From an uncultured Desulfatiglans sp. (GTDB lineage Bacteria > Desulfobacterota > DSM-4660 > Desulfatiglandales > Desulfatiglandaceae), in assembly GCA_900498135.1 (NCBI GenBank), contig LR026961.1, positions 4,716,203 through 4,780,202 on the forward strand: DNA of 64,000 nucleotides. Direction: 5' to 3'. Numbering within the stretch: position 1 is the first letter of the stretch; every line of letters starts with the position of its first letter. The position numbers and the translations under genes were made by a program. This document shows positions 1-64,000 of the stretch, piece by piece. Below the pieces are notes generated by a model. The model saw only the letters and a program-made list of their open reading frames with translations, did no database searches and was not told the origin of the DNA.

Positions 1-35
1 TTCAATGAGGCCGGGGCACTACAGCCCCGGAAAAC
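1..35 (-). CRISPR. Leader-proximal CRISPR repeat (type I-G), array continues beyond the left edge
   Basis: Read on the minus strand, the first 35 bases start GTTTTCC and end CCTCATTGAA. They contain a 7-bp palindrome (CCGGGGC / GCCCCGG) around a six-base loop. This is the architecture of type I-G (I-U) repeats, and it lies just past cas2 of a type I-G operon. Only this one repeat is visible, so spacers and the exact repeat length (probably 36) cannot be seen. The call rests on repeat form plus context. Confidence 0.8.
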
Positions 36-236
36 TGCCGCCTATTTTCTGCGTTCTTTTAGAAGGGGTTACAGGTTCTTTTTCGATTCCTAGAGCAACT
101 ACAGTATTTCTTTCACCTAAACACATCGCTAAACCTTTTCTAAAGTTAAGTTTTACTCGCTTTTCAAAGAACTTATGCTTCTTCGAGCGGCTACCAGAAC
201 TTTCGTAGCACTGAACCGCTCGTTTCTCACTGGCAA
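36..236 (-). promoter_or_regulatory. CRISPR leader between cas2 and the array
   Basis: A 200-base stretch, AT-rich relative to its surroundings, separates the cas2 stop from the first repeat. On the minus strand it precedes the repeat, so it should hold the array promoter and the integration signals for Cas1-Cas2. No credible gene is seen in it. The exact promoter was not identified. Confidence 0.6.
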
Positions 237-536
237 TTAAACAATCAGCGCCCTGCGCGTGACAGGTTCAAATGGTTTGCCAATGCTCTTGACAAGTGGT
301 TTTACAGCATCTGCGGGTCCCATGTCGAGGATCAAGAGGTGATCTTCGTCATGGTTTAGATATTCGCTTAGCATAGCCTCCATCTGCAGGAGGCGTTTTC
401 GGCCAAGTCGGCACTGAAAAATTGATAGCTGAAGCCATTCACCATATCCTCGTAGCGTTTTGTACACCTTGCGCCAACGATGCGGCTCGCTGACGTCATA
501 GCTCACAATGTAAAGATGATCTGCAGTTGAACTCAT
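237..536 (-). CDS. cas2: CRISPR-associated endoribonuclease-fold protein Cas2
   Basis: This 99-residue protein is the structural partner of Cas1 in spacer integration. The N-terminal strand reads YIVSYDVSEPHRWRKVYKTL, with the Asp that marks the Cas2 ferredoxin fold, followed by GYGEWLQLSIFQC, the usual second conserved block. The length is normal for Cas2. Its start overlaps the stop of the upstream cas4-cas1 gene by four bases (ATGA), so translation is probably coupled. It is the last gene of the operon before the leader. Family assignment is secure; whether the adaptation module is active cannot be told from one repeat. Confidence 0.95.
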   Translation of the reverse strand: MSSTADHLYIVSYDVSEPHRWRKVYKTLRGYGEWLQLSIFQCRLGRKRLLQMEAMLSEYLNHDEDHLLILDMGPADAVKPLVKSIGKPFEPVTRRALIV

Positions 537-2194
537 CGCGTCACAACGCTCGGATAAGAAGGAATCTCACCGGCAAGGTACCGAATCAATAGCCTTGCCT
601 GCACTTCCAACAACCGTCGATAGCTGAGTCGGTATTTGAAAATCGGATGAGTGATTTCATGGTTCATGCGTCTTTCAAATGCCGCAATGAATTTTTTCCT
701 GGCTGAATCTATAAGGTTACAACCTCCCACGGCCATTATGAAATCGCTCTTTTTCACTTCACCGTTATTGATCGCTGTAATTACGGTAGAATCACAGATT
801 AGAGGTCTAAAAGGTTCCATCATATCAAGTGAAAGTGCGGGACGACCATAGCGCGGCTGATGATAAAATCCCCTGTATGGGTCCAGTCCTACAGCCGAAA
901 GAGTTACAGTCCACTCCCTTACCAGCATTGCGTATGCGAATGAGAGCATAGCATTGACGGGGTCACGGGGTGGTCGGCGGTTGCGTTTGGTGAAAGAAAA
1001 TCCAAAGTCTTTCGCTTCTTCAAGACGGAGCATTCCTTCAAATAATCCGAAGTACCGGCTGGCCGAATTGCCTTCGACACCCAATAGGCTTTCGATCGAA
1101 TCGACCCTCATGGCACTCCGGATGTCGTCACGCATCGCGGTTAACGTTGCTTCAATTTTTTCCGGTTCGCGTTTCCAATTTCGTTTAAGAAGGGTTCTGC
1201 AGTTTGCGATTTTCGCTGCAACCAGTTTTTTGGCCAACCTCAAACAGCAAACTCTATTGAAGCTGGAACGGTATTGAACCGTCCTCGTTTCAACGTTTTT
1301 ATGACCCGTTCCGACTGTGTGACCAATAAACCAACCTCCATAACTCAACCAAGTGACCGGTATATCACGCCGCATGCATTCAAGCAGCGCTGGTGTGGTC
1401 AAGGATGCCCCGCCAAATAGAACCACTTGCGTGGTATCAGCAAGCCGTGTCGTAGCCACTTTCTCTTTTTCTACTTCGATGATCAGTTCTTCACCCCTCT
1501 TACGAATGTAGGCGCGAGGGGTTTGAATGTAAAGCGGCAATCCGCCTTCGATCCCAGTAACGATAGGTCGTGGCTCTACTTCTGATCTGTTCAGGAATGT
1601 CGTCTCGTCCGGAAGACAGATACCGACAAGCGAACAGCGTGGGCACTTCGGGCTGTCTTCCAGGGGCGGGGGCATTTTTCCTTCACTCGCCGTTTTGATA
1701 AACCCATCAATGGCTTGTCGCGTTCTATCTTCCAAGTCTCGGTCAATAGGGACTGGAACACGTTCCTTAGAAGAAACGAAATAGATAATGCCCTTCTCGC
1801 ACTCGTACCCGTGCTCCCGCAATAGGAGCGCTTGGGCGCAGAGTTGGATTCGCTCGGGGTCATACACTCCGCCAGCGATGTGCGGCCGCTTTCCACGTTT
1901 ATAATCGACGGGCGTGGCTGTCTGGCCTTGTCCTTCGACTAAGTCTATTTTTGCCGTCAAATGCAACTCATTGGAACTGAGACTCACTGAATGCGAATGA
2001 ATTTCTATAGTTTCTTCAGATGGCTCGGGTAATGCTTTCCCCCCGGTCATATCCACCTTTCGATGCTTGATCACCCCATCGATGGTATCCGCGCTGTGGA
2101 CGAATTCCCCTTGTACCCACATCATGTACCCCAGCCGCGGGCAGTAAACAAATTCATTCAGCATACGGGCCGGCACGAGAGGCACATCATCCAT
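533..2194 (-). CDS. cas4-cas1: Cas4-Cas1 fusion protein for spacer selection and integration
   Basis: A single 553-residue chain joins Cas4 to Cas1, as known in type I-G systems such as that of Geobacter. The Cas4 part (about 1-210) has the iron-sulfur cysteines Cys18, Cys184, Cys187 and Cys193 and the RecB-type nuclease residues in KIDLVEG (Asp84) and DYKRGK (Asp97, Lys99). The Cas1 part (about 215-553) has the catalytic set: Glu in LLGVEGNSASRYF, His in FYHQPRYGR and Glu in DMMEPFRPLI. The frame is open 25 codons further upstream, but ATG at 2194 is preferred: it has AAGGAG eight bases upstream and lies just past the csb2 stop. Cas4 trims prespacers and reads the PAM; Cas1 with Cas2 integrates them. 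Confidence 0.94.
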   Translation of the reverse strand: MDDVPLVPARMLNEFVYCPRLGYMMWVQGEFVHSADTIDGVIKHRKVDMTGGKALPEPSEETIEIHSHSVSLSSNELHLTAKIDLVEGQGQTATPVDYKRGKRPHIAGGVYDPERIQLCAQALLLREHGYECEKGIIYFVSSKERVPVPIDRDLEDRTRQAIDGFIKTASEGKMPPPLEDSPKCPRCSLVGICLPDETTFLNRSEVEPRPIVTGIEGGLPLYIQTPRAYIRKRGEELIIEVEKEKVATTRLADTTQVVLFGGASLTTPALLECMRRDIPVTWLSYGGWFIGHTVGTGHKNVETRTVQYRSSFNRVCCLRLAKKLVAAKIANCRTLLKRNWKREPEKIEATLTAMRDDIRSAMRVDSIESLLGVEGNSASRYFGLFEGMLRLEEAKDFGFSFTKRNRRPPRDPVNAMLSFAYAMLVREWTVTLSAVGLDPYRGFYHQPRYGRPALSLDMMEPFRPLICDSTVITAINNGEVKKSDFIMAVGGCNLIDSARKKFIAAFERRMNHEITHPIFKYRLSYRRLLEVQARLLIRYLAGEIPSYPSVVTR

Positions 2195-2199
2195 GGCAA

Positions 2200-3810
2200 C
2201 TACTCCTTCTTTGCAGTGGCTCCCGACACAAAAAGACCAAGCCCGAAATGACTTCCGTAACCTAGGCAAAGCGGCCCCAAAACCGGTTTCTCAAACCTGA
2301 GAAAAACTGCAAAGCCACAATCGACAGGCGGCAAAGGCCCACTCTTTCTGGCGCGAATGAAATGCCGCATGCGACGGGCAGCTTCGTCTTTTTGCGGATC
2401 ATAAATCCCGATTTCCTGCGGCACGGGAAATCCTCGTGAGGCCAATTCAGCAACGACTTGACCCTCCAGGCTGTTTCGCCCGTTCTTTTTGATGTATCGC
2501 GGCGGGACAAATGGCGTATGGCTTCTCCACTCCATAGCACCGTCTGCTCCCCCCGACACCGCGCAAAGACCTTCACCATACTTTCCTGGAAGTCGAAGAA
2601 TCTGATCCAAGGGGCCCATTCCAGCAAAAGACAATTGAAGCGGGTCAGGTAAACCCTTGGCATATGTTTTCCTGACTGCACGGACAGCCGATCGCGCTGT
2701 TTCATCAAGTCCCATCGGTGCCCAAAGAAGGACATGATCCAAATGCCCATCCTGGTCCAGGTCCAATGGTAATATATGAAGATGCCGGTGCGGTTCTGTA
2801 AGGGGAAGCATGTTGTGATCGCAGCCGGTCAGGGCCTTATTCGGTCGTCCTTGAAGCTGCTTGATAAAAGCCTTGTGTAACCTTTCCGCCTGAGGCATCG
2901 TGCGCGTGACGTGAGGTAGCGCATGGTCATTGCGACTTCGGGTAGCGATGGCTAGCAGCACAGATTGAACATCAGGGCTTGAAGAAATACGAGGGGTCAT
3001 CAGCGGTGCCACAGCTTCCAAACTTTCGTCCGATCGAAGGTAGAACACCTTTTTGCTGCCTGGCGGTTGATTCCAGCCCATTTCCTGCAACCAAGACGTT
3101 TGTGACTGGAGACACCCAATGATATGCTCCGGATAGGCAGAATCGCGCCTCTTCGCCTTTTTTCTGGTTTTGGACCGGGGCTTACTTGATGATGATTCAT
3201 TAACAGGATTTTTGGAAAGAGCTGCTGCCTGAGACTGTAAGTACTCCAATGGGGACTGCGGCGCCAATAATGAGATTTCCTCCCATCCACCATCTGGAAT
3301 CCCATCTGCAGTATTCGGCATGCAAATCCAACCTGATGGCAGGGGCTCACCGTCCTTGGCCAAATGTGCATCCACCCAGCTTTCTGATCGCCCTATGTAT
3401 CCGATATGTGACGCGATCCTGGATAATAGAGCCTCCTCTTCCAGGGAAAGCTGTACATCCCATCTAACAGCCAACCCTCCTGAACCGATACGTACCCATG
3501 TATCGAAAACAAGCGTTGTTTTCTCTCTTCCCTGCTCCATAAAACCCAATGGCATGTAATGCCTGCTGTGTGCACCCGTAGCTTTTGGCATCCTGTATGT
3601 AGGTAAAGTGCTCGCCAATTTTTCGATCAACGATCGAGCTAAGGGCGGGGCATCCCCCTGCCAAGCCAAGGTGTTGTAACCCACGGCAAGAAACGCCCGT
3701 AGCAGTCTCCATGGCGATGGGGGCCATTCCACAAGGCCTTCATTGACGTGATGACCCCATGGGGTTGCATGGTACCTTCCCGCGGTAAAGTGGATTATAA
3801 GCGTGGGCAT
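2200..3810 (-). CDS. csb2: Type I-G Cascade subunit Csb2 (Cas5-Cas6 type)
   Basis: This 536-residue protein begins MPTLIIHFTAGRYHATPWG and continues with EWPPSPWRLLRAF, the hallmark N-terminus of the Csb2/GSU0054 family. In type I-G this protein combines Cas5-like and Cas6-like roles: it binds and processes the crRNA 5' or 3' handle within Cascade. The middle region is basic and low-complexity (KPRSKTRKKAKRR, about residue 215). It lies six bases after csb1 and its stop sits six bases before the preferred cas4-cas1 start, which places the cas4 ribosome site inside its last codons. The division of Cas5 and Cas6 functions is taken from family knowledge, not from visible catalytic residues. Confidence 0.9.
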   Translation of the reverse strand: MPTLIIHFTAGRYHATPWGHHVNEGLVEWPPSPWRLLRAFLAVGYNTLAWQGDAPPLARSLIEKLASTLPTYRMPKATGAHSRHYMPLGFMEQGREKTTLVFDTWVRIGSGGLAVRWDVQLSLEEEALLSRIASHIGYIGRSESWVDAHLAKDGEPLPSGWICMPNTADGIPDGGWEEISLLAPQSPLEYLQSQAAALSKNPVNESSSSKPRSKTRKKAKRRDSAYPEHIIGCLQSQTSWLQEMGWNQPPGSKKVFYLRSDESLEAVAPLMTPRISSSPDVQSVLLAIATRSRNDHALPHVTRTMPQAERLHKAFIKQLQGRPNKALTGCDHNMLPLTEPHRHLHILPLDLDQDGHLDHVLLWAPMGLDETARSAVRAVRKTYAKGLPDPLQLSFAGMGPLDQILRLPGKYGEGLCAVSGGADGAMEWRSHTPFVPPRYIKKNGRNSLEGQVVAELASRGFPVPQEIGIYDPQKDEAARRMRHFIRARKSGPLPPVDCGFAVFLRFEKPVLGPLCLGYGSHFGLGLFVSGATAKKE

Positions 3811-3815
3811 GATGG

Positions 3816-4820
<1,005 letters not shown>

Positions 4821-4832
4821 TTAGATCTCCTT

Positions 4833-7091
4833 TCAGGAATTCGGATCAAGCAGGTTGACGAATTCGGTTGCTGTCCTTTTCGTTATGGGAAAAGCAATAG
4901 CCGCAGCCCACCGTCGCGCTGTATCAGGCGGCACGATAGCAGCACGCAATGTACTTCTAATACCCGCTGCACCTAATCGGCGCACTGCAATCTCGACTGC
5001 ATAGGTACTATCTCCACTTTCGAGACGCCGCAAGATAGCAGGGTCCAACCCGATCTCTGAACCATCAGGTAAAGCCCAAGGCAGCATCGCCAGCCGAATG
5101 GCAATCCAACCCTCGTCGGGCTGAATACGCGTTGGAGGAGTTCTCAAGCTCAGAAAGGACTTTGCCCACTTTTTACTATCCAACGCCATCAGGGCACGTG
5201 CAAGCAGTACAGTCCGATCCAAGTCAACCTCTCCAGCAAGCAGCGCCGCAAGATCGGTGGGCGATGCTGCTGCCCGATGCGCAGCTTCCAAGGGTAAACG
5301 GTTTTCCCCTTTCTGACGTCCTTCAATGATACGCCGCTTCAAAAGGCTGATTGCATCTTCGAGGCCACTCCTCCCGCGAATAACAACCCCGGGACCAACG
5401 CCCAGTGCGGCGTTCTTACCATCCGTAACGGCTGATTTGTTGAAACCTCTCCCTTTGATAGGCACCCAATGTCGGCGTATGAGGTCTGTAGGCATACCCC
5501 GGGTTTTGTCATACTTCCACCCTTGGAGTGCGAAAGAGAGCGCCAAGCGGAATTCAGGCGAACCGTCGTCTGCTGCAGAAACCCATTCCGGGCGAAGATC
5601 AGGTGCCGGGCCGGCCTCAACCCCTTGGCCGGTGATCATGATGCCTTCGGTTTCAGCCATGAGCGCGAGAACTGTCTGCCACCGAAGGGGTTCATCGGGG
5701 TGTTGGATGACTGCAAAAAGGGCTTCGCCCAATCGTTGCTCCATATTCCTCAGGCCTGCTGAGGCGTTGTTTTTTCTGGCACTTCGCCGAAGACGCTGCA
5801 GCCAGGTGTCCAAATCATCAATACACGCAAGACTGGGCGCGATTTTGTCAGGAACACGAAAGCGGCCCAAGGGGACAGCGAGATTACTTTGCCCATTACG
5901 TTCGATGTAGCCAAAACGCTCGAATGCCTCGATACCCCGGGCAGTACCGAGTCGTACAACTGCCCGGGCAACATCCAAAGGCTCACGTGCAGGTTTCGGC
6001 CCCAGTTGCATACGTCCTTCCGCGAAAAGACGATTCAGCTCACCAAAGGTTACAGGTTGAAACCAGAGTGGCATCCATTGTTCCCCACGGGCACTTTCAT
6101 CAGCGACTGAGCCGCTCATAAAGCCCGCCCCATAGGCATTGACTGCAAAGGGTGCAGCTGCACGAGATGTTTCCGATATTCCCAGGCGGCGAGTAGTGTG
6201 GGCGGAAAAAAGCAGAGTTCCTTCCATCATCAAAATGAAATCTGCTGGATTGAGGAGCGAGTCTCCTTTCGGACCATTGGTACTGTTCGCACCGCCTGCC
6301 ATCCCAGGCAGGTATTGACCCACTGCCTTTCCGATTTGGCACCCCGCTATTGGTGCACCCCAAATCGCCCCATTGAACCATTCTCGGGCACTTGCTTTTG
6401 GATCCCCACCTGCCGAAGAAAGATCAAAAAGATCTCCAAGTCTTTGCATAAAATTGTTGGTGAAATCGAGCCTCCCATCAGACCCTCCCGTTCCCAGCAG
6501 GGCCGGATATTTCGCGGTACCACCTTCATCAAGCACCATTGCTGCATCCATCCATTCCCGATGGGGACCCCGCCAGGCCAGTCGCAATCTTGGAATAAAC
6601 TCTGCCTTCAGCCGCTTGAATTCCCGTTCAGCCTCGCTCAACCGCCCTTTATATTCCGCTGAAGCCCTGAATTCGATTCGCTGGCTACGCGAAAGATGCC
6701 TGCCTTTGCTCTCCCCTTTAATAGCCCGAACAGCGCGGTCAGCCGCAGACAACGCATCCAATTGTTTCCAGGCCTCATCAATGGCGCGACGGTAAACAGC
6801 AAAGCGGGGGGAAGAAGATGTTTGGAGCGGGCCTAACCCTGGGTCATTTTTCTTATAAAAACCCGATCCCCTGTTCCATGGTGAAACAAAAGGGGTCGGC
6901 TTATAATCCCTAAGGAAGAAATCGATCAATTCATCTCTGCTGAGCGACGTAGCTAAGGCGAAACGCTCACCGTCCCACCACCCACGAACTTGCGGGTCGA
7001 TCTGTTGTGCGATGATGCGAAGAATGCCGAGGGCTTTGAGGTAATACGCAAGTGGTACGGGTGAGCAACCCCCGAGTGGGTGAATATTCAT
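4833..7091 (-). CDS. csx17: Type I-G Cascade large subunit Csx17 (Cas8)
   Basis: This 752-residue protein starts MNIHPLGGCSPVPLAYYLKA, the typical Csx17 opening, and continues with LGILRIIAQQIDPQVRGWW. Csx17 is the Cas8-type large subunit of type I-G Cascade, thought to recognise the PAM and recruit Cas3. Further family blocks include the GGSDGRLDFTNNFMQRLGDL region near residue 205. Its ATG overlaps the cas3 stop (ATGA, four bases), so the two are translationally coupled. There is no recognisable nuclease motif. Length and context fit an intact gene. Confidence 0.9.
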   Translation of the reverse strand: MNIHPLGGCSPVPLAYYLKALGILRIIAQQIDPQVRGWWDGERFALATSLSRDELIDFFLRDYKPTPFVSPWNRGSGFYKKNDPGLGPLQTSSSPRFAVYRRAIDEAWKQLDALSAADRAVRAIKGESKGRHLSRSQRIEFRASAEYKGRLSEAEREFKRLKAEFIPRLRLAWRGPHREWMDAAMVLDEGGTAKYPALLGTGGSDGRLDFTNNFMQRLGDLFDLSSAGGDPKASAREWFNGAIWGAPIAGCQIGKAVGQYLPGMAGGANSTNGPKGDSLLNPADFILMMEGTLLFSAHTTRRLGISETSRAAAPFAVNAYGAGFMSGSVADESARGEQWMPLWFQPVTFGELNRLFAEGRMQLGPKPAREPLDVARAVVRLGTARGIEAFERFGYIERNGQSNLAVPLGRFRVPDKIAPSLACIDDLDTWLQRLRRSARKNNASAGLRNMEQRLGEALFAVIQHPDEPLRWQTVLALMAETEGIMITGQGVEAGPAPDLRPEWVSAADDGSPEFRLALSFALQGWKYDKTRGMPTDLIRRHWVPIKGRGFNKSAVTDGKNAALGVGPGVVIRGRSGLEDAISLLKRRIIEGRQKGENRLPLEAAHRAAASPTDLAALLAGEVDLDRTVLLARALMALDSKKWAKSFLSLRTPPTRIQPDEGWIAIRLAMLPWALPDGSEIGLDPAILRRLESGDSTYAVEIAVRRLGAAGIRSTLRAAIVPPDTARRWAAAIAFPITKRTATEFVNLLDPNS

Positions 7092-9751
7092 AATTCGACC
7101 TCCTCATCCAAAAGCGGATCACGTACGCTACCAGCCGAAACACGTTGATCGGCAGCCCTCAAGATGGCCTCAAGCCAAGCCAGCTTAAATGGTCCATAGA
7201 CCTTTAAGAGAGCCAGGACACGTTCTGTCCAACTCTGCCCGGTACGAGGGTTCAACCCGGCAGCCGCAGTGGCAAGCATCATATTGCTGTGCGAGAGTTC
7301 GCTAATAGTTTGGTTCGCAGTGTAGAGCATTATTGGAGGTAGCTGGTCACCATCGCATATACCATGAATGCGTGGCCGCATATCACCCGAATCTTGATCG
7401 GCAGGACAACTATGCCACACAGAACGGACCTTCCCATGGTGTGCACAGACGAGATAAGCGAGGAGGTTAAATGAATGCGCATCAAGCTCAATGACTTCTC
7501 TTTCAACTGTTGATGGTGGCAAATCAGGGATATGGTGTTCATCCAGTCCAAATCCCGAGAGCGAAAGAAATTCGCGCCAAGGACCCAATAGTGCTGGGTG
7601 ATCGGGCGCATGGCGTGCCAGAACTGACAAAAGGGCCAACGTCCCCGAAAGTTCGTGGCGAAACCCTGGGCGCCGCTCACCGCTCTCCATCTTATAAAGA
7701 TTTACGCGTTGCCAAGCTGTTGACGGAGCCTTGGCAATATCTTCGCGATTAGGACGCTGATCTTTGAGCCGGATGGAGCCTTGAAAGGCTGGGTGTGATT
7801 TACCGACGTCATGCCAACGCCCAGCTAGGTCGAAAAGCTCCGCCAGATCGGGGACAAGCTTCACAGAGATCGCACGAGCCAGGTTTCCAGTCTCCCGCCC
7901 ATGAAATGCTATGGTCTGCCATATCAAGGTGCTGAGCGTTTCATCGTCCTGCCTAGCATCGGCCATTTCAGAACTCTCCGCCAGCACGGGAGAAACCACT
8001 GGAACAGTATCTGTTGCAGTCTGAGACCATCCTTTGACCGGATCATAGCCGCCGCAATGAGCATCCACAAGAACCGTTTGTCCAGGATACAGATCCCGGC
8101 GCTCAACAAGCTTCCATCGACCTTCGAGCCAGTCCCATACCCATGCGCGCATGTCTTTCTTAAGCCTTGGCGCCCTGGTACTGGCGCTCTCCTTTCCGCA
8201 CAGCCAATCGCGCGCCTTCAAAAATGGTACGGCACAGAGCCCTTCTCGCGAAGGCCGTATTTCCGTCAAAGGTAGAGACTGAGCAGAAATGTCAACCCAG
8301 AAAACCTGCAGGTCACGTTCTTCGGTCGACCGGATAAATCGACTGATATCGATATCAGCGCCAGAAAGATCCGGGGATGTATCGAAAAGTTCATCGATTT
8401 CATGTCTAAGGAGGAGGTGTTTAGGCTCGTAAGGGTAAAGGCGCGGCAAAATCTCTGGGTGAATTTCCTCAAATACCTCGAGAGATAAAGGCGAAACATC
8501 GTCAAAATGTGACAGCGCGTTGCGTGCTGTGTCGATTTCTTCTAGAGAGTACGGTGCTGCGGCTTTATCGTTCTTATGCTCTAAATCTAAAACAATGACA
8601 TTGCCCTTCCCTCCCCATCGTGCGCACCGCCCGAATCGCTGTATCAAGCTTGGCCACGGTGCCAATTCAGTAATGAGTACACCAGCCGAAAGGTCAACGC
8701 CTGCTTCCACGACCTGGGTGGCAATAACGATCCGGTCTGTACCTGGAGCAGAAGTGGCGCGGTTCAGAAAATCGTCACGCCATGAGGATCTCTCAGCAGC
8801 ACGAAAGCGGCTGTGCACCAGACGAACATCCGTGACGGCTCTATTCAGACCCCGGTCTTTGAGGACAGCTTCAAAGATGTCTACAGCCCGATCGACTGTA
8901 TTGACCACCACTAGCGTTGGCCCGAAAGCACCGTTTCCTGATTCATAATGTGTCTTCACCGTTAATTCAGCGATCGTTTTTGCTTTGTCGACTGTTTCGA
9001 GTCTAAGAGGTTTCTTGACGTCATCCCAAAGACGTCCGAAGCGCCCTTCGGCATCAATGCGGTTTTCAGCGATCGAAGTAGCCAAACGAACCGTTTCAGG
9101 ACTTTTTTGAAGCCATCCCCGCTGAAGAGTTGCACTCATCCACCAAGTGTAACAGGGTCCGTATTTCCCGCCCGATAGAGTATCTCCTTCACGAAATGCC
9201 TGCATTTGCGCCGAAGTGGCAAAGCCTACATCCATTAACTGCACTTCATCCATTATCCAAAGGCAGTCCTGGTTCAATAATCCGAATTCCATCGGCCAGC
9301 GTGCGCGCGGTGATCCATAGCCCCTGTTCATTGCGCGGGAGATCAACATATCCTGTGTGCCAATCAAAACCGAACAATGCTCCGGATAAAGATACCATTT
9401 GCCAGGATCCACCCCACCCATAAGCAGGTGGACACCCACCTTGCCAGTATGATCCTCCAGTTCATCCCACAACAATCCCAACCTCTGAATCGACCTACGA
9501 GCTACTTCCTCAGTTTGCTCAACCAGTACCCTCATTGGAAGACACCATACGAGGCGTCGTGGCCAGCTTTCGTTCTTACGATCGACTCTATGCCATAACC
9601 ATGCAGATAGAACCCCTTGCGTTTTTCCAAAACCGGTAGGAATCTGAATAAGGCGATTTGCACAATACTCATCAGCTGCCAGTTCGCGCTGCCACGCATA
9701 CGGTGATGAAAAGGAAGTTACTGATTTGAAAAATGTATTGAACTGATCCAT
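7088..9751 (-). CDS. cas3: CRISPR effector helicase-nuclease Cas3 with C-terminal HD domain
   Basis: This 887-residue protein carries SF2 helicase motifs first: Walker A IPTGFGKT (37-44), DEVQ (168-171), MSATL (205-209), and the arginine-finger motif QRFGRCARWG (371-380). The HD nuclease comes last, with RWHDVGKSHPAF (His647, Asp648), then HELSGTLALL and CAHHGK as further metal-ligand blocks. Helicase-then-HD is the reverse of most type I Cas3 proteins but is normal for type I-G. It is the first gene of the operon; ribosome site GGAGGGG precedes the ATG. Cas3 unwinds and degrades DNA bound by Cascade. All key residues are present, so the interference module looks intact. Confidence 0.95.
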   Translation of the reverse strand: MDQFNTFFKSVTSFSSPYAWQRELAADEYCANRLIQIPTGFGKTQGVLSAWLWHRVDRKNESWPRRLVWCLPMRVLVEQTEEVARRSIQRLGLLWDELEDHTGKVGVHLLMGGVDPGKWYLYPEHCSVLIGTQDMLISRAMNRGYGSPRARWPMEFGLLNQDCLWIMDEVQLMDVGFATSAQMQAFREGDTLSGGKYGPCYTWWMSATLQRGWLQKSPETVRLATSIAENRIDAEGRFGRLWDDVKKPLRLETVDKAKTIAELTVKTHYESGNGAFGPTLVVVNTVDRAVDIFEAVLKDRGLNRAVTDVRLVHSRFRAAERSSWRDDFLNRATSAPGTDRIVIATQVVEAGVDLSAGVLITELAPWPSLIQRFGRCARWGGKGNVIVLDLEHKNDKAAAPYSLEEIDTARNALSHFDDVSPLSLEVFEEIHPEILPRLYPYEPKHLLLRHEIDELFDTSPDLSGADIDISRFIRSTEERDLQVFWVDISAQSLPLTEIRPSREGLCAVPFLKARDWLCGKESASTRAPRLKKDMRAWVWDWLEGRWKLVERRDLYPGQTVLVDAHCGGYDPVKGWSQTATDTVPVVSPVLAESSEMADARQDDETLSTLIWQTIAFHGRETGNLARAISVKLVPDLAELFDLAGRWHDVGKSHPAFQGSIRLKDQRPNREDIAKAPSTAWQRVNLYKMESGERRPGFRHELSGTLALLSVLARHAPDHPALLGPWREFLSLSGFGLDEHHIPDLPPSTVEREVIELDAHSFNLLAYLVCAHHGKVRSVWHSCPADQDSGDMRPRIHGICDGDQLPPIMLYTANQTISELSHSNMMLATAAAGLNPRTGQSWTERVLALLKVYGPFKLAWLEAILRAADQRVSAGSVRDPLLDEEVEL

Positions 9752-11121
9752 TAGGCATTCCCCTCCAGTAACTGGATATACCTGTATTTAAAACAGTTTT
9801 TTTCCTTTTTTTCATAAAGATACTCTATGGCTCCAATAAAATTTGGTTTTCTCCGCAGAATTGACCTGTAAACAATTTAGTTTTTGTAGGTAGTAAATTC
9901 ACCATCCGGAGACGGCATGCAAGCAATTTGACGCCAGCCAAATGCCAAATAAAATGAATGAATAGTAAGTTAACCTATCTTTATTCTCATTGTGTACATT
10001 CATTTGCTCCTCTATACCCATCTGCTCGCGTAGTCAATACCAAAAGGCTGTTCTTCCACCATGAATACCGATTTGATTTCTCAATGCTTGAACAATTCCT
10101 CAGCTAGCGGTATACCGGCCATCCAAACTCCGGGCCAATTGGTCTTTGAAAACAAACCCTATCACCCGGTTTTGACAGATCCGGTCAAAAGCGGAAATAT
10201 TTTTTGTGAGGCTGAAAAAATCTGTTTGGAGTTTCGAATGGCTGAGGGCGATCACTGCAGGGGAGAAGTTGTTGCCAACCACTGAAAATCTCGCGGATTC
10301 AGGGTGAATGTTTTGGCCGTAGTGTACTCTGGACGCCACCACAGCATCCCAGGACCCGCGATCTTGCCTTGCCTCTTGCCAAGGTATCCATGAACATAGA
10401 ATATGGCAAAATAAGGCTTCGCATGCTGTGCTGGACGCAAATGCGTCAAATGGCGGACCTTTCCTTCGCTCTCTGCGCGTCACCGCAATAGTCCAGAATC
10501 ATCGATCTTGCCGAAGACTTTGCAAAGCATAGTTTACGTAAAATACGGTTAAATACGGGTGTTGGCCCTATGCCGGACCCAAATATAGCAAACACCCCAG
10601 CTTTGCTCAAACCCCGTCAAGCCGGCGTTTCAGGCGGAGACAGTGGGAAATGACCTTGCGGCTCCACCATGCCTGCCGGTGCTGGGTTTACGCGCCCGTG
10701 TGAAACCTTCACGTTCAGATTAAACAACTGTTCAAAAAATGAAGCGCCCATTCTCGTGATGGACATGATGGAGGTGATGGAGGTGTTTCTTGATGCGGGG
10801 AAAAAATCATCCTGTCACCCGACATATCTTTAGAAAGATCCAGAATCAAAGATCTACTTTGACCCCTTGGGGTGACCTTGGGGTGATGGCAAGGGAACGG
10901 CATGCTGTGAGCAAGCCTTATGCAAGCGAGAGGAAGCTAGGGGCGGCCCACAGAGAAGATCGAGCTGGCGGTCAGTTCAATCATGGCCTTGCAGGTTTAT
11001 CTGGCCGATCCGGTGGAAACCGATTTTCCTTCAGTGTATGAAATAAGGGGTGCCTTGACCTTCCATTTGGTACCTTAGCAAAATAAAAGCGTACCAGGAG
11101 CGTACTAAAATTAAACTTTCA
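9752..11121. other. Gene-poor 1.4-kb stretch between the cas operon and tRNA-Phe
   Basis: The first 300 bases are AT-rich and should hold the cas operon promoter. Beyond that I find no reading frame with a recognisable protein: frames on the plus strand at 10061-10285 and 10790-11041 and on the minus strand at 10100-10483 have no family signature and poor ribosome sites. Small direct repeats occur (GCGTAC twice near 11090; GATGGAGGTG near 10770). The position between a tRNA gene and an accessory operon suggests decayed mobile DNA, but I cannot name an integrase or an att repeat. Confidence 0.5.
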
Positions 11122-11156
11122 CGAAAAAGGGGCTACGGTTCATCACCGTAACCCCT
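11122..11156 (-). terminator. Intrinsic terminator downstream of tRNA-Phe
   Basis: On the minus strand AAGGGGTTACGGT and ACCGTAGCCCCTT form a 13-position stem (one mismatch) around GATGA, followed by TTTC. It starts ten bases after the CCA end of the tRNA. Confidence 0.75.
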
Positions 11157-11165
11157 TGATTTCGC

Positions 11166-11241
11166 TGGTGCCGAGACACAGAATCGAACTGTGGACACGG
11201 GGATTTTCAGTCCCCTGCTCTACCGACTGAGCTATCTCGGC
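11166..11241 (-). tRNA. tRNA-Phe (GAA anticodon), CCA encoded
   Basis: The minus strand gives a full cloverleaf of 76 bases. Acceptor GCCGAGA pairs with TCTCGGC; the D arm contains AGCTCAGTCGGTAGAGC; anticodon stem GGGGA/TCCCC encloses CTGAAAA with anticodon GAA; the T arm contains GTTCGATTC. The discriminator A and CCA are encoded. A terminator follows. Confidence 0.96.
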
Positions 11242-11334
11242 GCGACAGTGAGAGCCATTATAGGTTTGCGTGTGAGGCAGGTCAAGCTGAAATTTACGGC
11301 TGATCCGCTTCAGCCGGGTTTTTCCATCCGGGTG

Positions 11335-11790
11335 CTAAGCCTTGCCCGTGCACTGATCGATGGCTGACCGGGCCAGGGCATCGCACCGCTCGTTTTCCGG
11401 ATGGCCATGATGCCCTCTGACCCATTTCCATTCTATGTGGTGCTTCCGGCTCAAGGCCAGCAGCTCTTCCCAAAGATCCCGGTTCTTGACCGGCTGCTTG
11501 AGGCTGTTCACCCAGTTTCTGCGAATCCAGCCGGGCAGCCACTCCGTCATGCCCCGTTTCACATAATTCGAATCGGTCACCACCCGCACCCGGCAGGGGC
11601 GATTGAGGGTCCGCAGCGCCTCGATGACGGCCAGCATCTCCATTCGATTGTTGGTCGTCATCTTTTCGCAGCCGGAGATCTCCCGCGTCACGCCTCGATA
11701 TCTGAGAACGGCGCCGTAGCCTCCGGGACCGGGGTTCCCCCTGCAGGCCCCGTCCGTGAAGACTTCTACGATCTCGTCCCCTTCGGACAT
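11335..11790 (-). CDS. rnhA: Ribonuclease HI
   Basis: This is a 151-residue RNase HI, which cuts the RNA strand of RNA-DNA hybrids. The catalytic set is visible: Asp in [14 protein letters not shown], Glu in TTNNRMEM, Asp in VVTDSNYV, and the final [14 protein letters not shown] with His and Asp. The ATG at 11790 shares bases with the stop of the upstream DUF1573 gene (TGATG), so the pair is translationally coupled; a GTG one codon upstream is possible. Length and motif spacing are those of an ordinary bacterial enzyme. Confidence 0.96.
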
Positions 11791-12863
11791 CACTCTTTGC
11801 CCTGCAAGTGCTTGGCAGGACCCTGCCGCCCTTCAGGGGGAAGCCCCTCGGTCTTGGATGTCGTCATCCCCCTGATCTGAATGACGATCTGAGGCATTTC
11901 AGCATAGTTCGTCTTGAGGAGCAGAAATCCGCCGAAACGCTCCGGTGCCTCGCTGGAAGCCGTAAAATGCAACCGGAACTTTTTGCCCTTCTCCAACTCC
12001 TCGATTCGGTAGGCGACCTTTCCTTCCAGGCTGAAGTTCGCCGGCGTCAGGGTGAGCGGTTTGTCGGGCGCAGCCTCGATATCGATACTGTCCGAGATCT
12101 CGTTGCCCGCCTCACCCCGAAGCAATACGAAGCGTTTGGAAATCTTCACCGGGGGAGCCGCCACGGCCGGCTGACGGCCGGCGACACGCCCCCTGATGCG
12201 AATGGGAATCTCCGGCCTTTCCGGATAATTCGTCTTCAATTTCAACACACCGTTGAAGCTTGCCGGGGTCTCGGGTGTGGTGCTGAAGGTCAATTTGAAT
12301 GTCTTCCCCTTTTCGATTTCTTCCATCTTGTATTGAACGATCTTGTCCAGATCGAAAAAGACGGGTTCGAGCGTCAGAGGCTTGTCCAACTCCGCCCGGA
12401 TCTCGAGCTCCCGGGTCGCGGTTTCATCTTGACCGCCCATCAGATAGACAAAACTGCTGGAGAGGTGAATGGGGACCTTCACGTCGGCCTTCATGGTCAA
12501 CTGAATCTGCTCGTTGGCGGGATCATCCGTCTGCACACGGGCAACCTTGCTGAATGCACCCTGATATCCCTTGGTATTGATCTTGAGAATCACTTTTCCT
12601 TCCCCGCCCGGGGGAACGGCCTTGTCGTAGCTGGCCACAGAGCAGCCTCAGCCGGTCTTCACATCCAGAATGTTCAAGTGCGCCTCGCCTTCGTTCCGGA
12701 TCACGAAAGCATGCTCCAGAACCAAGCCCTCGTCTACATCCTTGAAGTCGAATTCCCGCTCCGGAACCACCGCCTTGGGCCTTTTGATCTCCTGCGCCCC
12801 GGCGGAAGCAATGCCGCTTCCCATAAAGAGCAAAAGCATACACACCATCCAAACCCTGCGCAT
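11790..12863 (-). CDS. Exported DUF1573 protein with in-frame TGA read as selenocysteine (Sec72)
   Basis: The reading frame runs from ATG 12863 (GGAGG eight bases upstream) to TGA 11792-11790, giving 357 residues with one internal TGA at 12650-12648. Both halves are in the same frame and join smoothly: VKTG[18 protein letters not shown]. In DUF1573 proteins this is the conserved CGC(T/S)VA block, so TGA replaces the first Cys. Residues 1-24 are a signal peptide; DUF1573 covers about 30-130. Two tandem repeats of about 90 residues follow, each with a DKPLTL block and ending in an IRGR/IRGM strand, probably Ig-like domains. The function of DUF1573 is unknown; a U-x-C pair suggests redox or metal chemistry outside the cytoplasm. 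The alternative is a nonsense mutation or sequencing error. Confidence 0.72.
12600..12650 (-). promoter_or_regulatory. Candidate bacterial SECIS region for the DUF1573 gene
   Basis: Downstream of the TGA at 12650-12648 two hairpins are possible: GGCC/GGCC with an 11-base loop at 12618-12636, and TTCCCC/GGGGAA with loop CGGGC at 12600-12616, whose loop starts 37 bases after TGA. Neither is as clean as those of the two other TGA genes in this window, so the assignment is weak. Confidence 0.35.
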
Positions 12864-12921
12864 AAACCTAACCTCCTTTTTTCATCAAAGAATGCCATCA
12901 GTTTACACAGCCCCGCCGACT

Positions 12922-13563
12922 CTACGAATCGAGCGTATGATGGAGCTTGTACGTCAGAACATCCAGTTTGACCGTAAAATCAATATTTTCAACCAAACAG
13001 CATTCAGGAACCACAATGCGCGTCGGAGAAAAGTTCAGCAGTGCGTGCACCTCAGCCTCCAGAAACTGGTCAGCCACCATCTGCGCCGCCGAGGCCGGTG
13101 TAGAAATCACGCCGATCTCGATCCGACGTTCCTTGGCGGTCTTTTCGAGTTCTTTGATATCCTGGATCTGGATCCCGCTCGGCGTGAGCTGCCCGATCTT
13201 TTCAGGATCGCTGTCGAAGGCGGCCACGCATACAAAACCCCTCGCCGCGAGGCTTTCCTGCTGAAGAAGCGCCGAACCGAGGTTTCCGACGCCGGCCACG
13301 GCGATCTTCCAGTCCCGATTGACAGCCAGGATCTTCTTGATGTGGGTCTGCAGGTCGATGACGTCGTAGCCGACCCCTCTCACCCCGAACTCACCAAAGT
13401 ACCCGAGATCCTTACGAACTTGAGCGGGGTTCACCTGGCACAGCCACGCCAGCTTATCCGACGAGACCATTCTGTAACCGTCGAATTCGAGAAGCTCCAG
13501 CTGGCGGTAATAGAGCGAGAGCCGCGTAATGGTGGCCTTGGGAATTTTAACCTGTTTTCGCAA
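12922..13563 (-). CDS. rex: Redox-sensing transcriptional repressor Rex
   Basis: This protein has a winged-helix DNA-binding N-terminus (KQVKIPKATITRLSLYYR, then SSDKLAWLCQVNPAQVRKDL and YFGEFGVRGVGY) and a Rossmann NADH-binding core with GVGNLGSAL. Rex blocks respiratory and fermentative genes until NADH/NAD rises. The frame is open upstream to 13797, but homology begins at residue 79 of that frame, where a TTG has AGGAGAC eight bases upstream. Starting there gives 213 residues, the usual Rex length. It precedes the DUF1573-rnhA pair by about 60 bases on the same strand. I found no clear Rex operator nearby. Confidence 0.93.
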   Translation of the reverse strand: MRKQVKIPKATITRLSLYYRQLELLEFDGYRMVSSDKLAWLCQVNPAQVRKDLGYFGEFGVRGVGYDVIDLQTHIKKILAVNRDWKIAVAGVGNLGSALLQQESLAARGFVCVAAFDSDPEKIGQLTPSGIQIQDIKELEKTAKERRIEIGVISTPASAAQMVADQFLEAEVHALLNFSPTRIVVPECCLVENIDFTVKLDVLTYKLHHTLDS

Positions 13564-13799
13564 TGCATTGTCTCCTGAATTCTTCGACGTTCGGACCGCC
13601 TCGGGTATTTTCCCAGGCGCCGAAACACCTGTGAGTGTATGCTGAGAACCTACCCAAGTCAAGAACCTCGGCTTGGCGCGCCGGGCGGCCTCAACCCGTC
13701 CGGCATACGATTTGTAATGACAAGACAGGGGTTTTTTGTTTAGAATCATTTGGTTTGTTTTTCCAGTTTTCTCCTCTGCATCGAGACACCTGAGCATTT

Positions 13800-16208
13800 A
13801 TGAGAAAAAAAGCACCCGAAAAACCCTCCGCCTCCGGAAACCTGAAGAAAAAGAAGCTCTCCGAGTCCGAAGCGGCCTCCCAGGCCGGCGCGGCCCCTGC
13901 ATCCCCTGAGCCCTTGTCCAGTGAAAGATACCAGGCCTTTGTCGAGAACATCGGAGAAGGCGTCTACGAAATCGACATTCTGGGACACTTCACCTACTTC
14001 AACCAGCCGCTTGCCAGGATTTTCGGATACCCCCCCGAAGAAATCCTCTATCGAAGCTTTTCCATCTTCATGGATGAAGCTTACGCCCAAAAGGGCTTCG
14101 AGACCTTCATCAACATCTATCGGACCGGCGAGGGCATCAATGACATGATCTGGGAAATCCGCCGGAAGGATGGATCCACCCGGATCATCGAACTATCCGC
14201 CAACCTCGTGGTCAACAAGGCCGGTGAAAAAACCGGTTTTCGGGGCATCGTCCGCGATATCAGCGAGAGATACCGCGCCCGCGAGGCCTTGAAAAAGTCT
14301 GAACGGCGCTACCGCACCCTTCTCGAGTTCGCCCCCTATCCCATCGTCGTCTTCAATCAGGAAGGACGCGTCGGGTATTTGAACCCGTCTTTCACCGAGG
14401 TTTTCGGTTGGACGCTCGATGAGCTCAAGGGAAAGGAAATCCCCTTCTACGCTGCGGAGCCGGGAGGCGAGACCGGAGAAAGCGTCCGGAGGCTGTTCCA
14501 GGAGAAGGGGCTCAAACGGTACGAAACCAAGCGTTTGACGAAGGACGGACGTTTGCTGGATGTCGTCATCCGCGACACCGTCCTCACAGACGAAGCGAAC
14601 GGCACCTTCATGGAGTTGATGATCCTGCGGGATGTCACCCATGAGAAGCGGCTGGCGAGAAACACCGAGGCCCTCCTCCGCATCGGCATGGCGCTGCCCC
14701 AGTATCCCGAACTGGAAGATCTGCTCGATTACGTCAGCAACGAGATCAAGAACATGGTCGACTCGGAAGGCGCCCTGGTGATCCTCCTGGACCATGAAAA
14801 AAACGAGCTCTTCTTCAAGTCCGGGGCCCATGACGATTCGGCCACCGAGCGGAAGATCAAAGAAATCCGATATCCGGCTGACAAGGGGGTCTCAGCGGAG
14901 GTCATCCGGACCGGGCAGCCGATCATCGTCAAGGATGCCTACAGCGATCCGAAGTTTTACACCATGGTCGACCGCCAGGCGGGGTTCAACACCCGCAGCC
15001 TCCTGGATGTCCCCCTGCGCGAGAAGGACCGGATCATCGGCGTCCTTTGCGCCATCAACAAAAAAAGCGGAGACTTCGACCAGACGGACATCGAACTCCT
15101 GAACATGATTGCCGGCACGGTGGCCCTTTCGATCGAGAACGCCCGCTTTGCAGAGGAGTTGAAGGAAGCCTACAAGGAGGTCACCGCTCTCAACCGCGCC
15201 AAGGACAAGGTCATCAATCACCTGTCGCACGAACTGCGCACACCTTTGTCGGTTCTTGCGGCGTCTCTCACGATCCTCGAAAAGCGCCTGGCCCAGGTGC
15301 CCCCGGAGGCGTGGAAGCCCACCATGGGGCGGGCGGAGCGCAATCTGAACCGCATCCTCGAAATGCAGTATCAGCTCGATGACATCATCAGGGATTCCAA
15401 TTACCAGATCCACCAGGTGGCAACGATTCTGCTCGAGTCCTGCACCGACCTTCTTGAAGCCCTGACAGCCGAAAGGGTGGGTGAGGGTCCGCTCGTGGAG
15501 GCCATCAGAAAGCGAATCGATGATCTCTTCGTCCCCGAAGAACGTCCCGTAGAGCGTATCCTGCCTCACGAGGCCATTCCCCGCATCCTCGATGAGATCG
15601 AACCGCGCTTTTCGCACCGCAGCCTGGATATCCAGCGCTATTTCACCCCGGCCCCCGTCATCGAGATCCCGATGGACGTCCTCGAAAAGGTGGTGACGGG
15701 TCTCGTCAAAAACGCCGTAGAGAACACCCCTGACCACGGACGCATCGAGCTGCGTTTGCACCAGCGTGGCAAAGGAACTGAATTGGTCGTTCAGGACTTC
15801 GGCGTCGGGATCACCGAAGAAAATCAACGGCGGATCTTCGAGGGGTTCTTCTCGACCCAGGAAACGATGTCTTACTCGTCCAAACACCCCTATGAATTCA
15901 ATGCCGGGGGAAAGGGGGCCGACCTGCTGCGGATGAAGATCTTTTCCGAACGGTACCACTTCAGGATCGATATGACCTCCACCCGCTGCCGCTTCATTCC
16001 GCTCAACACGGATGTCTGCCCGGGGGATATCGAAGCCTGCAAATTCTGCCGCCAACGGGAAGACTGCCTCTCGTCCGGCGGCACCACCTTCCGCGTGTTC
16101 TTCCCCGCCGCCGACCAGGATTCCCTTCCCGGCGTAGATGGACCGACGGATCGGCCCGACGCACCGCGAACCCGTTCGCACGAATTGCAGCAGAAAGGAG
16201 AATCATGA
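13800..16208 (+). CDS. PAS-PAS-GAF sensor histidine kinase with a cysteine-rich insert in the ATPase domain
   Basis: This 802-residue protein has no membrane segment, so it is probably cytoplasmic. Domains in order: PAS about 43-160, PAS about 165-285, GAF about 290-455, HisKA with NHLSHELRTPLSV (phospho-acceptor His477), and HATPase with NAVENTPDHG (N box) and DFGVGI (G1). After the second glycine box (AGGKGADL) a segment beginning at Cys730 holds five cysteines (TRCRF, DVCPG, ACKFC, REDC) before the final SGGTTFRVFF strand. The insert looks able to bind a metal or cluster and may gate the kinase. No response regulator lies next to it. Its stop lies directly before the start of the thioesterase gene. 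Confidence 0.9.
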   Translation: MRKKAPEKPSASGNLKKKKLSESEAASQAGAAPASPEPLSSERYQAFVENIGEGVYEIDILGHFTYFNQPLARIFGYPPEEILYRSFSIFMDEAYAQKGFETFINIYRTGEGINDMIWEIRRKDGSTRIIELSANLVVNKAGEKTGFRGIVRDISERYRAREALKKSERRYRTLLEFAPYPIVVFNQEGRVGYLNPSFTEVFGWTLDELKGKEIPFYAAEPGGETGESVRRLFQEKGLKRYETKRLTKDGRLLDVVIRDTVLTDEANGTFMELMILRDVTHEKRLARNTEALLRIGMALPQYPELEDLLDYVSNEIKNMVDSEGALVILLDHEKNELFFKSGAHDDSATERKIKEIRYPADKGVSAEVIRTGQPIIVKDAYSDPKFYTMVDRQAGFNTRSLLDVPLREKDRIIGVLCAINKKSGDFDQTDIELLNMIAGTVALSIENARFAEELKEAYKEVTALNRAKDKVINHLSHELRTPLSVLAASLTILEKRLAQVPPEAWKPTMGRAERNLNRILEMQYQLDDIIRDSNYQIHQVATILLESCTDLLEALTAERVGEGPLVEAIRKRIDDLFVPEERPVERILPHEAIPRILDEIEPRFSHRSLDIQRYFTPAPVIEIPMDVLEKVVTGLVKNAVENTPDHGRIELRLHQRGKGTELVVQDFGVGITEENQRRIFEGFFSTQETMSYSSKHPYEFNAGGKGADLLRMKIFSERYHFRIDMTSTRCRFIPLNTDVCPGDIEACKFCRQREDCLSSGGTTFRVFFPAADQDSLPGVDGPTDRPDAPRTRSHELQQKGES

Positions 16209-16649
16209 ATGGCCCTGCGTGAATCGATCCGTTCCGCCATGTTGGCCCGGGTCCAGGAAGAAGGCTATGCCGATAAACTCGGCCTCCGCCTCCTCGACGT
16301 CGAGGAAGGATACGCCAAGGTCGAAATGAAGCCCGATACGACCAACGAGAATATTTTCGGGATGGTGCACGGGGGCGCGATCTTCTCCCTGATGGACGAG
16401 GCCTTCCAGATTTCCTGCAACAGCCACGGGACCGTCGCCGTAGCCCTTTCCGTCAACGTGGTCTACCACCGGCCGCCCGAGACGGGGGCGATCCTCACGG
16501 CGGAATCCCGCGAAGTCCACCGCTCCGCCAAGACGGGGACCTACGACATCCGTGTGCGGGATGAAAAGGACCGTCTCATCGCCTCCTGCCAGGCGCTCGC
16601 TTACCGCAAGAAGGATCGTCTGCCCTTCCTCCCAGGCGGGGACGCCTGA
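16209..16649 (+). CDS. PaaI-type hotdog-fold thioesterase
   Basis: The protein has 146 residues and the signature MVHGGAIFSLMDEAFQ of PaaI-like thioesterases, in which the HGG turn and the Asp of the hotdog helix form the active site. The later block VNVVYHRPPETGAILTAE is also typical. Such enzymes hydrolyse aryl- or acyl-CoA esters; the substrate cannot be told here. The ATG follows the histidine kinase stop immediately and AAAGGAG lies upstream in the kinase's last codons, so the two genes are co-transcribed. Confidence 0.88.
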   Translation: MALRESIRSAMLARVQEEGYADKLGLRLLDVEEGYAKVEMKPDTTNENIFGMVHGGAIFSLMDEAFQISCNSHGTVAVALSVNVVYHRPPETGAILTAESREVHRSAKTGTYDIRVRDEKDRLIASCQALAYRKKDRLPFLPGGDA

Positions 16650-16703
16650 GCGACAACATAACAAAGTAAGTCTATCCCTGAAACTCACTCGGGAGGTGCT
16701 GCG

Positions 16704-17150
16704 ATGGAATCCAGCCGGTCGGACGCCGGGTGCGGCAGTGCGGGCAAATCGGCTGCAGCGAAGCAGGCCATGGAAGACTGCGCCGAGCGTATGGATGAAC
16801 TGGTCGGCCTCATCTCCTGGCTCCAGATCGATCAGATCAGGAAAAGGGCCTTCAAACACGAAAAACCTCTGGCGCGGTTGGCCGATAGATGGTTTGCGCT
16901 CTGCAAGGCATTCGAAGCCCGCACCCGAGCCTTCCTCGACAACGACACGGAGGAGGACCCCGGGAAGCAGCGCATCCCATTCCTTCTCCCGCAGATCGAA
17001 CGGACCGAAGCGATCCTGCGGGAGTTGAGCACGGAGCGGGTCGTCGTTACGCAGCAGCACCTGGAAGACCTCGACAGCCTCCTCCAGGCTATGGAGGAAG
17101 CACTCGGGATGCCCGGAAAACAGCCGCAGGGGCCATTGACAGATTTTTAA
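16704..17150 (+). CDS. Hypothetical helical protein
   Basis: A 148-residue protein I do not recognise. A good ribosome site (GGGAGGTG) precedes the ATG. The sequence is rich in charged residues and leucine and looks all-helical; there is no signal peptide and no membrane segment. The two cysteines near the start (Cys10, Cys26) are not in a paired motif. It lies in a same-strand run between the thioesterase and hpt. Codon use resembles that of its neighbours, so it is probably a real gene. Confidence 0.6.
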   Translation: MESSRSDAGCGSAGKSAAAKQAMEDCAERMDELVGLISWLQIDQIRKRAFKHEKPLARLADRWFALCKAFEARTRAFLDNDTEEDPGKQRIPFLLPQIERTEAILRELSTERVVVTQQHLEDLDSLLQAMEEALGMPGKQPQGPLTDF

Positions 17151-17240
17151 GAGCGCACTATTCTTTTGGCCGGTGACACTCTCTTCCCGGCCGAGCTCGA
17201 ACAGTCCTCGACGCCGGGTCGGGCCACACAGGAGAAAAAC

Positions 17241-17756
17241 GTGAAAAAAACCCTTTTTATCTCCAGGGACGCCATCGCTCAGCGGGTGGCGGAACTGGCC
17301 CGCGAGATCGCCCGGGACTACGGCCAGGATAAGCCCATCTTGATCGGGGTCTTGAACGGGTCCGTTTTTTTCTTCGCCGACCTGGTGCGCGCACTGGATC
17401 TGCCGTGTGAAATCGATTTCGTCCGCGCCGCCAGCTACGGCATGTCCATGGACAGCAGCGGCTGCATCCGGTTGACCAAGGAGCCGGAGATCCCGCTCGA
17501 AGGGCGCAGGGTCCTTCTGGTCGAAGACATCGTCGACACCGGGCAGACCATTTCGCTCCTGATCGAGACCCTGAGGCATCAGAATCCGCAAGAACTCAAG
17601 ATCTGCGTTCTGATCGACAAACTGGAACGCCGTACCCAGGAGGTTCCGATCGATTACTATGGATTCAGGGTGGAGGAAGGATTTCTCGTCGGCTATGGGT
17701 TGGACTACGCCGAGCAATACCGCCAGTTGCCGGAGATATTCACTCTGGAGCCCTGA
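17241..17756 (+). CDS. hpt: Hypoxanthine phosphoribosyltransferase
   Basis: This enzyme salvages hypoxanthine (and guanine) with PRPP to give IMP (GMP). The PRPP-binding motif VLLVEDIVDTGQT is complete, and the N-terminal ILIGVLNGSVFFFADLVRAL and the C-terminal DYYGFRVEEGFLVGYGLDY blocks are typical. The frame is open upstream, but GTG at 17241 is chosen because it has AGGAG six bases upstream and gives 171 residues, the family length. It is followed 32 bases later by the zinc-ribbon gene. Confidence 0.94.
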   Translation: MKKTLFISRDAIAQRVAELAREIARDYGQDKPILIGVLNGSVFFFADLVRALDLPCEIDFVRAASYGMSMDSSGCIRLTKEPEIPLEGRRVLLVEDIVDTGQTISLLIETLRHQNPQELKICVLIDKLERRTQEVPIDYYGFRVEEGFLVGYGLDYAEQYRQLPEIFTLEP

Positions 17757-17788
17757 ATCCCGCAGCGGGAAAACGAGGGAGGACGCCC

Positions 17789-18736
17789 ATGATTATCCAG
17801 TGTGAGCGGTGCAAGAGCCGCTTCCGCGTCGATGAAACCCTGCTCGATCCGGATGGCACACAGGTGCGATGCTCGGTCTGCAGACACATCTTCAGGGCCT
17901 TTCCCCCCGTCTCCCCGCAGGCATCCGCAGAGGCGGACCAAGCCCTTGAACGGCCTGCGGAAGAGCGGATGAACCTCGAGGAAGCACCGTATTTTCCGCT
18001 GGATGATGAAGAATCTACGGAAATCTCCAAAAGCGACGCCGAAATCGATTTCGACGCGCTGATCGAAAGCGTTTACCGTCCCGATGACATCGAGCCGGAG
18101 GAGACAGCCGCAGAGGGAGAAGCTCCTGACTTTGAACAGGAGGACGAAACAGCGCCGGGAGGAGATGCCGGATCGCAGGCGAACGAAAAGGGCCAACCTG
18201 AACGAAAAAACCGCATCTGGCTATATCTGCTTATATTTTTCACACTGCTTCTCGCCGCCGGTGCAGGCATCTGGTTTTTCGCGCCCCAGTATATCCCTTC
18301 CTCCATTCCGTTCATCGAAAAAGCGGAGCCCACGATAGAAGACACAGGTGCCAGGCAGCTGCGTCTGGCCGAGATCAACGGACGATTCATGACCTCTGAG
18401 AAGGCCGGCCCCCTTTTTGTCATCAACGGCACGGTCATCAATCAGTACCCGGACAAGCGAAGTTTCATCCTCCTGCGGGCAAATCTGGTCGATGAACAAG
18501 GGCAGGTCGTGCAGACGCGAGAAGCCTATGCGGGCAATTCCTTAAAGGACGAAGAGCTGAAAACGATGACCATAGAGGAAATCACGGCACGGATGCAGAA
18601 CCGTTATGGGGCGGCACGCAGCAACTTCAACATAGAACCCGGCGCCGCCCTGCCCTTCACGATCGTCTTCGGACCCTTGCCTGCCAAACTGCGGGAATTC
18701 ACCGTCGAAGCGGTCGAATCCTCCCCGGGGATGTAG
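17789..18736 (+). CDS. MJ0042 zinc-ribbon membrane protein with DUF3426
   Basis: The first 36 residues form an MJ0042-type zinc ribbon (CERCKSRFRVDE, CSVCRHIF). An acidic, low-complexity linker (about 40-145) leads to one transmembrane helix, IWLYLLIFFTLLLAAGAGIW, near residue 150. The C-terminal part resembles DUF3426 (VINGTVINQYPDKRSFILLR, then a GAALPFTIVF strand), a beta domain found with this zinc ribbon in many proteobacteria. Topology would put the ribbon in the cytoplasm and DUF3426 in the periplasm. Function is unknown. RBS GAGGGAGG precedes the ATG. Confidence 0.82.
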   Translation: MIIQCERCKSRFRVDETLLDPDGTQVRCSVCRHIFRAFPPVSPQASAEADQALERPAEERMNLEEAPYFPLDDEESTEISKSDAEIDFDALIESVYRPDDIEPEETAAEGEAPDFEQEDETAPGGDAGSQANEKGQPERKNRIWLYLLIFFTLLLAAGAGIWFFAPQYIPSSIPFIEKAEPTIEDTGARQLRLAEINGRFMTSEKAGPLFVINGTVINQYPDKRSFILLRANLVDEQGQVVQTREAYAGNSLKDEELKTMTIEEITARMQNRYGAARSNFNIEPGAALPFTIVFGPLPAKLREFTVEAVESSPGM

Positions 18737-18786
18737 GGACCAAGGCCGTTTGGCGATCTTCGTCTCGGAGCCGTCTTGGACACCGT

Positions 18787-19599
18787 TCATCCCTTCTTCC
18801 GGCGCATGGCATAGATCTCTTGCGCCCGCCGCAGGCTTTCCGGGTCGTCAACCCCCATGACCTCGTTTTCGTCGCAGACCACGCGGCAGCCTACCGTCAA
18901 ACCCGCCTCGTTCAAGTAATCCACCAGATCGGTGATAAAATATTCTTCGATGGTTTTTCTGGCGCCGTTCACCTGTTTTTCCACCCGGTGGGGGCGCGAT
19001 TCCAGAACCGGCAGGAACCTGCCAAGGACCTCTCTGCGCACGGCGTAGATCCCGGCGTTGCATATCGTCAGGCGCTTCTGCCTCTCGGGGGGATAATCCT
19101 TCCAGTAAGTCCACTCCGTAATACGCATCACCCGGTCCTCCCCCATCTCCACCAGACCGTAGCGGCGCTTTTCCCGTGGCTTAAAGCCAAGCACCATGAA
19201 GGGGTGCTGCGCCAGACCGTCTGCCAACGACCCGTAAGTCGACGCCTCGACAAGAGGGACATCTCCCATGGTGATCAACAGGGCGTCAAAGGACGTTTTT
19301 TCAATGAAGGGAGCCGCCGCAATGAGCGCGCCACCGGTCCCGTTCAGCTCGGGCTGCCGGCAGTAGGTGGCATCGAGATGCCGGGTCGCCTCCCTGACTT
19401 CCGCCTCTCGATGGTGGACCACGATCGCCTTCGGCCCGGCCGGTAGGTTTTTCAGGATTTCCAGGATCAACGGCTGACGGCCGACAAACGGCCCATCTTC
19501 CGGCAGCAGGGGAAGAAGGGTCTTGTTGCCTGCGTAGCCTTCCATTCGGCTGCCGCGCCCCGCCGCCATCACCAAAGAGGCGGTCATCGATATCGTCAT
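18787..19599 (-). CDS. NTP-transferase family nucleotidyltransferase (MobA/sugar-phosphate type)
   Basis: The N-terminal VMAAGRGSRMEGYAGNKTLLPL is the nucleotide-binding signature of NTP transferases, and LLITMGDVPLVEASTYGSL carries the metal-binding Asp. A later region (EYFITDLVDYLNEAG) resembles GlmU-type uridylyltransferases, so a nucleotide-sugar product is more likely than molybdopterin. The ATG at 19599 is preferred (270 residues) because AAAGGAAG lies upstream and the longer frame has no homology before it. It is alone on its strand between hpt-side genes and the acyl-CoA dehydrogenase. Substrate unknown. Confidence 0.8.
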   Translation of the reverse strand: MTISMTASLVMAAGRGSRMEGYAGNKTLLPLLPEDGPFVGRQPLILEILKNLPAGPKAIVVHHREAEVREATRHLDATYCRQPELNGTGGALIAAAPFIEKTSFDALLITMGDVPLVEASTYGSLADGLAQHPFMVLGFKPREKRRYGLVEMGEDRVMRITEWTYWKDYPPERQKRLTICNAGIYAVRREVLGRFLPVLESRPHRVEKQVNGARKTIEEYFITDLVDYLNEAGLTVGCRVVCDENEVMGVDDPESLRRAQEIYAMRRKKG

Positions 19600-19726
19600 T
19601 CGGCTTCCTTTCGAGTTTCTTTCAAACCCCGCAAGGCCGGATAGAGAAGGCCTTTCGAGCTGCACCTCGCCCCCGGCCCCTTCCCGGATTTTCCCGGCTG
19701 CGGCCCCGGCCCAACCGAACAAGACA

Positions 19727-19767
19727 ATCCCGCCGGATCACAGAATCGTCCTGCGGTCCGGCGGGAT
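19727..19767. other. Perfect 11-bp inverted repeat in an intergenic gap
   Basis: ATCCCGCCGGA and TCCGGCGGGAT enclose 19 bases between the acyl-CoA dehydrogenase and the nucleotidyltransferase genes. No T-run follows on either strand, so it may be a factor-dependent terminator or an RNA-stabilising hairpin. Confidence 0.5.
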
Positions 19768-19815
19768 AGAGCGGCGGCCTCCCGAGGCGAACCAGGGGTC
19801 CAACGCCTTGCCGAA

Positions 19816-20973
19816 TCAAAGGGTGGCAGAGATCACGACCTTCTGGATCTGGCTCGTCCCTTCGTAAATCTGCGTGATCTTGGCATCCCGCATCATCCGC
19901 TCCACCGGATACTCTTTGACATACCCATACCCGCCCAACAGCTGCACCGCATCCGTCGTCACCTGCATGGCGGTGTCCGCCGCAAAGACCTTCGCCATCG
20001 CCGAGTGGCGGATCAGTTCACGGGAGACCCTGTCGAGGTTTTTCGGCACCGCCTCGAAGAGTGCAGCGGCCTTGTAGGTCAGCTGGCGCGAGGCCTCGAC
20101 CCGCGTAGCCATATCCGCCATCATCCACTGAAGCCCTTGGAAAGAGAAGAGAGGCTTCCCGAACTGCTGGCGCTCCTTGGTGTACTGGATGGCATAGTCG
20201 AGCGCGCCTTGCGCTATCCCCACCGCCTGGGCCGCCACGGGAATGCGGGTGATGTCGAGCGTTTTCATGATGATAGGGAAGCCTGAGTTTTCTTCGGCGA
20301 GTAGGTTGGCCGCCGGAACCCGGACATCCTCCAGGACGACCTCCACAGTGGACGAGGCGCGCAGCCCCATCTTCTTCTCGCGCTTCCCGATGCTGAGCCC
20401 GGGAGTCCCCTTTTCCACGATGAAAACGCCCGTCCCCTTGTGGCCAGGCACCGTCGTATCGGTCCTGGCCGCCACGCAGATCACCTCCGCCACGTCCGCA
20501 TGGGAGATGAAGATCTTGCTGCCGTTCAGGAGATAGCCGTCGCCCTCTTTGACCGCTCGCGTGCCGAGGCTCGAGACATCCGACCCGGCGTTCGGCTCAG
20601 TCAGTCCGAAGGCGATGAGCGCATCCCCGGCAGCCAGGCGCGGCAGGTACCGCGACTTCTGCTCGGCGTTGCCCGCGAGAAAGATGGGCATAGTCCCGAG
20701 CTCGTGCACCAGAAGAATCACGGCGGTGGATGCGCACGCCTTGGCGAGTTCCTCGATCATCACGCAGAGCGCAAGCAGGCCCATCTCGGATCCCCCATAA
20801 GCCTCTGGAAAATCAGCCCCGAAAAGGGCGTTTTCTTTGAGGATCTCCACCATGTCCCAGGGGAATTGCGCCTCCTCGTCGCGCTTCTCGGCCCCCGCTG
20901 CGACCTGCTCCCTCGCGATTCGGGCCACCGTTTCCTTCAGCATCAACTGCTCTTCCGTCAGATCGTACTGCAT
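19816..20973 (-). CDS. Acyl-CoA dehydrogenase
   Basis: A 385-residue flavoenzyme that oxidises acyl-CoA to enoyl-CoA, passing electrons to ETF. Family blocks are complete: FGLTEPNAGSDVSSLGTRAV (FAD and substrate site), LLNGSKIFISHADVAEV, QFGKPLFSFQGLQWMMADMA, and the C-terminal QIYEGTSQIQ with the catalytic Glu of short- and medium-chain members. ATG at 20973 has a strong AAGGAGG upstream; the longer frame is not needed. The gene stands alone with no ETF neighbour. Chain-length preference cannot be read, though the layout resembles butyryl-CoA dehydrogenases of anaerobes. Confidence 0.93.
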   Translation of the reverse strand: MQYDLTEEQLMLKETVARIAREQVAAGAEKRDEEAQFPWDMVEILKENALFGADFPEAYGGSEMGLLALCVMIEELAKACASTAVILLVHELGTMPIFLAGNAEQKSRYLPRLAAGDALIAFGLTEPNAGSDVSSLGTRAVKEGDGYLLNGSKIFISHADVAEVICVAARTDTTVPGHKGTGVFIVEKGTPGLSIGKREKKMGLRASSTVEVVLEDVRVPAANLLAEENSGFPIIMKTLDITRIPVAAQAVGIAQGALDYAIQYTKERQQFGKPLFSFQGLQWMMADMATRVEASRQLTYKAAALFEAVPKNLDRVSRELIRHSAMAKVFAADTAMQVTTDAVQLLGGYGYVKEYPVERMMRDAKITQIYEGTSQIQKVVISATL

Positions 20974-21143
20974 CACCGGCCTCCTTGAGGATGAAAATAA
21001 TGAATGGGCATTCACTCACCCTATATACAGGATATCTCTCGGCGATACAAGCCGTTTTTCGGCACTTTTCAGTTGACCGGCGCGGAGCGAGCTGGTAAAT
21101 TCGAAAATATTCAGGAATATGCTCCGTATGAGAACAGGAAAGC

Positions 21144-22583
21144 CTACCCTTTGATGACTCCCAAGGGGGTCAGTCGAGCGACTTTCCGGGCAAGGCCGGC
21201 CGCATGGACCACCTCTACGACCTGAGATGCGTCTTTGTATGCCTCCGGCATCTCTTCCGCCAGTGTTTTTTTGCCTTTGGAGTGCACAACGATCCCCTTG
21301 TCGTCCATTTCCCGGCTAATCGACCTGCCTTTTGCCCGCTTGAGGGCCTGAGAGCGGCTCAACACCCGGCCGGCCCCGTGGCAGGTCGAACCGAAGGTCT
21401 CCTTCATAGCACCTTCAGAGCCGACCAGCACGTACGAGTGGGTTCCCATGTCCCCGGGGATCAGGACGGGCTGCCCGACAAGGCGGTAGATTTCGGGAAG
21501 AAGCGGATGCCCGGGCGGCAGAGCGCGTGTAGCGCCCTTTCGATGCACGCACAGCTCCATGCTCCGCCCGCCGAAGCGGTGCGTTTCGTGTTTGGCGATG
21601 TTGTGGCACACGTCGAAGAGAAGCCGCATTCTCAAATCGCGGGGAGAAAGCCCCAGGGTCTTCATGAATGTTTCCCGCGTCAGATGCATGAGGATCTGGC
21701 GGTTGGCCCAGGCATAGTTCGCTGCACAGGCCATGGCCGCGAGATAGCGGCGTGCCAGCTCGGACTGAAGGGGCGCACAGGCGAGCTGCCGGTCGGGCAG
21801 GTCGAAGGGCAGCAGGTTGGATTTCTGGCTCATCATCTTCAGGAAATCGTCACAGATCTGATGGCCGAATCCTCTGGACCCCGTGTGGAGGAAAACGGTC
21901 ACCTGACCTTCTTGCAGACCAAAGGCCGACGCGGTTTTCGGATCGTAAATCGTATCGACGACCTGAACTTCAAGGAAATGGTTACCTGATCCGAGGGTGC
22001 CGAGTTGATCGACGCCCCGCTTCAGGGCTCGTTCGCTCAGGACGGAAGGATCCGCCCCGGCCATGGTGCCGAGGTCTTCCGTTCTCTCCAGGTCCTCCGT
22101 CGTTCCGAAGCCCTGCTTGACAGCCCAGGCCGCACCTTCGAGCGCCACCCGGGTTTCCTCGGCCTTGGTGAGCACGACCGCCCCAGTGGATCCAACGCCG
22201 GTCGGGACATTCCTGAACAGGGAAAGAATCAGTTCTTTAATGGATGGGCGTACGTCTCCGATCGTGAGCGCCGTGGTCATGAGTCGGCAACCGCAGTTGA
22301 TGTCGTATCCGACGCCGCCCGGCGAGACGACACCGGTTGCCGGATCGAAGGCCGCCACCCCGCCGATGGGGAAGCCGTAACCCCAATGGATATCCGGCAT
22401 GGCGAGCGAGTGCCCCACGATTCCAGGCAGGGTGGCGACGTTGGCTACCTGCTGCAGACTTTGGTCACCCTGGACCTGCTTGATGAGTTCGTCGTTCGAA
22501 AAAATCAGCCCGTCGACACGCATCGGACCGGTCCTGGGAATCCGCCATCGGCAGTCGTCGACCTTTTCGAGCTTGATATCCAT
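21144..22583 (-). CDS. rtcB: RNA-splicing ligase RtcB
   Basis: This 479-residue protein joins 2',3'-cyclic phosphate or 3'-phosphate RNA ends to 5'-hydroxyl ends using GTP and manganese. Blocks that mark RtcB: MPDIHWGYGFPIGGVAAFD, SPGGVGYDINCGCRLM (metal Cys), LGSGNHFLEVQ, VFLHTGSRGFGHQI, and the C-terminal GSTCHGAGRVLSRSQA with the guanylylated His. It lies 74 bases behind an archease gene on the same strand, the usual partner. Nothing is missing. Confidence 0.95.
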   Translation of the reverse strand: MDIKLEKVDDCRWRIPRTGPMRVDGLIFSNDELIKQVQGDQSLQQVANVATLPGIVGHSLAMPDIHWGYGFPIGGVAAFDPATGVVSPGGVGYDINCGCRLMTTALTIGDVRPSIKELILSLFRNVPTGVGSTGAVVLTKAEETRVALEGAAWAVKQGFGTTEDLERTEDLGTMAGADPSVLSERALKRGVDQLGTLGSGNHFLEVQVVDTIYDPKTASAFGLQEGQVTVFLHTGSRGFGHQICDDFLKMMSQKSNLLPFDLPDRQLACAPLQSELARRYLAAMACAANYAWANRQILMHLTRETFMKTLGLSPRDLRMRLLFDVCHNIAKHETHRFGGRSMELCVHRKGATRALPPGHPLLPEIYRLVGQPVLIPGDMGTHSYVLVGSEGAMKETFGSTCHGAGRVLSRSQALKRAKGRSISREMDDKGIVVHSKGKKTLAEEMPEAYKDASQVVEVVHAAGLARKVARLTPLGVIKG

Positions 22584-22657
22584 AGGGAAGCCTCCCTTTT
22601 TTGCGTTGGCAGTCGAAGACAGGCATCGAGCCCAAGGCCTTCCGGCGGATCCTGCCC

Positions 22658-23095
22658 CTAGACGTCAAAAATGATGCGGGATTCCCAGCGGCCTGCTCGT
22701 TCGCGAACCTCTATCTGGTGATAGGTCACTGCCTTGATCTCGCAGAGGACCTCGTGAACCTCGGCGTCGAAAGGGGTTCGCCTCACTACAGCTGAAAGAG
22801 ACCAGGGAGAGAGCGCCTCGATGCGGACCGAAGTGACGATCTGCCCCTCGCCCTCGAAAAGATAGAGGATCTCCCCCAGCCATCGGACCATCAGGTCCTC
22901 GAGGTCCGAGGCCTCGACCCGTATCGCGAAATCATGGCCGATCCCTTCTTCGAAGGGGGCGACCATCATCTGCATCATATACCCGGCTGCATCTTCGAAG
23001 AGGGTTTGAAGATCAGGACTCTTTACGATGATGCCCAGGTCGGCCGTGTGATCCAGCACCTGGATCTCCGAGCGTCTGTAAGCGATCGTCTGCAT
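22658..23095 (-). CDS. Archease, activator of RtcB
   Basis: A 145-residue protein with the archease opening LDHTADLGIIVKSPDLQTLFEDAA and the metal-binding end in which AVTYHQIEVRE precedes the final IIFDV. Archease speeds RtcB guanylylation and turnover. The frame continues upstream to a TTG at 23131, but ATG at 23095 matches the family start, though its ribosome site is poor. Pairing with rtcB on the same strand supports both calls. Confidence 0.9.
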   Translation of the reverse strand: MQTIAYRRSEIQVLDHTADLGIIVKSPDLQTLFEDAAGYMMQMMVAPFEEGIGHDFAIRVEASDLEDLMVRWLGEILYLFEGEGQIVTSVRIEALSPWSLSAVVRRTPFDAEVHEVLCEIKAVTYHQIEVRERAGRWESRIIFDV

Positions 23096-23188
23096 GACGA
23101 TGTCCCGTGATCTGAAGATCGAAGCGGCCAAACATCCGATTGAAACACCTGATTATCATAACGCAACGGTATCGATGGAGGATGGAAG

Positions 23189-23467
23189 ATGCGTTGTGCC
23201 TTCTGCAAAACGACCATCAAGACCCACGACAGGATCCTGCGCAGCGATACCTGCCCCCGATGCGGGCGGGATCTTCACTGCTGCAAACAGTGCAAATTTT
23301 ATGACACCCATGCGTACAACGACTGCCGAGAGGTCTCGGCTGAACGGGTCGTGGACAAGGAGCGCGCGAATTTCTGCGAGTATTTTCTCCCCCGCGGATC
23401 GACCCGGGAGTCCGTCAACCCCGTGACCGAGGCGCGCCGTGCCCTTGAAGCGCTGTTCAAAAAATAA
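23189..23467 (+). CDS. Small zinc-ribbon-like protein
   Basis: A 92-residue protein with cysteines arranged as CAFC (3-6), CPRC (22-25), CCKQC (31-35) and further single Cys at 46 and 63, suggesting two zinc sites. GGAGGATGGAAG precedes the ATG. The rest is charged and probably helical. I do not know its function. It diverges from archease and converges on the Slp gene. Codon use and ribosome site make it a credible gene. Confidence 0.7.
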   Translation: MRCAFCKTTIKTHDRILRSDTCPRCGRDLHCCKQCKFYDTHAYNDCREVSAERVVDKERANFCEYFLPRGSTRESVNPVTEARRALEALFKK

Positions 23468-23495
23468 GGACGGTGGGGGCCGCTGCATCATGCAG

Positions 23496-24011
23496 CTAAT
23501 AACCCTCCCAGGACCTTGCGCCGCGGTCGAAGGGATAACGGGGCCACAGTTTGTAATCCGCCGGCGGCGCCATTGCCCAGAGGTACACCTCTTCGGAGTC
23601 GATCATGAGGCAGCCTGAGGCGCAGTGACTGCCGTCATTTTTCTCCAGCCCGATGATTTTCCCGACCGCCGTTATCTCCTGATCCGGCCTGCTCAAAGGT
23701 TCCAGGGGCTTCCCATGGTAGGAAACCAGGAACACACCACCTGAATCCGTTTTGCAATGGGGACGGCCTTCATGATTCAAGGGGCATTGCTGCACGGTGA
23801 TCAGGGTTCGAGCGGCTTCCGGCTGAATAGCAAGGACCTTCCCGCCCAAGAGAACGGTCTTTCCCTTATGGGCATCCGCTCCGGAAACCAGCGTCGCGAA
23901 GGGCACATCCAGCTCGGACGAATGACGGAGCTGCGGCGGGATGGGTGAACACGCTCCGAGCAGGAAAAGCGCCGCCACCAGAATCAATATCGTTTCCGTC
24001 TTCTTTTTCAT
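23496..24011 (-). CDS. Slp-family outer membrane lipoprotein
   Basis: ATG at 24011 has GGAGGAATTTCC directly upstream and gives 171 residues. Residues 1-20 form a lipoprotein signal (ILILVAALFLLGAC) with the modified Cys following LLGA. The mature part has the Slp pattern: PFATLVSGADAHKGKTVLLGGKV, then PDQEITAVGKIIGLEK, ending with a tyrosine- and tryptophan-rich tail. Slp proteins are starvation- or stress-induced outer membrane lipoproteins of unknown activity. Four cysteines of the mature chain could pair as disulfides. Confidence 0.82.
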   Translation of the reverse strand: MKKKTETILILVAALFLLGACSPIPPQLRHSSELDVPFATLVSGADAHKGKTVLLGGKVLAIQPEAARTLITVQQCPLNHEGRPHCKTDSGGVFLVSYHGKPLEPLSRPDQEITAVGKIIGLEKNDGSHCASGCLMIDSEEVYLWAMAPPADYKLWPRYPFDRGARSWEGY

Positions 24012-24210
24012 GGAAATTCCTCCATAAGGTGGATACGTGCGGCCAAAAAAGCCCCCATTCAGAACCACACCATTTTTTTGAATGATACGTTTTATCATCC
24101 GCTTTTTCAATATTTCCCACACCGCCTTTGCATGACCAGAGACGGCGCCTGCTGCCTTTCGCTTCTATCTACTTGACCTTCCGCTCCCCTTCTGATAGGA
24201 AGATTCGCAC

Positions 24211-24399
24211 GTTCAGGTGCCCGCAAGGGCTTAAAAGGGAACTCCCTTGAAAACGGGGACGGACCCGCCGCTGTGACTCCGCTCCTTTTCCCCTATCCCG
24301 CAGGAAAAGGAAACCTCCCGGCCCAGAGAAGCCACTGTCCGATGCCTTCGGATGGGAAGGCCGCCGAGAGGGCGGAGGAGTCAGAAGACCTGCCTGAAC
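24211..24399 (+). promoter_or_regulatory. Cobalamin (B12) riboswitch
   Basis: Closing stem GTTCAGG (24211-24217) pairs with CCTGAAC (24393-24399). Inside are the conserved pieces of the class: GGTGCC, AAAAGGGAA, GAAAACGGGGACGG, CCGCCGCTGTGA, the B12-box region AGCCACTG, and GGAGTCAGAAGACC before the closing strand. It sits upstream of a TonB-dependent receptor and is followed by a terminator, so adenosylcobalamin should switch transcription off. Confidence 0.95.
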
Positions 24400-24460
24400 A
24401 GGGGTACAAGACCCTCGTGGTACAGGGTCGCATCCCGGATCCCGTGGATAAAAAAGGGTC

Positions 24461-24496
24461 ATCCCCGGATCGCAAAGCGGTCCGGGGATTTTTTTC
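24461..24496 (+). terminator. Riboswitch-controlled intrinsic terminator
   Basis: ATCCCCGGATCGC and GCGGTCCGGGGAT form a 13-position stem (one mismatch) with loop AAA, followed by seven T. It lies 60 bases after the riboswitch and 40 bases before the receptor start codon, the expected place for the expression platform. Confidence 0.9.
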
Positions 24497-24537
24497 TCCG
24501 GACGCCGACTCATTTTCTACAGCGAAAGGAGAATAGG

Positions 24538-26550
24538 ATGAAACCCTGGATCAAGACATTTTACTGCAGCATGGCCGTTTTCGCTTTGGCGGCAGCCGGC
24601 AACCGCGCGCCGGCCGCCGCCGAGGATGCGGTCCGGATGGAAACCGTCGTCGTTACCGGAACACGCACCGAGCAGGCCATTCAGGAGGTCCCGGCCCATG
24701 TGACCGTCATCGACGAAGAAGCGATCGAGAACGCCAATGCCGAAAACGTGCCAGACCTGCTCCGCTCGGAGGCAGCACTCGTTGTGCGGGATCTCTATGG
24801 CAATGGCAAAGCGGTACGGGTCGATCTGCGAGGATTCGGGGAGACGGGCCCGTACAACACGTTGGTTCTGGTGGACGGGCGCCGCGTAAACGAGATCGAC
24901 CTGAGCGGCGTCGACTGGACGCAGATCCCTCTCGATCAGATCGAGCGGATCGAGATCGTCCGCGGGGCCGGGAGCGTCCTCTACGGCGACAACGCCTCGG
25001 GCGGCGTCATCAACATCATCACCAGAACTCCGGACAAGGGATTCAACGCTGCAGTGGGCGGCACGGGGGGGAGCTACGGGCGCGCGAAAGGCTGGGCGCG
25101 TGCAGGCGGCGGCACGGAACGGCTGGCGACTCTTTTATCAGCCAGCTATGAGTCGATGAACGGATACCGTGAAAACGGCTACCTGCGCACCCGGGACATC
25201 GGGGCCAAGGTGGCCTACGACGCCACGGATTCCCTGAGCTTCAACCTGAGCGGAGCCTATCACTCGGACGACTATGGTCTGCCGGGGCCGCTGACCGAGG
25301 AGGCCTATGCCCTGGACCGCCGTCAGGCGGACGCCCCGGATGACGGCGCCAGGAACACGGACCAGTACCTCAAGGCGGACACACGGATCGATTTCGGCGC
25401 GCTGGGGTATCTCGCCGCCGATTTAGGCTACCGGTACCGCGACACCGACGAAGCGTTCGTCAGCTACACCTTCTCGGCGGAACGGAAACTCGACACGTGG
25501 TCCTTCACACCGCGCTATGTCCTCGAAAAACCTCTCTTCTCGCGCCCGAATACCCTGATCGCGGGGGCGGACTTCTACTGGGCCGAAATGGATCTCGACA
25601 CCCTGTACGGCGCCCCGCCGGCGCCGTCCAGCCGATCGAACGTCTCCCGGGACAGCTACGGGTTCTACCTCAACAACGATTTGTTCGTCCTCGACAACCT
25701 GATCCTGTCTCTAGGGGCGCGCCGGGAATCGGTCGAATACGACATGAAGCAGGAGGACCTGACCGGCTACCTGGACCCCCTGGACGATACGGTCGACGAC
25801 CATGAGTACGCTTACAGCGCCGGACTGACCTACCTCTATCAGGGGGAGTCATCGGTTTTCGTGCGCGCCAACCGCAGTTTTCGTTTCCCTCTGACGGACG
25901 AACTGGTGGTTTACGATTTCTACTCGGGCAGCATCAACATCAATCCGGACCTCCACCCGCAGCGCGGCGACCACCTCGAGACGGGCGTCCGCCATTTCAT
26001 CACCCGGGACATCGAGGCGAGCCTGACCCTTTTTCAAGCGAAGATCAAAGACGAGATCTTCTTCAACAAGGACACCTACACCAACGAAAACCACCCGGAG
26101 ACCCTTCACCGGGGGCTCGAACTCGGCGCGAAGGCACGTGTATGGAGACATCTGACGCTCTACGGTAACTACACCTATGAAAAAGCCACGTTCGAGAAGG
26201 ACCCCTACGAGGGGCGCGACATCCCGGCCGTACCGCGCCATCGGGGGAACCTCGGTTTTCGTCTGCAGGATTTCATCACCGGCATGGTCTTCTCGGCCGA
26301 CTACAACTATGTCGGCGAAAGCTACGCGATCAGCGACCAGGCGAACGCTTTCTCCAAACAGGGCAGCTACTACACCGTCAACGCCCGGCTTTCCTACACC
26401 TGGAACAGCATCAAGACCTTCGTGGGCGTCAACAATCTGACGAATCAGGATTACTCGGAATACGTCGTCATAGGCGGGTTCCCGGCCGCGCCCAACTACT
26501 ACCCGGCGCCGGACCGGAATTACATCTTCGGTGTGGAGTGGGCCTTTTAG
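24538..26550 (+). CDS. btuB: TonB-dependent receptor, probable cobalamin transporter (BtuB type)
   Basis: A 670-residue outer membrane receptor. Residues 1-29 are a signal peptide; METVVVTGTRTEQ is the TonB box; the plug (about 40-150) has VLVDGRRVNEIDLSG and RIEIVRGAGSVLYGDNASGGVINIITR. The rest is a beta-barrel ending in IFGVEWAF with a terminal Phe. The ATG at 24538 has AAAGGAG upstream; the upstream open frame overlaps the riboswitch and is not coding. Control by a B12 riboswitch and the neighbouring cobO point to cobalamin as ligand. The stop overlaps that of the converging cobO gene by four bases. Confidence 0.9.
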   Translation: MKPWIKTFYCSMAVFALAAAGNRAPAAAEDAVRMETVVVTGTRTEQAIQEVPAHVTVIDEEAIENANAENVPDLLRSEAALVVRDLYGNGKAVRVDLRGFGETGPYNTLVLVDGRRVNEIDLSGVDWTQIPLDQIERIEIVRGAGSVLYGDNASGGVINIITRTPDKGFNAAVGGTGGSYGRAKGWARAGGGTERLATLLSASYESMNGYRENGYLRTRDIGAKVAYDATDSLSFNLSGAYHSDDYGLPGPLTEEAYALDRRQADAPDDGARNTDQYLKADTRIDFGALGYLAADLGYRYRDTDEAFVSYTFSAERKLDTWSFTPRYVLEKPLFSRPNTLIAGADFYWAEMDLDTLYGAPPAPSSRSNVSRDSYGFYLNNDLFVLDNLILSLGARRESVEYDMKQEDLTGYLDPLDDTVDDHEYAYSAGLTYLYQGESSVFVRANRSFRFPLTDELVVYDFYSGSININPDLHPQRGDHLETGVRHFITRDIEASLTLFQAKIKDEIFFNKDTYTNENHPETLHRGLELGAKARVWRHLTLYGNYTYEKATFEKDPYEGRDIPAVPRHRGNLGFRLQDFITGMVFSADYNYVGESYAISDQANAFSKQGSYYTVNARLSYTWNSIKTFVGVNNLTNQDYSEYVVIGGFPAAPNYYPAPDRNYIFGVEWAF

Positions 26551-27101
26551 TACTCGATCCCTCTGCGGGCGCGCACCCCTTTGTAGTATGGATGCTTGAC
26601 CTGGATCAGCTCCGTCGCGTAATCGGCGGCATCGATGATCTCAGGGGGTGCGTGCCTCCCGGTCAGAACCAGATCGACCCGGTCCCGGCAGCGCGTGATC
26701 AGGTCCATGATGGCTTCCTCCGGCAGGAGATTGAAGATCAGGGTGTTGAGGATCTCGTCGCAGACCAGGATCTGGACGGAATCCTGAAGCGTGCCTATGG
26801 CGTGCTCGAGCGACAGCTCGGCGTGCCGGTAGTGGACCGGCTCGGGGCCCCTGGACAGGATGAACGGGTGCTTTCCGGGGCAGTAGTAGGCAATGTTCGG
26901 AATCTGCCGGAAGATCTTCACCTCGCCGGAGTCTCCGGATTTCATGAACTGAATGAAGGCCACCCTCAGGCCCTCGCCGGCCGCGCGCGTTGTCAGCCCG
27001 ATCGCCCGGGTGGTCTTGCCGACCCCTTCACCGTAGTAAACATGGATATAGCCGAAGCGCTCCTCGGCGACAGGCCCTTCCGGTTTACGTTCGTAGTAAA
27101 T
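26547..27101 (-). CDS. cobO: Cob(I)yrinic acid a,c-diamide adenosyltransferase, with non-canonical start
   Basis: The frame encodes a CobO/BtuR-type ATP:cob(I)alamin adenosyltransferase: GYIHVYYGEGVGKTT (P-loop near residue 25), AIGLTTRAAGEGLRVAFIQFMKSG, and the C-terminal VLTGRHAPPEIIDAADYATE. The first conventional start in frame, GTG at 26963, would remove the P-loop. Reading upstream, the frame is open to a TGA at 27110-27108 and holds no ATG, GTG or TTG before the P-loop; the best candidate is ATT at 27101, with AAGGAAGGTGAG just upstream, giving 184 residues. The rare ATT start is an inference; a sequencing error is the alternative. It converges on the B12 receptor gene. Confidence 0.8.
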   Translation of the reverse strand: MYYERKPEGPVAEERFGYIHVYYGEGVGKTTRAIGLTTRAAGEGLRVAFIQFMKSGDSGEVKIFRQIPNIAYYCPGKHPFILSRGPEPVHYRHAELSLEHAIGTLQDSVQILVCDEILNTLIFNLLPEEAIMDLITRCRDRVDLVLTGRHAPPEIIDAADYATELIQVKHPYYKGVRARRGIEY

Positions 27102-27227
27102 GGCTTCTCACCTTCCTTCGCTTAGACGTTCACTCTCCTCATGGGCCCTTTCCAGGACCCTCCTCCTTCTGCAGGACCGGCTTCCTCAGCGGACAAGCGG
27201 GGAGCGGGACCGCCTCTCCCCGGCCTG

Positions 27228-28100
27228 TCATTCACGGACCTTCTGCTCGCGGTATTGGTTGTAAGCATCCCGCATCGCCACGTAGGGGTCAAGAGCGGCC
27301 CGTTTGAAGCTCTCATACTCGCCCAGGGAGAGCGACGTCTCATTCACCCGATCATAAACGGAAACCCCCGCCCTTTCAGGCCAGTCCGAAAGGATATAAT
27401 TGGCGGGGTTCAGGAACCCGTCCCCGACCCTCCCGATGGTGTCCCTGACGCTCGAGGGCCCGAAAATCGGCCAGTTGATGAAAAGCAGCGGTTTCATGCC
27501 GGCCCGTCCGAGCGTCTGCCCGAAGTCCTCGTCCCCGGGTTCGAGATGGAACACGATCTTCGCCGCATCCCCGAACCCGGCTACGCCGATCGTGCTGTTT
27601 ATCAGGAATCGTGCGATTTCGTTGCCAAAATCCTTGAACCTGCCCTGCAGGAGGCAGTTCACGGCCCGAATCGGCATCTCGATATTCCTGAAAAAATTGT
27701 CGAAACTCGAACGCAGCTCCGCCGGCAAGGCATAATCATAGGCGGTCGCCAGCGGCTTGAAAAACCAGAAGTAGAGCTTGTCATTGACATGGAACATGGC
27801 GCGGTTGAAGGGCTCCAGGGGGTCCGGTATGGGTTCGGGCTGAAGCGCCCCGCCCTCCTCTTTCTCCCAGGGGGGCAGATCGGCTTCGTCTAAGGGCGGT
27901 TCCTCATTCGCTTCGACGACCGCCGCCTCAGAGGTTCCGTCACCGGCCGGAATCTGAGCGGTCTGATCGGAGAACGCTGCGGCCGGCGCAAAGAACAGAA
28001 ACCCCAGCAGCACCATCGCCCCGCCACAGAACAGCACCTCTGAAAAGCGCGCTGATGCGGATGCCCTTTTTTTCGATCCCCTCCGGAATAACCCGCTCAC
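27228..28100 (-). CDS. mlaA: MlaA (VacJ) outer membrane phospholipid-removal protein
   Basis: This protein contains the MlaA core: DPLEPFNRAMFHVNDKLYFW, then PADL-like NLINxxxx blocks RFLINSTIGVAGFGDAA and EDFGQTLGRAGM, and a YILSDWPERAGVSVYDRVNE segment. MlaA works in the outer membrane and hands misplaced phospholipids to MlaC. The GTG start overlaps the mlaC stop (GTGA). The signal sequence (about 20-43) ends PAAAFSD and has no cysteine in lipobox position, unlike the usual lipoprotein form. An acidic linker precedes the core. It is the last gene of the mla operon here. Confidence 0.9.
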   Translation of the reverse strand: MSGLFRRGSKKRASASARFSEVLFCGGAMVLLGFLFFAPAAAFSDQTAQIPAGDGTSEAAVVEANEEPPLDEADLPPWEKEEGGALQPEPIPDPLEPFNRAMFHVNDKLYFWFFKPLATAYDYALPAELRSSFDNFFRNIEMPIRAVNCLLQGRFKDFGNEIARFLINSTIGVAGFGDAAKIVFHLEPGDEDFGQTLGRAGMKPLLFINWPIFGPSSVRDTIGRVGDGFLNPANYILSDWPERAGVSVYDRVNETSLSLGEYESFKRAALDPYVAMRDAYNQYREQKVRE

Positions 28101-28708
28101 GAAAGCTCCTCCACTTTCCTTTTCAATTGCTTCAACAGATCATCGAAAGAAGACTTCGCGAGGATGCTGTTGAACTGGATCCGGTAGTTATTGACCAGGC
28201 TCACACCTTGGATGGAGATGTCATAAACGAACCACTGGTCATCCTTCCGAATGAGGCGGTAGTCGACAGGGATATCGGTGCCTCGCGGGCTGTTGATCGT
28301 CACCTTGACCATGCCGTATCTTCCGTCGATCATCTCGTCGTCGTAAGAGACTTCTTCACCGGAATAGTTTTCGACCTTGTCGAGATAGGTCCTTTCGAGC
28401 AACTTGGCGAAGAGTGCGGTGAATTTTGCGCGCTGCTCCTCCGTCGCCCTCGCCCAGTATCGCCCGACGGTACGCCGGGAGATCTCATCCCAATCGAAAC
28501 GCTCGTCCACCGCGGCCCTGATCCGTTGCGCCCGTTCGTCGGACAGCTCCGGGCCTTTCAGCTCCGGGGCGCTCAAAATTTGAATGATCTTGTCCGTCGT
28601 CGCCCTGATCTGTTCGGTCGCCTGTCCGGCCGGCGCCGGCGCAGGAAACGCCAGAAGCACCGGAATCAAAAGCAAAACCAGTCTTACCCCAATCCTGCCG
28701 AGACCCAT
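28097..28708 (-). CDS. mlaC: MlaC periplasmic phospholipid-binding protein
   Basis: A 203-residue exported protein of the MlaC/Ttg2D family: signal peptide LVLLLIPVLLAFPAPAPAG, then FDWDEISRRTVGRYWARATEEQRAKF, FAKLLERTYLDKVENYSGEEV, and DIPVDYRLIRKDDQWFVYDI. It shuttles lipid between MlaA and the MlaFED complex. ATG at 28708 has GAGGAG upstream; a TTG two codons earlier is possible. It sits between mlaD and mlaA. Confidence 0.92.
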   Translation of the reverse strand: MGLGRIGVRLVLLLIPVLLAFPAPAPAGQATEQIRATTDKIIQILSAPELKGPELSDERAQRIRAAVDERFDWDEISRRTVGRYWARATEEQRAKFTALFAKLLERTYLDKVENYSGEEVSYDDEMIDGRYGMVKVTINSPRGTDIPVDYRLIRKDDQWFVYDISIQGVSLVNNYRIQFNSILAKSSFDDLLKQLKRKVEELS

Positions 28709-28763
28709 TTGCAAACGCTCCTCACCCAGGCAAAGGCCTTTGCCTCGCGCAAAGGCCTCCCAA

Positions 28764-29204
28764 TTAAACCTTGCCGAAAACGAAATTGGAAATCAGCTCT
28801 TCGAAATCGAGGGCGGGCTGCGTGTCCCTGATGCGTCCGCCCGGCTCGATGAGTGTTTCGGAGGCGCCGGGGGAGATCTCAACGAATTTTTCGCCGATCA
28901 ACCCCTTGGTCTTGATGGAAACGATGGCGTCGTCCTGTACAGCCAACCCCTTCGGCAACTGCATGACAACGCAGGCGAAGTAGTCCTCCAGTACAATGGA
29001 TTTCACACGGCCCACCTCCACGCCGCTGATCGTCACCGCTGCGCCGGTCTTGAGTCCGCCTGTGTTGGTGAAACAGGCCTCGATTTCATAGCCTGACCCG
29101 CCTGTAATTTCCATCCGTGCCAATCGAACCGACAAATAGGCGAGGCAGATGATCCCCGCGATGACGAATAATCCAACCGTGAACTCGAGATCGAACTTTT
29201 TCAT
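28764..29204 (-). CDS. mlaD: MlaD, MCE-domain lipid transport protein
   Basis: A 146-residue protein with one N-terminal membrane helix (FTVGLFVIAGIICLAYLSV) and one MCE domain containing LKTGAAVTISGVEVGRVKSI and TKGLIGEKFVEISPG. MlaD forms a periplasmic hexamer on the MlaFE transporter. Length is that of the short MlaD type. Spacing to mlaC is 55 bases and to mlaF 114 bases. Confidence 0.93.
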   Translation of the reverse strand: MKKFDLEFTVGLFVIAGIICLAYLSVRLARMEITGGSGYEIEACFTNTGGLKTGAAVTISGVEVGRVKSIVLEDYFACVVMQLPKGLAVQDDAIVSIKTKGLIGEKFVEISPGASETLIEPGGRIRDTQPALDFEELISNFVFGKV

Positions 29205-29318
29205 GCCTTATCCTGATGCTGCCGCACTTGGACCCGATAGACCCAGGAAAGGCGTCCACGGGTCGGGTAAAACGCTCACAGCAAGTGCCAATTCTTTTCC
29301 CTATGGGCTCGGGCCGAT

Positions 29319-30083
29319 TCAGGAACCCTCGCTCCCTGTGGAAGTATCCTCCACCCCCTCCAGGCTGTGACCGACAAACGCCTGCACCAGCGGATCCGCT
29401 GACTCCATAAAATCCTTTGGCCGCCCCTGGAGTTTTATCCTTCCCTCGTGAAGCATGACGACCTTGTCGACGATCGCGAATACCCTCGGGACGGCGTGTG
29501 TCACGATGATGCCGGTAAAATGAAGCCGCTTTCGGCAGGCATCGATCAGGCGGATGATATTCAACCCCGTGACCGGATCCAGACCCGTGGTCGGTTCATC
29601 GAACAGCATGATCTCCGGATCGGTGACCAGGGCCCGCGCCAGGGCCGCGCGCTTGGCCATCCCGCCGCTGATCTGGGAGGGGAACTTGTTCTCCGCGCCG
29701 GCGAGGCCGACGTTTTCGAGCTCTTCCAACACCCGCGCCTCGATCCGCTTCTCGCTCAGGCGGAACTTTTCCTTCAGAGGAAACGCAACGTTCTCGTAGA
29801 CCGTCATGGAGTCGAAAAGGGCGCCGCCCTGGAAAAGGAAACCCAGGCGGGCCCTCAACGCGATCCGTTCCTTGCCCTTCAGCGCCGCCATGTTCTTGCC
29901 GTCGACCGAAACAGCCCCGCGGTCCGGCTTCAGCAGGCCTGCCACATGCTTGATCAAGACGCTCTTTCCGGACCCGCTGCCCCCGATCAAGGCCACGACT
30001 TCGCCCTTGCGGATCTCCAGGTCGATCCCCTTCAGAACGGCGTGCCCATCGAAGGCCTTATGTAAATTTTGGATCCTGATCAT
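29319..30083 (-). CDS. mlaF: MlaF, ABC transporter ATPase for phospholipid transport
   Basis: A 254-residue ATPase with Walker A GGSGSGKS, the Q-loop region FLFQGGALFDSMTVYENVAF typical of MlaF, signature SGGMAKRAALARAL, Walker B EIMLFDEPTTGLDP, and H-loop VTHAVP. It powers the MlaE permease. Start ATG at 30083 lies 16 bases from the mlaE stop, so the two are co-translated from one message. Confidence 0.95.
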   Translation of the reverse strand: MIRIQNLHKAFDGHAVLKGIDLEIRKGEVVALIGGSGSGKSVLIKHVAGLLKPDRGAVSVDGKNMAALKGKERIALRARLGFLFQGGALFDSMTVYENVAFPLKEKFRLSEKRIEARVLEELENVGLAGAENKFPSQISGGMAKRAALARALVTDPEIMLFDEPTTGLDPVTGLNIIRLIDACRKRLHFTGIIVTHAVPRVFAIVDKVVMLHEGRIKLQGRPKDFMESADPLVQAFVGHSLEGVEDTSTGSEGS

Positions 30084-30099
30084 CCTTTATATCGCCGTA

Positions 30100-30879
30100 T
30101 CAGAACAACAAGGCCGTCATGAAGTAATCCCATACCAGGATCAGGACGGAGGACAGGACGACGGCCTCTGTCGTGGCGCGGCTGACGCCTTCGGCCCCAA
30201 AACCCGTATAGATGCCCGTGTAAAACCCTTTGAAACAGCAGACCCAGACGATGATGACGCCGAAGCTCAGGGATTTGTAAAGCCCTTCGAGAACATCGGA
30301 GGCCTCCACATAGGCGCTCATCTCTCCGAAATAGGTCCCGGCGCCTACGCCGAGGAGTTTCCCGCCGACCGCATATCCGCCGAAGATACCCACGACATCG
30401 AATATCGCCGTCAAAAGGGGCATGGCGATCAGGCCCGCCAGCAGACTCGGGACGATCAGGTAGCGAAAAGGATTCAGGCCCATCAATTCGAGGGCGTCGA
30501 CCTGCTCGGTCAGGCGCATGATGCCGATCTCCGCCGCAATGGCGGATCCCGCGCGCCCGGTGACCATCAGGGCCGAAATGACCGGCCCGAGTTCCTTGAT
30601 CAGCGCCAGCCCCACCATGGGCCCCAAAAACGCCTCTGAGCCGAAACGGCTCAGGCTGTAATAGCCTTGGAACCCAAGCACCATCCCGGAAAACGCCCCG
30701 GTCAGAATAATCACGAGCATCGACTGAAAGCCGATAAACCGGATCTGCTTCATGACGCGCCGCAGCTTGATAGGCGGAATGAAGCAGAAGAGGACGGCTT
30801 CCAGCAGAAACAGGAGCATAACCCCCATCCGCCTCACGTATTCGATGCTCCTGCCCCCTATTGCACGGATTGCCAACAT
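30100..30879 (-). CDS. mlaE: MlaE, ABC transporter permease for phospholipid transport
   Basis: A 259-residue integral membrane protein of the MlaE/YrbE family, with VALIKELGPVISALMVTGRAGSA-type block around residue 80-110 and the EQVDALELMGLNPFRYLIVP motif. Five or so hydrophobic helices follow. ATG at 30879 is preferred; a TTG twelve codons upstream also keeps the frame open. First gene of mlaEFDCA on the minus strand. Upstream, the divergent superoxide dismutase begins 160 bases away. Confidence 0.92.
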   Translation of the reverse strand: MLAIRAIGGRSIEYVRRMGVMLLFLLEAVLFCFIPPIKLRRVMKQIRFIGFQSMLVIILTGAFSGMVLGFQGYYSLSRFGSEAFLGPMVGLALIKELGPVISALMVTGRAGSAIAAEIGIMRLTEQVDALELMGLNPFRYLIVPSLLAGLIAMPLLTAIFDVVGIFGGYAVGGKLLGVGAGTYFGEMSAYVEASDVLEGLYKSLSFGVIIVWVCCFKGFYTGIYTGFGAEGVSRATTEAVVLSSVLILVWDYFMTALLF

Positions 30880-31038
30880 GGGCGCAAGTCTCGCAAAACT
30901 TGCGCTGGAAGTCAAAAAAATTTAAGGTGTCAGAAAGGTGCGGAAACGGAAAACGAGCCCGGACGAGCCTGCGGCTTTCCGAGCGGATACAGGCATCGGC
31001 TTGCATCATGTGAACATCTTAGAAAGGGAGGGATGTCT

Positions 31039-31776
31039 ATGGACCTGTTATGGAGCAGGCGCGAAATGATGAAAGGCATCGGCATGGCTACGCTGACCTT
31101 AGGGCTTCCTGGCATTTACGGCAAGGCCTTCGCCGGCACGGCGGAGGAGGCCAAACCGGCACAGAGCGGTGCCTGCATGCTGCCGCCGCTTCCCTATGCC
31201 TACGATGCCCTCGAACCCTACATCGATGAACAAACCTTGAGGATTCACCATGACAAGCATCATGCCGGCTACGTGAAAGGCTTCAACCTTGCCATGGAAA
31301 AACTCGCGGAGGCGCGGAAGTCGGGCGACTACAGCCTAATCAAGCACTGGTCCCGCGAATTCGCATTCAACGGCGCGGGGCACGTCCTGCATGCCCTGTA
31401 TTGGGGCAATCTCGCCAAAGAGGGCGGCGCGCCCGGCGGTGAATTCCTGCAGGCCGCCGTACGGAGTTTCGGCTCCGCCGACGCCATGCTCGCCCAGTTC
31501 GCAGCCGCAACCAAGGCCGTAGAAGCGAGCGGCTGGGGAATCCTCGCCTACGAGCCCTACATGGGGCATCTCGTCATCCAGCAGGCCGAAAAGCATCAGG
31601 ACCTGGCGATCTGGGGCGTCTATCCCCTCCTGGTGTGCGATGTCTGGGAGCACGCCTATTACCTGAAATACCAGAATAAACGCGGGGATTACGTCGATCG
31701 GTTCATGAAAATTATCAACTGGAAGGTCGTCGAGGAACGCTACGAAAGGGTCAAAGGCATCCGCGGCTATCGCTGA
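31039..31776 (+). CDS. Exported Fe/Mn superoxide dismutase with Tat-like signal
   Basis: A 245-residue protein. Residues 6-12 read SRREMMK before a hydrophobic stretch, resembling a twin-arginine signal; the enzyme then starts with LPPLPYAYDALEPYIDEQT. Metal ligands are in place: His in IHHDKHHAGYV, His in NGAGHVLHALYWGNL, and Asp and His in VCDVWEHAYYLKYQN. The choice of iron or manganese cannot be settled by eye. ATG at 31039 is preferred because GGGAGG lies seven bases upstream; ATG 31033 is too close. Export would protect periplasmic redox proteins of an anaerobe. A strong terminator follows at 31903. Confidence 0.92.
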   Translation: MDLLWSRREMMKGIGMATLTLGLPGIYGKAFAGTAEEAKPAQSGACMLPPLPYAYDALEPYIDEQTLRIHHDKHHAGYVKGFNLAMEKLAEARKSGDYSLIKHWSREFAFNGAGHVLHALYWGNLAKEGGAPGGEFLQAAVRSFGSADAMLAQFAAATKAVEASGWGILAYEPYMGHLVIQQAEKHQDLAIWGVYPLLVCDVWEHAYYLKYQNKRGDYVDRFMKIINWKVVEERYERVKGIRGYR

Positions 31777-31902
31777 AAGGCCGACAACCGGTGACAAGGG
31801 ATGAGGGATAAACCGCTTCACTTGAAAAAGGCCGTCAACCCCCATCAAGGAAACAGGGGAAACGGTCGGGCCACTGCCGCCGCAAGAACCGCACGCATGA
31901 AA

Positions 31903-31940
31903 AAAAACCCGCATCTTCTGCGTTGAAGATGCGGGTTTTT
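31903..31940. terminator. Bidirectional intrinsic terminator
   Basis: AAAAACCCGCATCTTC and its exact complement GAAGATGCGGGTTTTT enclose TGCGTT: a 16-bp stem with A and T tracts on both sides. It lies between the converging superoxide dismutase and hsp20 genes and should serve both. Confidence 0.92.
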
Positions 31941-31976
31941 CGCTCCCAGCTCAGAGAGGCTGCACACCCGTTGTCA

Positions 31977-32375
31977 TCAGCCGGCCTTTACGGCGATCTG
32001 ACGCGGTTTTGCCGTTTCGGCCTTCGGCAAGGTCAGCTTCAAAACGCCATCCTTGATCGCCGCTTCGATCCGGTTCTGATCGATCATATTGGAGAGGGTG
32101 AAGGACCGATAGTAGTCACCCGTCCTGTATTCGCTGTAGACCGCGGTCTTATCCGCACCTTCCTCCGCGACTTTTCCTCGGATCGTGAGCATATTCTCCT
32201 CGAGATGGATATCGACACCGCTCTGATCCACCCCCGGCATATCGGCCAGCACGACAAGGGCGTCTTTGGTTTCATAGATATCGACAGCCGGCGTGAACAC
32301 CGGGCGGGAGTAAGTCAGTTCGGCCTTCGGCTCGACCTGTTTCTTGACAGTGCTCTGAAGTTCCATATCTGCCAC
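31977..32375 (-). CDS. Small heat shock protein Hsp20 (first copy)
   Basis: An alpha-crystallin chaperone of about 132 residues. The core runs from TPAVDIYETKDALVVLADMPGV through DIHLEENMLTIRGKV to AIKDGVLKLTLPKAE, with the A-x-x-x-G-V-L motif. It prevents aggregation of unfolded proteins. The start is placed at GTG 32375 because AGGGGGTGAT lies right upstream; GTG 32384 and ATG 32366 are alternatives. It follows the second hsp20 gene by 20 bases and forms an operon with it. Confidence 0.9.
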   Translation of the reverse strand: MADMELQSTVKKQVEPKAELTYSRPVFTPAVDIYETKDALVVLADMPGVDQSGVDIHLEENMLTIRGKVAEEGADKTAVYSEYRTGDYYRSFTLSNMIDQNRIEAAIKDGVLKLTLPKAETAKPRQIAVKAG

Positions 32376-32395
32376 TGCGATCACCCCCTTTGCTC

Positions 32396-32851
32396 TCAGG
32401 AAAGCTTGATTTCAATCTTCTTGGGTTTGACCTCTTCCGCCTTCGGCAAAACCAGATTCAACACTCCGTTGCGCGTCTCGGCCGCGGCCTTGTCCGCAAC
32501 GATCCGGACCGGCAAGGCAATGGTGCGGCTGAAGGATCCTGCCCCTCTTTCCCGTCGGTGATAGCTCACATCCGGCTCGACGACATCGGTCTTGCGATTG
32601 CCCTTGAGGATCAGGTTGTCGTCCTCGATGGTCACATCGATGTCGCCGGGAGCCATTCCCGGCAGCTCAGCCTTCAGATAGATATGGTCGTCGTCCTGGG
32701 TCATGTTGATCGGGGGGTAGACGCCCGCTGCCGAAACGGCGGAGCCCTTTCCGAAAAAGCGGTCAAACAACGTGTTCATCTCTTCCTGCAACCGGCTCAG
32801 TTCCCCGATAGCGGGCGTCTCCGAGGGATAACGCCATCTGATGATCGCCAT
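32396..32851 (-). CDS. Small heat shock protein Hsp20 (second copy)
   Basis: A 151-residue alpha-crystallin chaperone: RWRYPSETPAIGELSRLQEEMNTLF at the N-terminus, then YPPINMTQDDDHIYLKAELPGM, DVTIEDDNLILKGNRK and ETRNGVLNLVLPKAEE. ATG at 32851 has GAGGAGGTGAT upstream. It and the next gene share the core but differ at both ends; paired Hsp20 proteins often form mixed oligomers. The gene is upstream in the pair; a MITE-like repeat lies 29 bases ahead of it. Confidence 0.92.
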   Translation of the reverse strand: MAIIRWRYPSETPAIGELSRLQEEMNTLFDRFFGKGSAVSAAGVYPPINMTQDDDHIYLKAELPGMAPGDIDVTIEDDNLILKGNRKTDVVEPDVSYHRRERGAGSFSRTIALPVRIVADKAAAETRNGVLNLVLPKAEEVKPKKIEIKLS

Positions 32852-32879
32852 AGATATCACCTCCTCGAAACATCCTTAG

Positions 32880-33069
32880 ATTCCATCCGGAAATGGTCTT
32901 TTTTGCCAATCTCGGCGTCAATCTGCACGTTTGCTTGTGCGGCGACCTGCAGGTCGCCTCCGCGCGAGCGCTTGATTTCCCTGATATTGGCCAAACCGGG
33001 ACCCGCCCCGCAGGGGTGGGACCGAGCACCCGAAGGATGTAAAGAAAACCCTCATTTCCGGATGGAAAC
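32880..33069. repeat. MITE-like element, copy A
   Basis: A 190-bp unit with perfect 15-bp terminal inverted repeats (TTCCATCCGGAAATG at 32881-32895, its complement at 33053-33067). The 7-base direct repeat TCCTTAG flanks it (32873-32879 and 33070-33076), a possible target duplication. It aligns along its length with copy B at 48025-48218. It encodes no transposase. It lies just upstream of the hsp20 pair and could influence its promoter. Confidence 0.75.
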
Positions 33070-33391
33070 TCCTTAGTAGATCTTTGTCCTGCCGATTTCC
33101 ACCCTTGGCCCATTCGCGATCCCGGGACTCGCAAACGGGCGAATTTTTGAAGATTATTTAAGTCGCAAATCCTGTTTGTCAAGGGGCGATGGCTGCGACT
33201 TCGAAAAACAGGGAATCGAGCCTTTTCAGCCCTGATGAAAGATCGGCTGGGAAGATGCGAGGTCATCTGCAACGGCACCCACACCCTTGATGGTATGGAC
33301 TGCACCGCCGCCTTTGGGACCAAGGTGTTTCCGGATGGGGAGCAGCCGGCTGCTACAGGGGCTCGATGGAAGCAGATACCGGCTGAACACG
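33070..33391. other. Intergenic gap between the repeat and the fhs terminator
   Basis: About 320 bases. An AT-rich patch near 33140-33185 could hold a promoter. I see no gene with a family signature and no structured RNA. Confidence 0.4.
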
Positions 33392-33418
33392 AAAAAAGGG
33401 GCCGAAGCCCCTTTTTTC
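33392..33418. terminator. Intrinsic terminator of fhs
   Basis: AAAAAAGGGGC and GCCCCTTTTTT enclose CGAA-type loop bases; the unit has A and T tracts on both sides and lies 20 bases past the fhs stop on the minus strand. Confidence 0.88.
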
Positions 33419-33438
33419 GTTCGGTTGAAACTCGGTTT

Positions 33439-35442
33439 TTAGAACAGGCCGGAGACCTTGCCGGTCTTCGTATCGACGTCGATGCGGCGGAAGGCCGGGT
33501 TCGAACCCGTGCCGGGCATCAGGCTGATGGTGCCGGCGCAGGGGCAGAGGAACTTGGCGCCCGAGTAAATGAGGACGTCGCGGATCGGGAGGCTCCACCC
33601 CTTCGGCACACCCTTGACCGTCGGATCGTGGCTCAGGCTCAAGTGGGTCTTGACCATCATGGTTGCGTAGTCGGCATAATTGTGGTCAAGACCCACTTGA
33701 GCCTCTCTCATGATCCAGCCCTTGGGCACACCCTTTAGTGTTGGTTCATGAGAGAGGCTCAAGTGGGTCTTGACCATCATGGTTGCGTAGTCGGCATAAT
33801 TGTGGTCAAGACCCACTTGAGCCTCTCTCATGATCCAGCCCTTGGGCACACCCTTTAGTGTTGGTTCATGAGAGAGGCTCAAGTGGGTCTTGACCATCAT
33901 GGTGGCGAAATCCGCATACTTCGGATCGCTTTCGAGCATCTTGGCCTTGGCTTCGGCCTCGGGGGCCCAGGCGACGCCGTCGGCACCGTAGACTTCCCTG
34001 GCGATCAGGTTGACGCGGTCGCGCAGTTTCATCTCGGTCGGATACAGGAACTTGAACTCGTTCTCTTCGTTGCAGGCGTCGATGACGGCATCGGCAAACT
34101 CCAGTGCGCCTTCGCCGCCCTTTTCCCAGTGCTTGGACTCGGCGCAGCGGGCGCCGGCCGCCTCGGCCGCCTTGCGGACCAGGGCGCACTCAGCGTCCGT
34201 ATCCGTGTAGAAGCGGTTGATGCAGACGACCGGATTGATGCCGGACTTCCGGATCACGCCGATCATGTGGATCATATTCTCGCAGCCCTTCTCGACCAGT
34301 TCCAGGTTCTCCTTGGTGTACTCTTCGGGCAGAGCGATGCCGGGGACGACCTTGGGACCGCCGCCGTGCATCTTGAGCGCACGGATGGTGGTGGTCAGAA
34401 CCGACACGTGCGGCTTCAGGCCGCTGAAACGGCACTTGACGTTCCAGAATTTCTCGAATCCGATATCGGCCGCGAACCCGCTCTCCGTCACATGGTAATC
34501 GAAGAGCTTGAGGCCGACGCGGTCGGCGATGATGGAGGACTGCCCGACAGCGATGTTGGCGAAGGGGCCGGCATGCACCATGCAGGGGTTGTACTCGGCG
34601 GTGCACATCAGGGTCGGGTTGATGGTGTTGCGCATGAAGGCCGTCATGGCATTGCCGACCTCGAGGTCGCCGGTGGTCACCGGTTTGCCGCTCTTGTCGA
34701 AGGCCACGGTGATGTTGTTCAAACGCTCTTTCAGGTCGGCCAGGTCGCGGATGACGGCCAGGATCGCCATACACTCGGAGCCGACGGCGATGCCGAACTT
34801 CGACTGCATGGTATAACCGTCCTGACGCCCGCCAAGGCCGATCACGATGTTCCTGAGCGACTGGGCGCAGAAGTCCATGATCCAGCCCATTTCGACGCGG
34901 GTGGGGTCGATTTCCAGACGGCGCATCCCGGTCAAGCGCTTCAACTGTTCGTCATTGTAGTTCCGCTCGTGCTGCATACGGGCGGTCATGGCCACCATCG
35001 CGAGGTTGTGGGCGTTCATGATGTCGTTGATGTCGCCCGTCAAACCCAGCGAAAACTCGGTCATCGGGATCAGGAGGGAATTGCCGCCGCCTGCCGCCGT
35101 GCCTTTGACGTTCATGGTGGGGCCGCCGGAGGGCTGCCTGAGGGCGCCGCCGACACTCACACCCCTCTTGCCGAGGCCTTCCATCAACCCGCACGAGGTG
35201 GTGCTCTTGCCTTCACCCAGCGGCGTCGGGGTGATGGCCGTCACTTCGATGTACTTCCCATCGGGCTTGTCCTTCAACCTGTCGATGATCTTCAGGAAGT
35301 CCAGTTTGGCAAGCCTCCCCATCGGAAGCATCTCTTCCTTCTGCAAGCCCAGTTTTTCCTGCCACTCCTCGGGAGTCGGCATGTTCTTTTCCGCGGCTTC
35401 GGAAATCTGCCAGTCAGCCATGTTTACCGCATCATAAGCCAT
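33439..35442 (-). CDS. fhs: Formate-tetrahydrofolate ligase with an 80-residue internal repeat insertion
   Basis: The enzyme joins formate to tetrahydrofolate with ATP, a step of the Wood-Ljungdahl pathway or of one-carbon supply. Family blocks are clear: [13 protein letters not shown] (ATP site), [30 protein letters not shown], and the end [18 protein letters not shown] at 35442 (AAGGAGG ten bases upstream) gives 667 residues, about 80 more than usual. The excess is near residues 515-600: the block [11 protein letters not shown]...KGVPKGW occurs three times, separated by [12 protein letters not shown], which is the reverse-strand translation of [10 protein letters not shown]. The insert is in frame. 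Whether the enzyme is active, or this is an assembly artefact, is open. Confidence 0.9.
33635..33903. repeat. 120-bp tandem duplication with embedded inverted repeat inside fhs
   Basis: 33661-33780 is identical to 33781-33900; the match with period 120 extends from 33635 to 33903 (2.2 copies). Each unit contains two 30-base arms that are exact reverse complements (for example 33683-33712 and 33747-33776). So part of fhs was copied in inverted orientation and the product then duplicated in tandem. Confidence 0.95.
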
Positions 35443-36173
35443 CTTTTGCAATCCTCCTTCTCACGTTAATGTTCCTAGTCCTTCAAAAACCCAACTCTTG
35501 TCCATTCACACGACCGCCGGTCGGATCTTCGCGGCCCCGCCCCGGTAATCCCCCCTCGGAGCCGCCAAACCGGCGCCACTCAAGGACTCCGGATCTCCAG
35601 GACATCTTGTCCGCACCGTCGTCTTACACACAACTACCCGGTTTCAAACGAAAAACCAGTCTTTCAAGCCCGCCTCTGCGTCGATCCGTAAGGCGACTGA
35701 CACAACCGGCGGGTCTTTTCCGCACCATGTCTCGTTTCCAGGATCTCAGCCGAAGCGGAACCCGGCCCAGAGGGATAAAGGCGAGCGCGCGAAACCGGGA
35801 AGCGGCACCCTGCTGCCGGATTGCAAACTTCCCAGAACCTGATAGGCATCTCCGGCAGGATTCTGCTTAAAGGTCTTGGTATTTAAGCAGGACTCTGCCT
35901 ATCACAAAAAAATAACAGGGTCAAGCGTAATCATGTTCATTATTTCACGAGCAACGCGTCGATTTTCGGTTTGCCCATCCACTCCGCAAAGTGGTATGTC
36001 TGAAGCGGTCTGTCGTCCAGGGAAACCCGTCCGGCGACGAGCTCAGGCCCGCTGCCGGGTCTTGGCCGGCGGAGCCTGCAGGAACCTTATAGTATCCTTC
36101 ATACCTGTCCATCCAGCATAGGCAGGTTTCGCCATGAGCCGTGGAAGCGGCTCATTCCTCGGAGGAACAACGA
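35443..36173. other. Intergenic region upstream of fhs and proC
   Basis: About 730 bases between two divergent genes. It must contain both promoters. An imperfect inverted repeat (CTGCTTAAA near 35862, TTTAAGCAG near 35881) lies near its middle, with an AT-rich patch around 35905-35950. No coding sequence with a family signature was found. Confidence 0.4.
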
Positions 36174-36989
36174 ATGCTGCAAGATCTGACGCTCGGTTTC
36201 ATCGGCACCGGAAACATGGCCCGTGCACTGATCAAAGGTCTGACCGGAGCCCGCGTCCTTCCGCCTGAAAGGATCTGCGTCTTCGACAAGGCGGCCGGCT
36301 GCCTCGATGCAGCGGCTGAAGCCTTCGCGGTCCAGCGGTGCGCCGGCAACCGGGAGGTCGTCCAGAAAAGCGACCTTTTCGTGCTCGCGGTCAAACCTCA
36401 AAACATCCGTGACGTGCTCACCGAGATCCAGCCCGTGGTCAGGGAGGGACAGCTGGTCGTCTCCATCGCAGCCGGCATTCCGCTGCGCCTCATCCAGACC
36501 CTGCTGGCCAAGGACCTTCCGGTCGTCCGCGTCATGCCCAACACGCCCGCCCTGGTCCAGGCCGGCATCAGCGCCATCGCAGGCAATCCCCGGGCCGGGC
36601 AAACCCATCTGGACCTGGTGGAGCGGATCTTCCAGGCCGTTGGACAAACCGTCATCGTGACCGAGGACCTGATGGACGCCGTCACGGCCCTTTCAGGCAG
36701 CGGGCCCGGCTATGTGTTCCGTTTGATGGAGGCCATGGTGGCGGGAGGCCGCGCCGCCGGCCTGAGCGAAGAGACCGCCCTCGCCCTCGTGGTGCAGACC
36801 TTCGCCGGTGCGGCCCAGTTGGCGGCTTCGTCCAAGGAACCCCTCGCCCGGCTGCGCGAGATGGTCACCTCGCCGGGCGGAACCACAGCGGCCGGTTTGA
36901 ACGTCCTGAACGAACGTGGGGTGGAGGCCATCATCGTCGAGGCTATCCAGGCCGCATGCAGCCGTTCGCGCGAACTGGGAAAGGCCTGA
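36174..36989 (+). CDS. proC: Pyrroline-5-carboxylate reductase
   Basis: A 271-residue enzyme for the last step of proline synthesis. The NADPH site is LTLGFIGTGNMARALIKGL; further blocks are VLAVKPQNIRDVL, VVRVMPNTPALVQAG, and the proline-binding signature DAVTALSGSGPGYVF with MVTSPGGTTAAGL near the end. ATG at 36174 has CGGAGGA upstream; the longer frame is not supported. It stands alone, divergent from fhs. Confidence 0.95.
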   Translation: MLQDLTLGFIGTGNMARALIKGLTGARVLPPERICVFDKAAGCLDAAAEAFAVQRCAGNREVVQKSDLFVLAVKPQNIRDVLTEIQPVVREGQLVVSIAAGIPLRLIQTLLAKDLPVVRVMPNTPALVQAGISAIAGNPRAGQTHLDLVERIFQAVGQTVIVTEDLMDAVTALSGSGPGYVFRLMEAMVAGGRAAGLSEETALALVVQTFAGAAQLAASSKEPLARLREMVTSPGGTTAAGLNVLNERGVEAIIVEAIQAACSRSRELGKA

Positions 36990-37035
36990 ACGTCAGGCCG
37001 AGGTCTAACGCAGCCCGCACATCGGCCGGCATTTC

Positions 37036-38553
37036 ATGAGGCAACGACCACCTACCCGCAGCAAGGCCCGATTCCGAGGCATCCCAAGGAGGGTTTCCGA
37101 AGGCGGATGCGCAGCCCCGGCCACCGGATGGATGCGCATTGGTCCTCCGGCAAGGCCCGGATCGCGCCTCTCCACCCTCCTCGGACTCCTCGCGGCGATC
37201 TGCATAGCGGGTTTCTTCGCCGCCTGCGCGAAGCCGGAAGGGATGCACGCGGCAGCAGACTACCCCCTTCCCGGCGTCGAGCGCACCATGAAGACGGCGG
37301 GGTTCTGGATTGCACGGCATCCCTCTCCGGATGCCGTTATCCTGACGCCTCCCGAGATCGAGGCCTTCAACCGGCACATACGCAGCGAATTGAAGGGGGC
37401 GGAAGACCTGGCATCCTTTCCCGATCCCTACCCCGGATCGCGTCTTCGAAAGACGCTCAAGACCGCGCTTCGCAAGCACCAGATCAGGATCTTTTACCTC
37501 CCGGACGGGTCTGCGGCGCCGCCCGGCTTTTTCGAGTCGATCGAGCAGGCCATGAACCTGGAGGGGATCCCCGAGCGAGTCACGCCCCGCTATGGTGTAA
37601 CGGTAAAATTGGCCGATCAGAGGGTTTTACCTACGCACACGGGGCTTTTTCGCTCGCCGGGGGGGCGGATGTTCGACCAGCTGCAGAACAGCGCCCTCGA
37701 CCTCGGAACCCCGCTGATCCTGCTGCACGAAAGCCGCTGCGGCGGCTGGCTTTATGCAATCTCCGAGCTTTGCGCGGGCTGGATGGAAGCCTCTGAAATC
37801 GCCTTGTGCACCCCCCTGGAATGGGAGTCCTTCCTGCACCCGGAAGCCATGGTGATCGCATGCCGCTCAAAGGTCGATGTCTTTCTCGACCCGTCCGGAA
37901 CGGTCTTCTACGAGTACCTGCGGATGGGGGCAAGGCTGCCAATGACCGGGGCGGATCCGGACATGGCGTCGGTCCTTCTGCCGATCCGGCGCCCGTCGGG
38001 CCGCCTGCAGGCCCAGGTGGGGTTCGTGCCCTCGAGTGCGGTGCATCCGGGCCCCCACCCCTTCACCGCCCGCCATGTCATGCAGCAGGCCTTCGAGATG
38101 CTGTACGAACCCTACGGCTGGGGCGGGCTCGACGGAGAACAGGATTGTTCGCGGTTCATCCAACAGATCTTCGCCACGGTAGGGGTCCATCTGCCGCGCA
38201 ACTCGGCCGATCAGGCCCGGGTGGGCGAACCTCTGGAGGGGTTCGACGCGTCGCTCCCGGCCTCCGAAAAGGAGCAGTCGATCGCCGAAGGCGCCGTCGG
38301 CGGCGCCGCCCTCCTCTACATGCGCGGCCACATCATGCTCTACCTCGGGAGCGTCGGGGGGCGTGCGTATGCAATCCACAACGTTTGGGCCTACCGCGAG
38401 CCCGACACGCCACACGACCCGAGCCGCATCATTGGACGTGTGGCGGTCACAGACCTCCGCCTCGGCGGAGGACCGGGCGCCGGATCCTGGCTCGATCGCC
38501 TGCGGGTGGTCCGGATTGTAGCCCCGGTTGCCGGTGGAGCGATAATGAAGTAA
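37036..38553 (+). CDS. NlpC/P60-family peptidoglycan hydrolase with SH3-like domains, lipoprotein
   Basis: The C-terminal third (about 355-480) is an NlpC/P60 cysteine peptidase: catalytic Cys in GEQDCSRFIQQIF and His in RGHIMLYLGSVGG. The middle carries SH3b-type segments (GVTVKLADQRVLPTHTGLFR, then SELCAGWMEASEIALCTPLE). A signal and lipobox, LLAAICIAGFFAAC, lie near residues 48-61. It should cut peptide crosslinks in murein. The start is uncertain: ATG 37036 opens the frame, but ATG 37132 gives a normal-length signal peptide; neither has a strong ribosome site. It converges on the flavoprotein gene. Confidence 0.87.
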   Translation: MRQRPPTRSKARFRGIPRRVSEGGCAAPATGWMRIGPPARPGSRLSTLLGLLAAICIAGFFAACAKPEGMHAAADYPLPGVERTMKTAGFWIARHPSPDAVILTPPEIEAFNRHIRSELKGAEDLASFPDPYPGSRLRKTLKTALRKHQIRIFYLPDGSAAPPGFFESIEQAMNLEGIPERVTPRYGVTVKLADQRVLPTHTGLFRSPGGRMFDQLQNSALDLGTPLILLHESRCGGWLYAISELCAGWMEASEIALCTPLEWESFLHPEAMVIACRSKVDVFLDPSGTVFYEYLRMGARLPMTGADPDMASVLLPIRRPSGRLQAQVGFVPSSAVHPGPHPFTARHVMQQAFEMLYEPYGWGGLDGEQDCSRFIQQIFATVGVHLPRNSADQARVGEPLEGFDASLPASEKEQSIAEGAVGGAALLYMRGHIMLYLGSVGGRAYAIHNVWAYREPDTPHDPSRIIGRVAVTDLRLGGGPGAGSWLDRLRVVRIVAPVAGGAIMK

Positions 38554-38676
38554 ACGAACCTTCACCATGGATGCGGCCGAATTCCTTGCAGCCCCCCATT
38601 CAGCCCGCCGACGGCCTTTTTCGACAGTTCACGTCATCCTTCAGAAACGCAGGGTCTTTGTGTTCATGCGGGCCGT

Positions 38677-40026
38677 TCAACCGTCCTCGAGTTTTTTGAG
38701 GAGCTGATTGGCCGCCACGAGCGTCGGGTCCCAGGTCGGGCCGAACGGGGGCGCATAGGCCAGGTCGCACTGGCTGTAGGCCGCCACGGTCATTTGCTGG
38801 TGCAGCGCGACCGCCGGGCCGTTGACGCGATGCGCGGCCCCCTCACGCCCTACGATCTGAGCGCCGAGCAGCCGCCCGGACGCCCGGTCACCCACCATTT
38901 GAACCAGCAGCGGGGACGCACCGGAATGGCTGTGCGCCCGCGAAGAGGCCTCGATCGCCACCTCGACCGGATCGAAACCCGCCTTGGAAGCCTCCTTGGC
39001 CGTAAGACCCGTCCGCGCCACCTGCATGTCGAAGACCTTGAAGACGGAGGTGCCGGCAACCCCGTCGAGGGAGACCCTCTGCCCGCTGACATGGTCGGCC
39101 ACAGCCCATCCCGCTCGGTTGGCCCGGAGCGCCAGGGGAATCCAGGTCTTTTCCCCGGTGACCACATGGTAGGCGTCCGCGCAGTCTCCGGCGGCATAGA
39201 TGTCCGGGGCGGACGTCCGCATGCTGCGGTCGACCGCGATGGCCTCCCCCGGGCCGAGTTCCAGCCCGGCCTCGGCTGCAAGCTCGCTGCAGGGCTTCAC
39301 GCCGATGGCGACCAGCACGAGATCGACGTCGACGACATCCTCTGTGCAGTGGGCCTGCAGCGCCCCGTCTTCTGCCTCGATGCGGAGAACCTCCTGCCCC
39401 AGAATGAGCCGCACCCCGTTTTCTTCCACCTCTCTCTGAACCCTCTCCGCCAGCTTGCGATGCGCCCAGGGCAGAAAGACCGGCCGCGGCTTCACCATGG
39501 CGGTGTCGATCCCCAGGGTCCGCAGGGTCTCGCACATCTCGAGGGCGATGTATCCCATGCCGACGATCAACGCCCTTTCAACATGCTGTTCCCCCAAGAA
39601 GCGCTTGAGCTTCCGCCCGTCATCCAGAGTCTTGAGCACCATGACGCCGGGCAGATCGAACCCCGGCAGATCGGGGACGACCGGTGATGCGCCGGTCGCC
39701 AGCAGGAGCTTGTCGTAGTCGACTTCAAACCGGCCGCCGTCTGATCGTACGCCTGCCACCCGCCTCTTTGCCGGGTCGATGCGGTCCACCCGATGCCCGG
39801 TCCGCAGATCGATCCCCTGCTTTTCCCGAAAGACGTGGGCCTCCCGCACCACCAACTCTTCTATCCCGCGCTCTGGCTCCGCCAGATTGTAGGGGATGCC
39901 TCAGGCCGAAAAGGATACGTCCGACGTCTGCTCAAGCACGATTACCTCTAGATCGGGGACCTGCCGCTTGGCCCGGCTTGCGGCGCTCATGCCGGCCGCA
40001 TCCCCGCCAATGACCACGAATCTCAT
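38677..40026 (-). CDS. CoA-disulfide reductase/NADH oxidase-type flavoprotein with selenocysteine at the active-site Cys (Sec42)
   Basis: The full frame runs from ATG 40026 (GGGAGGG upstream) to 38677, 449 residues, with one in-frame TGA at 39903-39901. Before it: VVIGGDAAGMSAASRAKR (FAD site) and VSFSA; after it: GIPYNLAEPERG. The family motif is S-x-x-C-G-x-P-Y, so TGA sits exactly on the redox-active Cys (residue 42 or 43 in known members). Later: ALIVGMGYIALEMCETL (NADH site), DIYAAGDCADAY (second FAD site) and a complete dimerisation domain. It likely reduces CoA disulfide, polysulfide, peroxide or O2 with NAD(P)H. Uninterrupted homology on both sides plus a hairpin after TGA argue for Sec rather than decay. 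Confidence 0.88.
39872..39886 (-). promoter_or_regulatory. Candidate bacterial SECIS hairpin in the flavoprotein gene
   Basis: On the minus strand TCTGGC and GCCAGA form a perfect 6-bp stem with loop GGA. The stem starts 14 bases after TGA and the loop 20 bases after it. A short stem, small apical loop with a leading G, and this distance match the general description of bacterial SECIS elements, which lie within the coding region. Confidence 0.7.
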
Positions 40027-40371
40027 AAAAATCCCTCCCTCTGCTTCTCTGAGCCATGCATCGCTTAAGCAGGGATGCAGAAAACCCCTCTTGCACCTCC
40101 GCAACAGCGGTCTGCCCTGTTTCATCCTCCTGCGGTTCCGCTGAACACCACACGGGCCTTCATGGGTGCCATCGCCGTTCGAACAGCGGCCTCAATACTC
40201 CATCATGTCGCATGAACAGATGCACCGGCGGATATGGGACAGACCACCCCGGCGGACGGACGCACCAGGTCATCAGGCCCCTTGACCCATCGGCCTCCCG
40301 ATTCTCCGCTGCATTTGCCGGCATTGCAAGATTTTTGAGCAGAATTGAACCGAGAGCCCCCCCTTGATGCT
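40027..40371. other. Intergenic gap
   Basis: About 345 bases upstream of the flavoprotein gene. It should contain its promoter; GGGAGGG at its edge is the ribosome site. I see no gene in it. Confidence 0.4.
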
Positions 40372-40427
40372 GCAAACGTGCAGATTGACGCCGAGATCGG
40401 CCAAAAAGACCATTTCCGGATGGAAAC
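40372..40427. repeat. MITE-like element, fragment C
   Basis: This 56-bp piece matches one end of copies A and B in opposite orientation, including the terminal CATTTCCGGATGGAAA. The other end is absent, so it is a truncated copy. Confidence 0.7.
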
Positions 40428-40460
40428 AGGCCTATGAACCGAAGGCGCTTCAACAGGCCG

Positions 40461-43400
40461 CTAACCGGCGGGACACCTTTCGGCCATGGCCTCCCGGATC
40501 CGCTCCTCGAACAAGACCGTGCCCATTTTCGACGCCAGTTCCAGGGCCTCTCGAAGCGATTTCGCAGCGGCCTTACGGCGCGACCCGCAAAGCAGCGTCC
40601 CCCTCACCAGAAGCGCCCGGGCCTGATGGCGCCGCGCCCCGGTTTTTTTGGCCATGCGGAGCGCCTGAGCGACATACCCGGCAGCCTCTTTATGCTCACC
40701 AAGCCTTCCGTAAAGCTCGCCAAGGGCAATCAGGAGCCGCGTCTTGTAGCGCCAGCGCGTATAAGAGATACCCGGCTTGCGAAGTTCACTCCAGACCTCG
40801 TCCAGAATCTCCCGGGCAGCGCCGAGATCGCCCATCTGCAGAAAATTCTCTCCCATGTTGATCCGGGCGTTGTAAATTGTCTCTGGGTCGCCTGTCACCA
40901 GGGCATCCTTCCAAGCCTCGGTGTTCAGATCCAAGGCCTCTTTCAATTCACCCCCCTCTGCATGGACCCAGCCGAGGGTGTTCATGAACCGCGGCCTCCA
41001 GAAGCGGCCGTCGCCCTCCTCCAGGCTTTTTAACCCCGAGAGCAGAGAATTCCTGCTCTTGTCCAGATTCCCCAAAGCTCCATGGATCAATCCGCTCCGA
41101 AAAAGAGACAGGATTCTGAAATAGGGGCTCTTGATCTTTTCGTTGAAGGCTGCCAGGGATTCGTTCAATTCGAGCGCCGCCTGGTAGTCGCCGGTCCAGT
41201 TGTAATACTGCACGAGGTGGGCTGCAGCCCAGGCCCGGGACTCTAGATCCTGCTCCCGCTCACTGTCTTCGAGCGCCTTCAGCAGCAGCGGACGCGCCTT
41301 TTCGAGTCTGCCCAGAACCGCATAGACAAACCCCAGGAAACTTCGAGCCTTTAAAACCAGGAGGGGCCATCCGCCCTCCCGGCCCGCCTCGATGGTCGCG
41401 AGCAGAAACCTCTCGGCCGAACGTGGACGGTGGAGATAAAAGGAAATCCAGCCCAGCCGGAAAAGGGCTGTCGTCTCCAAGAAACGGTCACCGGTCCGCT
41501 GAGCTTCATTGCGCATCCTCTCGAAGGCGCCGCGGGCCTCTTCCATCTGCCCTACGCAATAATGCATCCGGCCTTTCCAATGGAAGATCTCGGCGATCTT
41601 GACCGGCGGGGTTTCGAAGCGGGCCCGCCTCAGGATGTCGAGGGAACGTTCGAGCGAGGCGAGCGCTTCATGGCAGGCGTAAGAATAACGCGCCTGCCTT
41701 CCGGCCTTGAGGGTGTAAGTGAGCGCTTTGTCCCAGACACCGGCATAATGGAAGTGATAGGCCATCTTCGCTATCCGGCCGGCAGGGTCCTGTGTAGGCA
41801 TGTTCTCCAGGGCTTCGCCCGCCAGACGGTGCAGATGGACCCGCTCCCGACGCATAAGGGTATGGTAGGCCACCTCCCACATCATCGGATGAACGAAACG
41901 GAATGCAGCACCACCACGACCTTCCCCTTTGACCAACCGTTCGAAAATGCCCTCCCTTTCCAGATCCTCGAGCCGGCCATCCAGCTCGGCCCCATCCTGT
42001 CCCAACACCTCGAGCATGCGCCTGGAAAAGTCGTGTCCGAGAACGGAGGCGACCTGGACGGTCCACTTCAAACCGCCTGCCAGTGCATCGAGCCGCGCCG
42101 CAAGGACGCCATGGACATTGTCCGGGATATCGATCGAATCGACCGGCAGCTTCAGGACACAGCGGTCGGGGCCGCAGACCATGAGATCACGCCGCAGCAG
42201 CGTGCGACCCATCTCGACCACGAACAATGGATTGCCGCCGGCCTTGGAAACCAGGTCGCGCGTGAGACGCTCTTCAAGGAGCCGGGTCTTGAGGACTGAA
42301 ACCAACAGATCCTCGGCGTCGCGATCCGACAGCGGCCTCAGATGGAGGGAATGCCTGACAAGCGTTGTCATCCAAGGAAACGGGGTGGAACGCCCCGTGC
42401 AGATCACCAGGATCGGCGAACGAGAGCGGGACTCCAGAAGAAATGTCAGAAATTCGCGAGTGGTACCATCGACCCACTGCATGTTGTCGATGTATAAAAT
42501 CAGGGGTCTCAGGGCGGCAACAGCTTCGAAAACAGCCTGTATCTCTCTGAAAAGAATTCTTTTCCTCCCAGCAAGGGCGGTCTCGGATTCGCCCTCCACC
42601 CTTTGAATCATCCGGAAGCGGGCCAGCACTTCGCGCAGCCTCCGTCTTACCGCCTCATCCATCACCCGCAAATCCACCAAGGCGTCCAACTCCCCCTCAG
42701 ACTCCTGTCCAGAGAGCTTGAAATAAGTCCTGAAGGCGGACAGCAGCGGGTGAAACGCGGCAGTTTCTCCGTAGGGACGGCACACGCCCCTCAAGACCAT
42801 TATGCCTTCTGCCTCCCTCGCACGGCAAAAAGCCCCAACGAAACGTGACTTGCCGACCCCGGCCTCGCCGGTCACGAGGATCAGGTGCGGGCCTTTCTTA
42901 CACGCCTCGGCAAAGGAAGATTCCAGAACCTCCATCTCTCTCTTACGATCCAGAAAGGGGGGAGTGTCTTTCCCCACCGAAGCACCCTGGGTTTCCTCCA
43001 GTTCATCCAGGAGTTGAAAGACATGAACGTCCTCAGCCTTGCCCTTAACCGGCAAGGGCCCCATATCCAGAAAGCGGAAATAGGGCTGGACACTCTCCCA
43101 GACTCGCTCCGATACGAGGATCCCTCCCGGCGGCGCCAGAGACTGCAGCCGTGCCGCCAGATTCGTGGTGTCTCCGAGGGCGGTGTAGTCCAGTCGCAGA
43201 TGGTCGCCGATGGCCGCCACCACTACCAGGCCCGTATGAATGCCAATGCGCATCCTGAAGAGGACCCCGTGGCGATCCTCGACATCCCGCCCATATAACT
43301 CCAGCGCACGCTGGATTTCGATCGCCGCCCGACACGCCTGCCGGCTGTGATCCTCATAGGCGACCGGCGCGCCGAACAGGGCCATGACGCCGTCGCCCGT

Positions 43401-43811
43401 ATACTGATTGATGGTGCCTCCTGCCCCATGGATGGCCTTTCCCAGGATCTCGAAGCACCCATCCATGATCTGATGGACATCCTCAGGATCGAGCTGTTCC
43501 GAGATGCCGGTGAAATTCGCCACGTCAGCGAAGAGAACGGAGACCCGCTTTCTCTCCCCCTCCTTCAGATAGTGTCCCCTGAGGATCTTTTCCATAAGAA
43601 AGGGAGGGGTGTAGCCGGACGTCTGTCCGTCTGCATCGCGGCTGTTCGATGCAGGCGAGCCCAGCGGCGCCCCGCACCTTCCACAGTAGGCGAATCCCCC
43701 CGGCACTTCTGCCCCGCATCGCTCGCAGCGGCGCGGAAGCGCCTTCCCGCAGCGGGTGCAGAACCGCACGTCGTCGGCATTTTCAAATTGACACTCCGGG
43801 CACTTTATCAT
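40461..43811 (-). CDS. Class III nucleotidyl cyclase with zinc ribbons, AAA ATPase and TPR domains
   Basis: A 1116-residue cytoplasmic regulator. Two zinc ribbons occupy 1-50 (CPEC/CTRC and CERC/CGRC). The cyclase domain (about 85-270) has RVSVLFADVANFTGISE and NQYTGDGVMALFGAP for metal binding and DYTALGDTTNLAARLQ. An AAA/STAND-type ATPase follows: VTGEAGVGKSRFVGAF (P-loop near residue 315) and PLILYIDNMQWVDG. The last 450 residues are TPR-like helical repeats. Such proteins link a sensed signal to cAMP; the signal is unknown. The ATPase family resembles MalT-type regulators but there is no DNA-binding domain. No cyclase-effector gene is adjacent. Confidence 0.9.
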   Translation of the reverse strand: MIKCPECQFENADDVRFCTRCGKALPRRCERCGAEVPGGFAYCGRCGAPLGSPASNSRDADGQTSGYTPPFLMEKILRGHYLKEGERKRVSVLFADVANFTGISEQLDPEDVHQIMDGCFEILGKAIHGAGGTINQYTGDGVMALFGAPVAYEDHSRQACRAAIEIQRALELYGRDVEDRHGVLFRMRIGIHTGLVVVAAIGDHLRLDYTALGDTTNLAARLQSLAPPGGILVSERVWESVQPYFRFLDMGPLPVKGKAEDVHVFQLLDELEETQGASVGKDTPPFLDRKREMEVLESSFAEACKKGPHLILVTGEAGVGKSRFVGAFCRAREAEGIMVLRGVCRPYGETAAFHPLLSAFRTYFKLSGQESEGELDALVDLRVMDEAVRRRLREVLARFRMIQRVEGESETALAGRKRILFREIQAVFEAVAALRPLILYIDNMQWVDGTTREFLTFLLESRSRSPILVICTGRSTPFPWMTTLVRHSLHLRPLSDRDAEDLLVSVLKTRLLEERLTRDLVSKAGGNPLFVVEMGRTLLRRDLMVCGPDRCVLKLPVDSIDIPDNVHGVLAARLDALAGGLKWTVQVASVLGHDFSRRMLEVLGQDGAELDGRLEDLEREGIFERLVKGEGRGGAAFRFVHPMMWEVAYHTLMRRERVHLHRLAGEALENMPTQDPAGRIAKMAYHFHYAGVWDKALTYTLKAGRQARYSYACHEALASLERSLDILRRARFETPPVKIAEIFHWKGRMHYCVGQMEEARGAFERMRNEAQRTGDRFLETTALFRLGWISFYLHRPRSAERFLLATIEAGREGGWPLLVLKARSFLGFVYAVLGRLEKARPLLLKALEDSEREQDLESRAWAAAHLVQYYNWTGDYQAALELNESLAAFNEKIKSPYFRILSLFRSGLIHGALGNLDKSRNSLLSGLKSLEEGDGRFWRPRFMNTLGWVHAEGGELKEALDLNTEAWKDALVTGDPETIYNARINMGENFLQMGDLGAAREILDEVWSELRKPGISYTRWRYKTRLLIALGELYGRLGEHKEAAGYVAQALRMAKKTGARRHQARALLVRGTLLCGSRRKAAAKSLREALELASKMGTVLFEERIREAMAERCPAG

Positions 43812-43970
43812 ATCTCAGCATCTCGCGCGTCGGCAGCCCGCCGGTCTGCGTTTTCGGACTGAAATGGTCTGGAACAAAAAAACTGAATCCAGGCTGGGTG
43901 AGGGCCCGGATCCAGTCCTCAGGAGGTCAGAGTGATGCCAAGGCACCCTCTGGAAGAGGCACGACAATCT

Positions 43971-45740
43971 TCAGCGAAGCGCCTCCAGCGCATATCCGTC
44001 CGCATCCCGACACAAAATCAGGATGCGGTCCGGCGTTTTCAAAAAAGTGAAATCGATCAGGTCCTTTTCATATTTGTCGGATTCCCATGTCTGGAGGATG
44101 CGTTCTCCCACCCATTTGACAGCCACCACCTGATCGAAATCCCGCCGACCAGGCAATAGCTTTTCCGCAACGCTCGAAAACGCACCACCCCGGCCCTTGT
44201 TGATCGTGAATATTTGTCCGTCAAAATCGGTCCGCAGCTCGAGCCTTCTCGCTGTAAAGACCTCGTCATATGTCCTGCGATCGAATCCTCCAAGAAACAA
44301 ATCCTGCTCCCGCCTAAGAGGGTAGCCAGTGACCTTGTACTCTCCTGCATCGCGCTCTCCAAAAGCCGCCAAACGCCCTTCCGGCGTGACATAGCCATGC
44401 AACTGACCCCCGCTCTCCAGAATGACAAGCCGGCCCTCGGCCTCGGGAATTTCGCTGAACTGATAAAGAGAATAGACCCCTGCCGCCGGTGCATAGACCT
44501 CATTCACCTTCGGCGCGACGCCGGATTTGTCCCACTCCACCCGGTAGATCGGCCCTTCATATTGACGGAAAGCGCCCTGTCTCTGAGCCAAAGGCACCGG
44601 CCTGCCCTTTCGGTCCCGAATCACTCGAAAGTAGAACGGTAGGTCCTCGGCCAAGGACTCCAGCCCCCCACCCTGGAGCGCCACGATCCAGGAGCTCAGT
44701 CGATTATCCTGGTTGTCTAAAATCTTCACCGGCCGCGTCAAGGTGACGAGCAGTTCCTCCCCTCCGTCCCCATCCAGGTCAGCGCAATGCAAATGAAGCG
44801 GAATGCTATCCGTGTGCGGGTAGGCCAGCCGGCTTACCTCGTTCAGAGCCGCGTCCGCCAACTCATACAGGATCAACCCCTGCTCGCCCAAACAAGCCAG
44901 CACCGTTCCGTCCGCCCCTTTTCGGCGGCAAGCAACGACTCGGCTGACCGGCTCCTGGAGCCGGAAATGCTCCTGGCTGCGAGCAGGCTTCGAATGTTGG
45001 AAGGAAGGGCCTGAATCAGCAGCAGGGGGAGCCTCCGCTCCAGACTGAACGACCGTCCCAGCCGCCAAAGGGATCTTTTCAGAGGAAGGCACCGCCGCCC
45101 TATGGGAGGTTGCTTCTGCCGTCCGATAATAAAGCACCCGCTCCCCCTCGATCGTGCTGAGCCGACAAACCAGAATCTTCTCTCCCCGCAGCAGCTCCAA
45201 TTTCAAGTCATGCCGCTCAGCAGATACGCCATCTTTCCCTTTCGGGTCCATATCCAGATGATATCCCTTCTCGAGAAGCTCCCTCACCAGACCTTCGAAA
45301 AGGGGAGCCGCGTCGGGCTGCAGTGCGTCCCCTTGGACATGAATGCGGGGGGGAGGTGGCGTGACCACGCGGTCTCCCGGCGAGAGGGGGGCGGCAGGGG
45401 AATCCGCAACGCGCGCCAATGCCGTTTCAGGGAACAGCGCCTCTACGATGATCCACGCGGCCGGGGATTTCAGGGCAGGAGAACCCTCTGGGTCTTCCTT
45501 CGAAACGCACAACCACTCTCCCACCTTCAGCGAGACGGTCCCCTTCTCAAAGAGGAGGCGTCCTTCACCGACCTCTTTCACGCGTCCAACGACACGGAAC
45601 GGGGTCCCGGCGTAGTCATCGAGGAAACCGACCAACGAAGAGAAAGGATTTTGCTCCGGCGCACCCCAGGCAGGCACCCACAGAAATGACACCAGCCCCC
45701 ATAGCACCAGCAGTACCCAACGTTTCCTGTGCAATTTCAT
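43971..45740 (-). CDS. Exported protein of unknown function with calcium-binding-like repeat
   Basis: ATG at 45740 starts a signal peptide (WVLLVLWGLVSFLWVPAWG, cut before APEQ). The mature protein has about 560 residues. An N-terminal region (about 40-120) resembles a small beta domain; a Pro/Ser/Ala-rich linker follows; the C-terminal half looks like a beta-propeller or integrin-type repeat, with CADLDGDGGEELLV, a DxDxDG calcium-type loop near residue 320. I do not recognise a named family. It lies behind the porin gene on the same strand (131 bases) and may belong to the same envelope unit. Confidence 0.65.
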   Translation of the reverse strand: MKLHRKRWVLLVLWGLVSFLWVPAWGAPEQNPFSSLVGFLDDYAGTPFRVVGRVKEVGEGRLLFEKGTVSLKVGEWLCVSKEDPEGSPALKSPAAWIIVEALFPETALARVADSPAAPLSPGDRVVTPPPPRIHVQGDALQPDAAPLFEGLVRELLEKGYHLDMDPKGKDGVSAERHDLKLELLRGEKILVCRLSTIEGERVLYYRTAEATSHRAAVPSSEKIPLAAGTVVQSGAEAPPAADSGPSFQHSKPARSQEHFRLQEPVSRVVACRRKGADGTVLACLGEQGLILYELADAALNEVSRLAYPHTDSIPLHLHCADLDGDGGEELLVTLTRPVKILDNQDNRLSSWIVALQGGGLESLAEDLPFYFRVIRDRKGRPVPLAQRQGAFRQYEGPIYRVEWDKSGVAPKVNEVYAPAAGVYSLYQFSEIPEAEGRLVILESGGQLHGYVTPEGRLAAFGERDAGEYKVTGYPLRREQDLFLGGFDRRTYDEVFTARRLELRTDFDGQIFTINKGRGGAFSSVAEKLLPGRRDFDQVVAVKWVGERILQTWESDKYEKDLIDFTFLKTPDRILILCRDADGYALEALR

Positions 45741-45871
45741 CGATAGAAAGCCCCCCGCGCTGAGATTCAAGTTCAGGAGATACACTCTCAGCCTCAGCGC
45801 AATCCTGGCTCAGGTCCAGCCGGATGGCGGCGGAGCGGACGGCAAGGCGCACCGCACCGCCGCCACGCTCG

Positions 45872-47374
45872 TTACCACACCCACGTAAATTCGATCGTGT
45901 TGATGATCGCCGTTTCGTCATTCCCGTTTCCCGTGATCGGATCCCAGATGTCCTGAACCGCTTGACCCGGGTCAAACACGGTAAAGCAGTTGCCGATGCT
46001 GAAGTGTTTGCCGAAATTATAGGTTAGAAGGAGGTCGAACTCAAGCCCAACCTCATCATCGATGGGGCGTCCAAGCAGCGTCTGTAAACCATCCGCGGTG
46101 TCGAACATCAGATACATCCCCTGTGCCTTGTAGGAGAGGGCTCCGAAGGCGCCTTTGGCGCCGGCACCCAGCATCACGAGGCCCGGGGCATCGCCCGATG
46201 AGCTGTTACTGATGCCGCCGTAGCCAGGTGTCCGGGAGATGCCCAGCAGTTTCGGCAGCCAGTTGAAGTTGCCGCTGTAAAGGTGCGTCCCGAGGGTCGG
46301 CACCAGGCGGTAGAGGAATGCGTTTTCCATCCCGAAAGTGGGTGTGTACCGGGCGATGTCACCGATCGAGTTGAAGGCGTCGATGTCCTGATCCGTCGGA
46401 TCATCATCCCCTTGCTCCCATTTAAAACCGGCGTAGGGGATGAATCGCGGATCCACCTCGAAATCCACAGACCCATAGGCGGCGAAGGCATTGATATCAT
46501 AGGCGCGCCCCTTAGCATCCTCATGGGTGTCGCCGGTCGCCCAGACAACCTCGAAGCGGGGGGTAAACCGGCCTACTTTGCCGTACATCTCCGCCCCGAC
46601 ATAATGCACCTGCGCGTAAAGGGTATCCTTGTTGTTGTCGCTGAAGGCATAGAATGGCGAAATCGACAGAGGCCCCCACTGATAAATTCCTTTCAAGGCA
46701 TAGACGCGCCAATCGAGGCTGTCCGCGTCCAGAGGACCGATCACCCTGCCCTTCTCCATATTCTCGATATTGTCGAAGATGCTGAGGAAGAGCGCCTGCC
46801 ACCTGAAGTCGGGTCCAACCTTGCCGTTGAAGCTGATGTAGGGATGATCGTCCCCGTATAGCAAACCGCCGGTATTGATGTCCAACTGCTGGGTGTTCCA
46901 GCCCGTGCTGACCGCAAAAGGTCCGAAGTCGTAGCTGACATCGAGTTTCTCGATCCCGAAATCCTCGCCGGTCATGCCGCTGTCGGCCGGACTGGAGATG
47001 TCAGCCCCGCGGTCGGTGTTCTCCTTGGTCAGGTTGAAATCCCCTTCCAAAATAATCATGAAGCCCCATGCTCTGTCGTTGATTTTCCCTTTCCCCAGCC
47101 ATCCCAGACGGATCTCGTTGCGGATCGTGAAATCGGACATAGGGCCGTTTTCATCCAAGATGTAGTCGCGTGTCGTGTCCTTCTCGTTGAAATCGAGGTT
47201 ATCCATAAAAGTAGGGTACATTTTCAAACTACCGAAAAAATCGATCTCGATGTCCTTGCTTTTGGGCGACATATCACCAATTCCCGCTGAAACCGTCCCA
47301 GCGAGGCTGAAAACAAGCCACGCGGAACAAGTCAATGCAGCCAGCCACCCAACCATTCGATTTCTCCTCTTCAT
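45872..47374 (-). CDS. Outer membrane beta-barrel protein (porin-like)
   Basis: ATG at 47374 has GGGAGGAAGAG upstream. Residues 1-30 are a signal peptide ending SAG. The mature chain (about 470 residues) alternates hydrophobic and polar residues, is rich in aromatic girdle residues, and ends NTIEFTWVW with a terminal aromatic, as outer membrane barrels do. Fragments such as ILEGDFNLTKEN and GFKWEQGDDDPTDQDIDAFN resemble alginate-export-type or other large porins of Deltaproteobacteria. Substrate unknown. The DsrE-like gene lies upstream on the same strand. Confidence 0.8.
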   Translation of the reverse strand: MKRRNRMVGWLAALTCSAWLVFSLAGTVSAGIGDMSPKSKDIEIDFFGSLKMYPTFMDNLDFNEKDTTRDYILDENGPMSDFTIRNEIRLGWLGKGKINDRAWGFMIILEGDFNLTKENTDRGADISSPADSGMTGEDFGIEKLDVSYDFGPFAVSTGWNTQQLDINTGGLLYGDDHPYISFNGKVGPDFRWQALFLSIFDNIENMEKGRVIGPLDADSLDWRVYALKGIYQWGPLSISPFYAFSDNNKDTLYAQVHYVGAEMYGKVGRFTPRFEVVWATGDTHEDAKGRAYDINAFAAYGSVDFEVDPRFIPYAGFKWEQGDDDPTDQDIDAFNSIGDIARYTPTFGMENAFLYRLVPTLGTHLYSGNFNWLPKLLGISRTPGYGGISNSSSGDAPGLVMLGAGAKGAFGALSYKAQGMYLMFDTADGLQTLLGRPIDDEVGLEFDLLLTYNFGKHFSIGNCFTVFDPGQAVQDIWDPITGNGNDETAIINTIEFTWVW

Positions 47375-47513
47375 CACTCTTCCTCCCTTTTAAAGATGTA
47401 ATACAACCATGTGCAACACTCACCCTTACTCCACGCACGCCACACGCCGACACCTGGCTGCGCCTGAGGAAACCCCATTCTCGATCCCCTCGGGTCAGAA
47501 GGCGCGGGGTCCA

Positions 47514-47900
47514 TTAAAGCGAGATGACGGTGGCCCCGGTGGCCAACTCAAAAAGGAGCGTAGCAGGAGCCATGCTCACCCCCTCCAGCAGATCTTCGGC
47601 CGATATCTGCCTGGACTGGGCGCAGGGCGCGCACGCATAAATGGGCACCTCGAAATCCTGCAGATAGGCGACGATATCGTCGGCTACATCGCCCGTAGGC
47701 GCCCGCAGATGATCCATGATGCCCTTTCTGGCAAGGTAGACCGCCTCATCCATGAGGAATACCGAGACCTGCTTCCCCATCTTGTGGGCCACCTGGGCCA
47801 GGTGCAACGCCCGCACAGAGCGATTTGGGTTATTTGTTCCGCACGCCAGGGTAATCAGGACCCGGTCCGCCTTGCCTTCACCAATCGTCTCTTTACCCAT
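47514..47900 (-). CDS. DsrE-family protein
   Basis: A 128-residue protein with the DsrE/DsrF fold pattern: ADRVLITLACGTNNPNRSVRAL, HKMGKQVSVFLMDEAVYLARKG, and a cysteine segment YACAPCAQSRQIS where the CxxC-like Cys pair sits at the site used by this family for sulfur relay. ATG at 47900 has GAGGAATTCT upstream. DsrE-like proteins carry persulfide or bind sulfur intermediates; this one is a single-gene copy, not part of dsrEFH. Its cysteine codons are ordinary TGC, so it is not a further Sec gene. Confidence 0.82.
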   Translation of the reverse strand: MGKETIGEGKADRVLITLACGTNNPNRSVRALHLAQVAHKMGKQVSVFLMDEAVYLARKGIMDHLRAPTGDVADDIVAYLQDFEVPIYACAPCAQSRQISAEDLLEGVSMAPATLLFELATGATVISL

Positions 47901-48024
47901 AGAATTCCTCTCTCGATCTGTCTCCAAATTGAGCACTCCCCGTAAAGGCCCCGTTCAGACGTTCCTACGTTCATCCTCCATCATCAGTGAAGAAATCTCT
48001 TAAATGCAGGTTCATGGGAGATTC

Positions 48025-48218
48025 GTTTCCATCCGGAAATGGGCTTTTTGGCCGATCTCGGCGTCAATCTGCGCGTTTGCTTGTGCGGCAATCTACAGGC
48101 CGCCTCAGCGCAAACGCTTGATTTCATCGATATTGACCAAACCGGGAACCCGCCCCGCAGGGGTGGGATTGAGCACGCGCAGCGTGTGAAGAAAATTCCT
48201 CATTTCCGGATTGGAAAC
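48025..48218. repeat. MITE-like element, copy B
   Basis: A 194-bp unit bounded by GTTTCCATCCGGAAATG (48025-48041) and its near-perfect complement CATTTCCGGATTGGAAAC (48201-48218, one extra base). The interior aligns with copy A, including TCGGCGTCAATCTGC, GTTTGCTTGTGCGGC and CCCGCCCCGCAGGGGTGGGA. It codes for no transposase. Confidence 0.78.
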
Positions 48219-48847
48219 CGGGTTCTACCGGGAAATCATTTCCGGGTGAGAACACGTTAGAAAGGAGCTGGAGCAAGATAGATGCCGTGCACAAGAAAAT
48301 TTTCGGACTGGATACCGAGATAAATGAAAGATAGGCTAACAAGCTGTTGAAACATAATTTTTCATGAAGCAGTCTGATTTTGTCCATTGTGCTTCAATCT
48401 AAAATTGTCAAAAAATTAATTATACATATGTTTACTTTTTAACACTTGTTGATGATTTGCGCTCATAAAAGTAAACAAGAAATACATCTTGTTCCCGTCC
48501 AAAAGTGGCCTTTTAGTGGATTTCGACGTGAAAAGGCGCCCCGCCTATGCTGCGGTTTCCGGATAGTCACCACATAAACGCCTGTTTTTCTCGATATGAG
48601 CAGACCGACACACGCTGCGAAGGTGTGGAACCGAGCAGCAGGATCTTGTTCTGGCGCTGACGGGGGAGAGTTTCGCACACAGTAGAAAGGTGCCCTGCTC
48701 AGGGGCCGGTCTTGCGGCCAGACCCCCATGCAGGTCGGTCGGCGGGGAAACGGACGGGATCAAACAGAGATAAACTGAAAAATCAACATGATATCCTCAG
48801 GCATCTAGTCGCCGTATTCCGATCATTCATCATTTTCGAATAAATCA
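48219..48847. other. Gene-free AT-rich region with inverted repeat and a possible IS remnant
   Basis: About 630 bases. An exact 11-bp inverted repeat, TGTTTACTTTT (48429-48439) and AAAAGTAAACA (48467-48477), encloses 27 bases. Close by, CCCGTCCAAAAGTGGCC (48496-48512) resembles ends of IS21-type elements; no transposase is left. No gene was found. Confidence 0.4.
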
Positions 48848-49795
48848 CTAAAAAGGAATGATGATACGGAAGACAACCTTTTCGCCTTCCGGGCGATTTT
48901 CTACTTCGCTTTCAAAGTAGGTCTTCAGGCTGAAGATCATCCCTTTGTGAATGTAATGCAATGCAGGCCCAATGGCAAAAACTTCCTCTTCCGAGTTCTG
49001 GAGTTTAACCCCGTCAACTTCATCTTCACTCAATTGTTGACCGTAATAACCTACAACGCCAAACCGAAGATTGGGGTTAATAAAATCAAGCGTTTTCATC
49101 AGTGAGTAGTTGAAATGCCACAGTTCCCCTGCTTCCAAATCATGATCGTTGAAATCACCCGTTACACCCGGATTCACGTACTCATCGTTCTTGCTATTGA
49201 ATGTCAAGTGCTGCCGCGTACTAAACGTAAACCCATAAGGCATTTGAAGCGTCATTGTAACCCACGGTTCAAAGGTCCAGAAGTTCGCGCTGGGATTGAT
49301 CGCCTTGTTCTTATCATACGCACCGACCGGGAAGTAAACATCAAATTCGAAAAACCAATGAAAAACCAAATCCTTTGCCAGCGGAATCGCACTGCCTATA
49401 AATGGACCCATACACGGATCGCCTAAGATGCCGCCTCCCGAATCGAGGCCCAAATCGGAATTGACATCGAAACCGAACATGGGCCAAAGCGCCTGCGCCC
49501 CCCACCTGAGCCCATGCGGCAGTTCCTTCTTCGAAACCCAGATAAACTGCGGGGCGTAGACAACCAGATCCAGCTCATTATTCATCGGAAAGCTTTCACC
49601 ATTGCCGTCCTTGAACTCGTCTGCGCTGTAAAAAACCATATAGTTGCTCATATAAAGCCCCGGCGGTGGAAGCATTGCATCGATGATATTGGTGTTACCG
49701 TAGTTCAGATTCGGGTTCTGATTGTAAGCCACGGCAGCCGAGGAAAACATAAAGGAAAATATGCAACCCAGCAACAATGCAGTCCTTCTTGACAT
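48848..49795 (-). CDS. Outer membrane protein of the MetA phenol-degradation family
   Basis: A 315-residue protein with a 22-residue signal (LLLGCIFSFMFSSAAVAY). The mature part carries the SphA/MetA pattern: PPPGLYMSNYMVFYSADEFKD at the start, barrel strands such as VFHWFFEFDVYFPVGAYDK and RFGVVGYYGQQLSEDEVDG, and EGEKVVFRIIIPF at the end with terminal Phe. Members form outer membrane channels for hydrophobic or aromatic compounds. It is the last gene of a run after the octaheme cytochrome and the binding protein, so it may admit their substrate. Confidence 0.82.
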   Translation of the reverse strand: MSRRTALLLGCIFSFMFSSAAVAYNQNPNLNYGNTNIIDAMLPPPGLYMSNYMVFYSADEFKDGNGESFPMNNELDLVVYAPQFIWVSKKELPHGLRWGAQALWPMFGFDVNSDLGLDSGGGILGDPCMGPFIGSAIPLAKDLVFHWFFEFDVYFPVGAYDKNKAINPSANFWTFEPWVTMTLQMPYGFTFSTRQHLTFNSKNDEYVNPGVTGDFNDHDLEAGELWHFNYSLMKTLDFINPNLRFGVVGYYGQQLSEDEVDGVKLQNSEEEVFAIGPALHYIHKGMIFSLKTYFESEVENRPEGEKVVFRIIIPF

Positions 49796-49849
49796 ACCCT
49801 GTTCCTCCTGTAGGAATATTGTGAATGACCAGCCCCAGTCGACCGCTAC

Positions 49850-49914
49850 TTCCCACCCGGAAATGGAACTCGGAGACAGGCCCGTGCCTCACATGCGCAT
49901 TTCCGATTGAAAAC
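49850..49914. repeat. Possible shrunken MITE-like copy D
   Basis: CACCCGGAAATGGA at one end and CATTTCCGATTGAAAAC at the other resemble the two termini of copies A and B with only about 30 bases between. It fills the gap between the binding protein and MetA-type genes. Low confidence because each end has mismatches. Confidence 0.35.
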
Positions 49915-49917
49915 GCT

Positions 49918-51606
49918 TTATTTTTCCGTCTTCGCAGGTCTCACCATCAAGAAAGACCAGAGGTTGCCGACTCCACCCGGCTGAGGCACCCATCCCGTCA
50001 ACCGGTCAATCCGTACTGCATCGATCTTCTTCTTGGAATAAAGCGGGATATACGGCAATTCCTTTGCGATCAGCCGCTGCATCCCGACCACGTGTTCTTT
50101 CCTTTTCAACGGATCGACTTCCCTTTGCGCCGATTCCGCCAGGCGATCGAATTCGGCGTTCTTGAAGCCCGGGTAGTTCTTACCCCCCAGCCGGGCCTCG
50201 CGGCTGTGGAAGAAGGTATTCAGATAGGCCGGCTCGTCGGAGAGGTTGGTCCACCCCATCAGGTAGACGTCGAATTCACCGGCGGAAAGGGCCTTCAAGA
50301 GATCCTGCAGTGCCAGCATCCGGATTGTGACCTGAACTCCCAGCCGGGCCAGCCATTTCTTCAGCAGCAGAGCCGCCGCGAACCGGTCGGGGCGGCAGCC
50401 CGCCGGAGTCGTCAGCAGTTCCATCGGAGGCATCTTGTCTCCCGTCGGCAGCACCAGCGAATTCTTCTCCCAGGTATAACCCGCCTTCCGAAGCGATTCC
50501 CTGGCCGCATCCAGCCGTGCGTCATCATCGGCGAGGCCGTCACCCGGCAGTTGCAGCTGCGCATCGCACCAAAAGGCATTGTGCGGCGGGATGACGCTCC
50601 TTGCAGGCGCGACATCCCCCGCGAACGCTTTGTCGATCATGGCCTCCCGATTGATCAGTGCAGCCACAGCCTGCCGAAAAACACGGTCATGGTATGGGGA
50701 GCGCCGCAGATTGAAACCCAGATAATCATACCCCCTGCGGTCGGTACGGAAGAACTGAAGCCCCGGTTCGTTCTTCAGTTCCTCTACAGATTCTTCGCAG
50801 ACATCCCCGGCATAAAAGTCGATTTCACCATTCTTCAAAGCCGCGAGCGCCTCCCCGACGTTCCGGTAAACATGGAAAACCACCCAGTCGACATAGGGGC
50901 CGACCTGCATCCCCGCAATATCTTCCCCCTGTGCAAAGAAGTGTGGATTGCGCTTCATCAACACGAAATCGTGCGAGGGATCGTTCACGATGCTGAAGGG
51001 ACCGCTGCTCGGCACCCTGTCCGGCTTCAAACCGGTCAAACGCCGGGCGGCATTCTCCGTTCCCTCCAACGGCTGGATCAACGGCGCCCACGCCTTCTTC
51101 TGCAGGAACGGCGTCAAGAGGGTCTCGTTGAAAAAGGCGGCGCTGGGCTCCTTGAGGATAAACCGGATCGTACGCGGATCGAGCGCCTCCACGCGCTCCA
51201 CCATCTGCCAGTGCTCCACGTGACCGGGAACATTGAATCGTCGGATCACCTCCCAGGTATAGAGCAGGTCGTCACTCGAGATCGGGGTGCCGTCATCCCA
51301 GTGCGCCTCCTTGAGCCTGACCGTTACGATGAGGCCTTTTGGATCGGATTCCGGCTTCCGTTCCGCAAGCCAGGGAAGAACCGAGCCGTCGCGGGGGTCT
51401 CTGATATATAGCGGCATGTGGATCAGCCGCAGGACTCTCCTTGACCAGACGTCGGTCGCCCCCAGGAAATTCATGGACTTAGGACCGCTCAGAACACCGA
51501 CGTGCAGGGATTCCCCCTTGGGCGATTCCCCGGCCTCCGCCGGTTTCAATATCCCGGCCCACAACGCGACGACTGCCGTAAGAATCATGCATGTGAGCTT
51601 TTTCAT
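49918..51606 (-). CDS. Extracellular solute-binding protein, family 5 (oligopeptide/nickel type)
   Basis: A 562-residue exported binding protein: signal peptide ending KPAEAG, then LPWLAERKPESDPKGLIVTVRLKE-type block, HWDDGTPISSDDLLYTWEVI, YLGFNLRRSPYHDRVFRQAVAALIN, and the C-terminal LPYIPLYSKKKIDAVR. Family 5 proteins feed ABC importers for peptides, nickel or heme. No permease or ATPase gene is near, so it is an orphan receptor or acts with an unlinked transporter. It starts 45 bases after the octaheme cytochrome stop, on the same strand, suggesting co-transcription. Confidence 0.9.
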   Translation of the reverse strand: MKKLTCMILTAVVALWAGILKPAEAGESPKGESLHVGVLSGPKSMNFLGATDVWSRRVLRLIHMPLYIRDPRDGSVLPWLAERKPESDPKGLIVTVRLKEAHWDDGTPISSDDLLYTWEVIRRFNVPGHVEHWQMVERVEALDPRTIRFILKEPSAAFFNETLLTPFLQKKAWAPLIQPLEGTENAARRLTGLKPDRVPSSGPFSIVNDPSHDFVLMKRNPHFFAQGEDIAGMQVGPYVDWVVFHVYRNVGEALAALKNGEIDFYAGDVCEESVEELKNEPGLQFFRTDRRGYDYLGFNLRRSPYHDRVFRQAVAALINREAMIDKAFAGDVAPARSVIPPHNAFWCDAQLQLPGDGLADDDARLDAARESLRKAGYTWEKNSLVLPTGDKMPPMELLTTPAGCRPDRFAAALLLKKWLARLGVQVTIRMLALQDLLKALSAGEFDVYLMGWTNLSDEPAYLNTFFHSREARLGGKNYPGFKNAEFDRLAESAQREVDPLKRKEHVVGMQRLIAKELPYIPLYSKKKIDAVRIDRLTGWVPQPGGVGNLWSFLMVRPAKTEK

Positions 51607-51651
51607 TCCGTTCCTCCCTTCCTCCCCCGGACGATGGACCCTGTCCGCGGG

Positions 51652-53073
51652 TCATGGACCTTTCCGCTCCTTCGGGCTATCAGAACCGGGGCCGAATCGC
51701 CCGCCCGCAGCAGCGGGATCTTCCGGGTATCCAAGAGCCTCGAAGTCCATCAAAGCCTTTGCACCGTGGCAGTCCATGCATCCCAGCGCCTGCTCCTTGG
51801 GGACCACCCCATGGTTCAAGCGCCAATGCATGACGGTCGTCACGAAGATAGACTTTCCGCTGTAAGGCAGTTCCGCCTCTTTCATCCCCGACCGGATGGC
51901 CCTTTCCCAATCGAAGTGCTCCCAGTACCCCCCCCACAACTTCGGAATGAGCAGGTACTGGAAGGTCGCGTCGGCGGGCTGAACGCCCGTGTGGATCTTG
52001 AAAGGGGTGATCTTCGCCTTGGGATCCTGGATGCCCCCAGCCGGAGGGTTGAGGTACGTCGTTCCGGTCACATCGACCCGCTCCCCCATGCGGTACCGCT
52101 CGTGTCGGCCGTTATACCATGCATAGGCCGGCGCAACGTTCGCCTTCTTGATGAAGAGGCCCTTTTTGCGGTGCTGGGTGGTGATGCAATAGGGCGAGTT
52201 CTCCAGCTCCTTGGTATCCCTTCCTGCAAGGGCCCAGTTCCAGAAAAGCAGCGTCGGCTTGGCCTTCGCAAACTGAGGGATGTGGCAGGTCTCGCAGGCG
52301 ATGGCATCACAGTGATCGTTCAGCGTTTTCTGGACCGCGTGGCGGTCGGTGGCATGAGGCCGTTCATCATGGCAATCCGTACAGGACACCCGCCCCTCGC
52401 TCACGCAGGTGGTCATACTGGCTCCCGCAATACGATGCCCGTTCGTGGTGTGGCAGTCCTGGCAGGCGAAATCCAACCCGCCCATGTGGACATCCAACTC
52501 GCGGGGAGGATCGATGAGAGCCTCGCTCAGGTTGCCGTGCTTGATGGCGTCCCCACCGCCTCCGCAAAAATGACAGGACCCGCAGTTGGCCCGTGTCGGA
52601 CGCCCGACACCGCGGGCGATCTTCACCAGGTCGAGCCCTTTTTTTTCATCGCCGCAGCCCGCCGGTGCCTTTTCGTAAGTTCCAGTGCGGTCGTGGCACA
52701 CCAGGCAATCCACCCTCGATGGATCCTTGAAATCAAACGTGTTGTCCTTCCAACCGTAACCCACATGACAGCTGGTGCAACTGCACCAGTTCGCAATCGG
52801 GGATATTCAAAAGTTGTTGATAACTTTTACCTTTCCCAAGGGCTCTTTCGCCTCGCCCTCGAGGTGTGGGTTGGGGCCCTTCCACTGCCAGTGGGCCGTC
52901 TGCATGACCTCTGACGCAGCCTCCTCGTGGCAGCCGAGGCACGTCCGGGTCACAGAGGGACCGTCCGGGAACGGACCTTCTATGTCCTGATGAGACGAGG
53001 CCTGTGCGCAGACCGCCAAAAGAACACCCGCAACGCCTCCAAAAACCGCGGCCTTGAAAGACAAACTGAACAT
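51652..53073 (-). CDS. Octaheme c-type cytochrome (tetrathionate reductase family) with selenocysteine (Sec89)
   Basis: The frame from ATG 53073 to 51652 gives 473 residues with one in-frame TGA at 52809-52807. Residues 1-25 are a signal peptide. Eight CxxCH motifs are present: CLGCH, CTSCH, CLVCH, CGSCH, CQDCH, CTDCH, CETCH and CMDCH. The joined sequence is KVINNF-Sec-ISPIANWCSCTSCHVGYGWKD; in octaheme tetrathionate reductase relatives this block reads NNFC, so TGA replaces a conserved Cys close to the second heme. Substrates of the family include tetrathionate, nitrite and hydroxylamine; here it is unknown. A perfect hairpin follows TGA, and homology is unbroken on both sides. A divergent PAS/sigma-54 activator lies upstream. 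Confidence 0.88.
52772..52789 (-). promoter_or_regulatory. Candidate bacterial SECIS hairpin in the octaheme cytochrome gene
   Basis: On the minus strand CTGGTGC and GCACCAG form a perfect 7-bp stem with loop AGTT. The loop begins 24 bases after TGA and has a G in its second position, which fits the usual bacterial SECIS geometry. The hairpin also codes for WCSCTS next to heme 2, so coding constraint could explain part of it. Confidence 0.7.
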
Positions 53074-53875
53074 ACCGAGTTCCCGATCCTTTCTGCATAA
53101 CCCATCATCGGCGGGCCGTTTTGCAATCCAGCCACAACCCATGATGGACAGCCAAACGGAACCGCCGGCCCGCGGCCCCTTCATCCTGTCATAGCTCCCT
53201 GGGGGTTTCAGACCGTGGGTATCGAACATCGCCAACCCGGTCGTACCGCATCATCCTGCCCGGCAGACGCCAGTGATTCAACGGTCTTTGTGGCAAAATC
53301 AATGCCAATCCCCTGCCCGCCACACTCCTGTTTCGTCCCCGGGAGGATCCGAAAACCAGGAGCCAGTCCTGCAAAAAGCCCCGATCCCTTTGATAAGACG
53401 TATAAAACCGATTCCTGCGGGCTGATCTGCACCTTTATTCCTCAAGCGCGAATGCGGGCGTAGGCCTTGACAGAGCGGAAATAGTCCCTGGGGGGGGCAG
53501 TGAAGGTGAAACCGGAATGGGCAGGCCGGGTTTAGACCTCTTTCCACGGCAACGCCAAGGTCTTTCGGCCTGAAACGTATTCAAACCAAACGGTTTCGGT
53601 TGCCGAAAGCGATTTAAAGGAGTAAACTTTTAAAATTAACAGTTGTTCATTTTTAAACACTCATTATATTGCGGGTGGCATCCGGCGCACAACCCTCGCG
53701 TCCTTCAGGCGGGTTGGATCGGTTTTCCGGGATGAACCTTTTCACCCCGTGACGCTGGGACACTTGACCTTTGCCGGTCGCCCGGGCCTGCCGACCCCGG
53801 CGAAGTTGTCCCCCGTACACGTTTTATCTTCCATGACCGGCAAAAAGGCCACCAACTGCCCCGGGAAAGGATTCC
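53074..53875. other. Divergent intergenic region between the cytochrome and its putative regulator
   Basis: About 800 bases. An AT-rich patch at 53610-53670 (TAAACTTTTAAAATTAACAG) stands out and may carry a promoter. I looked for a sigma-54 promoter (GG and GC ten bases apart) just upstream of the cytochrome and found none convincing. No gene was recognised. Confidence 0.4.
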
Positions 53876-55261
53876 ATGAACGGATTGGATCTGAACAGCC
53901 ATTGGAAAACGGTCGTCAGCACCATCCAGGACGGGCTGATGATCGTCGACCGGACGGGAACCATCCGGTTCGTCAACCCTGCCCTAACCAAAATGACCGG
54001 TTATGCACCGAAGGAAATGATCGGCATGCCCTGTTCCTCGCTCAATTGCGATGTCTGCGAGATTGCGCGGGCCCCGGGACGCGGGTCCTGGTGCGTCCTG
54101 TTCCAGGAGGGCGCCATCCCGCCCCACCGCTGCACCCTGCGCAGAAAAGACGGAACGATGGTTCCGGTCCTGAAAAATGCAGCGCTTCTGAGGGATGCAG
54201 AAGGAGCCGTCATCGGGGCGGTCGAGACACTCACGGACCTGACCGAGCTCAAGCGGCGCGATCTGCAGATTCAGTCCTTTACGCGGGAATTGGCGGATCA
54301 GAAAGGTTTTCAGGGGATCCTGGGGGTCTCGGTGCGAATGCAGAAGGTCTTCGATCTCCTGGCAAACGCCGCGAGCTCCGATGCGCCGGTCCTGATCCTC
54401 GGTGAAAGCGGCACGGGGAAGGAACTCGCAGCGAGGGCCATCCACCGCCTGGGGCCGCGGCGTGACAAACCATTCATCAAGGTCAACTGCGCCGCGCTGA
54501 ACGAGGCCCTTCTCGAAAGCGAGCTGTTCGGGCACGTACGAGGCGCCTTCACGGGGGCCTACCGCGACCGGGAAGGCCGCTTCGAAGCCGCCCACGGAGG
54601 CGACATCTTCCTGGACGAGGTCGGCGATTTGTCTTTTTCGACCCAGGTTAAACTCCTGCGCGTCCTCGAGGAGAAAACCATCGAAAAGGTGGGGGATCAA
54701 CGGTCGATCCGAGTCGATGTCCGGATCATTTCGGCCACGAACCGTGAGGTCGCGCAATTGGCTGCGGAAGGCAAAATCCGACAGGATTTTTTTTACCGGA
54801 TCAACGTGATCCCGATCCGCCTGCCTCCCCTTCGCAAGCGCATCGAAGACATCCCGATCCTTGCGGAACACTTTCTCGAGAGGCTGCGGAAAAAAAGCCG
54901 AAAACCGGTCCAGGGGATCAGCAGCACCGCCCTGGAGTGCCTGATGGACTATTCCTGGCCCGGCAACGTGCGCGAATTGAAAAGCGCCTTCGAGTACGCG
55001 TTCATTTCCTGCCACGAAACGCTCATCCAGCCCGAACATCTTCCGTCGGAAATCTCAGCCGGGAAGAAGAAGGCCTCTCCACCCGCCACCCCGAAGCGAG
55101 GCACAAGGAACGATCAGAAGCGGCAACGGCTTCTTGAGGCCCTTCAGGCCGCGGACGGGAACCAGTCCGAGGCCGCACGCATCCTCGGCGTTTCTCGTGT
55201 GACGGTCTGGAACCGGATCAAGAAATACGGGATCGATCTCGAGAAGAAGGTCTCAGGTTAG
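53876..55261 (+). CDS. PAS-domain sigma-54-dependent transcriptional activator with a cysteine cluster
   Basis: A 461-residue regulator. An N-terminal PAS domain (about 10-125) holds five cysteines: Cys53, Cys58, Cys61, Cys73 and Cys86 ([29 protein letters not shown]). The AAA+ domain (about 150-385) has GESGTGKE (176-183), the sigma-54-contacting GAFTGA (223-228) and [10 protein letters not shown]. The C-terminal helix-turn-helix is [25 protein letters not shown]. It senses a signal with PAS directly, without a receiver domain. The cysteines suggest a redox or metal signal. Divergent from the octaheme cytochrome, its likely target. Confidence 0.92.
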
Positions 55262-55301
55262 ACAACGAAATGAAAAGGCACCGCATGGGATGAGCCCGCC
55301 T

Positions 55302-55727
55302 CTAACCCTCGTGATCGGCCACGCGGGTGCGCATCCGCTTCTTGACAGCGCGGCGGCGCTTGTCCTCCAATCTGCGGCGGCGAGCGGCCGCCGAGGGTTT
55401 TGTCTTCAGACGGTTCTTCGGGCTCCTCGCCGCCTCGCGCACCAGGGCCTTGAGGCGGTCCAGGGCGTCCTGGCGGTTCATCTCCTGACTGCGGAAGCGG
55501 CGGGCATCGATAAGGATGACGTCCTCGCTGGACAATCGCTGTCCGGCCAGCCGCCTGAGGCGCTCCCGCAGATCCGCCGGGAGGTAATCCGCCGCCCCTA
55601 GATCGAAGCGGAGCTGAACCGCCGTCGAGACCTTATTGACGTTCTGCCCACCCGGGCCCGAGGACCGGACAAATTCCAGCCGGATGTCCTTTTCGTCCAG
55701 CGCGATATCGGCGGTAACAGAGATCAT
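55302..55727 (-). CDS. arfB: Alternative ribosome-rescue factor ArfB (YaeJ-type hydrolase)
   Basis: A 141-residue protein with the release-factor motif in RSSGPGGQNVNKVSTAVQLRF, GGQ being the peptidyl-tRNA hydrolysis loop, and a basic C-terminal tail (RRRRLEDKRRRAVKKRMRTR) that enters the empty mRNA channel. It lacks the codon-recognition domains of RF1/RF2. ATG at 55727 is preferred; GTG two codons upstream is possible. It rescues ribosomes stalled at mRNA ends. Confidence 0.92.
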   Translation of the reverse strand: MISVTADIALDEKDIRLEFVRSSGPGGQNVNKVSTAVQLRFDLGAADYLPADLRERLRRLAGQRLSSEDVILIDARRFRSQEMNRQDALDRLKALVREAARSPKNRLKTKPSAAARRRRLEDKRRRAVKKRMRTRVADHEG

Positions 55728-55924
55728 GCCCACCTGCGTGCCTTCCTTTCACTCTTTTTTTCCATCGCCGATCAGCTTCCGCTTGCCCTGCAACGCCATC
55801 CGGCATCGTAGAGTCACATCTGGCATCCCTGGAAAGGCGCTGTTCTCTCACAAATGAGTTGACATTTTGTGGAGAATGAACGTATATGTACGGTTTAAAA
55901 CTCAAATGAACGGAGGTTCCGGTA

Positions 55925-56212
55925 TTGGCCAACCATGCATCAGCCCTCAAAAGGGCCAGGCAGAGCGAAATCCGCCGACTTCGCAACAAAACCTATAAAA
56001 CAAGGGTCAAAGGCGCCGTCAAAGACGTCCGCAGCGCTTTGGATAGTGGGGCGACATCGAACCTGGAGGAAACCTTTCGCAGCGCCGTCTCCATTATCCA
56101 GAAAACGGCCGGCAAGGGGATCATCCACCGGAAAAAGGCCGCACGGAAGGTCGCCCGCCTCGCACGGCGCGTCCAACAGGTAACCGCTGGACAGGATGCC
56201 TCAGCAGCATAG
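55925..56212 (+). CDS. rpsT: Ribosomal protein S20
   Basis: A 95-residue small-subunit protein: ANHASALKRARQSEIRRLRN, TRVKGAVKDVRSAL, and the end IHRKKAARKVARLARRVQQ match S20. It starts with TTG, with GGAGG eight bases upstream; TTG starts are well known for rpsT in other bacteria and may reflect autoregulation. Its last 12 bases overlap the end of the converging holA gene. Confidence 0.95.
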   Translation: MANHASALKRARQSEIRRLRNKTYKTRVKGAVKDVRSALDSGATSNLEETFRSAVSIIQKTAGKGIIHRKKAARKVARLARRVQQVTAGQDASAA

Positions 56213-57214
56213 ATTGATCAACAGGTTTTCGAACACGCTGCGCGCGTCCGAGGAGCCCGTCTTGGTCAAACCGTCAGCCTGATAGAGAAGTTCCAGCCCC
56301 TGCTCGAGGCTCTCCGGGGTCCACAGCCGTGATTGATCGAGCAGCTTTTTGGCTAGAAAGGGAGGGAGGCGAAGAGCGCTTGCCGCTTGACCGGTGGTGC
56401 CTCCTTCCCTGGCGATCGCCCCGGCCTGCCAAAGCAGGCGCAGCTGTCTGTGAAGCATCCCCGTTATCCGTAGCCCCGCCTCGCGGTCCTCATCGAAAAA
56501 CCGGTTCAGAATGACGAGCGCCTCGCTGCATCGGCGCGAGGAAACGCTGTCCATCAACTCGAAGATGGTGTGCGCCCGGCTGTGAACGACCAGGCGTTTT
56601 ACCTCCTCCACACCGATGGGCTGTTCTTTGCTATGCGAAACGGACAGCTTTTCGATTTCATTATGCAGTTCCCGCAATCCATTCCCCACAACCTGTTGCA
56701 GATAAGCGCAGGCCTCGCCGCTCAGCCTCAAACCGAGATCCTTTGCAAGCGAGCGCATCCAGGGGATCACCTCCCTGTCCTGCAGATTCTTGAATTCGAC
56801 CGCACAGCCCATGCTGCGCAGCGATTTGTAGAAGACCATGTTGAAGTTGGTCTTGCCGGATACAAAGACAAGGCAGGTGGATGGGAGCGGCTTTTCGAGG
56901 TAGGGCAGGAACCCCTCCAGCTCTTTCACCGACAGGGACTCCGTACGCTTGACGATCACCAGCCGTCTGTCAGACATGAAGGGATAGGATCGGACGGTGT
57001 CCAGGATCCGTCCAACCGTTTCCTGATCGTTGTCATCCCCGTAAAAGGTATGCAGGTTGAAATCGGCGGCCCCCTCCGCCACCGCCTTTTCCTGAAGCCG
57101 CCGAACGGCGTGCTCGATCCTGAAATCATCCTGTCCATAGAAGAGATAGACGGGGCGTACACGCCCCTTCTCCAACTCCCCCAGGACCGTTTCGGGTTTG
57201 AGCGCCTCCGCCAT
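56201..57214 (-). CDS. holA: DNA polymerase III delta subunit (clamp loader)
   Basis: A 337-residue HolA: VYLFYGQDDFRIEHAVRRLQE, SDRRLVIVKRTES, VFVSGKTNFNMVFYKSL, and GLRELHNEIEKLSV are the typical blocks. It opens the sliding clamp within the clamp loader. ATG at 57214 overlaps the lptE stop (TGATG). The usual lptE-holA pairing is kept. Confidence 0.93.
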   Translation of the reverse strand: MAEALKPETVLGELEKGRVRPVYLFYGQDDFRIEHAVRRLQEKAVAEGAADFNLHTFYGDDNDQETVGRILDTVRSYPFMSDRRLVIVKRTESLSVKELEGFLPYLEKPLPSTCLVFVSGKTNFNMVFYKSLRSMGCAVEFKNLQDREVIPWMRSLAKDLGLRLSGEACAYLQQVVGNGLRELHNEIEKLSVSHSKEQPIGVEEVKRLVVHSRAHTIFELMDSVSSRRCSEALVILNRFFDEDREAGLRITGMLHRQLRLLWQAGAIAREGGTTGQAASALRLPPFLAKKLLDQSRLWTPESLEQGLELLYQADGLTKTGSSDARSVFENLLINLCC

Positions 57215-57786
57215 CAGAACCTTTCCATGGTTGCCTGAAACATCCGCTCCGCGAGTCTGCGGGCGATCTCCTCGATCGCGGAACGCTCGTAGGCGCGGTT
57301 GGCCAGAGGATCCGTGCCAACCGGGTAGGTCGCCTTGTCTTCCATGCCATTCACCTCCCAGAGCGTTTTTCCCGTCGAGGACTCGACGAGCTTCGCATCC
57401 ATCGTGACGTAGAGCCAGCGGCTTCGCGTGACCGGGTAGTTGCGTGAAGCCCCCTGCACCTCCGTTTTGTTCAAGGCGTAGCTGTAAGGCTCGGTCCTGA
57501 TCTCGTGAATCCGGCCGATCAGCACGGCCGCCGCTCGCTCGCGCGGCACCAGCGGCACCTGCGAATACCGGATGAACTCATCCCGGACGATCGTGGTAAA
57601 CTCCGCTTCGAAACCGATGGTGGACGAAGTGCTTTCCATGAGCGGTATAGCCAGACTCGTCAACTCGGTCCCCATCGGCTGACTGCTCTCCCGCAGATGA
57701 TAGCCGCAAGCTGCAAGCGAAAGGCACACGGCGGCGGCAGCCGCCAGCACCGCGATGCCCCTCGCCACCGTTCGATTCGAAGGCAT
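57214..57786 (-). CDS. lptE: LPS assembly lipoprotein LptE
   Basis: A 190-residue lipoprotein. The signal (GIAVLAAAAAVCLSLAAC) ends in a lipobox with Cys after LSLAA, followed by GYHLRESSQ, the normal LptE start. Later blocks SLAIPLMESTSS and FTTIVRDEFIRYSQVPLV fit the family. LptE plugs the LptD barrel that inserts lipopolysaccharide. ATG at 57786 is chosen; the open frame upstream reaches into leuS but lacks homology. It lies between leuS and holA, as in many proteobacteria. Confidence 0.85.
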   Translation of the reverse strand: MPSNRTVARGIAVLAAAAAVCLSLAACGYHLRESSQPMGTELTSLAIPLMESTSSTIGFEAEFTTIVRDEFIRYSQVPLVPRERAAAVLIGRIHEIRTEPYSYALNKTEVQGASRNYPVTRSRWLYVTMDAKLVESSTGKTLWEVNGMEDKATYPVGTDPLANRAYERSAIEEIARRLAERMFQATMERF

Positions 57787-57808
57787 ATCAAAGCCCTTTC
57801 CCTGGGAA

Positions 57809-60385
57809 TCAGACCACGACATTGACGAGTTTCCCCTGGACGACAACCACCTTCTTGACAGGCTTCCCGGCCACGAACTGCTGAACGCGCTCGTCGGCAA
57901 GCGCCATCTCCTTCAGATCCCCGTCGGTCATCGAAACCGGAACTTCTTTCCGATTGCGGACCTTTCCATTCACCTGAAAGACCACCAGCCGACTTTCCAC
58001 CTTCAGGGCATCGGGATCATAAGCCGGCCATGGCGTTTCAAGCAGCGGCGTCTCGTGCCCGAGCCTGTGCCAAAGCTCCTCGGTGATATGGGGCACCACG
58101 GGGGATAGCAAAACGATCACGGCGTCGACGCCCTCCCGCAGCACCGGCCAGGCCGGATCCCCCGAGGATGGCGGTTCGTTCAGGAACGACACCAGATCGT
58201 TCACCAGTTCCATGACCGCCGCGATGGCGGTGTTGAAATGGAAACGATCCTCCACATCGGAGCTGACCTTGCGGATCGTCCAATGCGTCTTGCGGCGCAG
58301 GTCCTTGAGACCCCCCTCGAGCGGCGTCTTGCCGTCATACGCCGACACCCCGCGAAGGGCATCCAGATTGTCCACCACCAGACGCCACACGCGGTTCAAA
58401 AAGCGATAGGATCCTTCGACGCCCTGATCGTTCCACTCGAGATCGCGCTCAGGCGGCGAGGCGAACAGGCAGAACATCCGGACCGTGTCGGCGCCGTATT
58501 GATCGATCAAGACCTGCGGATCCACCACGTTCTTCTTGGACTTGCTCATCTTGAGCGTGTTGCCGGTGACGATCTCCGACCCGCAGCGCCGGCATCGGCC
58601 GTCCTCCACCTCGTAGGGGTAAAGGTAGCCGTGCTGCGGACAGGACTGGATCTCCTTGCAGACCATCCCCTGGGTCAGGAGGTTCGTGAAGGGTTCGTCG
58701 ACCGAGAGGTACCCCAGATCCCTCAGAACCCGCGTGTAGAAGCGGGAGTAAAGCAGGTGCAGGATGGCATGCTCGATCCCCCCGATGTACTGATCGACCG
58801 GCATCCAATAGGCGACCCTCCCGGTGTCGAGGACCCCCCGGTCGTAGTCGGGGCACGCGTAGCGGTCGAAATACCAGGACGATTCCACGAAGGTGTCCAT
58901 GGTGTCGGTCTCGCGCCGGGCCTTCCCCTTGCATTTCGGGCAGGTCGTTTCATAAAAGGACGGTTCGAAGGGCAGCGGCGAGCCGCCGTTCGGGCGCATG
59001 TTCACATCGAGCGGCAGAACGACCGGCAGATCCTCCTCCGGCACCGGAACCATCCCGCAGGTCTCGCAGTAGATGACGGGAATCGGTGCGCCCCAGTAGC
59101 GCTGGCGCGAGATGTTCCAGTCGCGGAGCCTGAAATTGACCGTCTTGTGGCCCTTTCCATGCTCCTCCAGGTATTCGGCGATCCGCTCGAGGGCCTCTAG
59201 ATTCCCCTGGCCGTCGAACGGGCCGGAATGGACGAGGATCCCTTCATCGACATATGCCTCGGTCATGGTCTCCGCGCTGATCTCACGATCGGGCGGCCGG
59301 ATGACCACCTTGAGCGGGAGGCCGTACTTCTTGGCGAATTCGAAGTCCCGCTGGTCATGGGTCGGGACGGCCATGATGGCGCCGGTCCCGTAATCGAACA
59401 GGACGAAATTGGCCACGTAGATCGGAATGCGGTCGCCGGTGACCGGGTTCAGGCAGTAGCGCCCCGTAAAAACCCCCTCCTTCGCGGTGAAATCCGCCGT
59501 CCGCATGTACTTTTCCATCTTGAGGGTCTTTTCCACGAAGGCCAGCACCTCGGACTCCTCCGGCAGGCCCTTGACCATCTCCCGCACCATGGGGTGCTCG
59601 GGGGCGAAGCAGAGAAACGTCGCCCCGAAGACCGTGTCCTGACGCGTGGTGAACACCTCGATGACCTCGTCCGAATCCGCCATGGGGAAGCGGATGATGG
59701 CCCCGTAGCTCTTGCCGATCCAGTTCCGCTGCATCGTCAGGACCCGCTCCGGCCATCCCGTCAGACGATCGCAGGCATCCAGGATCTCGTCGGCATAAGC
59801 AGTGATCCGCAGAAACCAGCTGTCCATCTCCTTCAGGACGACCTCCTGGTCGGTGTGCCGCCAGCAGCAGCCGTTTTCCACCTGTTCGTTCGCCAGCACG
59901 CTCTGGCACTTGGGGCACCAGTTGACGAGCGTCCGCTTCTTGTAGGCCAGGCCCTTTTCGAGCATCTTCAGGAAGACCAACTGCTCCCAGCGGTAGTAGG
60001 ACGGGTCGCAGGTCGCGATCTCCCGGTTCCAGTCATAGCTGAACCCCATCCGCTTCAGCTGCGTCTTCATCGCCTCGATGTTGCTGTAGGTCCAGCGGGC
60101 CGGATGCGTGTCGTTTTCGATGGCGGCATTCTCGGCCGGCAGCCCGAAGGCGTCCCACCCCATCGGATGGAGCACGTTCTTCCCGCTCATCCGCTTGTAG
60201 CGCGCCACGACATCGCCGATCGTGTAGTTGCGCACGTGCCCCATGTGGATCTTGCCCGAGGGATACGGAAACATCTCGAGCAGATAATATTTTTCACGAG
60301 AGGGGTCTTCTACGACCTTGAACAGCCCTTCCCGTTCCCAGCGTTCCTGCCATTTGACCTCGAGGTCTTGGGGATTGTATTTCAT
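57809..60385 (-). CDS. leuS: Leucyl-tRNA synthetase
   Basis: An 858-residue class I synthetase. The HIGH motif appears in [17 protein letters not shown] and KMSKS in [16 protein letters not shown] zinc-type CxxC region and the editing domain ([12 protein letters not shown] with the T-rich site, and [13 protein letters not shown]) are present. The C-terminal [12 protein letters not shown] block is complete. ATG at 60385 matches the family N-terminus ([16 protein letters not shown]); the upstream extension is not needed. It follows nusB by about 100 bases. Confidence 0.97.
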
Positions 60386-60489
60386 TGGATGATATTCCTT
60401 CCAAACGACTATCGTTCCTGTCTCCATCGGGGATTGCGAACTGTCTGAACCAGTCATCCCGGAGAGATACGATTCTGTGTTCTGTCACA

Positions 60490-60936
60490 TTATGAAGAAA
60501 CATCCGAGCCGACATTCTTCAACCGGCCATCCTTCAGCAGATCGTTGTATATCTGATCGAGAACGCCGTTGATGAAGGCTCCCGATTCCTTGGCGCCGAA
60601 TCGTTTGGCCAGCTCCAACGCCTCGTCGATGGCCACTTTGGGCGGCACGTCCTCCAGATGCAGCATTTCATAAACCGCCAGCCGCAGGATGGACCGGTCC
60701 ACCATGGCCATCCGCTCGAGGCGCCAGTGTTTCGATGCCCTCCTGATCAGAAGGTCGAGATCGGACTTGGTGCGCTGAACGCCCAGCACCAGCTTCCGGG
60801 CGAAATCGACCCGGGCCTCGGCCCAGTGCATGCTCTCCCTCAGGCTGTCGAAGGCCTCCATGGGATCCCGGGGATCGCACTCGAGCTGGAAAAGCGTCTG
60901 AAGGGCCATCTCTCTGGATTTTCTTCGTTTACCCAT
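60490..60936 (-). CDS. nusB: Transcription antitermination factor NusB
   Basis: A 148-residue helical protein: KRRKSREMALQTLFQLECD at the N-terminus binds boxA RNA; LVLGVQRTKSDLDLLI, MVDRSILRLAVYEML and VPPKVAIDEALELAKRFG are the classic blocks. With S10 it holds the rRNA antitermination complex. ATG at 60936 matches the family start. In many bacteria it follows ribH; here a nuclease gene lies between them on the other strand. Confidence 0.95.
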   Translation of the reverse strand: MGKRRKSREMALQTLFQLECDPRDPMEAFDSLRESMHWAEARVDFARKLVLGVQRTKSDLDLLIRRASKHWRLERMAMVDRSILRLAVYEMLHLEDVPPKVAIDEALELAKRFGAKESGAFINGVLDQIYNDLLKDGRLKNVGSDVSS

Positions 60937-61425
60937 ATCAAACACACCGTCCAGGCGCTCCGCGCCTGCCGGCAGCCGCAAAACAGGGGCGGACCCCCTG
61001 GTTCGATGCTGATTCCTCCGCTATTTTCAACGGACCCATAGATCGATCGATTCTAATAGATTCTAAAGGATAATAAGCGCTGCCGGCCCTTCCGTGACCG
61101 GCGCGGCCGAGGCTGAAATCGACCCGAAAAACGCCGCTCCAGCAGTACTGATCTATTACTCAAACCCGCCGTCCGAAGTCAAGGGAAGAAAGGGACGTGC
61201 ACAGACAGCAACCCTCGCCTTCCACTGCGGCTTGACTTCCAGCCGTCATCGTTCGATGATGGGCCAATGGAACAGAGGGCGGAATCCGAATACAGCCAGG
61301 AAGCATCCCGGCTTATCGTCAACGGCCGCAGGAAACGCGAGGCCGCAAGGGTGCTTTTTCATCTGGCCGCCAAGGTCCCGCGCCACAAACTCTTTCGTCT
61401 CCGACGCCCCGACCTTAACCGGGCG
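60937..61425. other. Intergenic stretch upstream of nusB and the nuclease gene
   Basis: About 490 bases between divergent genes. It should hold both promoters. An AT-rich patch with a short direct repeat (GATTCTAATAGATTCTAA) lies near 61050. No gene was recognised. Confidence 0.4.
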
Positions 61426-61932
61426 ATGCGGCGGCTGTTGTTGGTTCCCCTCGTTTACCTGTGCGCATGTCATGCTGCAGACACGACGGCGAACAGCGCA
61501 TTCCGGGTGATTGCCGTCCTGGACGGGGATACTATACGGGTTGCGCGGGAGGGCGCGGTCATCCCCATCCGTCTGATCGGCATCGACGCCCCGGAAAGCT
61601 CGAAAAGGGACGGTAAGCCGGGCCAGCCTTACAGTAGAGCGGCGAAAAAACACCTCGCCCATCTCGTCCTGCAAAAACCGGTCGAGTGGGTTTCGTACGG
61701 CACGGATGACTACCGTCGGGTTCTAGGCGTAGTGCATCTGGGCGGAGTGAATGTGAACCTCGAGATGGTGCGCGCGGGGCTCGCCGAGGCCTACCGCGGC
61801 CGGTTGCAGCCTGGCTTCGATGATTCCCCTTACAGGCAGGCGGAGAAAGAAGCGCGTCAAGCCCGACGGGGGATGTGGGCGCAGGGCCATCAATATGTCA
61901 GTCCCTATGAATGGAGAAAAACCCATCCGTGA
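61426..61932 (+). CDS. Secreted staphylococcal-nuclease-like (TNase) protein
   Basis: A 168-residue thermonuclease-family protein with a short signal (RLLLVPLVYLCACHAADT). The SNase core shows VLDGDTIRVAREG and IRLIGIDAPESSKRDGKPGQ (metal-binding Asp residues, catalytic Arg), then DDYRRVLGVVHLGGVNVNLEMVRAGLAEAY and ARQARRGMWAQ. It should cut DNA and RNA outside the cytoplasm, or be a nutritional nuclease. ATG at 61426 gives a proper signal; the frame is open further upstream and the ribosome site is weak, so the start is uncertain. A Cys pair (CAC) lies at the end of the signal. Confidence 0.88.
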   Translation: MRRLLLVPLVYLCACHAADTTANSAFRVIAVLDGDTIRVAREGAVIPIRLIGIDAPESSKRDGKPGQPYSRAAKKHLAHLVLQKPVEWVSYGTDDYRRVLGVVHLGGVNVNLEMVRAGLAEAYRGRLQPGFDDSPYRQAEKEARQARRGMWAQGHQYVSPYEWRKTHP

Positions 61933-62233
61933 ATCTTGCGCCTGGATTTCTGCGGCCGCTACGGGATCCCCGCACCTCCACGAGAGGAATCCGGGCCTTT
62001 GACCATCCAAGCGCCAGCGCCTCTGCGGGGAAAACGGGTCCGCAGAAACCCGGTTCGCCTCCATGCGGATTGAATTCCGAGGTGGCGAAGGAGCCTTCAA
62101 TCCAAAAACGAGGACGGTCCACCGATGCCGCTGAACCGGGCGTTTAGCCGCAGAAGGACCTGAAGACGGCGCTGCGCATCCAAACGTGCCATTCGACGCC
62201 AAAACCCCGGAAGAGACCTTGGCCGGATGGCAA
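61933..62233. other. Gap between the nuclease and ribH
   Basis: About 300 bases between converging genes; no terminator hairpin with a T-run and no gene was found. Confidence 0.35.
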
Positions 62234-62701
62234 TCAGCCGGCCGCCCGGATGACATCGACCATTTCGATCGCCGCCATCGCCGCCTCGAACCCCTTGTTG
62301 CCCGCTTTGGAGCCCGCCCGCTCGATGGCCTGCTCGATGCTGTCGGTCGTCAACACCCCGAAGGCGATAGGCACCCCGGTCTCGAGGCTTACATGGGCGA
62401 TTCCTTTGGAGACTTCCGCCGCGACGTAGTCGAAGTGCGGGGTAGCGCCCCGGATGACGGCCCCCACGCAGATCACCGTATCGTATTTGCCGCTCTGCGC
62501 CAGCCGCTTCGCCATCAGGGGGATCTCGAAGGCCCCCGGCACCTTTACAACGCTCAGGTCCTCCTCCGAGGCCCCGTGGCGCCGCAATGCATCGAGCGCA
62601 CCGTCGACGAGCCTTGCACAGATAAAGTCATTGAACCTGCTGACAACAATCGCGACCCTCAGCCCTTCGGCGGACAGCCGCCCTTCGATGATCTTCGCCA
62701 T
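62234..62701 (-). CDS. ribH: 6,7-dimethyl-8-ribityllumazine synthase
   Basis: A 155-residue enzyme forming lumazine from the ribityl pyrimidine and dihydroxybutanone phosphate. Conserved: [55 protein letters not shown] (catalytic His), and [17 protein letters not shown]. It lies 31 bases behind ribBA in a riboflavin operon on the minus strand. Confidence 0.96.
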
Positions 62702-62732
62702 GGTTCCCCCATCAAAAGCGTCGGTTCAATCC

Positions 62733-63965
62733 CTAGCATTGCTCGGTTTCATGGATTTTTTCGCCCAGGGCCCGCATCATGTGCCCCAGCTTCTCGCACT
62801 TCGTGCTCAGATAGCGGAGGTTCTCGGGCCGTGGTTCGATCTCGATCGGAACCCTGTCCACGACTTGCAGACCGTAGCCCTCCAGCCCGATGATCTTCTT
62901 CGGGTTGTTCGTGATAATGCGCATCTTCCTCACCCCGAGGGCTGCAAGGATCTGTGCGCCGACACCGTAATCCCGTAAATCGGGCGAGAAGCCGAGCTGT
63001 TCGTTGGCCTCGACCGTGTCGAACCCCTGGTCCTGAAGGGCGTAAGCCTTGATCTTGTTCGCCAGGCCGATGCCGCGGCCTTCCTGCTGCAGATAGAGGA
63101 TCACCCCCAGACCCTCATCCTGCACCATCTGCATGGCCTTCTGCAGCTGCTCCCCGCAATCGCAGCGATAGGACCCGAATACGTCCCCCGTCAGACACTC
63201 GGAATGGACCCGGACCAGAACCGGCTTCTCCGGGTCGATCTCGCCCTTCACAAGAGCGATATGCTCGTAATCATCGATATCGTTGACAAAAACAACCGCC
63301 TTAAACTCGCCGTGGGGCGTGGGCAGGACGGTGGTTGCCGCCTGGTGCACGAAAGACTCTTTCCGCATCCGGTAGGCGATGATATCCGCGACGGTCGCGA
63401 TCTTCAGCCCATGCTCCTCGGCGAAGACCTCGAGGTCCGGCAGACGGGCCATGGTCCCGTCATCCTTCATGACCTCACAGATCACCCCCGCAGGCTTGAG
63501 TCCCGCCAGCCGCGCCAGGTCCACCGAGCCCTCCGTCTGCCCGGTCCGGAAAAGCACCCCGCCCCTCCGGGCCCGCAAGGGGAAAACATGCCCGGGCTGG
63601 ATGAGGTCTTCGGGCCTGGCATCGTCTGCGACGGCCGTCAGGATCGTATGCGCCCGGTCGGCGGCCGAAATCCCGGTCGTCACCCCGGTCCGCGCCTCGA
63701 TCGAGACGGTGAAGGCCGTCCTGTAGGGGGACCGGTTGTCATAGACCATCGGGTTCAGTTTCAGCCGGTCGATGATGTCCGGGTGAAGCGCCAGGCAAAT
63801 CAGTCCCCGGCCGTGTTTCGCCATGAAGTTGATCGCCTCTGGCGTAACCTTTTCGGCCGCGATGGTCAAATCCCCTTCATTTTCGCGATTCTCGTCGTCG
63901 ACGAGAATGATCATCTTTCCTTGTCGGAGGTCCTCCAGGACCTCTTCGATCTTCGAAATAGGCAT
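62733..63965 (-). CDS. ribBA: Bifunctional DHBP synthase/GTP cyclohydrolase II
   Basis: A 410-residue fusion giving both starting units of riboflavin. The N-terminal DHBP synthase has [14 protein letters not shown] and [14 protein letters not shown]; the C-terminal GTP cyclohydrolase II has the zinc site in [21 protein letters not shown] and [14 protein letters not shown] at 63965 is preferred; GTG four codons earlier is possible. It overlaps or abuts the end of the upstream gene, indicating one operon with ribH. Confidence 0.96.
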
Positions 63966-63966
63966 C

Positions 63967-64000
63967 TCAGTCACCAAATCCGTTCTGATAGAGCATTTCC
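63967..64000 (-). CDS. 3' end of a gene, probably riboflavin synthase (partial)
   Basis: The last 34 bases, read on the minus strand, give [10 protein letters not shown] and TGA at 63969-63967, one base before the ribBA ATG. The place, just upstream of ribBA-ribH, and the NGFG ending resemble the tail of riboflavin synthase alpha chain. Too short to be sure. Confidence 0.5.

Follow-up and report, generated by a model that had tools for sequence, protein, structure and literature searches.

A CoA-disulfide reductase-like gene of an uncultured Desulfatiglans with a predicted selenocysteine at the catalytic position, and the spread of selenocysteine in its family

We analysed a window of 64,000 nucleotides, i.e., the whole stretch of DNA under consideration, from the genome of an uncultured Desulfatiglans sp. 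The coding sequence of a CoA-disulfide reductase (CoADR)-like FAD/NADH oxidoreductase lies on its minus strand at 38,677–40,026; it starts with ATG at 40,026, ends with TGA at 38,679–38,677 and has 449 residues counting selenocysteine (Sec). A Shine–Dalgarno-like AGGGAGG upstream of the ATG (about 40,040–40,034, minus strand) was read directly from the sequence. Codon 42 is an in-frame TGA (39,901–39,903, minus strand), and the residues around it read DVSFSA-U-GIPYN. It is followed on the same strand by a SECIS-like hairpin, TCTGGC-GGA-GCCAGA (39,872–39,886). With Pyr_redox_2 at residues 2–304 and Pyr_redox_dim at 329–429 the protein is complete, as a sequence-only reading of this DNA had claimed for both sides of the TGA; that reading had also described a perfect 6-bp hairpin with loop GGA beginning 14 bases after the TGA, exactly as we found it. 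Upstream on the same strand, 40,461–43,811 encodes a 1116-aa protein with zinc ribbons, an adenylate/guanylate cyclase domain, AAA and TPR repeats. The open reading frames at 43,974–45,785 (minus strand; 604 aa) and 33,868–35,466 (plus strand; 533 aa) are without any Pfam match. A crude screen of the window for further Sec genes gave none that was convincing; the screen missed the known gene as well, so its outcome carries no meaning.

The protein had been assigned to the NADH oxidase/CoA-disulfide reductase family with Sec at the family's catalytic Cys site, and our comparisons bore this out. The best NCBIfam model was TIGR03385 (CoA-disulfide reductase), with 369.8 bits against a curated equivalog cut-off of 578.8, indicating a CoADR-like family member rather than a proven CoADR. 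The best PDB matches were 6ruz (315 bits; named NADH oxidase in PDB) and Pyrococcus horikoshii CoADR (3kd9, 4fx9), which share with the window protein a full-length alignment, the lack of a rhodanese domain and the DLAYAPPF motif. The TGA codon aligned with the catalytic Cys48 of P. horikoshii CoADR (numbering of PMC6026696), and H365 aligned with the conserved H367. That is, the window protein has the Pyr_redox_2 and dimerisation domains and the one redox residue in SxxxCGxPY of a single-Cys flavin reductase, with Sec for Cys. NADH-dependent persulfide reductase (Npsr; 3nta, 6pfz) shares the FAD/NADH core of two domains and has its active-site Cys at the corresponding position; however, the C-terminal rhodanese domain that marks Npsr (PMC7969121) is absent from the 449-residue window protein, which gave no rhodanese match.

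The window protein differs from P. horikoshii CoADR and 6ruz, which are Cys enzymes, in more than its Sec. Characterised CoADRs carry a Tyr-rich element, HYYPG, in which Tyr has a catalytic role; in the C-terminal domain of the window protein it reads HSHSG, with S-H for YY, and in the subfamily HAHPG; therefore, the substrate may differ from that of characterised CoADRs. For the pair of catalytic Tyr in S. aureus CoADR, the literature search gave no usable result. In P. horikoshii CoADR, Cys48 forms a mixed disulfide with CoA, and the channel that CoA disulfide enters is made narrower by Y65/Y66/P67, three bulky residues of the lid (PMC6026696). The corresponding lid residues of the window protein are V/R/E, which would suit CoA disulfide. 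We compared the gene neighbourhood over 75 loci of relatives and found no conserved neighbour; the context thus gives no substrate, and operon context was rejected as a substrate clue. From family knowledge, the most probable substrate of the window enzyme would be CoA disulfide or CoA persulfide.

Alternatively, the main activity of the same selenoprotein might be that of an NADH peroxidase (or oxidase), in which Sec42 would pass through a selenenic acid in the manner of the sulfenic acid of Npx and Nox. Selenium favours peroxide chemistry, and the protein shows distant similarity to Npx/Nox (1nhr, 154.6 bits; NOXase_Strep, 241.9 bits). However, CoADR models and structures scored far better, and the residue known as His10 in Npx/Nox is, as read by eye, Ala in the GGDAAGM of the window protein. 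We consider this activity unlikely as the main one and favour a CoADR-type enzyme.

Codon 42 was compared among relatives of the gene. Across 213 aligned places, some of which represent the same gene more than once, it was TGC in 106, TGA in 65 and TGT in 42, and no other codon was observed; the 175 different proteins comprised 44 with Sec and 131 with Cys. Of the three stop codons, TGA alone can arise from TGC or TGT by a single base change, so the absence of TAA and TAG proves little by itself. The Sec reading is decided by the lack of other stops, by purifying selection and by recurrence in many species. The codon-42 TGA was the only internal stop in each TGA gene. A separately assembled second genome of the genus encodes a 97% identical protein with the TGA kept at codon 42. 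Between the two genes, the changed codons before the TGA were 3 synonymous and 0 non-synonymous; after the TGA they were 28 synonymous and 14 non-synonymous (dN 0.016, dS 0.094), giving a dN/dS of ~0.17. The sequence-only reading had proposed a search for TGA-containing homologues. We found a close relative of the gene in 43 of the 85 genomes of the class, 8 of these 43 with TGA at codon 42, and further TGA genes in other branches; the 8 cases were checked on sequence, and the remaining class relatives whose sequence was read have Cys.

These observations bear on the view that the TGA is a genuine stop in a dead or truncated gene, whose product would end after 41 residues or restart downstream. 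The Cys codons are one base from TGA, and a standard ORF list holds at this locus a 392-aa ORF from TTG at 39,855, where such a restart could lie. However, its product would be without the N-terminal FAD-binding motif GGDAAG, selection is purifying on either side of the TGA, and TGA recurs in many species with no copy carrying another internal stop. A pseudogene was rejected on these grounds, and we regard a dead or truncated gene as very improbable. A sequencing or assembly error, or the corrected base that the sequence-only reading had named as a ground against itself, has a practically negligible chance, as the identical TGA occurs in the separate congener assembly and many other genomes and nothing was found in its favour. 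In-frame UGA aligned with the Cys of homologues is one mark of a bacterial selenoprotein, and UGA codon 42 is almost certainly read as Sec in the window gene.

Absence of Sec machinery would likewise have spoken against this reading. The genome, which is one contig of 4.80 Mb, has a tRNA-Sec with anticodon TCA on DNA (UCA in RNA) together with SelB (386.8 bits), SelA (624.9 bits) and SelD (369.4 bits), i.e., the full set expected of a bacterium with selenoproteins. The SelD gene (L048; G000:C1:3059355-3060272) has one in-frame TGA of its own, indicating that the selenophosphate synthetase of this genome is probably a selenoprotein too. The same genome encodes a paralogue of the window protein (G000:C1:1963645-1964982; 36% identity) without internal stop, which lies in a longer open frame of 671 aa and possibly has an extra C-terminal domain.

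Next to the codon stands the hairpin. The bSECIS model asks for a loop of 3–9 nt with G in the first two loop positions, a stem of 4–16 bp, a UGA-to-loop spacing of 16–37 nt and an MFE of at most -7.5 (PMC13188914). The window hairpin, with a 3-nt loop GGA starting GG, a 6-bp stem, a spacing of 20 nt and -11.0 kcal/mol, fits this model, although it is not significant alone; 47 of 400 synonymous recodings were as good in energy, and the hairpin was therefore rejected as stand-alone proof of Sec. Rfam had no match at the hairpin, and what it returned was chance matches only. Across genes, model-type hairpins had median energies of -10.1 (Sec) vs -3.9 (Cys) kcal/mol in the window subfamily (Mann–Whitney p 7e-6, the rows being related) and -9.8 vs -6.5 kcal/mol in other subfamilies (p 2e-4, rows likewise related). 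Three single Sec genes of the window subfamily (L011, L038, L159) had hairpins no better than recoded controls. Paired changes were observed in the hairpins of branch B (A-U/G-C at pair 7, C-G/U-A at pair 8) and branch D (C-G/U-A at pair 7).

We consider a selenoprotein with SECIS-directed Sec42 and a CoADR-type cycle to be the joint explanation, with a probability of roughly 85% judged from sequence. UGA codon 42 would be decoded as Sec by SelA, SelB, SelD and tRNA-Sec, directed by the SECIS hairpin just downstream. The enzyme would most likely be a homodimer, namely a FAD/NADH reductase of CoADR type that lacks a rhodanese domain. From NADH, hydride would pass to FAD and on to Sec42 over the flavin, and Sec42 would switch between the selenolate form and a CoA selenosulfide. 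The compound reduced in this way would be CoA disulfide, CoA persulfide or polysulfide. We infer the dimer, the redox cycle, the CoA partner and the substrate from family knowledge, whereas the codon and its recurrence, the machinery, the SECIS fit, the family and the conservation were shown by the present analysis.

The spread of Sec in the family was surveyed by a DNA-pattern search of 395 phylum genomes and a profile search. Sec occurred in at least five branches, scattered among Cys enzymes. Cys-to-Sec exchange at the same position was seen in branches B (HTSYSA-U-GIPYY), C (YISYGA-U-GVPYY) and E (HISYAS-U-GIPYL); branch D had FVSYGA-U-ETPYY and similar motifs with no Gly after Sec. A FastTree tree of the 175 proteins required 12 changes of the Sec label, at least 7 of which were forced by well-supported branches. 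Trees of the window subfamily needed 7–8 changes, with weak branch support, and one Sec clade within this subfamily was not rejected (AU test, p 0.135); with few well-supported branches, proof of independent origins within the subfamily was not obtained. With the T of TGA as base 1, the hairpin loop started at base 24 in the window gene, its congener, G051 and L097, at base 31 in five others and at base 32 in two Desulfatitalea genes; bases 22, 24, 25–26, 30, 31 and 32 were met across Sec genes. Such differing distances fit separate origins but are no proof of them. Together with the scattering of Sec among Cys enzymes, they suggest repeated Cys/Sec exchange. The odds appear about even that the same catalytic Cys became Sec several times independently, with a SECIS newly fitted each time, and that the Desulfatiglandales gene in the window represents one such event. 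The subfamily member L097 reads DVSYSA-U-NLPYN, with Asn after Sec in place of Gly.

The sequence-only reading implied novelty, which did not hold: the family with UGxP is already listed as a selenoprotein (PMC1794560, PMC2398784, PMC13188914). A selenoprotein "NADH oxidase" of Geobacter metallireducens was in a 2006 list (PMC1794560), a 2008 ocean metagenome survey gave a Sec "NADH oxidase" as PRK09564 (PMC2398784), and reviews of 2022 (PMC9312934) and 2026 (PMC13188914) include the family, the latter as CoA-disulfide reductase, TIGR03385, motif UGxP. The window gene is therefore not new in kind. It is likened to this family (WP_011365774.1) by family and motif, sharing U-G-I-P and the Deltaproteobacteria; the reported example is from G. 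metallireducens, and the window gene belongs to a DVSYSA[C/U]GMPYN/HAHPG subfamily with mostly Cys. What is added is the breadth of Sec use across family branches: only a handful of Sec examples had been known in the family, which uses Sec widely in the phylum. Sec enzymes stand beside Cys enzymes of 65–70% identity and form natural matched pairs for the effect of Sec in a flavin reductase with one cysteine. Where a gene caller takes UGA as a stop, genes of this kind will come out truncated or be missed.

One branch of CoADR-like proteins, with twelve genes read (L214-L225; genomes G333, G353, G095, G145, G107, G134, G085, G130, G097, G215, G141 and G222), has Sec at the same site. The motif of this branch is U-E/L/S/P-x-P-Y-Y rather than the listed UGxP; TGA was present in 12 of the 12 copies read and Cys in none. 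A near-identical hairpin, ACATC-GGn-GATGT, follows right after the TGA, and about 11 further rows of the profile search resemble these genes.

Follow-up and report, generated by a model that had tools for sequence, protein, structure and literature searches.

Evidence for selenocysteine at the conserved cysteine position of an octaheme cytochrome of the tetrathionate reductase family

Introduction

The closest described relative of the cytochrome studied here is the octaheme tetrathionate reductase (OTR) of Shewanella, whose structure is available as PDB entry 1SP3. Cys64 of this enzyme is presumably situated near heme 2, and Lys153 is reportedly an unusual ligand of the same heme, an assignment said to go back to Mowat et al. 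in 2004. The OTR family reduces tetrathionate, nitrite and hydroxylamine in vitro; its main role is unsettled. Heme II is the catalytic heme of OTR, and all three substrates are reduced by the Shewanella enzyme (PMC4484225). A form with selenocysteine (Sec) has been tabulated: Table 1 of a 2026 review contains the entry ‘Tetrathionate reductase family octaheme c-type cytochrome’, TIGR04315, with one Sec (WP_331457571.1, annotated in GenBank; PMC13188914). We found neither a structure nor enzymology of a Sec-form OTR in the open literature that we searched.

In this study we analyze a gene in a stretch of 64,000 nucleotides from an uncultured Desulfatiglans sp. (contig LR026961.1; this whole stretch is called the window). 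A first-pass annotation made from the sequence alone had proposed that the gene encodes an OTR-type cytochrome in which Sec takes the place of a cysteine near heme 2. To follow this up, OTR relatives were gathered; the sources were GTDB contigs and several hundred genomes belonging to the phylum.

Results

As the first-pass annotation had stated, the frame running from 53073 to 51652 on the reverse strand is interrupted before its terminator by a single TGA, at codon 89, and the protein obtained by reading through it has eight CxxCH motifs (residues 45, 99, 123, 164, 204, 231, 260 and 432). The features of the gene and its surroundings are listed in Table 1. The read-through protein matches TIGR04315 over residues 26-449 with 522.8 bits, where the curated NCBIfam cut-off is 375 bits, and its sole match among the solved structures of the PDB is 1SP3 (E 1.8e-132, 445.7 bits). 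Residue 26 is the start of both matches. Judged by its sequence, the product is an octaheme c-type cytochrome that is exported to the periplasm and belongs to the OTR family, to which it had been assigned before. Residue 89 lies ten residues upstream of the heme-2 CxxCH, in an NNF-Sec block that corresponds, as had been stated, to NNFC of relatives including Shewanella OTR. Lys178 is invariant across the 36 Sec rows and 81 Cys rows of our alignment.

Table 1. Coordinates of the OTR-type gene, its elements and neighbouring genes in the window
Feature	Position	Strand	Remark
OTR-type gene with one internal TGA, 473 residues read through	51652..53073	-	terminal TGA at 51654-51652
Probable export signal peptide, residues 1-26 (MFSLSFKAAVFGGVAGVLLAVCAQAS)	52996..53073	-	read from sequence
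TGA codon 89, selenocysteine (near certain)	52807..52809	-	aligned with Cys64 of 1SP3
SECIS hairpin CTGGTGC-AGTT-GCACCAG, perfect 7 bp	52772..52789	-	loop 52782-52779, starting 24 nt after TGA
Cys97 codon (TGC)	52783..52785	-	within hairpin 5' arm
Heme-2 attachment motif CTSCH, residues 99-103	52765..52779	-	first codons form hairpin 3' arm
Cys140 codon	52654..52656	-	outside hairpin
Lys178 codon	52540..52542	-	aligned with position 153 of 1SP3
Substrate-binding protein, family 5	49918..51606	-	Pfam SBP_bac_5; 45 bp downstream of OTR gene
Outer-membrane protein, MetA-pathway type	48848..49795	-	Pfam Phenol_MetA_deg; possible later operon gene
DsrE-like protein	47514..47936	-	Pfam DsrE; possible later gene of cluster
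Divergent PAS/sigma-54-dependent regulator	53876..55261	+	upstream of OTR gene

The TGA is not peculiar to this gene. Exactly one in-frame TGA was found in 36 full-length OTR genes, always in the residue-89 column, and a gene fragment (L026) has its TGA likewise in this column. In the set of 121 rows used for the trees the column holds Cys in 81 rows and Thr, Gly, Leu or Ala in four. Aligning relatives at codon 89 and looking for sel genes in the genome had been suggested as checks on the first-pass annotation. The alignment, with TGA in this gene and 35 others and Cys in 81 relatives, makes residue 89 a conserved-Cys column and bears out the claim that Sec stands in place of a conserved Cys near heme 2. 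The genome carries selA (624.9 bits), selB (386.8 bits), selD (369.4 bits) and selC, the gene of tRNA-Sec (71.7 bits), with the anticodon TCA (ARAGORN, tRNA-SeC (tca)). As a marker separating Sec from Cys genomes selB proved uninformative, because nearly all genomes of the phylum have it. The genome's own SelD gene (L074, G000:C1:3059355-3060272) also contains one in-frame TGA, and the selenophosphate synthase of the host is probably itself a selenoprotein. Downstream of the TGA in the OTR-type gene, a comparison of the source species with the other species of its genus, two species in all, gave a pS of 0.186 and a pN of 0.022 (pN/pS 0.12), which shows that this region is constrained as coding sequence.

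These data bear on two other explanations of the TGA. It might be a premature stop, due to decay into a pseudogene or to a sequencing error, or it might divide the gene into two proteins. We consider this extremely improbable, as the in-frame stop itself speaks for it and nothing further, whereas 36 genes share the TGA at one conserved-Cys column, purifying selection continues past it and the sel machinery is complete. A split into two genes is also unlikely: there is no start codon in the stretch from the TGA to the heme-2 motif, and the ORF that comes first after the TGA begins behind this motif without a signal peptide. Alternatively, the TGA might be read as another amino acid, by an altered code or by near-cognate readthrough. 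This would be compatible with the sequence taken alone, but the gene's own terminator is a TGA as well, tRNA-Sec (tca), SelA, SelB and SelD are all encoded in the genome, and relatives carry Cys at residue 89, not Trp or Gly; we give it hardly any credence. It is near certain that SelB and tRNA-Sec, acting via a hairpin, insert selenocysteine at UGA 89, and the recoding proposed earlier has held up on three counts: the shared column, the sel genes and the low pN/pS.

The perfect 7-bp hairpin with the loop AGTT, which had been placed 24 nt past the TGA, is indeed there. It is of the SECIS type, that is, a hairpin just 3' of the TGA with a short loop containing G and U. Its 5' arm extends over Asn95-Trp96-Cys97, and its 3' arm is the start of the heme-2 motif (codons Cys99-Thr-Ser). 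With small variations, the hairpin CTGGTGC-AG(G/T)T-GCACCAG with its loop at +24 is found in 30 Sec genes. Four other Sec genes (L046, L118, L125 and L130) form another hairpin without mismatches, GCAACGA-GGC-TCGTTGC, whose loop is at +20. In L014 and L017 the hairpin at this place is weaker and has an A.G mismatch (read by eye). In an alignment of 16 distinct stem sequences all cells are paired; there is one compensatory change from C-G to U-A (L081) and two G-U changes, a slight covariation that 29 of 500 shuffles equalled. The source gene by itself did not give a significant result, since 9% of its random synonymous recodings yield an equally strong hairpin. With Pro97, the usual residue of the Cys forms, none of 5000 recodings attained the observed hairpin score. 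Hairpin strength is greater in Sec genes than in Cys genes. Support for the hairpin comes from its recurrence at an unchanged distance from the TGA in 30 Sec genes, from this contrast between Sec and Cys genes, from the alternative hairpins in six further Sec genes (weak in two) and from the Pro97 recodings. Its interpretation as a SECIS is supported. The codon AGG for Arg98 occurs in 28 of 32 Sec genes having Arg there and in 1 of 49 Cys genes, counts that are inflated by kinship.

Two further cysteines go along with Sec89. Of the 36 Sec forms, 30 have both Cys97 and Cys140 and six have neither; among the 81 Cys forms there is none with either cysteine. The Sec genes with other hairpins are without both cysteines. 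The pair is spread over two separate Sec clades, namely that of the source gene and a large one within the second subfamily; placing all rows with the pair in a single clade was rejected by the AU test, with a log-likelihood lower by 139. Gene conversion of the N-terminal part as a cause of the pair in two clades was likewise dismissed, since one clade is also rejected by a tree built from residues 35-185 after removal of the trait columns (p-AU 0.011). Independent-pair sign tests did not reach significance, as the changes were too few.

One reading is that Cys97 and Cys140 might form a disulfide or act jointly with Sec89. Our first idea, that Cys97 at position +8 is a resolving cysteine, was weakened by the finding that its codon is an arm of the SECIS; the exceptionless co-occurrence with Cys140, which lies outside the SECIS, restores it in part. 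A more modest reading is that Cys97 is a mere by-product of the SECIS, whose TGC must pair with heme-2 codons, and that Cys140 is a compensating disulfide partner without a catalytic role. It would explain why the Cys97 codon lies within the 5' arm, why no recoding with Pro97 reached the hairpin score and why Sec genes having other hairpins lack both cysteines. It does not sit easily with Cys140, which is outside the hairpin and still always accompanies Cys97, in two separate clades, nor with the six Sec genes in which hairpins without Cys97 evidently suffice. We regard this by-product reading as quite possible, if somewhat short of probable.

Mapped on the unrooted OTR trees, the Sec label requires at least six changes between Cys and Sec, and a single Sec clade is rejected; gains and losses of Sec cannot be separated because the trees are unrooted. 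One genome (G214) has two Sec-OTRs (among the genes L081, L125 and L140), which belong to different clades and have different SECIS hairpins, plus one Cys-OTR. In place of the Cys or Sec found elsewhere, the residue-89 column holds Gly in L018, Thr in L019 and Leu in L021, and L018 in addition has Ser (ISHG) at the expected position of the heme-2 lysine. These three sequences suggest that the usual active site may have been lost.

The gene of the family-5 substrate-binding protein probably belongs to the same operon as the Sec-OTR. Its homologues adjoin the Sec-OTR in two compared loci (L146 and L148); in L147 they are nearby, and in L149 the distance is about 8 kb. A porin-like protein is also encoded farther downstream of the OTR gene. 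Relatives of the divergent regulator occur near OTR genes in ten compared loci, in both subfamilies and in Sec and Cys types alike. A scan for sigma-70 promoters found nothing, and a search for sigma-54-like patterns found no site near the OTR gene. Of the second-subfamily loci, 11 have a cytochrome b561 gene near the OTR gene, mostly adjacent to it, and in L151 and L152 the OTR part is fused behind an NrfD-like and c3-like region and adjoins an HmcB-like iron-sulfur gene. Both contexts suggest that OTR may obtain its electrons from quinol.

Two other genes of the window deserve mention. A formate-tetrahydrofolate ligase-like ORF of 670 aa (33439-35451, reverse strand) contains a repeat at 33635-33918, with 2.4 in-frame copies of a 120-bp unit that are 97% alike. 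The open frames of its relatives are about 590-640 aa long, and their alignments fall into two pieces that leave out the repeat. The repeat arose either by a recent tandem duplication or as an artefact of the assembly. A zinc-ribbon/adenylate cyclase/AAA/TPR protein of 1116 aa (40461-43811, reverse strand) has homologues close to the Sec-OTR in L146 and L147; we saw no obvious link between this protein and the cytochrome.

Discussion

The recoding of the TGA is near certain, and from it and the family's known chemistry we infer what Sec89 might do. The explanation that we favour overall, and hold to be somewhat better than an even bet, is that the enzyme reduces S-S bonds with electrons from quinol and that Sec89, beside the lysine-ligated heme 2, serves as its nucleophile. 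Sec89 substitutes for the conserved Cys of the family (Cys64 of Shewanella OTR), ten residues ahead of the heme-2 CxxCH. Next to heme 2, the selenolate of Sec89 would attack a sulfur substrate at its S-S bond; this substrate would be tetrathionate, polysulfide or another disulfide. The attack would lead to an Se-S intermediate, from which the bound half would be reduced and released, the electrons being relayed through the hemes from quinol (in relatives, by way of cytochrome b561 or NrfD partners). Cys97 and Cys140 would, in most Sec-OTRs including the source protein, be a disulfide or resolving pair near Sec89. The nucleophilic role is proposed by analogy, because OTR reduces tetrathionate and TsdA offers a precedent with its cysteine S-thiosulfonate at the catalytic heme (PMC4423706). 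There are counterpoints to this mechanism. The reduction of nitrite and hydroxylamine by Shewanella OTR needs no nucleophile, and the members with Thr, Gly or Leu (L019, L018 and L021) suggest that a thiol or selenol might be dispensable in some. Furthermore, no quinol dehydrogenase gene is found beside the OTR gene in its own cluster.

It might also be that the physiological substrate is nitrite, hydroxylamine or another small oxidant, and that the role of Sec is to tune heme 2 or to protect the site, and not to be a sulfur nucleophile. Shewanella OTR does reduce nitrite and hydroxylamine (PMC4484225), and octaheme cytochromes of one Desulfobacterota species increase during nitrate ammonification (PMC12142623). 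However, a conserved Cys or Sec together with two more cysteines in most Sec forms would better fit sulfur chemistry, and we consider a small oxidant rather unlikely as the substrate. To our knowledge NrfA-type nitrite reductases have no counterpart of the conserved Cys/Sec either, which also counts against it.

If Sec89 is indeed the nucleophile of an S-S bond reductase, this would be a natural enzyme with selenocysteine working beside a catalytic multiheme c-type site, and a new type of selenium-heme active site is a plausible, though putative, description. It is conceivable, with a little less than even chances, that Sec89 beside the lysine-ligated heme 2 makes up a redox triad with Cys97 and Cys140 in two separate OTR clades. 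Cys97 of such a triad would be doubly constrained, since the same codon also serves as an arm of the SECIS across the heme-attachment codons. The strict association of Sec with Cys97 and Cys140 leads to a specific and testable prediction about the active site, and the overlap of SECIS and heme codons is an example of an RNA element dictating protein residues. As Sec-OTRs are common in the phylum and have been swapped with Cys forms at least six times, Sec/Cys pairs, including the one genome that holds both, can serve as natural experiments on the contribution of selenium.

How does the locus compare with known systems? TsdA and SoxA, with a cysteine S-thiosulfonate at the catalytic heme and tetrathionate or thiosulfate as substrates (PMC4423706), are alike as a possible mechanism only; they form a separate diheme family in which the Cys itself is a heme ligand, and we claim no homology. 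A Cys-OTR paralogue of the same genome (L078, L161; G000:C1:651317-652657) is of the same family, 45% identical and has Cys at the residue-89 position, but it belongs to the other subfamily, lacks Cys97 and Cys140 and adjoins a cytochrome b561 gene. Shewanella OTR (1SP3, TIGR04315) shares full-length homology, eight CxxCH motifs, the NNF[C/U] block and the invariant lysine of the GGD..KHG block. It differs from the source protein by Cys64 in place of Sec89, Pro72 in place of Cys97 and Ala115 in place of Cys140, and in its gene neighbours. WP_331457571.1 has the NCBIfam model and the one Sec in common with our protein and is, by description, very probably the same kind of protein (PMC13188914). 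This entry rules out an unlisted selenoprotein family; as the family is already tabulated, what the locus adds is one more member of a listed, uncharacterized family. The first-pass annotation had known of no described Sec octaheme cytochrome, which does not stand as far as the listing goes and does stand for characterization, since the listing is without Sec motif, position, SECIS, distribution or function. Overall its observations are confirmed and its interpretation is partly supported. In the open literature searched, which takes in few of the subscription papers, neither the Sec position nor the overlap of SECIS and heme codons was found described, and the same is true of the repeated exchange between Cys and Sec and of the pair Cys97/Cys140. 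Compared with what is listed, new here are at least six changes between Cys and Sec, a SECIS that runs through the heme-2 CxxCH codons, and a pair of cysteines, Cys97 and Cys140, that occurs only together with Sec.
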